Of a stretch of DNA of 39,929 nt, positions 1 to 39,929 are shown in pieces. Each line of letters starts with the position of its first letter. Position 1 is the first letter of the stretch. Position numbers and translations under genes: made by a program. The notes beneath the pieces are model-generated. The model searched no databases and had not been told where the DNA came from. It worked only from the letters and a program-made list of their open reading frames with translations. Location of the stretch: positions 1-39,929 of IMG/VR virus record IMGVR_UViG_3300032163_000044; one strand, written 5' to 3'. The stretch comes from a virus.

Positions 1-74
1 CAGGCCGCCAGGGCGGCGCGGTCGAGCTTTAGCGCGACCTCTTGCTCGCCGAGGACCTGCAGGCTCAGCTTCAC
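1..74 (-). CDS. HK97 gp10-like neck protein, 5' fragment (duplicate of the right-end gene)
   Basis: This is the first 74 bases of the gene annotated complete at 39442-39876, repeated here because the contig ends overlap. It starts at GTG 74-72 and shares the GTGA overlap with the stop of the upstream gene at 71. It runs off the left edge and is not a second gene. Confidence 0.9.
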   Translation of the reverse strand, partial: MKLSLQVLGEQEVALKLDRAALAA

Positions 75-127
75 GTCGTCACCAGCTCGACCAGCAGCCA
101 CGTAGAGGCGCTTTGCGCGTCGTGCGC
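1..127. repeat. Terminal direct repeat, left copy
   Basis: These 127 bases are identical to the last 127 bases of the window (39803-39929). The repeat runs through the start of a tail/neck gene and the end of the one before it, so both reading frames join without a break when the ends are merged. That makes the contig a closed circle of 39,802 bp. An exact length of 127 fits a k-mer overlap left by an assembler; a true short phage terminal repeat is the less likely alternative. Confidence 0.97.
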
Positions 128-469
128 GACCGAGAGCACGTTGTAGGTGACGGCGCCGACTACGGCGACCATCGCGGTCGTGATCGTCGGGTAGTAGCCG
201 GCGAGGGCGATGCAGTGCGTCGCCGTGGTCACGGTCTTGTCGGGGAAGCGCGTCTCCTGCGCCTGACTGCTGCGCGGCGGCTGATTGACGCTGCAGGCGA
301 GGCCGATGAGGCCGACGACGTCGGCAAGGTCGCCGTCCGGCACGCCGTAGGCGTTGACAGACGGCGCGCCCCAGAGTTCGTCGTCGGCCGCCCGCGACTG
401 CAGGGTGCAGAGCGAGGGGTAGAAGTCGGCCAGGGCGGCCAGCATGTGCGGGTGTACGAGGGCGCTCAC
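71..469 (-). CDS. Head-closure / head-tail joining protein (putative)
   Basis: 132 residues, GTG start at 469 sharing GTGA with the stop of the preceding connector gene. It has no transmembrane segment and looks like a small beta-rich neck protein. Its slot, after the gp6-like adaptor and before a gp10-like protein and a tail terminator, is where siphophages encode the stopper that seals the DNA-filled head (SPP1 gp16 / HK97 head-closure role). The function rests on gene order and size; no diagnostic motif was seen. The stop overlaps the next gene's GTG across the contig junction. Confidence 0.6.
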   Translation of the reverse strand: MSALVHPHMLAALADFYPSLCTLQSRAADDELWGAPSVNAYGVPDGDLADVVGLIGLACSVNQPPRSSQAQETRFPDKTVTTATHCIALAGYYPTITTAMVAVVGAVTYNVLSVAHDAQSASTWLLVELVTT

Positions 470-843
470 TCGCGCACCGCCTCATCGTAGACGCGCTCGG
501 TGTAGGTGGCTGGGTCGGTCACCATCTCGGCCCAGTCGAAGGCGCCGGCGGACTCGTACTGCTCGCGCAACGAGGCGGCCAGCGCGCGCAGCGCCGTCGC
601 CTCTGCCGGACCGTCGGTCTGCAGGTCGAGCAGACGGATGCGTTTCTGCACCAGGACCTCGTTGGCGGCCACGTTCTCGAGCGCCGTGGCCGCGGCCAAG
701 AGCACGACCGAGTCGTTCAGCGTCAGGAAGACGCCGATCTCTTCGTCGGAGTAGAGCGCGCCTGTGGTCGGCACGATGTCCGTGTCGCGGCAGAGCAGGC
801 GCACCTGACCGGTGGTGGTGGTGAGGTCGTAGGTGTAGGCCAC
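466..843 (-). CDS. Head-tail connector / adaptor, gp6-like
   Basis: 125 residues, GTG start. The protein is mostly alpha-helical: an N-terminal segment containing VRLLCRDTD and YSDEEIGVFL, then helices with LAAATALENVAANE and a C-terminal helix ending VYDEAVRE. This pattern (V..LI.D.D ... YTDEEI..FL) is typical of the HK97 gp6 / SPP1 gp15 adaptor family, which forms a ring under the portal. It lies two genes after the major capsid gene and overlaps the next gene by 4 bp (GTGA). Family assignment is by pattern and gene order. Confidence 0.72.
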   Translation of the reverse strand: MAYTYDLTTTTGQVRLLCRDTDIVPTTGALYSDEEIGVFLTLNDSVVLLAAATALENVAANEVLVQKRIRLLDLQTDGPAEATALRALAASLREQYESAGAFDWAEMVTDPATYTERVYDEAVRE

Positions 844-844
844 G

Positions 845-1102
845 TCACACCTGAGCGTCGTCCGCCATCAGGACCGCGATGAGGTTGTCCTTGTTGACGC
901 GCTTTGGGACGGCCAAACCGGGCCGTCCGTCGATGAGCGCCGCGAGCTCGCGGTTGGTGAGCAGCGCGTAGGGCTCGGTGTCCGGCGCCGCGACCGTCGT
1001 CTCTTCGGGCGGCGCCTCAGCGATTTCAACGGGCTTGCGCTCGTTGACCGCCATGGAAGTCGGCTTGCCCATCATCTCGCCGCAGATCGGGCAGATCGGC
1101 AT
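845..1102 (-). CDS. Small head-region protein with Cys pair and SAP/HeH-like helices
   Basis: 85 residues. The AAGGAG site is only 2 nt from the ATG at 1108 but 8 nt from the ATG at 1102, so 1102 is preferred (MPICPICGEMMG). The N-terminus has one CPIC pair; the C-terminal half (LTNRELAALIDG ... RVNKDNLIAVLM) looks like a short helix-extended-helix SAP/Rho-N-type motif, often found in small phage proteins between capsid and connector genes. It follows the strong stem-loop at 1129-1168 and precedes the adaptor. Role unknown; a head accessory protein is possible. Confidence 0.6.
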   Translation of the reverse strand: MPICPICGEMMGKPTSMAVNERKPVEIAEAPPEETTVAAPDTEPYALLTNRELAALIDGRPGLAVPKRVNKDNLIAVLMADDAQV

Positions 1103-1128
1103 CGTCATATCTCCTTGTCTCTCACGTC

Positions 1129-1168
1129 CGGCCCTGCGCCCCCGGGATGGGCTGGGGGCGCAGGGCCG
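1129..1168 (-). terminator. 15-bp perfect stem-loop after the major capsid gene
   Basis: Bases 1129-1143 and 1154-1168 are perfectly complementary (15 bp, GC-rich) around a 10-nt loop, just downstream of the capsid gene's stop at 1182. No T-run follows on the transcript side, so it may be a partial terminator, attenuator or 3' mRNA-stabilising structure and not a full Rho-independent terminator. It would let capsid mRNA accumulate over the connector genes downstream. Confidence 0.75.
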
Positions 1169-1181
1169 CGATCAGTTCGGC

Positions 1182-2327
1182 TTACGGACCGACCTGGGCG
1201 TAGCAGTACCTGGGGTCGAGCCGCCAGCCGCCATGGACGCACCGCACGCGGTAGAACACGTTGTCCGTGGCGAAGTCGCCACTGAACGGGTCCATGGGCC
1301 CGCCGCCGATGGCGACCTTGTCGGAGGCCTTCATGCAGATCTCCGGGGCCTGCCGTCCGCTGAGGTAGTCCATCTCGATCGCCTTGCCCTGACTGGGCTC
1401 GGCGAACAGATACCAGGTCGTGTCGTTGGTGGCTGCGGTGTCGACCACCATCAGGTAGGGGTCGACGTGCAGATTGAGGCCCAGCTGCGGGACGATGTTG
1501 GTCGCCGGGATCGGCGCCGCCGCCGTGCTCAGCATCAGGGCGCTGGTCAGGATGGCCCGGGCGGTGTACTCCAGGGTCGTCGGCACGACGAGATGTACGC
1601 CACGCACCGCGATCGGCTCGCCGTTGGGGTCGGTCTGCGCCGCCATCAGGGCCATGGTCGTCTCGAGGTTGCCGATGGTGAGCGGCAGGACGCCCTGGTT
1701 GGTCACGGCCTGACCGTCGACGTCGGTGATCGGCAAGCCGAAGAGACCGACATGGGGGCCGGTGCCGTCGCTGATCAGCTGGGTGACGTGCCGCGCCTCG
1801 GTGCGGATAACCGCGTTGGCGAAGCGCGCGGCGATGTCGTCGAAGGCGCCCATCGCGTCGTTGATGATCGCTTCCCAGCTGATGTCGAACTGCCTGCCGT
1901 ACTTCTTCAGCTGGCCGTGGTAGTGGCCGGTGCCCGACTCATTGACCAGGTACTCGCCCTTCTGGGCGACCTCCGGCAGCTGGTCGTCCTGCCCGTAGAC
2001 CTTGTGCTTCGTGGCGATGTTGAAGTTGGGCATCGTGCCGGTGGCGCAGTAGGCGCGCCAATCGGCGACGCTGATGCCGTACTTGGCCAGCATGTCATTC
2101 TGCACAAGGACGCCGAAGAGCAGGGGGAAGTTGCTCGTCGTCACGGCCTCTGAGAAGTTGCCGACCTCGACGCCGTCATGCAGGCCGTGCAGCCAGTGCG
2201 AGAGGCTGCGCGGGTCCTTGCGCATCACCTCGTTGAGCTGCGTGAGGCCGGCCTCGGAGACGGGGATGGAGCCGACCGGGAAGTAGCCGGCGCCCTCAGC
2301 GTCGTTGGCGTTCAGGAACTCAGTCAT
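1182..2327 (-). CDS. Major capsid protein (Mu gpT / HK97-fold type)
   Basis: 381 residues, ATG at 2327 behind AAGGAGGG. The N-terminal part describes a capsid with no long pro-domain; the middle holds features of Mu-like gpT major head subunits: a KYGRQFDISWEAIINDAMG segment (residues about 140-160), an A-rich helix with NAVIRTEARH, and the phrase GVHLVVPTTLEYTARAIL near residue 250. The C-terminus contains the motif DYLSGRQAPEICMKAS. Capsomer subunits assemble the icosahedral head. It sits after the protease-scaffold and DUF2190 genes, the normal order. A strong stem-loop follows the stop, fitting high expression. Confidence 0.9.
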   Translation of the reverse strand: MTEFLNANDAEGAGYFPVGSIPVSEAGLTQLNEVMRKDPRSLSHWLHGLHDGVEVGNFSEAVTTSNFPLLFGVLVQNDMLAKYGISVADWRAYCATGTMPNFNIATKHKVYGQDDQLPEVAQKGEYLVNESGTGHYHGQLKKYGRQFDISWEAIINDAMGAFDDIAARFANAVIRTEARHVTQLISDGTGPHVGLFGLPITDVDGQAVTNQGVLPLTIGNLETTMALMAAQTDPNGEPIAVRGVHLVVPTTLEYTARAILTSALMLSTAAAPIPATNIVPQLGLNLHVDPYLMVVDTAATNDTTWYLFAEPSQGKAIEMDYLSGRQAPEICMKASDKVAIGGGPMDPFSGDFATDNVFYRVRCVHGGWRLDPRYCYAQVGP

Positions 2328-2376
2328 TTCGTGCCCTCCTTGTGGGCGGGTCGTTGCTCGTGTGCGCCGGCTAGGT

Positions 2377-3174
2377 TCACACTGCCTCCAGCAGCACGGT
2401 GACGGTGGCGCCGGCGTAGGAGGTCGCCGCGCCCGCCGTCAGCTTCAGGCGCAGCAGGTCACTCGCCGCCAAGGTGGCGGCCGCCGTGCCCAGACTGGCG
2501 ATGGAGACGGGCGTGTTGGCGGTCGAGGTCAAGTCCCAGCCCGTGGCCAGGGTCACGTCGCCGGCGCCAGGGGCCTCGCCCGTGGTGCACTTCTCGACGT
2601 TCAGGGTGCCGGCCTGACCGGCTACCGTGACGTGCGACTCGTAGGCCGAGATGATCTTGCAGGCGAACGGGGCGATGAAGAACGACTTGGCCACGTCGGC
2701 CGCGACGAAGGTCGGGAAGCTCGCCGTGAAGCGGTGCCCGACCAGGGACGAGCCGCCGATCAGCGATTCGCCGTGGACCTTGACGGCGCAGACCGCCGCT
2801 ACGGCTGAACCCGCCAGGTTACCGAGGGCCTTGCCGAACGGGACGCCGGTCGAGATCTTCGAGACGACGCCGGTGGCGATGTAGAGCTGGTCGCCGGGGA
2901 TCACGTCGCTGACGCCGCTGCCGTCGGAGGCGACGACGTTGAGGAACCAGATGCCCTCGGTGTCGACAGCGATGAGATCGGTCGCCGCCGCGGCGCTTGT
3001 GAAGGCCACGCCGACGATGCTCCCCACGTTGACGGGGCTGCCTGCGTTGACGAGCCCGTCACCACCCGCGGCGTGCGTCAGGTAGCTTTCCTCGAGGGTG
3101 ATGTGCCGACCCTCGTAGGTGCTGGAGATCTCAGTCCCGGCGGTGCGGCCGGTTGCGAGATACAGAGCGGGCAT
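2377..3174 (-). CDS. DUF2190-type capsid decoration / head fibre protein
   Basis: 265 residues, ATG at 3174 after GGAGGT. The N-terminal 110 residues fit DUF2190: GLVNAGSPVNVGSIVGVAF, later DQLYIATGVVSK and GVPFGKALG. Members are small beta-rich proteins encoded between protease/scaffold and capsid and are thought to decorate the capsid surface. The C-terminal 130 residues form a second beta-rich domain (SFFIAPFACKIISAYESHV onwards) that resembles jelly-roll appendage domains of virion proteins. The two-domain layout suggests capsid docking plus an outward-facing part. Family assignment is moderately firm; the exposed role is inferred. Confidence 0.75.
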   Translation of the reverse strand: MPALYLATGRTAGTEISSTYEGRHITLEESYLTHAAGGDGLVNAGSPVNVGSIVGVAFTSAAAATDLIAVDTEGIWFLNVVASDGSGVSDVIPGDQLYIATGVVSKISTGVPFGKALGNLAGSAVAAVCAVKVHGESLIGGSSLVGHRFTASFPTFVAADVAKSFFIAPFACKIISAYESHVTVAGQAGTLNVEKCTTGEAPGAGDVTLATGWDLTSTANTPVSIASLGTAAATLAASDLLRLKLTAGAATSYAGATVTVLLEAV

Positions 3175-3177
3175 GTC

Positions 3178-4572
3178 TTACCTCCGACTCGTGGCCAGGT
3201 CGGCCATTTGCTCAGCGCGTTCCTTGCTCTGACCCTCGGCGAGGTACTTGCTCACCCAGGACTCACGCAGGGCCGCCTTGTCGCTACCGGAACCGCCGCC
3301 GCCCATGCCCGTGACGCGGGCTCCGGCGATGGCTGCGACCTCGGCCGCGGCGGCGTCGATGGCCGTCTTGATGGCCTCGGCGTAGGCGACCTCGTCGAGC
3401 GTGCCGTCCTTGACGGGCGGGTTCGCGGTGAGGACGCCGGACAGTCGCGTCTTGGTCACGTCCGGGAGCTTCGCCTTGGCGAGCGCCTCGGTGACGACGG
3501 CCGCGGCCTTGGCGAGCATGTCGGCCTCGTGCGCCTTGGCGATCTCGGCGTCTTTGGCGCTGATCGCCGCGGCCTGTTCGGCCACCGTGGCCTCAGCCGC
3601 AGCGAGCTTCGTCTGGACCTCGGCGAGCTTCGCCTCGGTCTCTTGCAGTGCCGTCTCGTCGGGCATGTCGTGACCTTTCGTAGCTGATGGTGTGGGTACG
3701 CCCGTTCGGGCGCTCTCGAACAGTTCGAGGACGCGGCCCCCGGCGCCGGGCCGGGTGACGAAGTCGACGCTGCGCCCCGTCTGAAGTTCGGCGATGATGC
3801 GGCCCTTGCGGCCCTCGGCCTCGCCCTTCACGCCGCGGCCGAAGGCGCGGATCGAGACGCCGATGTGCGGCGCCAGCTCCTCGATGTGCGCCTTGTAGTC
3901 GCCGAACGCCTTGCCCTTGGCGTACATGCCGGAGCCGGCCGCGCCGTCCTCCTCGTAGTGCGGCGTTTCGACGAGTACCGCCGCCAGACTGCGCAGGTCG
4001 CCCTCCGGACGCTGCGCCTCTTCGTTCGGCGAGGCGTGGTTCCAGTACATCTGCGTGCCGGCGGGGAAGGCTGTGGGTACGTCACGCTGCAGCAGTTCCC
4101 GGCTGTAGTAGCCGCTGCTGCCCCAGCCGGGCTGAATGAGCTTCACCGGGAAGGTGCCGTCGTCGGCGACGGCGCGCTCCGAGAGGGCGATGCAGTCGCC
4201 GAGCAGTTCCTCGGCCTCCTCGGCGCCGGACTCCGACGCCTGCCACGCCTTCGGCAGCCGCGCTACGAACGACGGGCCCTTGCGCTTGGCGATGGTGATG
4301 ATGCGCGCCTTCAGCTCGTCGGTGGAGTAGTTGTCGGGGCCGGCGCGCCCGATGGAGGCCGCCGCGTCGGCGACGTCCTGCGGCGTGACGATCGGGAACG
4401 AGCGGTGCTTGCCGGCGAAGTCGGCGGCCGGGATCTTCTCGCGGTCGACGCCGCCGCCGACGTTGGGGTCGACAGCCTCGGACGTGGCCTCGGTCTCGGC
4501 CAGCTCGAGGCGCAGCGACTTGAGCTTGAGCACGGCATCGCTCGGCATCGCCAGCGTGCCCTGGTTGGTCAT
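3178..4572 (-). CDS. Prohead protease fused to scaffold
   Basis: 464 residues from the ATG at 4572 (AAGGAGG five bases upstream); an in-frame ATG at 4590 overlapping the MuF stop is an alternative. Residues about 35-90 form a helical domain with IPAADFAGKHRSFPIV. Residues about 125-290 look like a serine prohead protease: the candidate catalytic His is in MYWNHAS, the candidate Ser in HIGVSIRAFG, followed by SVDFVTRPGAGG. After about residue 305 comes a long coiled coil rich in Ala/Glu (AKLAEVQTKLAAAEATVAEQ), the scaffold part, ending in a Gly-rich linker and a terminal helix. An internal ATG in the region of the linker (near 3666) could also give free scaffold. The protease would cut itself and the scaffold during head maturation. 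Confidence 0.82.
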   Translation of the reverse strand: MTNQGTLAMPSDAVLKLKSLRLELAETEATSEAVDPNVGGGVDREKIPAADFAGKHRSFPIVTPQDVADAAASIGRAGPDNYSTDELKARIITIAKRKGPSFVARLPKAWQASESGAEEAEELLGDCIALSERAVADDGTFPVKLIQPGWGSSGYYSRELLQRDVPTAFPAGTQMYWNHASPNEEAQRPEGDLRSLAAVLVETPHYEEDGAAGSGMYAKGKAFGDYKAHIEELAPHIGVSIRAFGRGVKGEAEGRKGRIIAELQTGRSVDFVTRPGAGGRVLELFESARTGVPTPSATKGHDMPDETALQETEAKLAEVQTKLAAAEATVAEQAAAISAKDAEIAKAHEADMLAKAAAVVTEALAKAKLPDVTKTRLSGVLTANPPVKDGTLDEVAYAEAIKTAIDAAAAEVAAIAGARVTGMGGGGSGSDKAALRESWVSKYLAEGQSKERAEQMADLATSRR

Positions 4573-4586
4573 CTCGGCCTCCTTGA

Positions 4587-5414
4587 TCATGCGGCAGCCG
4601 CCTCCTTGGCGACCTGTTGCATAACTACGCAGCGGCACCCGGGATGTTCCGGCTCACACTCGGCCCCGCTGGAGAAGTCGTCCTCGAGCCCGATCCAGCC
4701 GTCGCCCTCGTTGCCGGCGCAGAGCTCACAGACACGCTCGCCGCCGGCGGTGAGCCACGACTTCTCCACCTTCAGGCCGCCGTCGGCCAGCCAGCGGCCG
4801 AGCTCCATCTGTCCCTGCCCGTAGCCCACGGCGGCCTCGTGCACGGCGATCAGGCGAGCCCGGCTGCGGATGTGCAGCTGGGGACGGGCGGCGCGGAAGC
4901 CGTCGTAGAGCGTCTTCAGTTCCTGCTCCGTGCGGCCGTAGCTCCAGCCCTCTTCGACGGCCTGCGTGACGAGGCTGGCGACACGAGCCCGCGTGGTCTC
5001 GTCGATGCCCTTGACGAGCTCGGCGGCGTGCCGCGCCAGCCAGGCCGCCGCGCGCGGTTGCGGCGCCTTGAAGGAGACCTGCAAGAGCATCTGCGCGGCG
5101 GCCTGGCGGTGGCCCGCCTGGAACGCCTTCCAGAGCTTCTCGGCCACGCTCTTGGTCAGCTTCGCCGCGGCCACGGTCTGCACGGCGGATAGTTGTGCGA
5201 TGAAGCGTCGAGTCTCAGCCGCGCCCAGCGCCTCTGCGGCCGGGAAGAGGGCGCGGAAGGTGGCCAGCTTGCGCCGTAGTTCGCGCCACTCGCGGGCGAA
5301 GTGCCCGACGTAGAGCGCGGTGAGCTCGTTCTCGGCCCCCGCCACGGCGCGATCACGGCGCAAGGCCAGCAGTTCCGCCTCGGCGCGCGTCACGGCCTCC
5401 AGCAGCTCAGACAT
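4587..5414 (-). CDS. Minor head protein, Mu gpF / SPP1 gp7-like
   Basis: 275 residues. The C-terminal 100 residues carry the MuF signature: a helix with ARLIAVHEAAVGYGQGQ, then KSWLTAGGERVCELCAGNEG, and the Cys/His cluster CEPEHPGCRCVVM. The N-terminal half is helical. MuF proteins bind the portal inside the prohead and are injected with or guide DNA. The gene overlaps the 3' end of the portal gene by 8 bp and precedes the protease gene, as in SPP1- and Mu-like heads. Confidence 0.9.
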   Translation of the reverse strand: MSELLEAVTRAEAELLALRRDRAVAGAENELTALYVGHFAREWRELRRKLATFRALFPAAEALGAAETRRFIAQLSAVQTVAAAKLTKSVAEKLWKAFQAGHRQAAAQMLLQVSFKAPQPRAAAWLARHAAELVKGIDETTRARVASLVTQAVEEGWSYGRTEQELKTLYDGFRAARPQLHIRSRARLIAVHEAAVGYGQGQMELGRWLADGGLKVEKSWLTAGGERVCELCAGNEGDGWIGLEDDFSSGAECEPEHPGCRCVVMQQVAKEAAAA

Positions 5415-6927
5415 CGGCGGCCGCCTTCACCAGTGTCTCGCGCAGGTCGGCGAGCGCCGCCGCCAGCTGCACCTCCTGCTGACCGACCTGCGTCGAGGCG
5501 GCGCCGTCGGGGAACATGGCGGCGATCTTGGCGTCGGCGTCGTCGATGCCGAGGATGCCGTACACGAGTCGTGCCAGCTCCGCCATGTCGGGGATCACGA
5601 CCGACGCTTTGCCGTCTAGGGTGGCGCCCCTGACGAGCGCCGTGATGGCGGCGTCGACGTCGTGCTCGAGCACCGGCGGGAAGGCGACGTCAATATCCTC
5701 GCTGGGCTCGATCCCGCGCGAGGTACAGGCCAGGGTGCAGAGGTCGAGCAACACCTGTCGCCAGAGGCGCTGACGTTCGACGAACTTCATCTCCGTGGGA
5801 CGGTCGAGCGTCTTCGAGGTCGCGTAGTTCCCCACGTCGGCGTTGCCGAAGAAGAACTCGGGCAGGCCCATGGCGGCGCAGACCTGCAGGAGGAGGAAGC
5901 GCGAATCGGCGGGCGAGGACGTGGCGCCGGCGGTCTTGATCGGGTCGAGGGCGTTCTCGCCCGAGGCGACGAACACCGAACCGGGCAGCGGCGGCGGGTT
6001 CGTCTCGCCGCTCGAACTGCCGACCGTGGTGCCGAGCTTGGCCTTGGCGGCCGCCACGCCCTTGGCGCCGCCCGTCGTCTTCAGGTTCCAGGCGAAACGC
6101 GCCAGCGACTTGGTGATCGAGGCCCAGTTCTCGAGGTTCTCGCGGTGCAGCCGCGCCCAGTCGAGGGCCGCGTAGACCTCGGAGGTGCCGAAGAGGTCGC
6201 TGGCGAAGCCGCCGACCTTGACGGCGTAGACCGGGGAGTCCCACGCAACGGGGCTGCCGCCGATCTCCTCGGGCCTGTCGTCCCCCGTCGGCTCGTAGCG
6301 CCAGTCCGGGTAGTAGGCCGTGCGCATCTTCCCGATCATGGCGCCGACGAGGGGATCGAGGCGCTGCTCGTTCCAGGCGCGTTTGTAGTACCAGGGCTCG
6401 GAGCGGTCCTCGGGGTTGCAGACGACCTCGACGACCTCTTCGAAGGGGATGGTGCGCACGCGCAGCACGTCGGCCGAGCTCGCCGGCAGGAAGCAGGCGA
6501 TGTAGACGTTGCCCGCGACCTGCAGCTCCTTCTCGGCGTCGCTCGCCGCCTGCTGCCCCGTGAGAGCGCGCTGATTGCCGGGGTCGCAGATGAACTCCTG
6601 CACGGCCTCGTTGGCGCGCTCGTCGTCGCAGGAGACGGCGACGCCCTGGCCCCAGACGTAGAGGCGCTGTACCTCGACGCCGCGGTTGATCAGCGGGTTC
6701 TTGCGGTACATGAGGCGCGCCAGTTCGACGATGTGCCCGAGTCCGTCGCGGGAGAACTCTTGCGCGCCGAACATCGCCATCTGCGCCCAGCCGCGGTCCT
6801 CCAGCGCGAGCTCGAGCTCGGCGAGCCGCTCTTGGTAGAGCTGCAGCGCCTCGGCGACAGCGGTGGCCGTCTGCGGTCCGGAGCCGTTGCCGCCGTGCGC
6901 GAGTGTCGAGAGGTCGACGATGTCCAT
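5407..6927 (-). CDS. Portal protein
   Basis: 506 residues from ATG 6927; a GTG at 6939 would add four residues and neither start has an ideally spaced ribosome site. Portal features include ARLMYRKNPLINRGVEVQRL near residue 70, a beta-rich clip/wing section with VRVRTIPFEEVVEVVCNPED-like text, the region VYAVKVGGFASDLFGTSEVY, and a C-terminal crown helix segment after LLQVCAAMGLPEFFFGNADV (typical of portals: MG.P...). It forms the dodecameric DNA gate at one capsid vertex. It follows TerL and precedes MuF. Confidence 0.92.
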   Translation of the reverse strand: MDIVDLSTLAHGGNGSGPQTATAVAEALQLYQERLAELELALEDRGWAQMAMFGAQEFSRDGLGHIVELARLMYRKNPLINRGVEVQRLYVWGQGVAVSCDDERANEAVQEFICDPGNQRALTGQQAASDAEKELQVAGNVYIACFLPASSADVLRVRTIPFEEVVEVVCNPEDRSEPWYYKRAWNEQRLDPLVGAMIGKMRTAYYPDWRYEPTGDDRPEEIGGSPVAWDSPVYAVKVGGFASDLFGTSEVYAALDWARLHRENLENWASITKSLARFAWNLKTTGGAKGVAAAKAKLGTTVGSSSGETNPPPLPGSVFVASGENALDPIKTAGATSSPADSRFLLLQVCAAMGLPEFFFGNADVGNYATSKTLDRPTEMKFVERQRLWRQVLLDLCTLACTSRGIEPSEDIDVAFPPVLEHDVDAAITALVRGATLDGKASVVIPDMAELARLVYGILGIDDADAKIAAMFPDGAASTQVGQQEVQLAAALADLRETLVKAAADV

Positions 6928-6973
6928 CCCTCGCCACACTGACGGCTGTCAAGCGGCGGAGTGGCACAGATTT

Positions 6974-8494
6974 CTAGTAGGGCGGCATGAAGCCGGTGTC
7001 GTCCTCGTAGACGAGGCGCACCTGCTGGGGCAGGACCGGCGGCGTGTAGAACGCTTGGATCACGGCATCCGCGTAGTCGGTCGAACGGCTGATGCGCTTG
7101 CGGATCTCGTCTTTGCTCTCGACGGCGATCTTGCCGCCGCTGGTCACGCGCCACTTCGGCGCCGTGAGGTCGCCGGTCAGAAGGTCGTCGGGCGGCAGTG
7201 CCACCTGCGAGTCGTGGGCCGGGTCGAGGAACTCGCGCATCGCCCACCACGCCGCGCTGCGTTTGTTGACGAAGCCGAGTTCGCCGGAGATGTCGAGTAC
7301 CGGTGTACCCTCGCCGGCGTTGAAGGCCACCACGTTGAAACTCTCTTCGCGCAACCGGTCGACGACGCCGGCGCCGATGCCGATGACGTCGACCACGGCA
7401 TACGCAGCGCCAGCGCGTAGCACGCCGGCGACGTGCCCCGTGGTGCTCATCGTGTCGCCCTGGGTATAGGCGCGCAGCTCCGTGATGATGGGACCACTAC
7501 GCAGCGCCAGCACCGTCTTGTCGGCGCCGCCGCGGGCCACGTCGACGCCGAGACAGGTGAGCGGAGCGCCTGCCTTCGACTCTTCCCAGGCCAGCCAACG
7601 CTCGTTCGCCGCCTCCACCCAAGCCAAGGGGATGACGCCAGCCTCATCTGAGGTCGCGAACTCGCCGAGTACGCGGTTCTGGTACACGGCCGACGCCTCG
7701 CCCCATTGCCGGCGCCGCTGTGCGGCCCAGTCCCCAGAGACGCGCCCGGCGGCGATGGCCTCCGCGAGGGCGACGTGCGTCACGTGCCAGTCCTCGGTGC
7801 CGGCGCGCCGCGACTGAATCTCGAAGAAGCGGCCATTGGGCTCACCCGGCGTGGAGACGGAGAGCGCGTAACAATCACCGGTCGAGAAGGCTCCCTCGGC
7901 CGCGTCGAAGGTCGCCGCCGGGATGGCCTTGGACTCGTCGAAGAGATAGAACATGTGATCGGCGTGGGCGCCTTCCATCAGCTCCGGACGGTCGGAGGCC
8001 ACGGCCGACGCCTGCCCCGTCGTGAGTTTGAGGTTGAGGTGCAGTAGTTCCTCGGAGGATCGGTACGGGTCCCGTCCGATGACGTCCCAACGCAGCAGGC
8101 GCGCCCACTTGTGGATCTCCGGCCAGAGGTAGACCTCGAGCTGTCGCCAAGCACTGGCCGTGGTCAGCACCTTCCAGTCCTCGCCGTCCCGAGTGAGTGC
8201 AAACCAATGCACCAGGATGGCGGCGCAGCAAGTCTTGCCGAGGCCGTGTGGACCACGCACGCTCTCACGGCGATAGGTGACGAGATTGGCGAGCGTCTCC
8301 TGCTGGTAGTCGGCAAGGAACTTGCCCTCCGGCCAAGCGATGCAATCGGCGGCGAAGGCTACGGGGTCGGACCAGTAGCGACGTATCGGCAAGCGGCGCA
8401 GGCGCTCGGCCTCTTCGTGCAGACGCAGAGCGCGCAGCCGCCGCAGCGACTCAAGACGCTGGCGCGCTTCCGGTACCGTCAGGGGAGTTGGCAA
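6974..8494 (-). CDS. terL: Terminase large subunit
   Basis: 506 residues, TTG start at 8494 with GGAGG six bases upstream; the 5' end overlaps TerS by 44 bp. The ATPase domain has Walker A as RGPHGLGKT (residues about 79-87) and Walker B as MFYLFDES. The C-terminal RNase H-like nuclease has acidic residues in CLGVDVARGGADKT, VVDVIGIGAG and STDYADAVIQAF. It packages DNA into proheads and cuts concatemers. The headful versus cos mode cannot be told from the sequence alone. Confidence 0.95.
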   Translation of the reverse strand: MPTPLTVPEARQRLESLRRLRALRLHEEAERLRRLPIRRYWSDPVAFAADCIAWPEGKFLADYQQETLANLVTYRRESVRGPHGLGKTCCAAILVHWFALTRDGEDWKVLTTASAWRQLEVYLWPEIHKWARLLRWDVIGRDPYRSSEELLHLNLKLTTGQASAVASDRPELMEGAHADHMFYLFDESKAIPAATFDAAEGAFSTGDCYALSVSTPGEPNGRFFEIQSRRAGTEDWHVTHVALAEAIAAGRVSGDWAAQRRRQWGEASAVYQNRVLGEFATSDEAGVIPLAWVEAANERWLAWEESKAGAPLTCLGVDVARGGADKTVLALRSGPIITELRAYTQGDTMSTTGHVAGVLRAGAAYAVVDVIGIGAGVVDRLREESFNVVAFNAGEGTPVLDISGELGFVNKRSAAWWAMREFLDPAHDSQVALPPDDLLTGDLTAPKWRVTSGGKIAVESKDEIRKRISRSTDYADAVIQAFYTPPVLPQQVRLVYEDDTGFMPPY

Positions 8495-8966
8495 ACTGCG
8501 CCTCCAGGCGTGCGATCTCGGCGTCGATCTCGGACAAAGCGAGGACCTCGACGCGGTCGGTGGCTTGGCCCGCTTCGAGGCGCAGTTTGTCGATGAGGAT
8601 ACCGACAGTCGTGGCCAGGTCCCTGCAGACCGAGGCGGGCGGCCGGTCCAGCTCGACCTCGACGGGCTTGGCGCCAGTGCCGACCCATGTCTTCATCGTC
8701 TCGCCCATACGGTCGAGCATCTCGGTGGCGCGGTCGAGAAGTTTGACGCTGAGCTCCGCACGCTTCACGGCGCGAAGAGCGTTCGCCGCCTCCGTCGCCT
8801 TTTTCGTGGTAGCAACGCAGACCACGCCACGTTGCTTTGCCCACCTGCAGATCGTGCGCTCACATGGCCGTGGACCATATGCACGGACGGCGGCCGCAGG
8901 ACCATCTGCCCTATAGACGGCGAGCACTGCGGCCTTGAGATCGTCGCTATATGTCGGCGCGTTCAT
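8451..8966 (-). CDS. terS: Terminase small subunit
   Basis: 171 residues, ATG 8966 after GAGGG. The N-terminal 50 residues form a helix-turn-helix (YSDDLKAAVLAVYRADG ... ERTICRWAKQRG), typical of small terminases that bind the packaging site. The middle is helical (AELSVKLLDRATEMLDRMGE) and likely oligomerises. The C-terminal EIDAEIARLEAQFAN helix overlaps the TerL start by 44 bp and would contact TerL. Placement directly before TerL supports the call. Confidence 0.88.
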   Translation of the reverse strand: MNAPTYSDDLKAAVLAVYRADGPAAAVRAYGPRPCERTICRWAKQRGVVCVATTKKATEAANALRAVKRAELSVKLLDRATEMLDRMGETMKTWVGTGAKPVEVELDRPPASVCRDLATTVGILIDKLRLEAGQATDRVEVLALSEIDAEIARLEAQFANSPDGTGSAPAS

Positions 8967-8975
8967 GCCCTCACC

Positions 8976-9386
8976 TCACCACGCCCGTCCGCCTGCCGGT
9001 GGCACAACCTCGGCCGGCAGGTAGACGTAGCCGCCGGTGTAGCGGATGCCGACGATCGTGAGGCGCCGGCGCAGACGCCGCACGGCGACCCACACTTCAC
9101 GTCTGCGACAGAGCGGCACGCCGAGGGCCTGACAGAGGTGGATGGTCTCGCCGGGATGGGCGCGAAACAGGCGCTCGAGCTCGGCGTCAAACGCGGCGTC
9201 GGCGGCGGGACGGTAGTCGCGGCGGGTACGTCGGCAGGGCGAGCAGACCAGGACCCCCGCGGGCTCGTCGTCGGCAAGGACGCAGCCGCAGAGGTTACAG
9301 CGCCGCTTGCGGCGGTGGCGGAGACGGCCGCCGCGCCTTGCGGTTGTCACCGGCCGTTCGCATGTCGCTGTGGCTGGCACACTCAC
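8976..9386 (-). CDS. Zinc-ribbon plus winged-helix protein
   Basis: 136 residues, GTG start at 9386 sharing GTGA with the stop of the 42-residue gene. Residues about 29-50 hold CNLCGC ... CSPC, a four-Cys zinc ribbon. The rest resembles a winged helix: FDAELERLFRAHPGETIHLC, then REVWVAVRRLRRRLTIVG and GGYVYLPAEV as the wing. DNA binding is likely. It lies immediately before TerS, so it may be a late regulator or packaging accessory; no function is proven. Confidence 0.68.
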   Translation of the reverse strand: MSVPATATCERPVTTARRGGRLRHRRKRRCNLCGCVLADDEPAGVLVCSPCRRTRRDYRPAADAAFDAELERLFRAHPGETIHLCQALGVPLCRRREVWVAVRRLRRRLTIVGIRYTGGYVYLPAEVVPPAGGRAW

Positions 9387-9511
9387 AGCGCCGGCAGCTC
9401 GTGCCGCAGTTCCTGCGTCCAGACCCCGCGAAGGAGCCAGACGTGCAGGCGGCCGTGGGTCCGCATCTGGAGCCAGATGCCGAAGGGGGTGACGAGGGGG
9501 AGGTAGCTCAT
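9383..9511 (-). CDS. 42-residue hypothetical protein
   Basis: Begins ATG 9511, overlapping the HNH stop by 4 bp (ATGA), and ends at 9383, overlapping the next gene's GTG. The peptide is rich in Trp, Leu and His (MSYLPLVTPFGIWLQMRTHG at its start). Double coupling to neighbours supports translation. No family recognised. Confidence 0.5.
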   Translation of the reverse strand: MSYLPLVTPFGIWLQMRTHGRLHVWLLRGVWTQELRHELPAL

Positions 9512-10185
9512 ACCGGCAGCCGTTCCTGCGCCGCCGCCTGCTCCAGCACCCATGCCTCGTGCTCGCGCTTGAGCTTGGCGATGATGTCTTCGAGGGGCCA
9601 GTCGGCGCAGCCGTTGCGGGACTCGGCATGGAACATCCTATGGTGGTTAGCACACATGGGAACGCATCGATCTAGCTCATCGAGCAGGCGCTCGACCGTA
9701 CCGTTCTTCATGGCTGCAACAGTGTTTTCTTTCTTCGAAGGGTCTATATGGTGGGCATCCACCGCTTCAGTAGAGACATAGCCGCACACACAGCAGCCGC
9801 CCGATTCACGAACCCAATCCGCTGCCGCATCGTAGACTCGCTTTCGATACGCCCTTCCCCGCGCGGCCATTTCGTCTCGGTGCGATTGGCGATACTTCCG
9901 CCCGGCCGCTAAGCAGCTCTCGCGATGGGCGGCCGACCAAGCACGGTCGTACTCCCTGGCCCTTTCTGGGTCTGCGCTCCGGCGTTCTCTCGTTCTGGTT
10001 CGAGACAACGCGCGTTCACGTTCCAGGTTTTCTCGATACCAGGCTTGGTGACGCGCACCTCTACACGCCCGGCATTGAGCGGTCAGGCCATTTCGATAGC
10101 GCGGGTGCGGGTAGAAGAACTCACCTGTCGCCGGCTTCTCCTCGCCGCACTTCGTACACCGCTTGAGGATCGGGACCGAGTCCAT
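9508..10185 (-). CDS. HNH endonuclease, packaging-associated
   Basis: 225 residues, ATG 10185. The N-terminus has a zinc-knuckle pair (CTKCGEEK ... CRACRG). A helical, Arg/Ala-rich stretch with repeated Y/H-R-D/E units follows. The HNH core lies at about residues 150-200: CCVCGY, DAHHIDPSKKEN, CVPMCANHHRMFH, which supplies the His metal ligands and the Cys zinc pairs. Free HNH enzymes beside terminase genes help cut DNA during packaging in HK97-like phages. It is the first gene after attP on the late side. A related HNH gene lies at 21390-21845. Confidence 0.88.
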   Translation of the reverse strand: MDSVPILKRCTKCGEEKPATGEFFYPHPRYRNGLTAQCRACRGARHQAWYRENLERERALSRTRTRERRSADPERAREYDRAWSAAHRESCLAAGRKYRQSHRDEMAARGRAYRKRVYDAAADWVRESGGCCVCGYVSTEAVDAHHIDPSKKENTVAAMKNGTVERLLDELDRCVPMCANHHRMFHAESRNGCADWPLEDIIAKLKREHEAWVLEQAAAQERLPV

Positions 10186-10422
10186 GCCCCCACGCTAGGG
10201 CGCAGGCACGGGCCGCTCTACGTGAGGAATCCCGGCGGCGTGGTGCCCATTCGGCGCCCAACGGACGCCCAGCCAGCCGACCCGCACCCGACAGCGCCGA
10301 CTCACGACACGGCAATCAGCCTGCAAAACGCCCGTTTCGCGTACTGGCCCGACCGCCTGCGCAGGCGCCCTCACGGATTCGAATTCCGTTGGGGGCGCCA
10401 CCTCGAGCCCCGCCGAAGGCGC
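10186..10422. other. Intergenic attachment region
   Basis: About 237 bases carry no convincing gene. The region holds the tRNA-like core described separately and lies between the excisionase gene and the HNH/terminase late genes. Short arginine-rich open frames here are byproducts of GC content. Confidence 0.7.
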
Positions 10423-10434
10423 CTACTTTGCAGG
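10320..10434. repeat. Inverted repeat flanking the attP core
   Basis: CCTGCAAA (10320-10327) and its reverse complement TTTGCAGG (10427-10434) flank the tRNA-like core at about 45 and 27 bases. AGGCGCC also occurs on both sides (near 10363 and 10417). These could be integrase or excisionase arm sites; their role is inferred from position. Confidence 0.4.
10373..10400 (+). other. attP: attP core candidate: 3' end of a host tRNA gene
   Basis: These 28 bases reproduce a tRNA 3' end. ACGGA (10373-10377) and TCCGT (10385-10389) form a perfect 5-bp T-stem around the loop TTCGAAT; TGGGGGC then gives an acceptor strand, followed by discriminator G and an encoded CCA (10398-10400). No matching 5' acceptor (GCCCCCA) or D/anticodon arms lie upstream at tRNA distance, so this is not a complete tRNA. 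A tRNA tail beside int and xis is the classic attP arrangement; integration would rebuild the host tRNA next to the int/xis side. Confidence 0.8.
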
Positions 10435-10668
10435 CGATTCGCCGCCGGGCTTGCCGCCGGGCAGGAGGCGGAGACGCGATTTGGAGCCGACTTGGTGTCC
10501 AGAGAATGAACGAAGCGCCTCCACGTCCACGGCTCGCACCCGCCAATGGCCGCCCGGTGTGCGGAACGCCGGCAACTTGCCGGCTGCGATCCAGCGCGTG
10601 GTCGTAGACTTGTCGACGCCGAGACGGCGGGCGGCTTCGGCGGCGGAGATGAGGCGCTTCTCAGGCAT
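10423..10668 (-). CDS. xis: Excisionase-like MerR-type HTH protein
   Basis: 81 residues, ATG 10668. It has the excisionase/MerR winged-helix pattern: LISAAEAARRLGVDKSTTTR, then WIAAGKLPAFRTPGGHWR, where the recognition helix and wing can be seen, and a basic tail. Such proteins bend attachment-site DNA and steer the integrase towards excision. It overlaps the 53-residue gene by 8 bp and its stop lies 23 bp from the attP core. It could instead be a transcription factor of the same fold. Confidence 0.8.
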   Translation of the reverse strand: MPEKRLISAAEAARRLGVDKSTTTRWIAAGKLPAFRTPGGHWRVRAVDVEALRSFSGHQVGSKSRLRLLPGGKPGGESPAK

Positions 10669-10822
10669 GCTCGATGCGGTGGGCGCGCGTGAGTACCCAC
10701 TCACAGTCGTGTTCGTGGTCGCTGGCGATAGCCGCCCATGCCTCATCGTCGTCGACGTCGGGCACTGGGTCGGGGTCGTGTACCTCGGCGCGGCAGTAGA
10801 TGCATTCGTCGACGGTCGTCAT
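10661..10822 (-). CDS. 53-residue acidic protein with a CxxC pair
   Basis: ATG 10822 has AGGAG well placed upstream. The protein is short and acidic, with ECIYCRAEV near the N-terminus and HEHDCEWVLTRAH at the C-terminus, which could together bind zinc. It lies between another Cys-containing small gene and xis and overlaps xis by 8 bp. No family recognised. Confidence 0.6.
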   Translation of the reverse strand: MTTVDECIYCRAEVHDPDPVPDVDDDEAWAAIASDHEHDCEWVLTRAHRIEHA

Positions 10823-10835
10823 CGTCTCCTCCTTG

Positions 10836-11039
10836 TCAGTACTGCTTGGACGCGGTGCAATCGCCGTAGCAACGGGTGTGGCAGAGCGGGCAGATGTCGT
10901 CGGCGTACGGAGGGAGCGTCTTGCGAGTGGGTTTGCGAGCGGCCTGAGCGGCAGCGATGGCGGCCAGGGTGCGGGCCTCATTGGCCTTGCGGGCCTGGTC
11001 AATCCTGCCGAGTTGAGCGATCCTCTCCTGGTCCGTCAT
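10836..11039 (-). CDS. 67-residue protein with C-terminal zinc motif
   Basis: ATG 11039 after GGGAGCGG. An Ala/Arg-rich helix (RKANEARTLAAIAAAQAARK) is followed by DICPLCHTRCYGDC, a compact four-Cys cluster likely to bind zinc. It is the first gene behind the promoter at 11072-11099 and the head of a short xis operon. Function unknown. Confidence 0.62.
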   Translation of the reverse strand: MTDQERIAQLGRIDQARKANEARTLAAIAAAQAARKPTRKTLPPYADDICPLCHTRCYGDCTASKQY

Positions 11040-11071
11040 CTCCGCTCCCTTCGTTGCTGCCTTACAGTGTC

Positions 11072-11099
11072 AGTATACCCATCGGCGCAACGACTGCAA
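11072..11099 (-). promoter_or_regulatory. Candidate sigma70-type promoter for the xis operon
   Basis: On the minus strand TTGCAG (11099-11094) is followed after 16 bases by TATACT (11077-11072). It lies in the 98-bp gap between the integrase stop and the 67-residue gene, about 33 bp upstream of that gene's ATG. It would allow xis expression separately from int. Confidence 0.6.
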
Positions 11100-11137
11100 C
11101 CCTTTAGCCTGAAGTCTGCCGAATCGGAACGTGAGTC

Positions 11138-12316
11138 CTACGTGACCAGCCGCAGCCCCGGCTCCTTCGTCGCCCTCGACGCCTTCACGAGCGCCTCGTC
11201 GAAGGCGTTCACGGCGGCGCGCTGGAGCTCGGGCACGGCCTCGACGTAGTAGTCGAAGGTGGTCCGCACGTCGACGTGGCCGAGCAGGTCGCGCAGGGAC
11301 TCGGGGTCGAGCAGTTGCCGGGTGGCGAAGTAGGTCGCGTACGCCCTCCGCAGGTCGTGGAGCGAGACGGCCAGGCCGCGGCGGGCCGTGATCTCGCAGA
11401 ACGAGTGGCTCACCGTGTCGGGACGCAGCGGCTGACCGTCGCCCTTGGCGCAGACGTAGCCGGCGTCCGAGTAGCCGGGCCCCGCGACGGCGCGCTCGGC
11501 GTCCTGGCGTTCGCGGTGGGCGAAGAGCTCGGCGATGGTGCTCGCCGGGATCGGGATGCGGCGCTCCCGCCCGGCCTTGGTGTCCTTGACGAACACGCCC
11601 TCGGCCTTGGTCTGTGAGAGCGAGGCGCAGACCAGCGCGACGCCGTGCTCGAGGTCGACGTGCTCCCACGTGAGCGCCAAGGCCTCGCCGCGGCGTACGT
11701 CGCAGGTCAGGCAGAGCAGGGCGACCAGATGGGCCGCCCTGCCGCGGCAGGCCTCGACCGCGGCGACCGCCTCGGCCAATGACGGCGCCGGCTGTTTGAC
11801 CGTGCGGCCCTTCGGCGCCTTCACGCGGCGCACCGGGTTGGTGCGCACGATGCCCATGGCGAGCGCCCACTCGTAGGCGCCGGAGAGCACGGCGCGCTGC
11901 TGGCGCACGGTGGCCGGCGCGTAGCCGTCTCCGTCGCGGCGCCCGCTCTTGAGCTGTGCCGCCTGCCACTCCTGCACGGCGGCGGGACGCAGACGGGCCG
12001 CGAGCAGCTCGCCGAAGACGGGCACGAGCGTGTCGTCGACGATGCCGGCGTAGCGTTCGCGCGTCTTGGCCCCGAGCTCGGCGCCGACGAGGTAGCGCGT
12101 CAGCAGCTGCTTGACCGTCAGCTTGGCGTCGGCCTCCATGCCGCCGCGGATCTCGTCGCTGCGGTCGCCGATCGCGGACAGGGCCTCGGTCCTCGTGCGG
12201 TAGTGCCCCACGGTCTCGCGCCGGGGGCCGCCGTTGGATTCGTCGACGTAGAGCACGGCGCGCCAAGTGACGCGGCCGGTACGCGGACTCGTGCGCTTCT
12301 CAGCGTGGCCGCTCAC
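11138..12316 (-). CDS. int: Tyrosine recombinase (phage integrase)
   Basis: 392 residues, GTG 12316 overlapping the upstream stop (GTGA). There is an N-terminal arm-binding-like domain (TGRVTWRAVLYVDES), a SAM-like core-binding domain (residues about 65-160, LTVKQLLTRYLVGAELG) and a catalytic domain with all key residues in sight: Arg in CDVRRGEAL, His/Arg in SLHDLRRAYA, His in LLGHVDVRTT and Tyr in TFDYYVEA. It integrates the phage at the attP described at 10373-10400. The gene is the last of the long leftward early operon. Confidence 0.95.
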   Translation of the reverse strand: MSGHAEKRTSPRTGRVTWRAVLYVDESNGGPRRETVGHYRTRTEALSAIGDRSDEIRGGMEADAKLTVKQLLTRYLVGAELGAKTRERYAGIVDDTLVPVFGELLAARLRPAAVQEWQAAQLKSGRRDGDGYAPATVRQQRAVLSGAYEWALAMGIVRTNPVRRVKAPKGRTVKQPAPSLAEAVAAVEACRGRAAHLVALLCLTCDVRRGEALALTWEHVDLEHGVALVCASLSQTKAEGVFVKDTKAGRERRIPIPASTIAELFAHRERQDAERAVAGPGYSDAGYVCAKGDGQPLRPDTVSHSFCEITARRGLAVSLHDLRRAYATYFATRQLLDPESLRDLLGHVDVRTTFDYYVEAVPELQRAAVNAFDEALVKASRATKEPGLRLVT

Positions 12317-12558
12317 GGCCGGCAGAACTCGCAGTCGCAGCTGGGAAGATGGTGCCAGCCGTCGGGTTCGTCTATCGGTGGGTGGAGCATGTCGGCGCCT
12401 GTGTTGACAATCCCCGTCTCCGGATCCGCGTCATCAGCGTCGTGCTGAATCCATGCGAACCCGATTCCGGGGACGAACACGCTAAGACCATTGGTGTAGC
12501 TCGTTTCCCATGCGAACCGCCCCGCCTTCTTCACCTGTTCCAGCGTCAGGTCACTCAT
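12313..12558 (-). CDS. Mini-protein, MSDLT/CEFC family copy 1
   Basis: 81 residues, ATG 12558. It begins MSDLTLEQVKKAGRFAWE and ends GWHHLPSCDCEFCRP; the copy at 13191-13421 begins and ends almost the same way, while the middles differ. The 41 bases encoding the N-terminus are nearly identical at DNA level in the two copies (4 mismatches). The terminal C-x-C-x-x-C pattern might bind metal. It overlaps int by 4 bp and the 14-residue ORF by 8 bp. Function unknown. Confidence 0.68.
   Translation of the reverse strand: MSDLTLEQVKKAGRFAWETSYTNGLSVFVPGIGFAWIQHDADDADPETGIVNTGADMLHPPIDEPDGWHHLPSCDCEFCRP
12518..12558 (-). repeat. 41-bp repeat, copy A
   Basis: Matches 13381-13421 with 4 mismatches in 41 bases. 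Both encode the first residues of the MSDLT/CEFC mini-proteins, which points to duplication within this array. Confidence 0.85.
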
Positions 12559-12595
12559 TACAGAACTCGCAATCGCGCTCAAGATAGGCGTTCAC
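12551..12595 (-). CDS. 14-residue micro-ORF, CEFC family remnant
   Basis: GTG 12595 overlaps the stop of the previous gene (GTGA); the product is MNAYLERDCEFCNE and its 3' end overlaps the next ATG by 8 bp. The CEFC ending matches those of the two 76-81-residue paralogs, so it may be a deletion remnant or a minimal functional version of the C-terminal motif. Confidence 0.4.
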   Translation of the reverse strand: MNAYLERDCEFCNE

Positions 12596-12942
12596 ACCGG
12601 CCTCGATGGCATGTATTCCTCCAAGAGGAGGATGGCACCCTCGTCCATCTTGAGGGTGAGGTCGCTGCTGGTCACGGTGTTCCCTGCCCAGACGTGCTGG
12701 TCCCAATTGACCGAGGCCCTCAGGGCGATGCCGGGATGCGCTATGTTCTCGCAATGGAAATGTGTCAGGATGCCGCGTTTGACGATGATCCGCATCTCCT
12801 TGTCGGGCGGCAGCACTGCTGCGAGCGTCCAGTGATCAACCCACCGCCAAGTGAACTCGATGTCGCTGTCTACACTGGAGAGACGTTGGTCGTCGCCGTC
12901 AACGCACCACACACGCCAGGTACTCATCGGATCGTCAGGCAT
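12592..12942 (-). CDS. 116-residue hypothetical protein
   Basis: ATG 12942, overlapping the preceding gene by 8 bp. The middle (RIIVKRGILTHFHCENIAHP ... ASVNWDQHVWAGNTV) alternates hydrophobic and polar residues like a small beta-sheet domain. The tail KMDEGAILLLEEYMPS suggests a helix. It contains a VGQR-free but generally similar layout to the 90-residue protein at 13418-13690 (both carry MRIIV/VRIVL strands). No family recognised. Confidence 0.6.
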   Translation of the reverse strand: MPDDPMSTWRVWCVDGDDQRLSSVDSDIEFTWRWVDHWTLAAVLPPDKEMRIIVKRGILTHFHCENIAHPGIALRASVNWDQHVWAGNTVTSSDLTLKMDEGAILLLEEYMPSRPV

Positions 12943-13198
12943 CGCGGGCCTTCCCTGGGTTGGTCACAGCGACCGTGGGGTTGAGCATCTTCGCAGCCAT
13001 GTCGTCCCGCTGCCACTTGTACTTGTCGCTAGACTGCTGTAGCTTCGCCGCCAGCCGGGCGATACGCTGGAGGGCGCACATGGCGCAGTCTTCTCGGCGG
13101 TCAATGATGCGTTGCGGCTTCAGGTTCTCGGCCACGAGAGCGAAGTCGACCGGGTCGATCCCGGCCTCGCCTAGAATCTCAAGCGGGTCATCAAGCAT
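12935..13198 (-). CDS. Mini-protein, DPLEIL family copy 1
   Basis: 87 residues from ATG 13198. It starts MLDDPLEILGEAGIDP; two downstream-numbered genes (13671-13763, 13756-14073) open with the same DPLEIL.(E/D)AGI motif. The middle has REDCAMCALQRIARLAAKL, a Cys pair beside a helix, followed by a charged segment. It overlaps genes on both sides by 8 bp. Function unknown; belongs to the accessory mini-gene array. Confidence 0.65.
   Translation of the reverse strand: MLDDPLEILGEAGIDPVDFALVAENLKPQRIIDRREDCAMCALQRIARLAAKLQQSSDKYKWQRDDMAAKMLNPTVAVTNPGKARDA
13156..13192 (-). repeat. 37-bp repeat, copy 1
   Basis: One of three near-identical 37-bp blocks (also 13721-13757 and 14028-14064) that encode the conserved N-terminal DPLEIL.EAGI segment of neighbouring mini-genes. 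Confidence 0.88.
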
Positions 13199-13421
13199 GG
13201 CGGGCCTCCTCGCAGAATTCGCAGTCACAGTCGGGGAAGAAGTGCTGCCAGCCAGCGCGCAGAGCTACATCGTCCTCATCCACTACCACTGGCCTCATGG
13301 GACACGAGTCGAACCACACGAAGGCATCGCGAAATGGAAAGTAGACGTACATGCCGCGTGCGTGGAAGGCTACGGCTGGCCGCCCCGCCTTCTTCACCTG
13401 CTCCGGGGTGAGGTCACTCAT
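13191..13421 (-). CDS. Mini-protein, MSDLT/CEFC family copy 2
   Basis: 76 residues, ATG 13421 overlapping the previous stop (ATGA). It begins MSDLTPEQVKKAGRPAVA and ends GWQHFFPDCDCEFCEEARHA. Its ends are shared with the gene at 12313-12558 and its centre differs (MYVYFPFRDAFVWF versus LSVFVPGIGFAWI, the same beta-strand pattern). A small beta domain closed by a Cys cluster is plausible. Confidence 0.68.
   Translation of the reverse strand: MSDLTPEQVKKAGRPAVAFHARGMYVYFPFRDAFVWFDSCPMRPVVVDEDDVALRAGWQHFFPDCDCEFCEEARHA
13381..13421 (-). repeat. 41-bp repeat, copy B
   Basis: Partner of 12518-12558; 37 of 41 bases match. It encodes the start of the second MSDLT/CEFC mini-gene. Confidence 0.85.
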
Positions 13422-13690
13422 CGCCAGATCACCATCAGCTTGTCCGGTGGCAGACCGGCGATCCGGACATTGACCCCGACGTCGCTCGCTACCTGATGAA
13501 CAGCGAGCGTGTCACGCACCGTCCACTCAGCAATAGGGAGGACGATGCGGACCTTGAACGCGTCTGCGTCGTACTCTCCAGGCCAGGGGGCATAGTGCAG
13601 CACATCGGGAGCGGATTCGTACCGACCCGCGAGCCTGAACTTGGGGCTTTCGAGGATGGCCAACAGAGTGTCACGCTGCCCGACGTTCAT
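13418..13690 (-). CDS. 90-residue hypothetical protein
   Basis: ATG 13690 (MNVGQRDTLLAILESPKFRL), starting inside the 3' end of the 30-residue ORF. It has strands such as FKVRIVLPIAEWTVRD and a C-terminal half VNVRIAGLPPDKLMVIW that looks like a small alpha/beta fold; the phrase LPPDK.M.I also appears in the 116-residue protein at 12592-12942 (LPPDKEMRIIV), so the two may be diverged paralogs. Function unknown. Confidence 0.62.
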   Translation of the reverse strand: MNVGQRDTLLAILESPKFRLAGRYESAPDVLHYAPWPGEYDADAFKVRIVLPIAEWTVRDTLAVHQVASDVGVNVRIAGLPPDKLMVIWR

Positions 13691-13763
13691 CCAGTCCCCC
13701 CATCCAAGACTCGTCCAACTCGATCCCGGCCTCGTGCAGAATCTCAAGTGGGCCGTCAGTCAT
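13671..13763 (-). CDS. 30-residue mini-ORF, DPLEIL family copy 2 (truncated)
   Basis: ATG 13763, product begins MTDGPLEILHEAGIELDESW and stops after 30 codons, 19 bp inside the next gene. It keeps the family N-terminus only. Either a decayed copy or a deliberately short peptide; the 37-bp repeat spans its 5' half. Confidence 0.5.
   Translation of the reverse strand: MTDGPLEILHEAGIELDESWMGGLDERRAA
13721..13757 (-). repeat. 37-bp repeat, copy 2
   Basis: Second copy of the block also at 13156-13192 and 14028-14064, with a few substitutions. Confidence 0.85.
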
Positions 13764-14073
13764 CGCGCGCCTCCCAGCGGGCGTCGAGGTCGGGATAGGT
13801 CGCCTTCAGCCACTCGCAGAATAGGGTCCAGTCCATCCATGCCCCGACATTGGTGAACCGATCCACCGCATCGAGCACGGCGAAAAGCGTCGTCTGCTGC
13901 TTCACCGCCAGCCGGGCGAGGGCGAGGATGGCGATATCGCCGCGAGCAATGACCTGCTCGTGCCATGTGGCATCGCCGTCCTCCTCGTGCCACGAACGTT
14001 CCTCGTACTCTGCCACCTCCGGGCACTCGATCCCGGCGTCGCGCAGAATCTCAAGCGGGTCGTCGATGGCCAT
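13756..14073 (-). CDS. Mini-protein, DPLEIL family copy 3
   Basis: 105 residues, ATG 14073 overlapping the previous TAA (TAATG). It starts MAIDDPLEILRDAGIECPE, then an acidic stretch and a helical C-terminal half (IAILALARLAVKQQTTLFAV, WTLFCEWLKATYPDLDA). The C-terminal helices match the ARLAAKLQQ helix of copy 1 in position. No function recognised; a small helical adaptor is possible. Confidence 0.66.
   Translation of the reverse strand: MAIDDPLEILRDAGIECPEVAEYEERSWHEEDGDATWHEQVIARGDIAILALARLAVKQQTTLFAVLDAVDRFTNVGAWMDWTLFCEWLKATYPDLDARWEARDD
14028..14064 (-). repeat. 37-bp repeat, copy 3
   Basis: Third copy of the block at 13156-13192 and 13721-13757; it encodes the DPLEIL motif of the 105-residue gene. 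Confidence 0.88.
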
Positions 14074-14438
14074 TAGTCTACCGCCTCATCGTCAAGCATC
14101 GTGAGTTGTCCGGGCTGGTCGGGTGGCGCATCCTCCGGCGGCCAGGCTGCGGCGGCGCGCAGATGGACGTAGCGGGCACGGCGGAAGGGCGCTTCGTACG
14201 GGATGGAGTAGCCACGCTGCCTGGAGCCCAGCACATTGACACCGAAGCGGCGCAGCATCTGCACGACGTCGCGAACCGCCCAGGAATCGTAGCCCGTGAA
14301 GCGGACCCACTCGCCTACGTGGCGCATGAGCTGGCCGGCGATTACGTCTGGAAAGTCCGGATCGTGGCGAGCCTGATAGCCGGCCGGCGCGAGGTACTTC
14401 GTCTCGGTCACGACGCTCGTCACCGGGCCGGCCACCAA
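14073..14438 (-). CDS. 121-residue protein with winged-helix-like core
   Basis: The segment DFPDVIAGQLMRHVGEW ... SWAVRDVVQMLRRFGVNVLG followed by GYSIPYEAPFRRARYVHLR reads as helices then a beta hairpin, much like a winged helix. The TAA stop is shared with the next gene's ATG. It follows the VRR-NUC gene with a 19-bp overlap. DNA binding is only inferred. Confidence 0.55.
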   Translation of the reverse strand: MVAGPVTSVVTETKYLAPAGYQARHDPDFPDVIAGQLMRHVGEWVRFTGYDSWAVRDVVQMLRRFGVNVLGSRQRGYSIPYEAPFRRARYVHLRAAAAWPPEDAPPDQPGQLTMLDDEAVD

Positions 14439-14818
14439 GAGAACGAGCGCATGAGCAGGTCGCAGTAGACGCGCAACGAGGCGCGCATGTCCTCACCCCG
14501 GAGACGGGCGACGGTCTCGAGATCGTCTCCCACGCCGTCGGCCACGCAGCACGCTACGCCGCGCCTACGCCACTCGATGAGCCGCGCCTTCTGCGCCTTG
14601 CGCACGCGGCCCCGCGGATTGAGCTTGGATGCAGGCTTTTTCATCTCGAGCCAGACCTGAAGACCATGTGGTGACGTGCAGAGCAGGTCGGGGATCCCCC
14701 GCGAGCCGACCCGCACGTCCTCCTGCATGACGTCCACGCTCCAACCGTAGAGGCGAAAGAGGTCCACGACGGCCTTCTGCGCCTGCTTCTCCGTGCAGGG
14801 GATCGCGTCACTGGCCAT
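14420..14818 (-). CDS. VRR-NUC domain nuclease
   Basis: 132 residues, ATG 14818. It fits the stand-alone VRR-NUC family of phages: KQAQKAVVDLFRLYGWSVDV, then GIPDLLCTSP with the catalytic Asp, QVWLEMKKPASK with the E-x-K pair, QKARLIEWRRRGVACCVADG at the end of the core. Members cut structured DNA such as Holliday-like junctions and probably act in recombination or replication. It overlaps the neighbouring genes at both ends. Confidence 0.85.
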   Translation of the reverse strand: MASDAIPCTEKQAQKAVVDLFRLYGWSVDVMQEDVRVGSRGIPDLLCTSPHGLQVWLEMKKPASKLNPRGRVRKAQKARLIEWRRRGVACCVADGVGDDLETVARLRGEDMRASLRVYCDLLMRSFSWWPAR

Positions 14819-15098
14819 GCTCGGCCTCGTATCGGGCGGCGAGGTCGGCTTGGGATTCTGCCAGACGAGCGTATCCCCATCCCTCGGCTACGGCACGAAT
14901 GGCGAGAAGCGATTCGTCGGAACGCCACAACCTCAGTCGCGCCACCTCAGTCTCGAGCCTCTGTTCATTCTTGATAGACTCGCTGAGGGCTCGGAGCGCT
15001 TCCGCCTGTTCCTCGTCCAGGGGGATGATGGCGTCCGCCTCTTGCAACAGCTCGTCCTCGTTCATCCGGTCGATCATCCAGTCGCCCGAACGGCTCAC
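14808..15098 (-). CDS. 96-residue charged helical protein
   Basis: GTG 15098 overlaps the upstream stop (GTGA). Acidic N-terminus (MNEDELLQEADAIIPLDEEQ) and a continuous predicted helix (EALRALSESIKNEQRLETEV). It may start instead at the internal ATG at 15062. No family recognised; it joins two other coiled-coil genes upstream. Confidence 0.55.
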   Translation of the reverse strand: MSRSGDWMIDRMNEDELLQEADAIIPLDEEQAEALRALSESIKNEQRLETEVARLRLWRSDESLLAIRAVAEGWGYARLAESQADLAARYEAEHGQ

Positions 15099-15562
15099 GG
15101 CTGCCTCCTCTCTTTGCGGGCGGCGAGTGCAGCGGCAATCTCAACGCAGCGCGCAACGCCTTCGTTGTATTCCTCAGACCCAGACAGGGTAGGAGGCGCT
15201 ATCCGCGCGTTCTCAAGGGCCTTCACCACCTCGTCGGGGAACTGCTTCAGCCGCGCCACCTCTTCCCCGCGCCGGTCCATCTCGGCCACGACCAGCTCGT
15301 ACTCCTCGCGGCCCGTCGCAAGGACGCGGTTGAGTTCCGCAACCTTGGCCTCGGCCTTCTCGGCGCGCTCTTTCTCCTCCTCGTATTGCATCTCGATTTG
15401 ATGTGTGTAGTCGGCCCCGTCGCGGGCGTCTGACCGCAACTCGGCGATGGCGGCGTCGGCCTTGGCGACGAGGATGCGTAGTCCGGTCTCCGTCTCACAT
15501 CCGGCGAGGGCGCGGTGTTCCTCCCACTCCCGCAGCTTCTCCGGCATCGGGTGGCCGCTCAT
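15095..15562 (-). CDS. Coiled-coil protein, MSGHP family copy 2
   Basis: 155 residues, ATG 15562 overlapping the previous stop (ATGA). It opens MSGHPMPEKLREWEEH; the preceding gene opens with the same MSGHPM, encoded by an identical 25-bp stretch. The centre is a long coiled coil (EEEKERAEKAEAKVAELNRV), followed by a segment ending ARCVEIAAALAARKERRQP. Function unknown. Confidence 0.6.
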   Translation of the reverse strand: MSGHPMPEKLREWEEHRALAGCETETGLRILVAKADAAIAELRSDARDGADYTHQIEMQYEEEKERAEKAEAKVAELNRVLATGREEYELVVAEMDRRGEEVARLKQFPDEVVKALENARIAPPTLSGSEEYNEGVARCVEIAAALAARKERRQP

Positions 15563-15569
15563 GTCGCTC
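15545..15569 (-). repeat. 25-bp identical repeat, copy 1
   Basis: Identical to 15790-15814. Both copies span the start codon and first codons (MSGHPM) of adjacent coiled-coil genes, evidence of local duplication of gene starts. Confidence 0.88.
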
Positions 15570-15816
15570 GGGCCTCGGCCTGCTCGGCGCGGTCCTTCCA
15601 CGACTGGCGCGCATCTTCGGCTACGTCCGCTTTCGCCTCGGCCTTCTCTGCGCGGTCGAACAGGGCTTGGATGTCGCCGTCGCCGATGCCGCGAGGACGA
15701 GCGGCTAGTTCGGCCTCAAGCTCGGCGATGCGGTTGAGGTCCGCTATCCACGCCTCGTAGTAGAACCATGCTCCGTTGGCGGGGTCGAACATCGGGTGGC
15801 CGCTCATGTCGCTCAT
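15559..15816 (-). CDS. Coiled-coil protein, MSGHP family copy 1
   Basis: 85 residues, ATG 15816. It opens MSDMSGHPMFDPANGAWFYY, then a coiled coil (RAEKAEAKADVAEDARQSWK) ending AEQAEARAT. A heptad-like EQAEARA unit also occurs in both neighbours. Overlap with the next gene is ATGA. Function unknown. Confidence 0.6.
   Translation of the reverse strand: MSDMSGHPMFDPANGAWFYYEAWIADLNRIAELEAELAARPRGIGDGDIQALFDRAEKAEAKADVAEDARQSWKDRAEQAEARAT
15790..15814 (-). repeat. 25-bp identical repeat, copy 2
   Basis: Partner of 15545-15569, at the start of the 85-residue coiled-coil gene. Confidence 0.88.
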
Positions 15817-16547
15817 CCCGTCCCCCCTTCCACGCCGCTGTTCGTCCACCGGCTCGGCTCGTACCGACAGCGACTCTCGTAGGGGCGCTGGTGGTCGTAG
15901 GCGTCGATGCGTTCGGGGCACTCGATCGTGCAATACATCGCGCTGCCGAAGGAGTCGAAGTGGTCACACGTGGCGCAGCACTCCAGCGCCTTGGCTCGGG
16001 CCTCGGCCTGCTCGTATCTGCGCTGTGCAATCTCTGCCTCACGGCAGGGAAGACGTTTCTCGTATAGCGCCTCGGCTCGGGCCTCGGCCTGCTCCAGGGA
16101 TTCCGTCAGTGCGTGTGTCATATCGCGATACGTGCCCTCTGACACACGAGCAATTCCCAGCGCGTACTCGGCCTCTTTCAGTTGCTCTTGAAGCGCCTTG
16201 ACTGTGGCCCACGTTGGCGCGGCGGCGAGTTGGGCCTCGAGCTCGATGACCCTGTTGGCCGCAACTATGCCCTTCTTCGCCGCCTTGGCGAGACCGCGCT
16301 TCTGCTGCTCGCACTTGGCAAGGTCGGCCGCGGCCACAAGTTGCTCCTTTACAAGTTGTGCCTTCAGCGCCGCGATGGCGGCGTCGGCGGCGTCCTTGAC
16401 GTCATCCTTGTTGCAATACGGGTCGGTTGAGGTCAAGTCCCACTCCCGCACCGCCGAGGCGGTGCGGGCCTCGTTGTCGCGGCCCATATCGCAGGTGTGG
16501 CTCGGAACTTCAACGTCCGGCATCGTGGGGTCCTTGGGCCAGCTCAT
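15813..16547 (-). CDS. Coiled-coil protein with Cys-rich C-terminus
   Basis: 244 residues, ATG 16547 (ATGA overlap). Residues about 50-190 form a coiled coil with several EQAEARA-type units; the C-terminal 55 residues carry CCATCDHFDSFGSAMYC and ECPERIDAYD, a likely zinc-binding module ending in CRYEPSRW. The layout, a long helix plus a terminal zinc cluster, suggests a scaffold or adaptor; no family recognised. Confidence 0.6.
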   Translation of the reverse strand: MSWPKDPTMPDVEVPSHTCDMGRDNEARTASAVREWDLTSTDPYCNKDDVKDAADAAIAALKAQLVKEQLVAAADLAKCEQQKRGLAKAAKKGIVAANRVIELEAQLAAAPTWATVKALQEQLKEAEYALGIARVSEGTYRDMTHALTESLEQAEARAEALYEKRLPCREAEIAQRRYEQAEARAKALECCATCDHFDSFGSAMYCTIECPERIDAYDHQRPYESRCRYEPSRWTNSGVEGGTG

Positions 16548-16717
16548 CGGTTCTTCTTCCGCGACGCCCGGCTGGCCTTGCGCGCCTTGCGCTTCATCGC
16601 CGCGAGGTTCCGCGCGAGTCTCCGCATCTGTGGCGGCGTGCCGACGACCAACACCTCATCGTCGGTGGGCTCCTCGTCGGGCGAGAGTGGTCTGAACTTG
16701 ATGGTGTCTGTGTTCAC
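16544..16717 (-). CDS. 57-residue basic-tailed protein
   Basis: GTG 16717 overlaps the stop of the membrane gene (GTGA). Acidic first half (LSPDEEPTDDEVLVVG) and a strongly basic C-terminus (MKRKARKASRASRKKNR), so a nucleic-acid-binding tail is possible. Much longer readings of this frame upstream are non-coding in character. Confidence 0.55.
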   Translation of the reverse strand: MNTDTIKFRPLSPDEEPTDDEVLVVGTPPQMRRLARNLAAMKRKARKASRASRKKNR

Positions 16718-16890
16718 GGCCGCCGCCTCTCGTCGCCGCCCTCCGCAAGCCACGTTGCCAGTGCGAAGGTAATGACGGCGAACACGCCGCCATGAATGAC
16801 AAGGCCATCCTGCCATGACAGATTCAGCCACAGCGGAGGTTCGAGACAAGCGACGGCCGCAATCAGCGAGCCGAAGAGCAGGGTTTTCAC
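16714..16890 (-). CDS. 58-residue two-TM membrane protein
   Basis: GTG 16890 overlaps the previous stop (GTGA). The product has two hydrophobic segments, MKTLLFGSLIAAVACLEPPL and VIHGGVFAVITFALATWLAE, joined by a short polar loop and ending in a charged tail (GGDERRRP). Both ends are coupled to neighbours. Possibly an early membrane protein (superinfection or host-envelope effect), but nothing proves it. Confidence 0.6.
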   Translation of the reverse strand: MKTLLFGSLIAAVACLEPPLWLNLSWQDGLVIHGGVFAVITFALATWLAEGGDERRRP

Positions 16891-17126
16891 GGCTGCCTCC
16901 TCTCGAAGTAGCAGCAGCCGAAGTCGGGGAAGCCAGGAGCCTGCGGAACGTCAAACATGATTGCGACGTCTTCTCCGCAGGCGTCTCCGCCCGTCCGTTG
17001 GTGCACGCACTCCTCGCAGCGCACGGTCGGGGCGGCAGCGATGTAGGCAAGTAGCGCGGCGGCCCCGCTTGCACCGGTTGACCGCAGCGCCTCCCGCAGC
17101 GCGTCTCTGTCGATCAGGTCACTCAT
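16887..17126 (-). CDS. 79-residue protein with Cys-pair cluster
   Basis: ATG 17126. It begins MSDLIDRDALREALRST, then IAAAPTVRCEECVHQRTGGD and a C-terminal FGCCYFERRQP. The layout (IDRDAL ... APTVR.EEC) is common among small phage proteins with a zinc-ribbon-like cluster. Function unknown. Confidence 0.62.
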   Translation of the reverse strand: MSDLIDRDALREALRSTGASGAAALLAYIAAAPTVRCEECVHQRTGGDACGEDVAIMFDVPQAPGFPDFGCCYFERRQP

Positions 17127-17141
17127 GGTCTCCGGTTCCTT

Positions 17142-18014
17142 TCATGCGTCGGCCAAACGACGCGGCGCCCAGTCCTTGTGGCGGCTGCCGTCCTTCCAGC
17201 CGCAGAATGAACAGTGAAGGTCGCCGTCCTCGTCGTAGGTGAGCGGCATGTCGCTGTTCTGCTTGCGGCAGTCGGGACAGGTCGGCGCCGGCTCAGCCGC
17301 GGCGTCGCCGGCCTTGTATCCGGCCGGCCATCGCTCAGCCCAGTCCTCGAAGCTGCGCTTCGGCCCGATGAACGTCGCCGGGTGGGGGACGTACTGGAGC
17401 TCGGTCGCGGTCTCGCGTTGCCAGTCGGCTAGGTGCGCGGCTGCTGCCGTTGCGATTCCGCGGTCCTTCTTCGTCATCCGCGACCAGCGCTTCTTCGCCT
17501 GCACCTTGCCGATCTTGCGTGGATACACCGACCAGAAGTGCAAAAAGCCGTCATCTGCGCATGCAGATGATGAAATGTTCTTAAGGTCTTTAAGGTCTAA
17601 AAGGTCTGTACCAGCGCCGTCCTGCGGAGCGTCCGCGTCCTGTCCTGCGGACGCGCGCCATTTAGCCTTGCGTTCGCGGTCCTGTTCGCGTTTCACGATG
17701 AGTCTGCCGGCGTATTCGCCCCAGTCATGGATGCGGCGCGGCTTGCGGTCGATAAAGCCGGCGGCGATGAGCGACTCGACGAGCAAGGTGCCGTCGCCGG
17801 TCCACTTGCAGCCTTTGGCGATCTGCCGATCAGTGAACTTGGTAAGGTCGCCGTCCTGCGCGTAGTCGAGGGCCCACCACCAGAGATGGTGCAGGACGCC
17901 GACGGCGGCCATGTCGGCGACGTCGTTCGCCGTCGTGCCGTTGAACAGCAGTTCGGCGAGGCGGTCCTTCTTCGGGTGGTCGCGCAGGGCCTGATGGGAT
18001 TCGAGCCAGGCCAT
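17142..18014 (-). CDS. Replisome-organiser-like protein (N-terminal wHTH, C-terminal zinc ribbon)
   Basis: 290 residues, ATG 18014 overlapping the previous TGA (TGATG). The N-terminus (MAWLESHQALRDHPKKDRLA ... VGVLHHLWWWALDYAQDGDL) matches phage replication proteins of the replisome-organiser type with a winged-helix origin-binding domain. The middle is DnaD/DnaT-like (FLHFWSVYPRKIGKVQAKKRW), and residues about 245-275 hold CPDCRK and CSFCGW, a zinc ribbon. No helicase or primase follows, so host enzymes would be loaded. An origin could lie inside this gene; the A/T-rich stretch near 17570-17605 (LKDLKN codons) is the only obvious one. Confidence 0.75.
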   Translation of the reverse strand: MAWLESHQALRDHPKKDRLAELLFNGTTANDVADMAAVGVLHHLWWWALDYAQDGDLTKFTDRQIAKGCKWTGDGTLLVESLIAAGFIDRKPRRIHDWGEYAGRLIVKREQDRERKAKWRASAGQDADAPQDGAGTDLLDLKDLKNISSSACADDGFLHFWSVYPRKIGKVQAKKRWSRMTKKDRGIATAAAAHLADWQRETATELQYVPHPATFIGPKRSFEDWAERWPAGYKAGDAAAEPAPTCPDCRKQNSDMPLTYDEDGDLHCSFCGWKDGSRHKDWAPRRLADA

Positions 18015-18520
18015 CAGAAAGGGATCTCGTCGTCGTTTGCAGGAACGGTGGCCGCCCTATTCGGGGTGAAGATGTCGACGGCGAACTTGGTTGCCGTGAC
18101 AGTCGGAACCAAGTAGCCATAGGCCGTTCCCGTGCCATTGGCTACTTGGTGGCCGAATCTGCCCGCTTCCGCCATCCACCGAAGAACGCTCACCGGCAAG
18201 AGATAGATGGTGCTGTAGTCACCGATGCAATACAGGCGCGGCGGAGGATCGTCGTAGATCCCGCACGGTCTCCAAGAGCTACTCTCATCAGTCGTCCGTC
18301 GTTCTCTCGTCTCAACGAATAGGTTGCCGGTCGTTGAGAACTTTCTGTCCTCCTTGATCTCGATCCCTTGCTGATTCTCGCCGAACTCCCACTGGTAGTA
18401 GCGCGAGCGATGCGGCAAGCAGACGATGTGGTTGTCCCAGAGGACAGACATCACGAAGTCCTCGTACTTCTTCCCGGCCTCCACCGCAGCGTCAAAGTCG
18501 GCCCTGGTCCGTTCATCCAT
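18014..18520 (-). CDS. Putative PD-(D/E)XK-like nuclease
   Basis: 168 residues from ATG 18520. The core VMSVLWDNHIVCLPHRSRYY ... GIEIKEDRKFSTTGNLFVET has an E-I-K pair after a beta strand and a second strand with acidic end, which fits a PD-(D/E)XK fold seen in phage restriction-like enzymes or resolvases. C-terminal part is beta-rich. It overlaps the methylase gene by 8 bp, so a methylase/nuclease pair is possible. Fold assignment is tentative. Confidence 0.55.
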   Translation of the reverse strand: MDERTRADFDAAVEAGKKYEDFVMSVLWDNHIVCLPHRSRYYQWEFGENQQGIEIKEDRKFSTTGNLFVETRERRTTDESSSWRPCGIYDDPPPRLYCIGDYSTIYLLPVSVLRWMAEAGRFGHQVANGTGTAYGYLVPTVTATKFAVDIFTPNRAATVPANDDEIPF

Positions 18521-19469
18521 CGCTTGCCTCGTTTCCCCAGACGTGCCAGCCCTCGGGGGTGTCGCCACGACGGAAGAGTTCGATGCGATTGCCGAAGGTG
18601 TACATGGAGTCGATCAGGACGCGGAACTCGTCAGGCTTGCGGCTATGCTTCGTGCGCTTGAAGGAGAAGACGCTGCCCTTCGTGTGGACTTGGTCGGCGG
18701 GGCACGATCCGCGCACGCCGATGAGGAGTAGTTCGTGAGAGATATGAGCGTAAGACCCACGGAACGGATGATGCTTGTCCCAGACGAGTGAGGCTTTGTA
18801 GCCGAACTCCCAGGCGCGCATGAGCTCTAAGGCGTCTTCAAGCATAGGCGACGTCGCCCAGAGGAAGAGCACCGAATCGGGCAGCGCCATCCGCGACACA
18901 GGCAGCGCCTTCAGTTCGCCGAGTTCCATCGTCGGGTACTGGTCCTCGACCATGCCTCCTTCGACGCCAGGTCTGTACTCCGTGAGGCCGGTCTGTCTGT
19001 ACTGCCACGGGGGATCGGCGTAGAAGACGCGGAAGGTCGGCTTGTCGAAAGCTGGGGCCGGAACGGCCGCGCGGCCTGCCTTTATATGATGGACTTGGCG
19101 GGCGGCCTCGCGGACCACGCCGGCGGTCGTCTTTGGGTCGTTGAAGTCGACGCGGCGGGCGACCTCGAGGATTTCTTCATCTGGGAGACGCACGAGAACC
19201 CGAGCCTGTTTCTCATCGCGCGGCACGTTGTGTACCCGGGTACACACTTGGGCCACATTTGCAGCCCTTATTTGTTGATAGGCCCTCCCCGAGGTCCACT
19301 TCCAGCGGCCACGAAGGTACTCCGCGAAGCTGTCATAGCCAGCGCCTATGTACAGCAGCCCGCGATCAATCTCGGCAAGTGCGAGACCGGCCTCATACCA
19401 AGCACCGACGAAGGTCTCGATCTTGGCCTCGCACTCAGCGAGCGACCGGACGACGACTGCCCTACTCAT
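18513..19469 (-). CDS. MT-A70-family DNA N6-adenine methyltransferase
   Basis: 318 residues, ATG 19469. The catalytic half has the DPPW motif (FRVFYADPPWQYRQTG, residues about 145-160), then SVLFLWATSPML and YKASLVWDKHHPFRG, and FGNRIELFRRG at the SAM-binding strand: the MT-A70 pattern. The N-terminal 140 residues are a helical DNA-binding-like domain (DSFAEYLRGRWKWTSGRAYQ), similar to ParB-associated regions. It could modify phage DNA to avoid restriction, or affect gene control. Confidence 0.9.
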   Translation of the reverse strand: MSRAVVVRSLAECEAKIETFVGAWYEAGLALAEIDRGLLYIGAGYDSFAEYLRGRWKWTSGRAYQQIRAANVAQVCTRVHNVPRDEKQARVLVRLPDEEILEVARRVDFNDPKTTAGVVREAARQVHHIKAGRAAVPAPAFDKPTFRVFYADPPWQYRQTGLTEYRPGVEGGMVEDQYPTMELGELKALPVSRMALPDSVLFLWATSPMLEDALELMRAWEFGYKASLVWDKHHPFRGSYAHISHELLLIGVRGSCPADQVHTKGSVFSFKRTKHSRKPDEFRVLIDSMYTFGNRIELFRRGDTPEGWHVWGNEASDG

Positions 19470-19653
19470 CCCCCACCCCCTCGCTCCCGCCCCACTCGAG
19501 CTCGTCCTCCGTCCATCGGTTCGCCGCCCGGTAGCCGGCGCGGAAAGCGTCCTCGCGTCCGCCGGAGGCCATCATGCAGGCGACCATGAAGCCGCCGGCC
19601 GCGCCGGCGGAGAGGCCGGCGAACACGGCGCTGATGATGAAGAGGATCGTCAT
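19462..19653 (-). CDS. 63-residue small membrane protein
   Basis: ATG 19653. One Gly/Ala-rich transmembrane segment at the N-terminus (MTILFIISAVFAGLSAGAAG and onward to MVACMMAS), then a soluble acidic tail (RWTEDELEWGGSEG). It overlaps the methylase start by 8 bp. Function unknown. Confidence 0.6.
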   Translation of the reverse strand: MTILFIISAVFAGLSAGAAGGFMVACMMASGGREDAFRAGYRAANRWTEDELEWGGSEGVGDE

Positions 19654-20003
19654 CCGCGCCACCCCCCATGCAGACCGCAGAAGCGGCTCGGGTTGCGCCG
19701 GCAGAGCACCGTCGAACAGCCCGGATCGGCGCAGACGCGGCCCTCGGGCAGGAGCACGGTGAATAAATATGCACCGTGGGTTCCGACGACGCCGCCGGCC
19801 TCGGGCTCGTCTTCGCCGAGGCAGACGATTTCGACGCCGTCCATGTGACGCAGCCGCCAGAGGGCGCGCACCGCCGTCTCGTAGGTCATCCCGAGCTCTT
19901 GCGCAATCTGCCGGCTGGTGAGCACGCGCCCGGCGAGCAGGCCGTAGATCTGGCGGGCGCGGTTGGCGTTGGGGTGTGAGAGTGGCGCGCGCTCGGCTCT
20001 CAT
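19650..20003 (-). CDS. HTH protein with C-terminal Cys cluster
   Basis: 117 residues from ATG 20003, overlapping the previous stop (ATGA); an in-frame ATG at 20015 is possible. Residues about 17-60 are a winged helix (IYGLLAGRVLTSRQIAQELG, TYETAVRALWRL). The C-terminus has CADPGCSTVLCRRNPSRFC, a likely zinc site. It is probably a transcriptional regulator of the early region. Confidence 0.65.
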   Translation of the reverse strand: MRAERAPLSHPNANRARQIYGLLAGRVLTSRQIAQELGMTYETAVRALWRLRHMDGVEIVCLGEDEPEAGGVVGTHGAYLFTVLLPEGRVCADPGCSTVLCRRNPSRFCGLHGGWRG

Positions 20004-20212
20004 GACCAGTTCCATAGGACACCACCCGCCCTCGCAGCGTGCCGGTAGTGCTCGAGGGTGCGCGCCTCGTCGATAAGCACGGCGCTGCCGGAGCCGTCCG
20101 GGTAGACGCAGGTGGTGTAGTAGCCGGCCTCGCCCCTGTAGAGCTCGACGCGGTTGCCGGAGGGCGTCGGGTAGGCGGCCAGGAGGTTCGCGGGGGCCTG
20201 GGTGGTGCTCAC
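20000..20212 (-). CDS. 70-residue hypothetical protein
   Basis: GTG 20212 overlaps the previous stop (GTGA). Small, mostly beta-rich (NRVELYRGEAGYYTTCVYPD), with a C-terminal helix ending in LEHYRHAARAGG. No family recognised. Confidence 0.58.
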   Translation of the reverse strand: MSTTQAPANLLAAYPTPSGNRVELYRGEAGYYTTCVYPDGSGSAVLIDEARTLEHYRHAARAGGVLWNWS

Positions 20213-20523
20213 GGCTCCGCCCTCCCCTCCGGGTAAGTCATCCAGAGCAGCAAGTCGCTTCGGCAGCGCAGCCGGCCGCCGACCTTGTGGTTAGCGATCT
20301 CATCCCAGGCGCCGGAGGCGTCGCGCCTCGGCAGCACGGCGACCTCATTGAGGCCGCCGCCGCGCGTCACCGCCTTGAGGATGCGGCGCCGATAGTTGCC
20401 CAGGAGGCGGAAGCCCAAGTCACGTCCGATGCCGAGGAACTCGAAGGCCACCGTCGTGTCCACCGTGGGCTCGCGGCGCAGGAGCTCGAGCAGCTCCGAC
20501 TCTTCGCGCGTCGTGGCGCTCAT
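20209..20523 (-). CDS. HTH/excisionase-like DNA-binding protein
   Basis: 104 residues, ATG 20523 (ATGA overlap). The helices LLELLRREPTVDTTVAFEFL and GIGRDLGFRLLGNYRRRI give an excisionase-like HTH, followed by GGRLRCRSDLLLWMTYPEG. Similar short HTH proteins occur repeatedly in this genome. Likely a regulator; target unknown. Confidence 0.6.
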   Translation of the reverse strand: MSATTREESELLELLRREPTVDTTVAFEFLGIGRDLGFRLLGNYRRRILKAVTRGGGLNEVAVLPRRDASGAWDEIANHKVGGRLRCRSDLLLWMTYPEGRAEP

Positions 20524-20834
20524 GGCGTCACCGCCTCGTCCCAGTACAGGAGCATGTGCGGATACCGCTCGGCGGCCGAGAACGTGGCGCACCACGACAT
20601 GCCGTCGGGGGCCTTCCGTTCGGCCTCGCGTTGGCACTCGTCACACGAGAACGCCTCCGCATCGCTACACCAGCTACAGTCGTCGTGGCGGTAGGCGCTG
20701 GATGCCGGGTTGCCCCTCGCATTCTTAAGCAGGAAGGTGACGCGCTTCGTCGCCGGTTCTCCGCACCAGTCACAATCGCGACGACGCCGAATCTGGACGC
20801 GCCTTTCGCCCTCTCCGGGCAATAGCTCGCTCAT
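20520..20834 (-). CDS. Cys-rich zinc protein
   Basis: 104 residues, ATG 20834. Four Cys pairs: CDWCGE, CSWCSD, CDEC plus a lone WCATF; the layout suggests two zinc ribbons. N-terminus is basic (RRVQIRRRRD). It comes right after the 185-residue gene. Function unknown; nucleic-acid binding possible. Confidence 0.6.
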   Translation of the reverse strand: MSELLPGEGERRVQIRRRRDCDWCGEPATKRVTFLLKNARGNPASSAYRHDDCSWCSDAEAFSCDECQREAERKAPDGMSWCATFSAAERYPHMLLYWDEAVTP

Positions 20835-20835
20835 C

Positions 20836-21393
20836 TCAGACCGCCAGCGTGTCGGTCGCCTCGAGGAACTGCTCGTCCTTGCCCTCGACCTCTGTGGCGT
20901 CCAGAGCGGCCTTCGCGGCTCCCACTACGTCCGCAGGTGCCTCGTCGCCCGAGAGGGCCGTTTCCGTGGCGCCCTTGGCCCCCTTCTTGGCGGTCGGAAC
21001 CAACGTCTGCGTGACGGTCTTGCGTCCGAGGTGGGCGCGGTAGGTGAGCGGCTTGTCGAGTTCGGGCGAGCCCTTCACGCGGATGCACTGCCCGGACTCG
21101 GACAGCCCGCTCTCGTCCTTGACCGGGTGCAGGGTCAACTTGTGGCCGATCCACTCGCCGGAGTCGTCGCCCCACATGGCGCGCAGACTGACGGCGTTGG
21201 TCTTGTTCATCACAAAGAGCTTCTCGGTCTCGGCGAAGGCGACGATCACGGCGCCTTCCTCGCCGCCGGCGCCGTTGCTGAGCATCTCGCGCTTGATCGA
21301 CGTGATGGTCAGGGTGACGGCTTTGCCGTCGAACTCCCCGGCCTTGATATAGGTGCCGGGGTAGAGCTGGTCGAATGACATTCCCTTGCTCAT
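20836..21393 (-). CDS. Conserved phage protein of the recombination module
   Basis: 185 residues, ATG 21393 overlapping the HNH stop. It contains YPGTYIKAGEFDGKAVTLTI and KLFVMNKTNAVSLRAMWGDD, WIGHKLTLHPVKDES and CIRVKGSP, a recurring pattern in small phage beta-barrel-like proteins found beside RecE-type exonucleases. A role in single-stranded DNA handling is possible because it stands where an SSB/annealase would be; direct motif evidence is lacking. The C-terminus is acidic and Ala-rich. Confidence 0.6.
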   Translation of the reverse strand: MSKGMSFDQLYPGTYIKAGEFDGKAVTLTITSIKREMLSNGAGGEEGAVIVAFAETEKLFVMNKTNAVSLRAMWGDDSGEWIGHKLTLHPVKDESGLSESGQCIRVKGSPELDKPLTYRAHLGRKTVTQTLVPTAKKGAKGATETALSGDEAPADVVGAAKAALDATEVEGKDEQFLEATDTLAV

Positions 21394-21845
21394 GGCGTGG
21401 CACTCCTTATTTGCTCGCGCACATGCGCGAGCAGATGTTCAATCGAACGCCCACTCCAGCCGTGGTGAAGTTCGTGGTGGAGCAGCTTGTGGCAGTTGTG
21501 ACAAAGGGGGATGCACTTGCCCAGTTCGGCGAGCAGCTCATCCAAGTCGATGATGCCGACGATGGACCCGTCCTTGGCGCTCGGATCGAGGTGATGAGCA
21601 GACATGATGCAGGGCAGGTAGGCGATCCCGCAGCAGGCGCACCCCGATTGATAGAACAGGTCGCGGAGCGCCACGCAAGGCTGACGGCGCGCGGCCGTGT
21701 ACGCCCGGGCACGGGCGCAGTCTTCCTCTCGGTGCTCGGCGTGCCGTGTGCGAGCCTTGGCGTTCTGCTCATCGCGGTGCGCAGCGTGATAGGCACGACT
21801 GTAGGCTGTGTCGTAGTCTCGCTGTGCTTCGGACTTCGCTGTCAC
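21390..21845 (-). CDS. HNH endonuclease, second copy
   Basis: 151 residues, GTG 21845 overlapping the exonuclease stop (GTGA). A helical N-terminus with YHAAHRDEQNAKARTRH repeats the style of the first HNH gene. The HNH core is CACCGI, SAHHLDPSAKDG, CIPLCHNCHKLLHH. It resembles the HNH at 9508-10185 in both core and repeats, so the two are likely paralogs. Homing or recombination role possible. Confidence 0.85.
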   Translation of the reverse strand: MTAKSEAQRDYDTAYSRAYHAAHRDEQNAKARTRHAEHREEDCARARAYTAARRQPCVALRDLFYQSGCACCGIAYLPCIMSAHHLDPSAKDGSIVGIIDLDELLAELGKCIPLCHNCHKLLHHELHHGWSGRSIEHLLAHVREQIRSATP

Positions 21846-22696
21846 GGCAAGACCTCGATCGTGTCGGAGTAGTCGGTCTCGTCCTCGAACAGCCATGGCG
21901 CCAGGTCGAGCGCCTGAGCGCCCTCGTAGCGTCCCGGCCAGATGCGTCGCCGCCGGCACTCTTTGACCTTGGCCAGCAGGTTGCTGACCATGTCCTCGCT
22001 GAGCGCCAGGTCTTCCTCGCCGATGTCGAAGACGCCGATGTCGTGCGGCGGCTTCTGCTCGACGGCGATGATGGCGACCCGCTCGAAGGGGACGCCGAGC
22101 GTGCGCAGGCCCATGGCCGCGAAGGCCATCTTGCCGCGGTAGCCGAGCTCGCCGGCGAGGCGTGCGAACTTGCGCTTCTCGGCGCTCCCCGTGGTCTTGA
22201 GGTCCGCGAGCAGGCCGCGCCGCACGAGATCGGGACGTGCCTTGCAGCGGATGTGCGTGGCCGGATCGACCCAGCGCAGGGTGACCTCGCGCTTGCAGTG
22301 CCGCATGACCCTGCGGGCCTCGCGACCCTGGCGGCCGTGAAGCACGGCCCAGGCGGCGCCCATGACCTGCTCGTACTGCTCGGGATTGAGCACGGTCGCG
22401 CCGGGATGTTCGGCCTTGAAGGTCTCCCAGGGGCCGCCGGACTTGCGCCCTTCGTAGATGACGTACTCGGCGTCGAAGATATCGGGCTCGAGCACGGCGG
22501 CGTGGATCGCGCTGCCGACGATCATGAGCGGCGTCGGCTGCTTGTCCGCGGTCAGCCCCTCGTGATAGGCGAGCATCGACGTGCGCGCGGCAGAGAGCTT
22601 TGACCAGCTCACGCCTTGCAGCCGCTGATACTCGGCGAAGGGGATGTCGGTACGCAGCCAGAGCTTGTGGATGCGCCGCTCCATGACGGTGCTCAT
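21842..22696 (-). CDS. PD-(D/E)XK exonuclease, RecE/DUF3799-like
   Basis: 284 residues, ATG 22696. The DUF3799/RecE signature is present: VSWSKLSAARTSMLAYHEGL, then GSAIHAAVLEPDIF, KARPDLVRRGLLADLKTTG with Asp and D-x-K catalytic residues, and KMAFAAMGLRTLG. These enzymes chew one DNA strand for homologous recombination. It stands in the recombination block with the HNH protein and the 185-residue protein. Confidence 0.88.
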   Translation of the reverse strand: MSTVMERRIHKLWLRTDIPFAEYQRLQGVSWSKLSAARTSMLAYHEGLTADKQPTPLMIVGSAIHAAVLEPDIFDAEYVIYEGRKSGGPWETFKAEHPGATVLNPEQYEQVMGAAWAVLHGRQGREARRVMRHCKREVTLRWVDPATHIRCKARPDLVRRGLLADLKTTGSAEKRKFARLAGELGYRGKMAFAAMGLRTLGVPFERVAIIAVEQKPPHDIGVFDIGEEDLALSEDMVSNLLAKVKECRRRRIWPGRYEGAQALDLAPWLFEDETDYSDTIEVLP

Positions 22697-22779
22697 GGCT
22701 GCCTCCAGTACGCGGCCATGAGCACGAGCAGGCAGACGGCGTAGAGGGCGACGAAGGCGATGAGGACTAGAGTGAGCAT
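22693..22779 (-). CDS. 28-residue single-TM micro-protein
   Basis: ATG 22779, almost entirely hydrophobic (MLTLVLIAFVALYAVCLLVL), ending in YWRQP; it overlaps the exonuclease start by 4 bp. Probably translated through coupling. Function unknown. Confidence 0.5.
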   Translation of the reverse strand: MLTLVLIAFVALYAVCLLVLMAAYWRQP

Positions 22780-22780
22780 C

Positions 22781-23062
22781 TCAGCAGCCCACCTCTCGCG
22801 CCTCGCCGCTGGGCCTGCCGCAGTCTTCGCAGATGCGGATGATGCGGCCCGTGCCCTGGTCGGAGTAGGCGCCGTTCCAGCCGGTCTCGATCTCGTCGGC
22901 CCAGATGAGTTCGCCGCCACACTGCGAGCAGTAGTCCTCACTGTGTGGGCAGCCGACGCACTCGTCGGGCCGCTCGTCATCGAGGACGCTGCAGAAGGCG
23001 CAGCCCTCGTCGGGAGCCTTGTTCGGCGTCTCGTCGAGTTCGCTGATGTCATGGGTCTTCAT
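22781..23062 (-). CDS. Cys-rich zinc protein, 93 residues
   Basis: ATG 23062, overlapping the previous stop (ATGA). Eight or more Cys: CAFCSV, CVGC, CSQCGG, CEDCG and a final GC; reads as two zinc ribbons. No family recognised. Confidence 0.62.
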   Translation of the reverse strand: MKTHDISELDETPNKAPDEGCAFCSVLDDERPDECVGCPHSEDYCSQCGGELIWADEIETGWNGAYSDQGTGRIIRICEDCGRPSGEAREVGC

Positions 23063-23244
23063 GGCCGCCCCCTGTAGGAGCTGACCTCGTAGGACGCCTC
23101 GTGCCGGCGCACGGCGTCGCGCAGGCTGCGCCTCTCCTTGAGCGCGATGTCGAGCGCGGCGCCGGTCGTGCTCGCCTGGGCGCGCAGCTCGTGGACGCGC
23201 CCGCGATAGGTCACGATGACGACGTAGTCGCGCAGGGCGGTCAT
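23059..23244 (-). CDS. 61-residue hypothetical protein
   Basis: ATG 23244 overlaps the previous stop (ATGA). Beta strands (YVVIVTYRGRVHELRAQAS) followed by a basic helix (LKERRSLRDAVRRHEASY). Function unknown. Confidence 0.58.
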   Translation of the reverse strand: MTALRDYVVIVTYRGRVHELRAQASTTGAALDIALKERRSLRDAVRRHEASYEVSSYRGRP

Positions 23245-23453
23245 GAGGCGGCCCCCGGGAAGCATTCGTGCACGATCTGCGCCGTCGGGTGCTTCGCGCG
23301 GAGCGCGAGCGCCCTGACGAGGGGGCGGACGAACACGAGATCGTCGTAGGCGACGACGGCCATCGGCGCGCCGTCGCGGTCTGCCTGCTCCTGCGCGCGG
23401 CGGCGTTGCTTCTGCGTCGCCTTGAAGGAGCGCGGTAGAGTGCGGGGGCTCAT
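23241..23453 (-). CDS. 70-residue basic protein
   Basis: ATG 23453 overlaps the previous TGA (TGATG). N-terminus is basic and helical (RSFKATQKQRRRAQEQADRD), then a strand-helix (AVVAYDDLVFVRPLVRALAL). No family recognised. Confidence 0.58.
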   Translation of the reverse strand: MSPRTLPRSFKATQKQRRRAQEQADRDGAPMAVVAYDDLVFVRPLVRALALRAKHPTAQIVHECFPGAAS

Positions 23454-23590
23454 CAGATGACCCCCTCGTTTCTCGCCATGACCATGACGGCGACGACGAA
23501 GACGCCGCCGTACAGCACGAGGCCGGGGACGCCGGACACGAGTCCGGCGAGAAGGCCGGCGGCGACGATGAGAAGCAGGAACGCGGCCAT
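23453..23590 (-). CDS. Small two-TM membrane protein
   Basis: From ATG 23590 the product is 45 residues and nearly all hydrophobic: AAFLLLIVAAGLLAGLV and VLYGGVFVVAVMVM, ending NEGVI. There is no good ribosome site at that ATG. A TTG at 23758 preceded by a purine-rich stretch would add 56 Arg/Pro-rich residues, which look non-coding. ATT near 23623 is another option. The gene is real; the start is uncertain. Confidence 0.5.
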   Translation of the reverse strand: MAAFLLLIVAAGLLAGLVSGVPGLVLYGGVFVVAVMVMARNEGVI

Positions 23591-23710
23591 GCCGGCGAAG
23601 GTGAGGACGTAGGCGCTAATCGTGCCTAGAACGTTACGCGAGCGCGTATCGGTGGTACGATGCGCGGACGGGCTCTCTGCTTCCTGCTTGGTTGCTCTGG
23701 GCTCGAGGGG

Positions 23711-23737
23711 GGCGGGTCTCTTTCCAGGGTCCCCGCC
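23711..23737 (-). other. Leader hairpin downstream of the 23.85-kb promoter
   Basis: GGCGGG (23711-23716) and CCCGCC (23732-23737) pair around a 15-nt loop; one mismatch later the stem can extend by about three pairs. It lies between a candidate 19-codon leader ORF and the first membrane gene, and lacks a T-run, so attenuation is possible but unproven. Confidence 0.4.
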
Positions 23738-23780
23738 TCCCGCTCTTTGGCGGTGCAAGTCTCCCCCTCTCGGTGACGTC

Positions 23781-23840
23781 TCAACAAGTGTTGCCCGTGG
23801 TGGTGACAGCCTCCTCTCTCAGTCGATATCGGTCGGGCAT
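23781..23840 (-). CDS. 19-residue micro-ORF, possibly leaderless
   Basis: ATG 23840 lies six bases after the candidate -10 box (23852-23847), so transcription would begin at the start codon itself. Product MPDRYRLREEAVTTTGNTC, then a stop and the hairpin at 23711-23737. It could be a leader peptide; coding status is not proven. Confidence 0.35.
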   Translation of the reverse strand: MPDRYRLREEAVTTTGNTC

Positions 23841-23846
23841 GTGAAG

Positions 23847-23873
23847 ACTATATCCGTGCGCAAATCGTGTCAA
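23847..23873 (-). promoter_or_regulatory. Candidate early promoter
   Basis: Minus strand TTGACA (23873-23868), a perfect -35 hexamer, with TATAGT (23852-23847) after 15 bases; TAGTCT at 17-bp spacing is the alternative -10. The -35 box overlaps the stop codon of the HTH gene. CGATATCG within 23824-23831 lies just downstream and could be an operator half-site pair. Confidence 0.62.
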
Positions 23874-24082
23874 GTGCCATCTTCGGAAAGAACCTTCGCT
23901 ATCCTGCTCAGCTCCCGGGCGGGGATGTAGCGTTGCCCCTGGCGGCCGCTGCGCTCGCACTCGATCAGGCCGGCGTCGCACATGCGGATGATGGTGCTCT
24001 TGCTCGTGCCCTTGGTAAGCCCGAGTTCACGGAGCGCGGCGGCGAACTCGCCCGCCCGGTAGGGCCTCTTCCTTCCCGTCAC
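23870..24082 (-). CDS. HTH DNA-binding protein at the head of the early operon
   Basis: 70 residues, GTG 24082 sharing GTGA with the preceding 36-residue gene. HTH region: PYRAGEFAAALRELGLTKG, TSKSTIIRMCDAGLIECER, then a GRQGQRYIPARELS wing, a MerR/excisionase-like layout. Its last codon overlaps a promoter and it stands at the only divergent point of the genome, so it is the best candidate for the phage's early regulator. Confidence 0.72.
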   Translation of the reverse strand: MTGRKRPYRAGEFAAALRELGLTKGTSKSTIIRMCDAGLIECERSGRQGQRYIPARELSRIAKVLSEDGT

Positions 24083-24189
24083 GGTCCCTCCATCGTCGCT
24101 CTTCCAACAGGCACGGTACCACCATTCGCAGAGCGGCGATACACCCGCACCGCCCGCTCATTCTCATGCTCTCCTTCAGGTCTAGACAT
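24079..24189 (-). CDS. 36-residue leader gene of the early operon
   Basis: ATG 24189 preceded by GAGGG; product opens MSRPEGEHENERAVRVYRRS. Its stop overlaps the HTH gene's GTG (GTGA), the same coupling as the rest of the operon. Basic/acidic small peptide of unknown role. Confidence 0.5.
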   Translation of the reverse strand: MSRPEGEHENERAVRVYRRSANGGTVPVGRATMEGP

Positions 24190-24287
24190 ACGCCCTCAAG
24201 CAGGACTTGAACGTGGAGGCTTGGAGCCCTGGCCTGTTGCTGAGCGTATACTGCGGCGCGGACACAGGTTCATCGAACGGGAGGGCT
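24190..24287. promoter_or_regulatory. Divergent control region
   Basis: This 98-bp gap separates the leftward early operon from the only rightward gene. TATACT at 24247-24252 (plus strand) is a good -10 box for the rightward gene, with no convincing -35 at 16-18 bases, so it may need an activator. GTATAC is palindromic. No clear leftward promoter was found, though TTCAAG-type motifs occur near 24205. Confidence 0.5.
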
Positions 24288-24524
24288 ATGGACACGTCGG
24301 TCTTCATCTTCGTAGCGATTGTCGTTGTGGCGTCGTCGATCGTGGTCGCGCTCGATGCCCATAAGAACAGGGTGTCAGTGAGTGCTTCGCGGCCTTATTC
24401 GCTCAACACGGGGGCTCTTGCCTGGCTGCTCACCTGTCTGCTGATCTGGGTCTTCGGTTTCCCCTACTACCTCGTGCGGCGCTGGCAAGTCCGGCGAGAC
24501 ACGACGGCCCGGACGCCGCGATGA
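24288..24524 (+). CDS. Two-TM membrane protein, sole rightward gene
   Basis: 78 residues from ATG 24288, which has GGGAGG three bases upstream; an earlier in-frame ATG (24207) would give a longer, less likely product. TM1 is SVFIFVAIVVVASSIVVAL; after a polar DAHKNRVSVS stretch comes SLNTGALAWLLTCLLIWVFG, TM2, and FPYYLVRRWQVRR. NTGALAWLLTCLLIW-type sequences are known from bacterial membrane proteins of unknown function. It is divergent from the early operon and convergent with the holin, as expected for a prophage-expressed moron or superinfection-exclusion gene (inferred). Confidence 0.75.
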   Translation: MDTSVFIFVAIVVVASSIVVALDAHKNRVSVSASRPYSLNTGALAWLLTCLLIWVFGFPYYLVRRWQVRRDTTARTPR

Positions 24525-24538
24525 CGCCCGGGCCGTCG
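24502..24538. terminator. Bidirectional hairpin terminator
   Basis: CGACGGCCCGG (24502-24512) and CCGGGCCGTCG (24528-24538) form an 11-bp perfect stem with a 15-nt loop. It spans the stop codon of the rightward gene and lies 11 bp past the holin stop, so it could end both convergent transcripts. There is no T-run, typical of high-GC genomes. Confidence 0.75.
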
Positions 24539-24549
24539 CCGTCGCGCCC

Positions 24550-24750
24550 CTACAGTACGGTGTTGGGCCAGATGAGCTTCTTGAGCCCATAGAGCACGGC
24601 GCCGATGCCGAGCGCGAGGGCCGCGTTCGTCACGCCCACGTCCTCGAGCGCGCCGGGCTCCAGCAGATAGGCCACCAGTCCGCCGATGAGCGGGAAGACG
24701 ACGGTCCAGAACGCGCGGATGATGGCGGCGCGCAGCCTGTTCGTGTCCAT
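24550..24750 (-). CDS. Holin, two transmembrane segments
   Basis: 66 residues, ATG 24750 with AGGAGG upstream. TM1 (AFWTVVFPLIGGLVAYLLEP) and TM2 (ALALGIGAVLYGLKKLIWP) with a short loop and a charged N-terminus fit a small class II holin. It is the last gene of the late leftward transcript, behind a transglycosylase-like gene, and ends just before the shared terminator. Confidence 0.75.
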   Translation of the reverse strand: MDTNRLRAAIIRAFWTVVFPLIGGLVAYLLEPGALEDVGVTNAALALGIGAVLYGLKKLIWPNTVL

Positions 24751-24753
24751 GAT

Positions 24754-24930
24754 TCACCTCCTCTCGCAGTCGGGGACCGCAGACGCCAGAACCCTCCAGC
24801 GTCCCTTGAGCTTGGTGCCGCGCAGCCGCCCCTCGCGCACTGCCCGCCGTACGGCCCCCTGAGTGACGCCGAGCAGCTGCGCGGCCTCTGCGGTGCGCAG
24901 GTAGCGACGCCTTGCCAGGCGCCCGCTCAG
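24754..24930 (-). CDS. MerR/excisionase-like HTH protein, CTG start
   Basis: 58 residues. The frame opens at CTG 24930, overlapping the upstream TGA (CTGA), with GAGGG six bases before it; no ATG, GTG or TTG exists in frame. Core: YLRTAEAAQLLGVTQGAVRR, AVREGRLRGTKLKGRWRVLA, a clear MerR-type HTH and wing. A DNA-binding protein inside a lysis cassette may time lysis or act in lysogeny. Confidence 0.6.
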   Translation of the reverse strand: MSGRLARRRYLRTAEAAQLLGVTQGAVRRAVREGRLRGTKLKGRWRVLASAVPDCERR

Positions 24931-25016
24931 GGCATCCCTCGCAGCGCCAGCCCGGCGATGACGAGGATGACGAACAGCCAGCCGGCGAAGAGGATGACGA
25001 CCGACCAGGGAGGCAT
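24927..25016 (-). CDS. 29-residue single-TM micro-protein
   Basis: ATG 25016 shares an A with the previous TGA (TGATG). Product MPPWSVVILFAGWLFVILVI then AGLALRGMP: one transmembrane helix. In a lysis cassette it could be an antiholin or holin partner; unproven. Confidence 0.5.
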   Translation of the reverse strand: MPPWSVVILFAGWLFVILVIAGLALRGMP

Positions 25017-25072
25017 CACGTCGCCGCCAACCCGTACAGCTCGCGGTCGCTTTCGTCCAGCACCCTAGGCAT
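25016..25072 (-). CDS. 18-residue micro-ORF
   Basis: ATG 25072, product MPRVLDESDRELYGLAAT, ends TGATG with the next micro-gene. It fills the gap between the transglycosylase and TM micro-gene. May only be a coupling spacer. Confidence 0.3.
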   Translation of the reverse strand: MPRVLDESDRELYGLAAT

Positions 25073-25075
25073 GGC

Positions 25076-25570
25076 TCACCAGAACTCCCGCATCGTCGTC
25101 CAGCGCGACCAGCCGTAGGCGCGCCACATCTTCGCCGCCAGTCTCACGTTGGTCGCCGGTCGCCAGGGTCGGCAGCGAAATCCGAGGAGCTGGAAGAGGC
25201 CGATCTCGCCGGCCGCGCCGAGCGCGTGCGGGTCACCGCCCGACTCGCACTTGATGCAGAGCATCGCGTGGCCCCACTCGTGGCCGGGAAAGTAGCGATG
25301 AACGAGTGGGTACCAACGGGCCACTCTTCTCCCGTACAGCCGGCGGAAGCGCGTAGTCTCGCGAGCGACGACGCGAGCCTCGCGTTCTCGAGCCGTCGCG
25401 CGCTGAGTGGCGGCGAGAGCGGCGGCGCGGCCGCGAGCCCTGGCCTGGAGTGCCGCAACATGGCGCTCACCGCGGCTAGCGCGGTGAGCGTGAGCGACAG
25501 ACTCAGTGCGGAGAATCGTCGCCGTGACGATCGTAAGCGCGACGATGGCGAGCAGCGTGGCATTGCGCAC
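25076..25570 (-). CDS. Lytic-transglycosylase-like protein with N-terminal membrane anchor
   Basis: 164 residues, GTG 25570 after GGGGGAAGGT. Residues 1-20 are hydrophobic (signal or anchor). A long Arg/Ala-rich coiled stretch follows. The C-terminal 60 residues look like an SLT/lysozyme core: AMLCIKCESGGDPHALGAAG (catalytic Glu in CESGG), EIGLFQLLGF, then NVRLAAKMWRAYGWSRWTTM. This matches resuscitation factor/transglycosylase folds in which ESGG...G..GLFQ is diagnostic. It cuts glycan strands, a second lytic enzyme besides the one at 28250-28906. Confidence 0.75.
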   Translation of the reverse strand: MRNATLLAIVALTIVTATILRTESVAHAHRASRGERHVAALQARARGRAAALAATQRATAREREARVVARETTRFRRLYGRRVARWYPLVHRYFPGHEWGHAMLCIKCESGGDPHALGAAGEIGLFQLLGFRCRPWRPATNVRLAAKMWRAYGWSRWTTMREFW

Positions 25571-25789
25571 ACCTTCCCCCTTGTCCGCCTATAAGGCGGG
25601 GCGGACGACCTAGTTCACGGGCCGATGGCCGTCCGCCCCTTGTCGAGAAGGGGGGACCTGTCGACAGACTTGAGGCTAGCCGCCTTGTCGCCGCCGTTCT
25701 ACGTGAGCTTTCGCGCAAACGCAGAGCGCCCCGCCGGCGGAGGATGACCGACGGGGCGCTCGCAGCCGCGGACGCATCCGCGGGGTAGG
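25571..25789 (-). promoter_or_regulatory. Structured intergenic leader with several hairpins
   Basis: About 220 bases carry no gene. Stems: 25766-25783 (7 bp, tetraloop), 25724-25733 with 25752-25761 (10 bp, likely terminator of the upstream virion gene), 25636-25653 (6 bp), 25598-25607 with 25630-25639 (10 bp) and 25585-25599 (5 bp). The last three overlap each other, so they exclude one another. CTGTCGACAG near 25658 is a perfect palindrome. It may stop tail transcripts and control the transglycosylase/holin genes. Confidence 0.55.
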
Positions 25790-26485
25790 TCAGCTCACGG
25801 CGGGGATGTCGAGATTGAGGACGAGCCTGCCCCTTTGGATCGTGGTCGCGTCGTCGGGCGTGGGCTCGACCTCGTCATAGCTGGCGAGGATCTTGTAGGA
25901 CTGCCGCGTGCCAGTCAGGACCTCGGTCTGCGCGATCGTGGGCTCGAACTCGAGCGTGTAGCCGTCGTCTGTGCTGGTGACGCTGGCGGCCGTCCAAGTG
26001 AACTCGAAGGCGCGCAGGTAGACGGTCACATTCTCGGCGTCGAGGTCGAGTGCGTGCGTCGGGTCGGAGATCGCCACGGGGATGCTGCGACTCTTGCTCG
26101 CCGGATAGGAGTCGCCCTGCTCGAGCGAGATCGTGCCGTCGGCCGCCACCGGGCTCGAGACCGTCACCGCGAGCGCGCCGATCGTGTCGGTCTTCGCCTT
26201 CATGGAGGCCAGTTCGTCGGTCACGACGGTGAGCACCTGGTCACAGGCTCCCGGAGCCGTGGCCTTCAACGAGATGAAGTCGGCGTCCATCTCGGCGGCT
26301 GTAAGCGTGATTGCGTAGACGCCTGAGGCGCCGATCTCGGCGGCGGGGGTGGTGGTGGCGACGAAGCCGCCGCCGTCCTTGGACACAACGCAGGTGGGCG
26401 CGAGGCCGCTCTTGAGAATGGTCGTGTCGGCGGCGTCGTACATGGGCACCATGACGACGCGCGCGACGGCCTTGGTCATTGCCAC
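25790..26485 (-). CDS. Virion appendage protein, beta-rich, BppU-like C-terminus
   Basis: 231 residues, GTG 26485 after AGGAGG. The first half (AVARVVMVPMYDAADTTILK ... YAITLTAAEMDADFISLKAT) resembles small phage surface-domain proteins. The second half (GDSYPASKSRSIPVAISDPT ... VYLRAFEFTWTAASVTS, DGYTLEFEPTIAQTEVL) has the strand order of baseplate upper-protein (BppU) N-domains. Likely part of the adsorption apparatus. It overlaps the repeat protein gene by 10 bp. Confidence 0.55.
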   Translation of the reverse strand: MAMTKAVARVVMVPMYDAADTTILKSGLAPTCVVSKDGGGFVATTTPAAEIGASGVYAITLTAAEMDADFISLKATAPGACDQVLTVVTDELASMKAKTDTIGALAVTVSSPVAADGTISLEQGDSYPASKSRSIPVAISDPTHALDLDAENVTVYLRAFEFTWTAASVTSTDDGYTLEFEPTIAQTEVLTGTRQSYKILASYDEVEPTPDDATTIQRGRLVLNLDIPAVS

Positions 26486-27876
26486 GAGAAGTCACCTCCT
26501 CCGAATCGGTGAATGTGGGGATGCGGGCGGCGAGCGGCGGCCTCGCCGTATCTCCTGATCGAGGCAGAGCCGCCGGAGAGCGCGGCGCCGGTGCCCGAGC
26601 AGGGCCGCGCGGCCTGGATGCCCACAGTGGTCACGCAGGCAGCCGCCGCTATGCCGCCCAGCGTGCGCGTGCTGGTCAGCACGGCCGCGCCTCCACTGAC
26701 TGCCTTGCATTGTCCGGACAATGGATAGGTCTGCGCGCCACCGACGATGCCGATCGCGGCGGAGCTTGACGAGACGCCGGGCGTGGTTCCCGACAGAGTC
26801 CGGGTCGCGGTCAGGGCGCACGAGCCGCTACTCTCGGCGGCCACCGTTCCCGAGAGTACGGCGTGGCGCCCGACGTCGGCGGAGGTCGCCGACAGAGCGT
26901 TGGCGACGCCCGCGATGGGCCGGGCAGCTCTCGCCATGGCGCTCCCGCCACTCTCGGCGCCGGTCGTTCCGGACAGCGGGTAGCTGCTCGTCCCGGCGTC
27001 GACGCCGATATCGGCTGAGCCGCCACTGATGGCGCCGACGGCCCCGCTCAGGGGTGGCTTGGCGAGAATGGACGCCGAACTTCCGCTGATGGTGACCACC
27101 GTGCCGGCGAGGGACGGTTTGGCGAGAATGGCGGCCGAGCCGGCCGAGACTCCGGCCGCGGTACCCGACAGTGGTCGCGCGGCGCTGATGGCAGTCGTGC
27201 TGGCGCTCTGTGCCGCCACGGTTGCCGTGAGCGGCCGGGCAGCGGTAACCGCGCTCTCGGTCGCCGTGGCCGCTACAGCAGAGCCGCCGAGTGGACGGGT
27301 AGCCCGGACCGCCCCGCTCGTTGCCGAGACGCCTGAGACGGTTCCCGAGAGCGGATAGCTGGCGGCCGCCGCCGTGTAGTAGACGGTCATCCTCAGGTAG
27401 TCGACGAAGATGTCCGCGTTATTGGTGCCGTTGAGATAGGCGAACTGCACGCCGAAGTCGGCGTCGTTCACCATCGTCGGCGTGAGCGTGACACCCCACT
27501 TGTCGGCCGCGCCGCCGAAGGTGTCGATCCCCAGCGAAGTCGGGAGACTGCCGCCGTCGGCGGCATTGTTGTCGCCCTCTGCCGTACCCGAAGCGTTGAG
27601 CAGCTTCATCATGTGGCAGGACGAGTTGCCCGCGTAGCCCTCGACCTCGACCACGATGCCGTCTACAGTGGCGCCCGCCGGGATCTCAAAGCCGAACCCC
27701 TGGCACTTGACCAGGTAGGTGTAGTCGTTGGCGTCATAGGTGTTGTCAGTGATGTAGGCATTGCTGCCGTCATCCGCCTTGACGTTGGCGATGTCGACCC
27801 AGTCGTTATCGTCATAGGGCGTGACGGCGCTCGTCGTCGAAGCGGCAGTCGGATAGCGTGGTCCAGAAGACGACAT
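26476..27876 (-). CDS. Virion protein with jelly-roll domain and tandem approximately 21-residue repeats
   Basis: 466 residues. Residues 1-170: beta-sandwich (DDNDWVDIANVKADDGSN, CQGFGFEIPAGATVDGIVVE, FVDYLRMTVYYT), a domain seen in phage fibre and neck proteins. Residues about 175-445: many degenerate repeats of a LSGT.A..S..SA.I.AAR pattern (for example RPLSGTAAGVSAGSAAILAK and RPLTATVAAQSASTTAISAA). The tail is His/Arg-rich. Likely a fibre or decoration protein; repeats may form a beta-rod. Repeats also make the gene prone to copy-number change. Confidence 0.65.
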   Translation of the reverse strand: MSSSGPRYPTAASTTSAVTPYDDNDWVDIANVKADDGSNAYITDNTYDANDYTYLVKCQGFGFEIPAGATVDGIVVEVEGYAGNSSCHMMKLLNASGTAEGDNNAADGGSLPTSLGIDTFGGAADKWGVTLTPTMVNDADFGVQFAYLNGTNNADIFVDYLRMTVYYTAAAASYPLSGTVSGVSATSGAVRATRPLGGSAVAATATESAVTAARPLTATVAAQSASTTAISAARPLSGTAAGVSAGSAAILAKPSLAGTVVTISGSSASILAKPPLSGAVGAISGGSADIGVDAGTSSYPLSGTTGAESGGSAMARAARPIAGVANALSATSADVGRHAVLSGTVAAESSGSCALTATRTLSGTTPGVSSSSAAIGIVGGAQTYPLSGQCKAVSGGAAVLTSTRTLGGIAAAACVTTVGIQAARPCSGTGAALSGGSASIRRYGEAAARRPHPHIHRFGGGDFSWQ

Positions 27877-27886
27877 CCTACCCTGC

Positions 27887-28240
27887 TCAGGTCAGCGTGA
27901 CCTTGATCGCCCCGGCGGCGATGCTGATCTTGTCGCCGGTGTCATAGGTCTTCTGGGTATCCACCGCAGTCCAGTCGGTCTTCTGCGTCGAGCCCGCCGA
28001 GTTGTAGATGGCGTAATGCGTGATCGTCACGTCGTCGGCGTCGCAGGCGGCGCTTTCAGTGGCCCCCGTGTTCTGGCGCACGGTCGGATCGGCGTCGGTG
28101 GATGCGTCCCACGCGGCAATAGCTGTGGCCGCGATGTGAGTCGTCGCGGAGCTGCCGTTTTCCGACCACTGCACCTTGTCGCCGTCGACGATCGCGCTGT
28201 CGAGGGTGGTCCGTGCGAATGCTTTGGTGAAGCCTGCCAT
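27887..28240 (-). CDS. Small virion-associated protein
   Basis: 117 residues, ATG 28240 after AGGAGAT. It begins MAGFTKAFARTTLDSAIVDG and contains THYAIYNSAGSTQKTDWTAV and DTGDKISIAAGAIKVTLT, a pattern I associate with small tail-fibre-like proteins of high-GC phages (beta-rich, Thr/Ala/Asp). Probably structural; exact role unknown. Confidence 0.5.
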   Translation of the reverse strand: MAGFTKAFARTTLDSAIVDGDKVQWSENGSSATTHIAATAIAAWDASTDADPTVRQNTGATESAACDADDVTITHYAIYNSAGSTQKTDWTAVDTQKTYDTGDKISIAAGAIKVTLT

Positions 28241-28249
28241 GGTGATCTC

Positions 28250-28906
28250 CTATCTCCTTCCGAACCTACTGAGCCGGATGACGGTGTGCGCTTGCCAGTA
28301 CGGCCGCCACGCCTGCCGCACAGCATCGCCTTCGTTCCCGGCGATCGTGGTCAGCCGCTTGTAGGCCAGCAGGTTGCCGGTCACGACGGCGATGTGGTCG
28401 GGCGTCGCGTCGGTGCCGGGCCAGTTGAGGCAGACGAGGTCGCCGACGCGCGCCTTGACACGCGCCACGTCGCGACCGGTCTTGCGCGCCCATTCGGCCC
28501 ACGACGGGACCCAGGCCGGACGCGGCGGCAACTCGCCGTCGTAGCCCGCCTTGTGCAGGAGGCAGACGCAGAAGGCGGCGCACCAAGCGGTCGGGAACGT
28601 GATGCCGGCGGCGGCGAGGTACTGACGGACGCGATCGCCCCAGTTCGGCGAGCTCTCATGGATGCCGACCTCTTCTCGGGCGATGCGCGCGACGCGCTTG
28701 CGGAAGCGCGCCGGGAACAGCGCGTCCAGCGTGGCCGTGTCGAAGCGGCCCGTCTTCGGGATGCCGACGAAGCCTTGATACGTCTTGAGCGTGGCCTCGC
28801 AGGGCTTGCCGACGCGGTTCGTGCGCCAGCGGAAGCCCTTGGCGATGGGCAGCTTGTTGGCGCTGCAGCGATTGCTGAGGCGGCGTTTCATGCGTGGGGT
28901 TCTCAT
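28250..28906 (-). CDS. Endolysin with peptidoglycan-binding and CHAP/NlpC-like domains
   Basis: 218 residues from ATG 28906 (SD GAGGAGG, ATGA overlap). Residues about 25-65 are a peptidoglycan-binding-like repeat (KTYQGFVGIPKTGRFDTATL). The rest is a CHAP/NlpC-type fold: PTAWCAAFCVCLLHKAGYDG carries the catalytic Cys, then ARVGDLVCLNWPGTDATPDH and IAVVTGNLL (catalytic His), AGNEGDAVRQAWRPYW at the end. It cleaves peptidoglycan for lysis. Confidence 0.85.
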   Translation of the reverse strand: MRTPRMKRRLSNRCSANKLPIAKGFRWRTNRVGKPCEATLKTYQGFVGIPKTGRFDTATLDALFPARFRKRVARIAREEVGIHESSPNWGDRVRQYLAAAGITFPTAWCAAFCVCLLHKAGYDGELPPRPAWVPSWAEWARKTGRDVARVKARVGDLVCLNWPGTDATPDHIAVVTGNLLAYKRLTTIAGNEGDAVRQAWRPYWQAHTVIRLSRFGRR

Positions 28907-29097
28907 GGCCTCCTCTTCCTTGGGGCGTAGGACTGGCACTCGAAGGCGACGTCCGCGTCGGGCAATCTGCGCTGCGCGATCTCGGCCACGAGGTTCACGT
29001 GCGCGACGCTGCGCCGGACCTCGTCGCGGGCGAACTGGCAGAGCTCGGCGTCGCGGCAGCGCTCACAGGGTTTCGTCTCCAGGTAGACCAGCGGCAT
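28903..29097 (-). CDS. 64-residue Cys protein
   Basis: ATG 29097 behind AGGTGA. Contains TKPCERCRDAELCQFARDEV, three Cys in a CxxC..C pattern, and a lone C near the end. It overlaps the endolysin start by 4 bp. Function unknown; possibly a lysis regulator. Confidence 0.58.
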   Translation of the reverse strand: MPLVYLETKPCERCRDAELCQFARDEVRRSVAHVNLVAEIAQRRLPDADVAFECQSYAPRKRRP

Positions 29098-29101
29098 CGC
29101 G

Positions 29102-29416
29102 TCACCTAGCCAGACTGACCAGGAACGCGCCCATCGTGGTGAGCGTGGCGGCGATGGTGGCCCGGTTCCACCACACGAGACTGGCGATCCGCTCGTCGTG
29201 CCGCGTCACCATCGTCTTTATCCCGGTCGCGCCGTCGCCGTAGATGCTCGACTTCAGCTCGGCGACGTCTTCGCAGTCGAAGGGGCACGGCTTGTCGGTA
29301 AGCGCGGCGACGGCTTTCTCCGCCGCCTTCGTGGCGACCCTCTCCTGGAGCGTGTTAATGACCCAGGCCTGTTCCGGCGTGAAGCCCGGGATGCTGCCTT
29401 CGTCATGACCTGCCAT
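29102..29416 (-). CDS. Holin-like membrane protein (second candidate)
   Basis: 104 residues from ATG 29416 (AGGAGG eight bases upstream; a GTG at 29440 overlapping the hub stop is possible). Soluble helical N-terminus with CPFDCEDVAELKSSIYG, then RHDERIASLVWWNRATIAAT and LTTMGAFLVSL as one C-terminal TM helix. Single-TM proteins with long cytoplasmic helices next to lysins are often called XhlA-type holins. Together with the two-TM protein at 24550 it suggests a holin pair. Confidence 0.55.
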   Translation of the reverse strand: MAGHDEGSIPGFTPEQAWVINTLQERVATKAAEKAVAALTDKPCPFDCEDVAELKSSIYGDGATGIKTMVTRHDERIASLVWWNRATIAATLTTMGAFLVSLAR

Positions 29417-29436
29417 CGCCATCGCCTCCTTCCTCG

Positions 29437-31128
29437 TCACGTCGCCCCGCCGCGTCGCAGGTAGCGCGTGGTCTTCGTCTGGACGTGCCCCTTGGACCCG
29501 AGCGTCTCCCGGGCGGCGGTGCGCGGCCGGAAGCCGAGCGGATCCCAGGGCTCGCCCACGGTGGGGGTGCAGCGCTGCGTGCGGAAGTCGTAGGAGACGC
29601 GCTGCACGTAGAGGCCGTCGGCGTCGGCGTCGAGCAGGGAAGGCAGGGAGAGCCGGTCGCCGGGGCGCAGCTTGAGCGTCGGCACGCCTTCCTTCGGTCC
29701 CGGACTCGTGAGCGCCGTCTGCGGCAGCGCGACGTCGCCGGCATAAAGCGAGTCCTGCCGCGCGGCGTAGATGACCTGCGCGTACTGCGCCGCCAGCGCG
29801 GCCGTCATCGGCGGCTCGCCGGTCAGGTCGACGGTCTCGACCAGGGGGAAGGTCGCCGTCACGGAGGCCGGGTAGCGCGCCGCCTTGACCATGCCGTCCG
29901 GGAGCGTGGCATCGTTCTTGACCGCGTACAGCACCTCGACCTGCTCCGGGGTCGCCTCCCAATCGCGCCGCAGACCCGCGAGGTCTTCGCCGCCGCGCCC
30001 ACCGACCGACCAGAGGCGGTTGCGGGTCGTGTCAACGGACGTGGGGCGGGTGTTGGCGGTGAAGCGGAACGTCCCGTCTGGCGCGAGGTCGAAGTAGGCT
30101 TCGACTGGCGCGGCTTCCAGCAGCGTCGCCTGCTCGATGACGGCGGCGATGTTCGTCGGATAGCGGGCGATGAACTGCTCGGCCGCGGTAGTCAGCCCGT
30201 CGATGCGCGTCGTGGTCACGCCGAGGTCGGCAGCGCAGTCGGCGAGGATGGTGGCCGGCGACTGGGCCATGTCCGGGTGATAGGTGCCGTCAAGGTACTT
30301 GCCCGTGAGGATGACCTTGCGGAGCTTGATATACGGGTCGCTCGCCGGACTGGCCCCCGCTCCGACATAGACCAGTTCCAGCATCACGCACTGCTTGTCG
30401 AGGAAGCTGGGGCCGATTACGGTGTGGGCGGCGATCCAGCTGCCGGACGTGTTCTCATTCGTCCAGCCCGTGTGTGGGTTCCCGCTGACCGTATCGTGGA
30501 TGGTCGTGTAGGCCAGCATCGATGGAGCGGCCGGAGAGTCGGCCAGGTAGATGCCCGCGTACCAGTCCGAGTTCGGCAGGCTGAGTTTGTACTCGAAGGT
30601 CATGCCGCCGAAGTAGTCGCTCGCGTAGAGGCCGTCGTGGATGAAGTAGTAAAGGCGGCAGCCGTCGCTGTTGGCGTATGTGCGGTCGTTGTCGGCACGG
30701 AGTTCCAGCCCGCCTTCCTTCTGGACGGTAAAGCGGTTGAAATGGTCGCCAGCGGCGCGATACTGGTGCCAGCGGTCTTGGTCCGTGTCGATGCCAAGAT
30801 ACGCATAGCGGTTGCTCCGCGCCGCCATTGCCCACGGCCCCGCCGCCGACAGCTCCAGCGTGTCCTGCGCCCCGAGGCGGTGGCGCAGCGGATCACAGAC
30901 GAGGTAGCCGCCGTAGTCGCGCTCGCCGTCGACGGTCAGCTTGACGAGGGCCTCGGGGACGATGACGTTGCGGTACTTCTGCGCCACGTCGCCGGGAAGG
31001 CTGAACTCGAGCGAGCCGTCGCCGCCCGGCATCTCCTTGGTGCGGATGCCGAGGGTGGCGTCGGGGCCGAACTCCTGCCAGCCGAGGACGTCGGAGCCGA
31101 TGAGGAGGGAGGGGGTCAGGGATGTCAA
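29437..31128 (-). CDS. Tail-tip hub-like protein with inserted domain
   Basis: 563 residues. The N-terminus (GSDVLGWQEFGPDATLGIRT ... GSLEFSLPGDVAQKYRNVIV) and the end (TLKLRPGDRLSLPSLLDADA, DGLYVQRVSYDFRTQRC) match Gp37/Tal-like hub proteins that join the distal tail ring to fibres. A section at about 150-260 (YANSDGCRLYYFIHDGLYAS, DWYAGIYLADSPAAPSMLAY) looks like an inserted carbohydrate-binding beta-sandwich. It would form the tail tip. ATG/GTG start overlaps the preceding spike gene by 4 bp. Confidence 0.7.
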   Translation of the reverse strand: MTSLTPSLLIGSDVLGWQEFGPDATLGIRTKEMPGGDGSLEFSLPGDVAQKYRNVIVPEALVKLTVDGERDYGGYLVCDPLRHRLGAQDTLELSAAGPWAMAARSNRYAYLGIDTDQDRWHQYRAAGDHFNRFTVQKEGGLELRADNDRTYANSDGCRLYYFIHDGLYASDYFGGMTFEYKLSLPNSDWYAGIYLADSPAAPSMLAYTTIHDTVSGNPHTGWTNENTSGSWIAAHTVIGPSFLDKQCVMLELVYVGAGASPASDPYIKLRKVILTGKYLDGTYHPDMAQSPATILADCAADLGVTTTRIDGLTTAAEQFIARYPTNIAAVIEQATLLEAAPVEAYFDLAPDGTFRFTANTRPTSVDTTRNRLWSVGGRGGEDLAGLRRDWEATPEQVEVLYAVKNDATLPDGMVKAARYPASVTATFPLVETVDLTGEPPMTAALAAQYAQVIYAARQDSLYAGDVALPQTALTSPGPKEGVPTLKLRPGDRLSLPSLLDADADGLYVQRVSYDFRTQRCTPTVGEPWDPLGFRPRTAARETLGSKGHVQTKTTRYLRRGGAT

Positions 31129-33065
31129 GTCACGGCCCTGTGAACCCAGAAACGGCCACGTGCGGCGACGGTTTCAGCACCGCTAACGTCCGTGATGCGT
31201 AGTTGCCAGTGGTAGAACCCGGCGAGCGCGGACGTGTTGGCCGTCGCGAGCGTCACCGAGATTTGCCCATTCACCGCGTCCGGGTAGCTGATGCCCGCGT
31301 TCGTCGTCCTCTCGAAGAGGTGCGCGTTTCCAGCGGCGGCAGCGACGCGGAAGCTGGCGGTGGTCCCGGTCAAGTCGTATCCGGACAGCGTCATGCGGTA
31401 GTCGATCTCGTCTCCGGCGACGCACGAGAGGTCGGCTATCCCCGGGACCGAGGCGAACGAAATGCTTCGGTCGCTCACATCCGCCCCGGCGGCGACCGGC
31501 ATGATGGCAGCCTTGATCTTCCACTGCGCCCCGGCCGGTTGCAGCCAATAGGAGAAATGACGGTTCGCCGTGTAGTAGAGGACGTAGCGATTGTTGTCGC
31601 GCACGAACTGGGCGTCGGCGATCTGGCTGGTACTGAGGCCCTCGCCCTCGTCAAGCCCCGTCCGCGAGAGTAGGGGCATCGCGTCCACGATCCAGCTGAC
31701 TCCGTCCAAACTGTGCGCCTGGGCTATGTCATCGCCGAGCCCGGCGTCGTAGTGGAACCACATATAGGCGACACCCTCGATGGTGACGACGTGCGGGGCG
31801 TAGCCTTTATCGGAGGGATCCGTGAAGATAGGCCCGGTGCCGTAATGCGTCCAAGGACCGGCGATGGAGAGGGAGGTCGCCAGGCCGGGGCCGCCGTCGA
31901 TCGTGGCGTAGAACAGATGCCACGTACGTCCGTCAAGGCCGAGCCACGGGACGGGGTTATCGAGTTCCGTACACCACCCCGGCTTGGCGAGAGCCACCAC
32001 CGGCGCACTCCATGCGATGCCGTCGGCCGAAGTCTTGTGGAAGATCTTGGTCTGGTAGTCAGCCCCCCAACAAATCTGGAACATGTGATAGACATCGTCG
32101 ACCTTGACGACGTTCGATTCCGAACCGTCGGCGACGACCGGGTTGCCGGCATACTTCGTCCATGGCCCCAGCGCATCCGGTGCGGTCGCGTAGCCGATCC
32201 CGTTGAACCCCGTGTACCACATCTTCCAGAGGCCGTCGTCATTGATGACCGACGACTCAGCGAGGACTCCGTGACCGTAGAGGTTCCCGGGAGCCATCCC
32301 GGCGCAGTAGTTATAGCGGATGTGTATCTCGTCGAGCGGGGCCGAGTAGATGCGGACGGCTCCGATCTTGCCCTTGAAGTGAGCCGCTGCGCTGCCGATC
32401 ATGGGGAGGGCGTCGCTGTCCATCGACCCAGTAGCCCCAGAGATGTCCAGACCGCCGACCTGCACGCCGTCGACATAGCAGGTCGCCGTGCCGCCGCGTA
32501 CGAAGTTGACGACCATGTGGTGCCACAGGCCGTCATTCACGGTGACGCTGGTGCTGATGTCGCCTTCCACGTAGTTCGCGGCGCCGCCCATGGTGATGCG
32601 GGGCTTGCCGTTCGTGCCGTAGCCGAAGCGGAATCCCTGGACACCCGAGCCGGCGCCCTTCGTCACCATGTAGCCTTGCCCCACGCCGGTATCCGTCGCG
32701 GCGAACCAGGCTTCCACGGCGAAGGAGCTCTCCCCGAAATTGAACGCGGCGTAGGAGCTGTAGGCGACGTACTCATCGCCGGCGAAAACGAGGCAGTATG
32801 GGTCGAAGGGGATGCCGCCGCCGGACCAGCCGGACGCCTCCGTTTCGAGGAATCCCGTCAGGTGACCCGCGCAGCCGGCGCCACTGTCGTCGTACCATGA
32901 GTCGATGAAGACCGGGGTGTTGCTCCCGGGAGCAGTCCCTGCGTCGGCGGTAGCGGCGGTGTGCTGCGATACGAAGCCGGTCAGGACGTAGGGATACTCC
33001 CACTCCTGGCTCGTGGTGAACATCTCGCCCTTGCGGGTCCAAGGACCGACGCCGAGGAGTGTCAT
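31125..33065 (-). CDS. Tail spike: LamG-type domain plus five-bladed beta-propeller (GH43-like) plus Ig-like end
   Basis: 646 residues, ATG 33065. Residues about 90-250: LamG/concanavalin domain (SFAVEAWFAATDTGVGQGYM, LWHHMVVNFVRGGTATCYVD). Residues about 265-525: beta-propeller blades of glycosyl-hydrolase GH43/32-type, each with a Trp/Tyr-rich strand such as DDGLWKMWYTGFNGIGYATA, DDVYHMFQICWG, GRTWHLFYATIDGG, GVAYMWFHYDAG and NRYVLYYTANRHF. GPWTKYAGNPVV, GPWTHYGTGPIF and the N-terminal GPWTRKGEMF have the same motif, so the N-terminus may close the propeller. Residues about 530-646 are a BppU/Ig-like domain. Probably recognises or degrades a surface polysaccharide; catalytic acids are not certain. 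Confidence 0.72.
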   Translation of the reverse strand: MTLLGVGPWTRKGEMFTTSQEWEYPYVLTGFVSQHTAATADAGTAPGSNTPVFIDSWYDDSGAGCAGHLTGFLETEASGWSGGGIPFDPYCLVFAGDEYVAYSSYAAFNFGESSFAVEAWFAATDTGVGQGYMVTKGAGSGVQGFRFGYGTNGKPRITMGGAANYVEGDISTSVTVNDGLWHHMVVNFVRGGTATCYVDGVQVGGLDISGATGSMDSDALPMIGSAAAHFKGKIGAVRIYSAPLDEIHIRYNYCAGMAPGNLYGHGVLAESSVINDDGLWKMWYTGFNGIGYATAPDALGPWTKYAGNPVVADGSESNVVKVDDVYHMFQICWGADYQTKIFHKTSADGIAWSAPVVALAKPGWCTELDNPVPWLGLDGRTWHLFYATIDGGPGLATSLSIAGPWTHYGTGPIFTDPSDKGYAPHVVTIEGVAYMWFHYDAGLGDDIAQAHSLDGVSWIVDAMPLLSRTGLDEGEGLSTSQIADAQFVRDNNRYVLYYTANRHFSYWLQPAGAQWKIKAAIMPVAAGADVSDRSISFASVPGIADLSCVAGDEIDYRMTLSGYDLTGTTASFRVAAAAGNAHLFERTTNAGISYPDAVNGQISVTLATANTSALAGFYHWQLRITDVSGAETVAARGRFWVHRAVT

Positions 33066-33092
33066 CGTGTTTCCTTTCTCTTCATGGAATCC

Positions 33093-34319
33093 TCACAGAG
33101 CCGGCAGTTGCTCCCAGCGCGGCAGGTATGTCACGGTCGCGGCTACGGCCAGCGTCGGCGCTTCGGCCGTGCCCTCGCCGGTGACGACGAGCGTGCCGCC
33201 GAGCGCGAGCAGGCTGGTCGGATCGATGGAGTAGGCCAGCGAGGCGACGTCGTCGGCGTAGACCAAGCCATCGGCGAAGCGCAGCGTGTCGGCCGACGAG
33301 CCCGGCGTCGTGTGGTGCCAGCCGACGTAGCCCCACGAGACGGGGATGATCTCGATGGTGTTGCAGTAGGCGTAGTCGGTATCGTCGCCCTTGAGGGTGA
33401 TGCGCAGCGTCGAGGTCGCCGAGCCGCGCACCGACGAACAGGGCAGGCTGACGAGCCCGACGAGCTGGCGGCGCAGATCCGTGCCCTCGATGGCGACGCC
33501 GCCGTAGGGCGTGCCGATGGTCGCCGGGTCGCAGTCGGTATCGCGCCGGACGTTGGCATAGACGGCATAGCTGCCGCCGAGGAAGTCGGTCACGTCGACA
33601 TCGGTGTAGACGCCGTCGGCGGCGTTCGTCTTCCACACGGTGTTGCCAGCGCCGTCGGGGTAGCCGTTGGCGTCGGTGTCGGCCGCGCCAGCGGACCAGG
33701 AGAGATCGACGGCCTCGAGGATGAACTTCGCGAGCCCGGCCGGCGCATCGGGGTAGACCCCGGCCACGACCTGGTGGAGGTTCGTCGCCGTGGCGTCCAG
33801 CAGCAAGTCGAGCGGGGCTGCCATCTGGCCCTTCATGGCCGAGAGGTCGCGCACGGCAGGAATGGTGAGGGCGGCGGCGGTGTAGAGCTGGTCGGCGGCG
33901 CCGTAGACCGGCGCCTCGCGCTCGACGACGACGTCGATGACGGTCCGGTGGGCGTGTATCAACTCCGTCTCGGCGGGGTGCTCCAGCGGCACCTCGACGC
34001 ACTCGCCGATCTTGGGCACGAGCTGACCGGTGTAGGCGCTGCCGTCGAGCCCGACCGTGATGGTCGCGAGGTCGCGCACCTCGTCGGCGATGGCGGCCAC
34101 GACGGCGAGCGTGGCGTCGAGGGACGCGCCCGTGACGCGGATGCGGAACCAGGCGTCGACCCAAGCGCTCTCGTCCACCGGGCCGGCGACGGCGATGTCC
34201 ACGCCGGGGCCGCCGTACTGCGCGCGCATGCGCTGCGGCTTGCCGATGTCCATGGCGACCAGTTCGGTGGTCACGCCGTCGTTGCAGTCGACGGAGCCGA
34301 TGACGAGGCTGTTGCTCAT
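33093..34319 (-). CDS. Distal tail protein candidate
   Basis: 408 residues, ATG 34319 overlapping the tape-measure stop (ATGA). The N-terminus (DVAIGS... VDCNDGVTTELVAMDIGKPQ ... VAGPVDESAWVDAWFRIRVT) and the many beta strands (GSYAVYANVRRDTDCDP, SATSTLRITLKGDDTDYAYC, NTIEIIPVSWGYVGWHHTTP) suggest a beta-sandwich protein. Its place straight after the tape measure is where the distal tail (Dit) protein is encoded. The family was not recognised by motif. Confidence 0.6.
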   Translation of the reverse strand: MSNSLVIGSVDCNDGVTTELVAMDIGKPQRMRAQYGGPGVDIAVAGPVDESAWVDAWFRIRVTGASLDATLAVVAAIADEVRDLATITVGLDGSAYTGQLVPKIGECVEVPLEHPAETELIHAHRTVIDVVVEREAPVYGAADQLYTAAALTIPAVRDLSAMKGQMAAPLDLLLDATATNLHQVVAGVYPDAPAGLAKFILEAVDLSWSAGAADTDANGYPDGAGNTVWKTNAADGVYTDVDVTDFLGGSYAVYANVRRDTDCDPATIGTPYGGVAIEGTDLRRQLVGLVSLPCSSVRGSATSTLRITLKGDDTDYAYCNTIEIIPVSWGYVGWHHTTPGSSADTLRFADGLVYADDVASLAYSIDPTSLLALGGTLVVTGEGTAEAPTLAVAATVTYLPRWEQLPAL

Positions 34320-36808
34320 GCGCAGGCCATCCCGCCGCTACGGGCGCTGCGGCGCAGTTGCACCGCGTAGCCGCGCGCGGCCAGGTCGGCAATGACCTCG
34401 GCCGCGTCCTGGGCGAAGAGCGCGCCGCGGGCGTCGATCGCGATGGTGGGAGCGCCCCCTGCGGCCGTTGCTGGCGGCGACGGAGCAGGCGCGGCAGGCC
34501 GAGCGGCGGCGGACACCGTTCCCCCGGCAGTACCGGAGAGGGCGAACGCGGGCACCGGCAGGGCGACGACGTTGCCGACCATCGCCTGAGCCGCCGCGGC
34601 GACGAGGGAGGAGCCGGCAGTCATGCCGAGCGCCAAGCCTTCCGCCATCCACCCACCGAGCTGCATCATTTTCCTCGAGGGCGACCCGGCATCGGCCGCA
34701 GCCTTGGCGCGAGCGATGGCCCGTGCGACCATCCGCTCGGCGCGCAGGGCCACCATGCTGGTCGCGTCGCTGATACCGGCGGCGACGGAGTTGGCGAGGT
34801 TGGCGCCAACTGCGCGGCCGTAGCCGGGCAGGGTGTCGAGCTTCTTACGGATCGCCTCGGCGGCCTTGGCTGCGGAGACGCTGTAAGGCGCCGGCTTGTT
34901 CGCAGCCACGAACGCGGCGATGAGCTCCCGGCCGGCCCAGGTACCGTTCTTCTTCGCCACCTTGACGACGAGCATGGTGTTACGCTCGAACTCGGTGGGG
35001 ACACGGTTCCAAGGACTCGTGTCGATCTTCGGCATCTTGATGTCGGCGTACTTCTTGCCGAAGATGCCGCGCAGGATCGTGTCCGCCTGCTTCTCGGTCA
35101 CCTTCAGTTGCGAGATGATCTTTGTGCGCAACTGGTCGAAGGTGTAGAGCAGGTCGGCGCCCTTGAGCTTGCCCGCCTTGATATCCAGGGTGAGCGACGA
35201 GAACCCGGGATAGTCGAACTTGGCGAACTTCTTGAAGAGCTGCATCTTCGCTTCGAGTTTGTCGAGGTCGGCCGTGCCGCCGGTCCGGATGGTTACCTTC
35301 ATGATCTGCTCGCGGACCTGCGCCGCGACCCGCTTCGCGACGCTCTCAGGGCGAGCCTTCTGCATCTCGTAGAGCCGCGTGGTGGCGACGGCGAGGGCCT
35401 TGTAGCCCTTGTCGATGTCGGCGTAGATGTCGTTGATGTCGTCGTCGATGCTCTTGAGCTTCCAGAGCAGAGCCCCAGCCGGGATGGCGATGGCGGCAAA
35501 AGCCGCGACGCCGGCTGCGCTGAGCAGCGGGAGCGCGGTCGTCATCGCCGTAGTCTGTGCGAGCAAGGCCCCAGTGCCGAGCGCACCCGTGGCCTGTGCG
35601 GCGCTGAGGGCTACCTGCGCCGCAATGGCGGCGACGTAGGCGGCGCGCAGGGCCACGACCACCTGCACGAGTTTCGCGATGCCCAGCACGAGCGGCCCCA
35701 CGGCGGCGGCGGCGAGGCCGAGCTTCACGACCCAGGCCTTGGTGCCCTCGGAGAGGCCGCTGAACGCCTTGGCAAGGCCCGCGACCTCCTCGGCGATGTC
35801 CGCGAGCACGGGCAGCATGACGTCGCCGGTCTCGATCATCGCCGCCTGGATCCCGGCCCATGCCTTCGCCAGCTTGGCCCCGGGCTTCTCGAGCGCGATC
35901 GCGGCGGCCGCGGCGGCGTCGCCGTGCGCCCTGGCGACCTCGTCGATGATGCCGGCGTACTTCTCGGCGCTGGCGCCGGTGAGCGTCATCTCGCCGCGCA
36001 AGGAGCGGATGTTGGGGAAGATCTTGCCGATCTCCTCGACGTTGCCGTGGAGCGCCTCGCTGATCTCGTTGTAGGCGATCGCCAGTCCCTTGTCGGCGAT
36101 CTCCTTACGCAGATCGGCATAGGTCATGCTGATGGCCTTGAGCGCCTTCGTACCGTCCAGCGTCGGCTTGATAGCCTGCGCGAGTCCGGCCGTGATCTGC
36201 GTCACGGCCTCGTTGGCGTCGGTGCCGTTGAGGCTCAGCGCCGCCATCGTTCCGGCGACCTCGCCGAACGAGACGCCCATGGCCGCGGCCACGGGAATGA
36301 CGCGGCCGATGGAGCCGGCGAACTCCTCGGGCTCGCTCTTGCCCTCGCGCACGGCGGCTACGAGGATGTCGGTGGCCGTGGTCGCCGAGAGCGCCTTCTC
36401 GCCGTAGGCGTTGATAGCGCTGGTCACGGCGTCGGCGACCGTCCTGGTCTCGCCGAGTCCCGCGGCGGCGGCCAGCGCCGAGGCCTTCAGGGCGCGCATG
36501 GCGGCCTCGCCCTTGAGACCGGAGCTGGCGATGAAGTAGAACGCCTCGCCGAGCTCCCTGGGACCCTTGCCGACCGCCGGGGCGAGGGCGAGGATCTGCT
36601 TCCGGAAGCCCGCGACCTCGGTGGCGCTCATGCCGACCAGCGCCTCGAGGTCGGTCATGGGCTTCTGGAAGTCAAGGGCGAACTTCGCCGACGCCGCGCC
36701 GAGGGCGAGGATCGGCAGGGTGACGAACTTGGTCATGCCGGCGCCGAAGGCGGTCATCTGCTTGCCGAAGGCGGCCGTTGACGCGCTGGCCTTGCCCATG
36801 CCGGCCAT
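34316..36808 (-). CDS. Tail tape measure protein
   Basis: 830 residues from ATG 36808. The TP901-family signature runs through the N-terminal 350 residues (KFALDFQKPMTDLEALVGMS, ATEVAGFRKQILALAPAVGK, GVSFGEVAGTMAALSLNGTD, AVTQITAGLAQAIKPTLDGT). Hydrophobic Ala-rich segments around residues 375-460 would insert into host membrane on DNA entry. The C-terminal Ala/Pro-rich end joins the tip. The frame continues 17 codons upstream to 36859 with tape-measure-like sequence AIDAGQIIVRIVADSTAF but without an ATG/GTG/TTG, see findings. Tail length follows from protein length. Confidence 0.93.
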   Translation of the reverse strand: MAGMGKASASTAAFGKQMTAFGAGMTKFVTLPILALGAASAKFALDFQKPMTDLEALVGMSATEVAGFRKQILALAPAVGKGPRELGEAFYFIASSGLKGEAAMRALKASALAAAAGLGETRTVADAVTSAINAYGEKALSATTATDILVAAVREGKSEPEEFAGSIGRVIPVAAAMGVSFGEVAGTMAALSLNGTDANEAVTQITAGLAQAIKPTLDGTKALKAISMTYADLRKEIADKGLAIAYNEISEALHGNVEEIGKIFPNIRSLRGEMTLTGASAEKYAGIIDEVARAHGDAAAAAAIALEKPGAKLAKAWAGIQAAMIETGDVMLPVLADIAEEVAGLAKAFSGLSEGTKAWVVKLGLAAAAVGPLVLGIAKLVQVVVALRAAYVAAIAAQVALSAAQATGALGTGALLAQTTAMTTALPLLSAAGVAAFAAIAIPAGALLWKLKSIDDDINDIYADIDKGYKALAVATTRLYEMQKARPESVAKRVAAQVREQIMKVTIRTGGTADLDKLEAKMQLFKKFAKFDYPGFSSLTLDIKAGKLKGADLLYTFDQLRTKIISQLKVTEKQADTILRGIFGKKYADIKMPKIDTSPWNRVPTEFERNTMLVVKVAKKNGTWAGRELIAAFVAANKPAPYSVSAAKAAEAIRKKLDTLPGYGRAVGANLANSVAAGISDATSMVALRAERMVARAIARAKAAADAGSPSRKMMQLGGWMAEGLALGMTAGSSLVAAAAQAMVGNVVALPVPAFALSGTAGGTVSAAARPAAPAPSPPATAAGGAPTIAIDARGALFAQDAAEVIADLAARGYAVQLRRSARSGGMACA

Positions 36809-36875
36809 GAAGGCCGTCGAGTCGGCGACGATGCGGACGATGATCTGCCCGGCGTCGATAGCTACTCACCGCCTC

Positions 36876-37453
36876 TCATAGGTCGCCCTCGTCCAGGCGT
36901 ACGTGCATCACGTCGCTCCAGACACTCGCCATGGGGCTCTCGCCGACGTCCTCGTTGCGGGCGATGGCCGCCTTCATGTCGCGGTAGGCGCGCAAGGCGA
37001 AGATGCGGCGCACGAGCGCCATGTCTTGCTCCCCGGCTGCGCTTGGCGTGCAGCCGGGGAAGGCCTCGCAGATGGCGCTCTCAAGCCAGCCATCGGGCTC
37101 GCGCCCGCCCTTTACGCCGTCGAGATATCGATCGAAGGCGACCCACTCGGCAAAGGGATATCGGCCTGCCCGGCCCCGATGCCCTTGGCGAGCGTCGCGT
37201 TGATGTCGATGGGCAGGCGCTCGATGTTCTTCGCGTTCACGGGCGCGGGGTCCGACCAGGCGACGATGCGCTCACGGATCATGCGCAGGACCTCGAAGCT
37301 GGCGGCCGTGTCGGCGTCGTCGCCCTCGAAGAGCGGCTTGGTCTTCCAGGCCGTCTTCTGCATCTCGCGGAACTCGGCCGCCGACAGGCGTCGCACGTCG
37401 ATCCATTCGCCGTCGCCGAGGTCGACCCGCAACGGTGTGTCGAGGAAGCCCAT
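36876..37453 (-). CDS. GT tail assembly chaperone (programmed -1 frameshift product)
   Basis: 192 residues: the first 101 codons of G up to TTG at 37153-37151, then a -1 shift and 91 codons ending at 36876. The shifted frame reads AEWVAFDRYLDGVKGGREP, then GWLESAICEAFPGCTPSAAG, QDMALVRRIFALRAYRDMKA and ends VRLDEGDL, clearly coding. Lambda-type G/GT chaperones bind tape measure and tube protein during tail assembly. The frame after the slip stays open to a TGA only a few bases before the tape measure region. Confidence 0.88.
37112..37453 (-). CDS. G tail assembly chaperone
   Basis: 113 residues, ATG 37453. Helical (MGFLDTPLRVDLGDGEWIDV, SAAEFREMQKTAWKTKPL, SFEVLRMIRERIVAWSDP). It ends TAA at 37112 when no shift occurs; the last 12 codons after the slippery site are used only by the short form. 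The sum fits lambda gpG. Short form is expected in excess over GT. Confidence 0.88.
   Translation of the reverse strand: MGFLDTPLRVDLGDGEWIDVRRLSAAEFREMQKTAWKTKPLFEGDDADTAASFEVLRMIRERIVAWSDPAPVNAKNIERLPIDINATLAKGIGAGQADIPLPSGSPSIDISTA
37151..37157 (-). promoter_or_regulatory. Slippery heptamer CCCTTTG for -1 frameshifting
   Basis: On the minus strand the codons ATC CCT TTG contain C-CCT-TTG, a canonical X-XXY-YYZ site. A shift back by one base continues into the long open frame of GT. Downstream GC-rich sequence could form a stimulatory structure but none was verified. Confidence 0.88.
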
Positions 37454-37454
37454 C

Positions 37455-37877
37455 TCAGGCCACGTTGATAGTGCCGGTGAACTGGACGGTGGCGGTGCAG
37501 ACGTGGATGTCGCCGACGTTCATGTTGGCCTTCCAGTTGGTGATCCAGAGCTCGCCGGTGTAGACGCGGCTGCCGCCCACGGTCAGCGAGAACGAGCGTG
37601 TCACGGTGTGCGTGACCTTGGTGATGTCGAAGACCGCGTTGGGCGCCGGTTCGGCGGCGTCGTTGTAGCGGAACTCGATGTCCATGGGGGCGTACCGCGA
37701 GATCACGCCGAGCAGGTATGCCGCCGCCGAAACGCCGAACGGCGTCGACTCGACGGTGCCCTTGGTGAACTCCAGGTCGCCGAACTTGGTGATGTACGGG
37801 GTGAGGCCGGACGTGAGTGCTCCACCATCGGCCTTGTCGGCCTCGAAGAGAACGTCGACGCTGCTTCTGTATGCCAT
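37455..37877 (-). CDS. Tail tube protein-like, small paralog
   Basis: 140 residues, ATG 37877. Beta-rich with a tube-like C-terminus: GSRVYTGELWITNWKANMNV then GDIHVCTATVQFTGTIN, and an N-terminal VDVLFEADKADGGALTSGLT. This resembles major tail-tube folds; together with the 251-residue gene there are two tube-like genes. It may be the actual tube subunit or an initiator ring. Confidence 0.6.
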   Translation of the reverse strand: MAYRSSVDVLFEADKADGGALTSGLTPYITKFGDLEFTKGTVESTPFGVSAAAYLLGVISRYAPMDIEFRYNDAAEPAPNAVFDITKVTHTVTRSFSLTVGGSRVYTGELWITNWKANMNVGDIHVCTATVQFTGTINVA

Positions 37878-37892
37878 GATGCCACGCTCCTA

Positions 37893-38648
37893 TCAGTGCG
37901 GGTCGTTCACCTTGAAGGCGAGGGTCGCCGTGCAAGTCGGCGTCCCGGCGAGGCCGGTGAACGCCTGCTTGTAGGCGAGGTATTGGTTGACGGTCATGTC
38001 GGTGGCGACCTTCTTCTCGGCGCCGACGGCGGTGAGGGCCGTGAACACCGTGTGGTCGGCCCAGGCGACGTGGTTCGCCGAGTCCTCCAGCGTGACGATG
38101 AGGTTGGTCGAGCCGGTCAGGGCCAGCGCGGTGCAGGCGAGGTAAGCGTTGCCGCCCGTGGTGCCGCCGCCTGTGGTGCCGAGGTCGACGTAGGTGGCCT
38201 CTGTGGTGAGGTCGCCGGCGCGAGAGGTCAGGGCCGCGACGATGGTCGCCTCGTCGAGGACGCCGCTGACCGCCAGCTCCAGCGCCGCCCTGTGGAGGTC
38301 GGCGACCGTCATGATGGTCTGGAATCCCCCGTAGAGGATCCCGCCGGCGCAGTAGGCTTTCTTTGCCTGCGCATTGCCCTCGTGGGCGAGCATCAGCACG
38401 TGCTCGCCGGCGGTCAGAGCGACCATCTCCGACGCGGTCGTGTACAGGGCGTCGTCGTACCAGCTCTCGTGCCCGGTGATCTCATGCCTCTTGACACCGG
38501 GCTGGGCGAACGTCGCCGCCGTGGCGCCGAAGCCGGTGGTCTCTGTGACGGGATTGGCCGTCCCGACCTCGAGCTTGCTGCTGATCCCGGCCAGGTTCCA
38601 GGGGCCGGCCAACAGGTAGCCGATGTCCTTGCTGTCGTAGATCGTCAT
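37893..38648 (-). CDS. Major tail tube protein candidate
   Basis: 251 residues, ATG 38648 overlapping the previous stop (ATGA). The segment PVTETTGFGATAATFAQPGV, KRHEITGHESWYDDALYTTA is the tube-protein type (E.TGFG...; G...DD). The second half has a TTGGGTTGGNA linker and strands (STNLIVTLEDSANHVAWADH, LAGTPTCTATLAFKVNDPH). It precedes the smaller tube-like gene and the chaperones, the usual slot of the major tail protein. Confidence 0.68.
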   Translation of the reverse strand: MTIYDSKDIGYLLAGPWNLAGISSKLEVGTANPVTETTGFGATAATFAQPGVKRHEITGHESWYDDALYTTASEMVALTAGEHVLMLAHEGNAQAKKAYCAGGILYGGFQTIMTVADLHRAALELAVSGVLDEATIVAALTSRAGDLTTEATYVDLGTTGGGTTGGNAYLACTALALTGSTNLIVTLEDSANHVAWADHTVFTALTAVGAEKKVATDMTVNQYLAYKQAFTGLAGTPTCTATLAFKVNDPH

Positions 38649-38872
38649 GGCTTGTTCACCGCTTTCGGTGCGCGGGACTTCACGGCCGCCTCTTCGATGA
38701 CCGGGCGGCCCATCGAGAGGTACGCCTCGATGTTGGCCTCGCTGACACCGACGAGAGGTTCACCGGCCTTGACGACGACCTCCTTGTAGGGCTCCCCGGC
38801 GAGCGCCTTACGGTCTTCTTCCGGCCCATCGGGGTAGCGCAGCCCGACCAGGGCCACGTAGCTCTTGCTCAT
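38645..38872 (-). CDS. 75-residue tail-region protein
   Basis: ATG 38872 with AAAGGA upstream and ATGA overlap with the zinc protein. Contains SYVALVGLRYPDGPEEDRKA, EPYKEVVVKAGEPLVGVSEA and IEAYLSMGRPVIEE: small alpha/beta protein. Similar short proteins precede tail tube genes in siphophages. Function unknown. Confidence 0.62.
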   Translation of the reverse strand: MSKSYVALVGLRYPDGPEEDRKALAGEPYKEVVVKAGEPLVGVSEANIEAYLSMGRPVIEEAAVKSRAPKAVNKP

Positions 38873-39093
38873 CGCGATCCTTTCGTCTCGTGCCACTGCT
38901 CGCCGCAGTCCAGGCACATACGGTTGCCGCCCATGGTCGCCTGCGTGCGCGGGTGTGCGCAGGGCCCCGGCGGCCTCTCGACGCCTGCCGGCATCGCCAA
39001 CTGCGGCCCGGCCAGCAGGCCGATCGCGGCGTCGATGGCGCTACGCGCGGCGGCGAGCTGGAGCAGGACCTGCGGAGTCTCAGGCCCCGGCAT
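38869..39093 (-). CDS. 74-residue zinc-ribbon protein
   Basis: ATG 39093. A helical N-half (PQVLLQLAAARSAIDAAIGL) and a C-half with PCAHPRTQATMGGNRMCLDC and GEQWHE, four ligands for zinc (Cys, His, Cys, Cys). Between tail terminator and tube genes. Function unknown. Confidence 0.6.
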   Translation of the reverse strand: MPGPETPQVLLQLAAARSAIDAAIGLLAGPQLAMPAGVERPPGPCAHPRTQATMGGNRMCLDCGEQWHETKGSR

Positions 39094-39445
39094 GGAGCAC
39101 CTTCACATCGAGTCGCCCGCGCCAGTAGCCGGTCACGGGCTCCTGCGTGTGGCCCTGGTCGGCCACCGTCACGGCGTAGGGCATGGCGAGCGCGGTGCTG
39201 GTGAGGAGCAGCATCACGGCATCGCGACTAGCCTCGGTCAGCGCCCAGACGTCGAGCTGGAAGCGCGGCTTCGAGGCGACGACCGGGCTGCCCGCTCCAA
39301 AAGCCTGCACGCGCGGTGTGTCGATGCGGTTATACGTCACCCAGGGCAGCACGGCGCCCTGCGGCAGCGCGCCCTCGCTGACGCCGTTGACGGTGATGCG
39401 GAGGCCCGTGGCCAGGGCGGCGCGGATGACGGTCTCGAGGCTCAC
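39080..39445 (-). CDS. Tail terminator / completion protein (DUF3168-like)
   Basis: 121 residues, GTG 39445 sharing GTGA with the gp10-like gene. Typical DUF3168: a helix ETVIRAALATGLRITVNGVS, then ALPQGAVLPWVTYNRIDTPR, SKPRFQLDVWALTEASRDAV and WRGRLDVKVLHAG. These proteins cap the tail and bind the head. A longer upstream reading of the frame is not coding. Confidence 0.82.
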   Translation of the reverse strand: MSLETVIRAALATGLRITVNGVSEGALPQGAVLPWVTYNRIDTPRVQAFGAGSPVVASKPRFQLDVWALTEASRDAVMLLLTSTALAMPYAVTVADQGHTQEPVTGYWRGRLDVKVLHAGA

Positions 39446-39876
39446 AGCGCGGCCGCCAGCATGAGGTGGATAGCGCGCGCCATCTCGGCGGTGATGACCG
39501 GGGCGGCGCCGTCGAAGGCGGGGCGCAGATACGGTTGCGGGGACATGCGGCTCGTGCCGTACTCGACATAGGGGCCGTACTCGACATTGGTGCCGACGAG
39601 GATCACGGCGCCGGCCGCCGTGTGTCCGTTGCCGCCGACGTCGGTGCCGGTCGTGTTGGAGAGGCCGCCGGACTCGTGCGCATGGCCGCCGATGTGCAGA
39701 CTGCGGCGCAGGTTGCCGGTCAGCACGGGACACATGCCCTTCGCCACGTTCAGCGGCAGCAGAGCTCCGGCTACGAGGGCGCGTTCGAGGTTCGGCCCGG
39801 AGCAGGCCGCCAGGGCGGCGCGGTCGAGCTTTAGCGCGACCTCTTGCTCGCCGAGGACCTGCAGGCTCAGCTTCAC
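39442..39876 (-). CDS. HK97 gp10-like neck / tail-joining protein
   Basis: 144 residues, GTG 39876 overlapping the stop of the head-closure gene (GTGA) across the circle junction. It has the gp10 shape: N-terminal VKLSLQVLGEQEVALKLDRA, a helix with LVAGALLPLNVAKGMCPVLT, GNLRRSLHIGG, then NVEYGPYVEYGTSRMSPQPY LRP near the end. GNLRRS..I and YG....PQPYLRPA are hallmarks of the family. Confidence 0.85.
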   Translation of the reverse strand: MKLSLQVLGEQEVALKLDRAALAACSGPNLERALVAGALLPLNVAKGMCPVLTGNLRRSLHIGGHAHESGGLSNTTGTDVGGNGHTAAGAVILVGTNVEYGPYVEYGTSRMSPQPYLRPAFDGAAPVITAEMARAIHLMLAAAL

Positions 39877-39929
39877 GTCGTCACCAGCTCGACCAGCAGC
39901 CACGTAGAGGCGCTTTGCGCGTCGTGCGC
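39803..39929. repeat. Terminal direct repeat, right copy
   Basis: Identical to bases 1-127. Joining the copies closes the circle at 39,802 bp and restores the gp10-like gene and its coupling with the head-closure gene. Confidence 0.97.

Follow-up and report, generated by a model that had tools for sequence, protein, structure and literature searches.

Why eight small, overlapping genes with recurring ends should lie beside a phage integrase gene, and what their products might do there, is the question raised by this locus. The window (the whole stretch of DNA analysed, 39,929 bases), a virus record, has a terminal repeat of 127 bp, and its recognisable genes are on the minus strand. Eight overlapping minus-strand ORFs run from 14073 to 12313, between a VRR-NUC gene and a tyrosine integrase gene. 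In transcription order they were named D1, D2, P1, C1, D3, P2, tiny (the 14-codon ORF) and C2 (Table 1). The initial annotation had described eight end-to-end ORFs of 14 to 116 codons, carrying three D-type and two C-type repeated DNA blocks and placed between replication genes and the integrase gene. All eight ORFs were found as claimed, as were the overlaps between successive members (8, 20, 4, 8, 8, 4 and 8 bp), and the location was correct and recurs in other phages. The repeated blocks were borne out as well and are far above chance: the best 36-nt ungapped identity in the array was 32, whereas 100 dinucleotide shuffles averaged 23 and never exceeded 26. The order D-D-P-C followed by D-P-(C tail)-C corresponds to two D-P-C cassettes plus one extra D.

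Table 1. Features of the array and its neighbours in the window.
Feature	Position	Strand	Length (aa)	Description
VRR-NUC nuclease	14420..14818	-		Upstream neighbour; PF08774, E 5e-6
g0	14073..14438	-		Product without family match; upstream of the array, probably outside the array proper
D1	13756..14073	-	105	D family; head MAIDDPLEILRDAGI; body type 2 (AILALARLA helix); pI 4.2
D2	13671..13763	-	30	D-family head without recognisable body; head codons nearly identical to those of D1 and D3
P1	13418..13690	-	90	Middle gene X of the first D-X-C cassette; no relatives found
C1	13191..13421	-	76	C family; head MSDLTPEQVKKAG; tail GWQHFFPDCDCEFC
D3	12935..13198	-	87	D family; body type 1 (DCxxCALxRIARL ... 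KYKWQRD)
P2	12592..12942	-	116	Middle gene X of the second cassette; starts MPDDP, resembling the D head
14-codon ORF (tiny)	12551..12595	-	14	VNAYLERDCEFCNE; probable orphan C-family tail; 26-nt match, 85%, to the L123 C-gene tail
C2	12313..12558	-	81	C family; head MSDLTLEQVKKAG; tail GWHHLPSCDCEFC; coupled to the integrase gene by a 4-bp overlap
Tyrosine integrase	11138..12316	-		Adjoins the array; PF00589, E 1.5e-15
HTH_17/excisionase-like gene	10746-10423			On the integrase's other side from the array

The array proteins had no match in Pfam, PHROGs, NCBIfam, PADLOC (which covers defence, not anti-defence) or PDB sequences, so the earlier statement that they could not be linked to a described family was upheld. 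Full-length searches of viral contigs with C1, with a two-sequence C alignment and with a D alignment returned nothing, as did searches of INPHARED with C1 and D3 and of genome contigs with the C alignment. Since only the ends of these proteins are conserved, full-length searches missed both families, and short end patterns were required. Relatives were sought by DNA-pattern scans of IMG/VR (2.9 million contigs). A pattern for the C tail (W-x-H-x3-C-x-C-E-F-C) found five viral contigs, four of which hold a complete C gene in which the head recurs, and an independent C-head pattern returned exactly those four C-bearing contigs. The four C genes outside the window had HMM E values of 6e-24 to 1e-31 with a model built from these very genes. 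D genes were identified beside C in three of the four contigs. A first D-head pattern, in the window's own spelling, gave three hits only, none of them a relative when read; another D-head pattern added records L098, L101, L109 and L112. Altogether, eight phages including the window carry one or both families, with G047 and G048 joined in this count (same D protein, overlap 100% identical). As judged from sequence, D and C are two new families, absent from standard libraries.

Neither family was found in INPHARED, and C was not found in PLSDB. Searches of bacterial genomes found no C in 396 Actinomycetota genomes, 301 Chloroflexota genomes or 296 genomes of the class of the Acidimicrobiia locus, and no D in the 396 Actinomycetota genomes; since these searches had no positive control, restriction of D and C to phages is not proven. 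The array was absent from 80 loci with TerL relatives, and the whole records behind half of these gave no C or D match.

Members of the D family are small, helix-rich and for the most part acidic. Their N-terminal head, M-x-DDPxEILxxAG, is followed by a helical body. The combination used to define the family (head M-x-D-[DN]-P-x3-L plus an AL...AR helix) is present in D1, D3 and eight genes in other phages; L120a is a member with a divergent helix. D2 has the head only and is probably a remnant that lost its body. The structure model of D is helical but unreliable (pTM 0.27). The D1 body is nearest to that of the L101 D protein (z 7.8). D3 is orthologous to the L122 gene at 9873-10247 (38 of 79 residues identical, 48%; pairwise E 3e-22; body alone, z 24), and the bodies of D1 and D3 are barely alike (z 2.0).

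Proteins of the C family have the head DLTLEQVREAG and the tail W-x-H-x(3,4)-CxCEFC. The defining features (head LT-x2-QV-x3-G plus C-terminal C-x-C-x2-C) were found in both C1 and C2 and in five further genes from four other phages, and the invariant positions of the alignment are L4, T5, Q8, V9, G13, C74, C76 and C79. Three array proteins had been said to end in CEFC; the motif is present in all three, but it is not terminal, as 2 to 6 residues follow it in each. Candidate ligands in the tail are the three invariant Cys residues and a His found in six of seven members at a spacing of x3 or x4 (the paralogue L122b is without it), and this C-terminal His/Cys tail could hold one zinc ion at a putative site. 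Structure prediction, proposed as a check from the outset, was run for C (pLDDT 77, pTM 0.61). The head and tail are the confident parts of the model, which has a helix at residues 6 to 12, three strands at 16 to 38, a weak stretch at about 41 to 60 and then the C-terminal tail. C is predicted to combine a head similar to that of D with a helix and three-stranded sheet, a variable loop and the His/Cys tail. No fold matching the C model was recovered by Foldseek (best E 0.7) or VIA-align (best Z 3.1), a result of low information value.

P1 and P2 had been linked through a common LPPDK.M.I segment, but the resemblance does not clearly exceed chance (the best identity over 27 nt was 21, and 15 codon shuffles reached up to 20; z was 2.1 for the proteins), and homology of the two P proteins on this basis was rejected. 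The match of the 14-codon ORF to the L123 C-gene tail is weak by itself; the ORF is probably a scar, a C tail without a head.

Related arrays are ordered D-D-X-C-integrase in L120 (G041), C-integrase in L123 (G044, where C closes a longer open frame), zinc-motif gene-D-X-X-integrase in L124 (G045), D-X-integrase in L125 (G047) and integrase-D-C in L121 (G042). The 94-kb L122 record (G043) has C, a zinc-motif gene, D, C, a small hydrophobic ORF and D. Sequence comparison establishes the linkage of D/C genes to integrase genes and the cassette order. Because of this fixed place beside the integrase, the main rival to a host-directed role is an accessory function in lysogeny, in which D and C would act with the integrase, for example by choosing or timing integration, or would control its translation. 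A PF00589 search found one integrase per record in eight records, and D/C genes adjoin it in all eight. In the window, moreover, no clear ribosome-binding site precedes the integrase start that C2 overlaps, and in L123 the C stop lies at the integrase start. However, the L121 integrase lies upstream of D and C, and L122 carries D/C genes in a record in which the same search detected no integrase. In addition, the integrases of the relatives diverge strongly (about 26 to 28% identical to that of the window) while the D/C linkage persists, and the window has a separate excisionase-like HTH gene. On balance, we consider a lysogeny function rather unlikely. The array proteins themselves were rejected as a recombination directionality factor or excisionase, being mostly acidic and having no HTH or significant Pfam/PHROG match.

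The junctions between array genes follow a common design. Most heads begin ATG-NNT-GAC, and each such start holds the stop of the preceding gene: T at the end of codon 2 yields ATG-NNT-GA, with a stop codon in the upstream frame. The third base of codon 2 is T in 15 of 20 array genes, compared with 8 to 13% elsewhere (p 1e-10 against 12%, although not all genes are independent), and ATGNNTGA starts occur in 15 of 20 array genes but only 3 of 24 other window genes. Most junctions in the window and L120 use ATG-NNT-GA as an 8-bp overlap. The likely ribosome-binding sites of D2, D3 and P2 sit inside the last codons of the upstream gene (EAR/KAR), which partly accounts for the conservation of gene ends. 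The array showed no internal promoter-like site. We infer that the heads keep the operon readable whatever gene precedes them. Among described repeated start elements, the nearest are the start-associated sequences (SAS/ESAS) of cluster K mycobacteriophages, which are 13-bp GGGATAGGAGCCC-like non-coding elements a few base pairs upstream of starts, where the ribosome-binding site lies (PMC3203893). Like the array blocks, SAS are short repeats at the starts of many small non-structural genes, are linked to translation initiation and sometimes hold the upstream stop; unlike SAS, the array block is coding sequence from the ATG onwards and specifies a protein head conserved across phages. The 24-nt stretches upstream of array genes share only GAGG/GGAGG-type elements at some genes and are not SAS/ESAS sequences.

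The initial annotation had also noted that the gene ends are conserved while the centres differ, as if shuffled. This pattern is supported in the window, and other phages also keep heads and tails with variable middles. Shuffling is indicated by a conflict between heads and bodies within the genome, an orphan tail and a fusion of a D body to a C tail in a relative. Of 26 residues shared among the D1, D2 and D3 heads, 20 are encoded by identical codons, compared with 34 of 156 against other phages (p 9e-8, from pairs that are non-independent). Since the heads are nearly codon identical, yet the D3 body is orthologous to that of the L122 gene and unlike that of D1, the simplest reading of these sequences is that the head was copied between D genes inside this genome. 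The L124 D protein ends in GWHHLKGCYCPYC, a C tail that matches an L122 C-gene tail at 91% identity over 33 nt, and L122 and L124 have the upstream zinc-motif-D stretch in common. In the window itself, D2 remains as a head that lacks a body and the 14-codon ORF as a tail that lacks a head. D and C heads have the same spacing, M-x-D-x3-E-x2-R/K-x-AG, and a score as high as the observed one arose in 21 of 5000 column permutations, which suggests that they may be one head type. Head copying by a Red-type mechanism acting on short homology is unsupported; RecT was not found in the window despite the presence there of an exonuclease VIII-like gene.

DNA matches between the window and other phages at C heads and tails were 81 to 90% over 36 to 53 nt. 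At identical residues, the same codon was used in a fraction of 0.60 for C and 0.51 for D, where codon usage predicts 0.55 and 0.50 and the integrase control gave 0.54. Because these fractions are near expectation, the ends appear to be conserved between phages mainly as protein, and on the codon test recent exchange of ends between phages was rejected as a reading. For C heads alone, the same-codon fraction was somewhat over expectation. Conservation mostly at the protein level would also be seen if D and C were ordinary families whose termini are needed for structure and whose loops tolerate change, with no shuffling beyond normal divergence, and the confident head and tail of the C model point the same way. 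Such families would not, however, account for codon-level identity of heads within the window when the D3 body has its ortholog elsewhere, nor for the L124 fusion of a D body with a C tail, and we find this explanation unlikely.

The mosaic might instead be debris without selected diversity, left by an old two-family cassette that was duplicated and is now being lost. D2 and the 14-codon ORF do resemble remnants, and both GC and third-position GC are lower in the array than in the integrase gene; array GC is about 61%, compared with about 65 to 71% across most of the genome. In contrast, every phage seen keeps the larger ORFs intact and overlapping, the stop/start overlaps appear selected, and dN/dS of aligned pairs is below 1 (0.17 to 0.68). 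Intact frames together with these dN/dS values indicate real proteins, and decay is the least probable of the alternatives considered. A diversity-generating retroelement target is unlikely, with no RVT_1 in the window or eight related records. An invertible shufflon is likewise unsupported: there are no inverted repeats in 12200-14900, and the search for tyrosine integrases found only one.

The array is probably a locus of small accessory genes in a temperate phage, with a D-X-C cassette beside the integrase, that evolves by duplication, loss, joining and head copying. Tandem duplication of the cassette would expand the locus, loss of bodies would leave heads or tails behind, the body of one gene could be joined to the tail of another, and heads could be copied between neighbouring genes. 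With stop-carrying heads, the gain or loss of a gene would leave translational coupling along the operon intact. The conserved ends may form a common scaffold or docking part, with the variable parts facing changing host targets. Since constant ends combined with a changing part suggest proteins that meet changing host targets, host takeover or counter-defence, in infection or lysogeny, would be the most likely role, one that we put forward tentatively and with low confidence. The initial annotation had already suggested anti-defence or host-takeover factors at this location, which position and variability make plausible. A more specific version, in which the head is a portable module (a translation coupler plus a docking helix for one common partner) behind which new host-acting proteins are built, is speculative and on present evidence doubtful. 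The families, linkage, cassette order, mosaicism and overlaps, as read from the sequences, are much better supported than the function.

Anti-CRISPR and host-takeover loci consist of small, mostly acidic proteins encoded in variable coupled operons near early or lysogeny genes. The array too encodes small, mostly acidic proteins in a variable coupled operon; it differs in having no match to a described family and no HTH "aca"-type regulator inside. To our knowledge, modular heads and tails are an undescribed feature of anti-defence loci. In type I restriction HsdS, variable segments lie between conserved ones and are exchanged through recombination, and the likeness to the array is an analogy of layout only. 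No description of loci of this kind was found in the open-access literature. Two small-protein families missing from standard libraries and from full-length searches are newly defined here, and the array is a concrete case in which intragenomic copying of the 5′ end of a gene can be recognised in the sequence itself. Should the role prove host directed, the head and tail patterns would help to find further loci of this type next to integrases of uncultured phages. DNA mimicry was considered as a mode of action and rejected: most but not all D and C proteins are acidic, and other small phage proteins are equally acidic.

Two other array phages, at IMG/VR loci L122 and L124, encode a small zinc-motif protein next to their D gene (D being one of the two small-protein families defined from conserved ends). 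The protein carries the motif VCPFDG...ICPxCDCRFRADAW, and its dN/dS between the two phages was 0.17. A putative PAPS-reductase-like gene was recognized by eye in L125 from FSGGKDSQV, and putative methylase-like genes lie close to the arrays of L123 and L101.

In the window, short stretches of DNA within a series of coupled small genes match DNA of other array phages; some of these genes are of the coiled-coil type. The HTH_17/excisionase-like gene probably encodes Xis or a regulator. No RecT partner for the Exonuclease VIII-like gene was detectable within the window. The 646-aa ORF, judged by eye, looks like a tail protein of the sugar-binding or glycosidase type.

Coordinates of genes in the window and near the arrays of other phages
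Locus	Position	Feature	Placement
Window	10423-10746	HTH_17/excisionase-like gene	Downstream of integrase
Window	14808-16547	Coupled small genes	Immediately upstream of VRR-NUC gene
Window	18513-19469	MT-A70 DNA methyltransferase	Adjoining replication initiation gene
Window	21842-22696	Exonuclease VIII-like gene (DUF3799, PHROG 412)	
Window	31125-33065	Putative tail protein	
L122	10871-11041	Small zinc-motif protein	Directly upstream of D
L124	7720-7893	Small zinc-motif protein	Directly upstream of D
L125	11185-11964	Putative PAPS-reductase-like gene	~0.5 kb from D gene, upstream side
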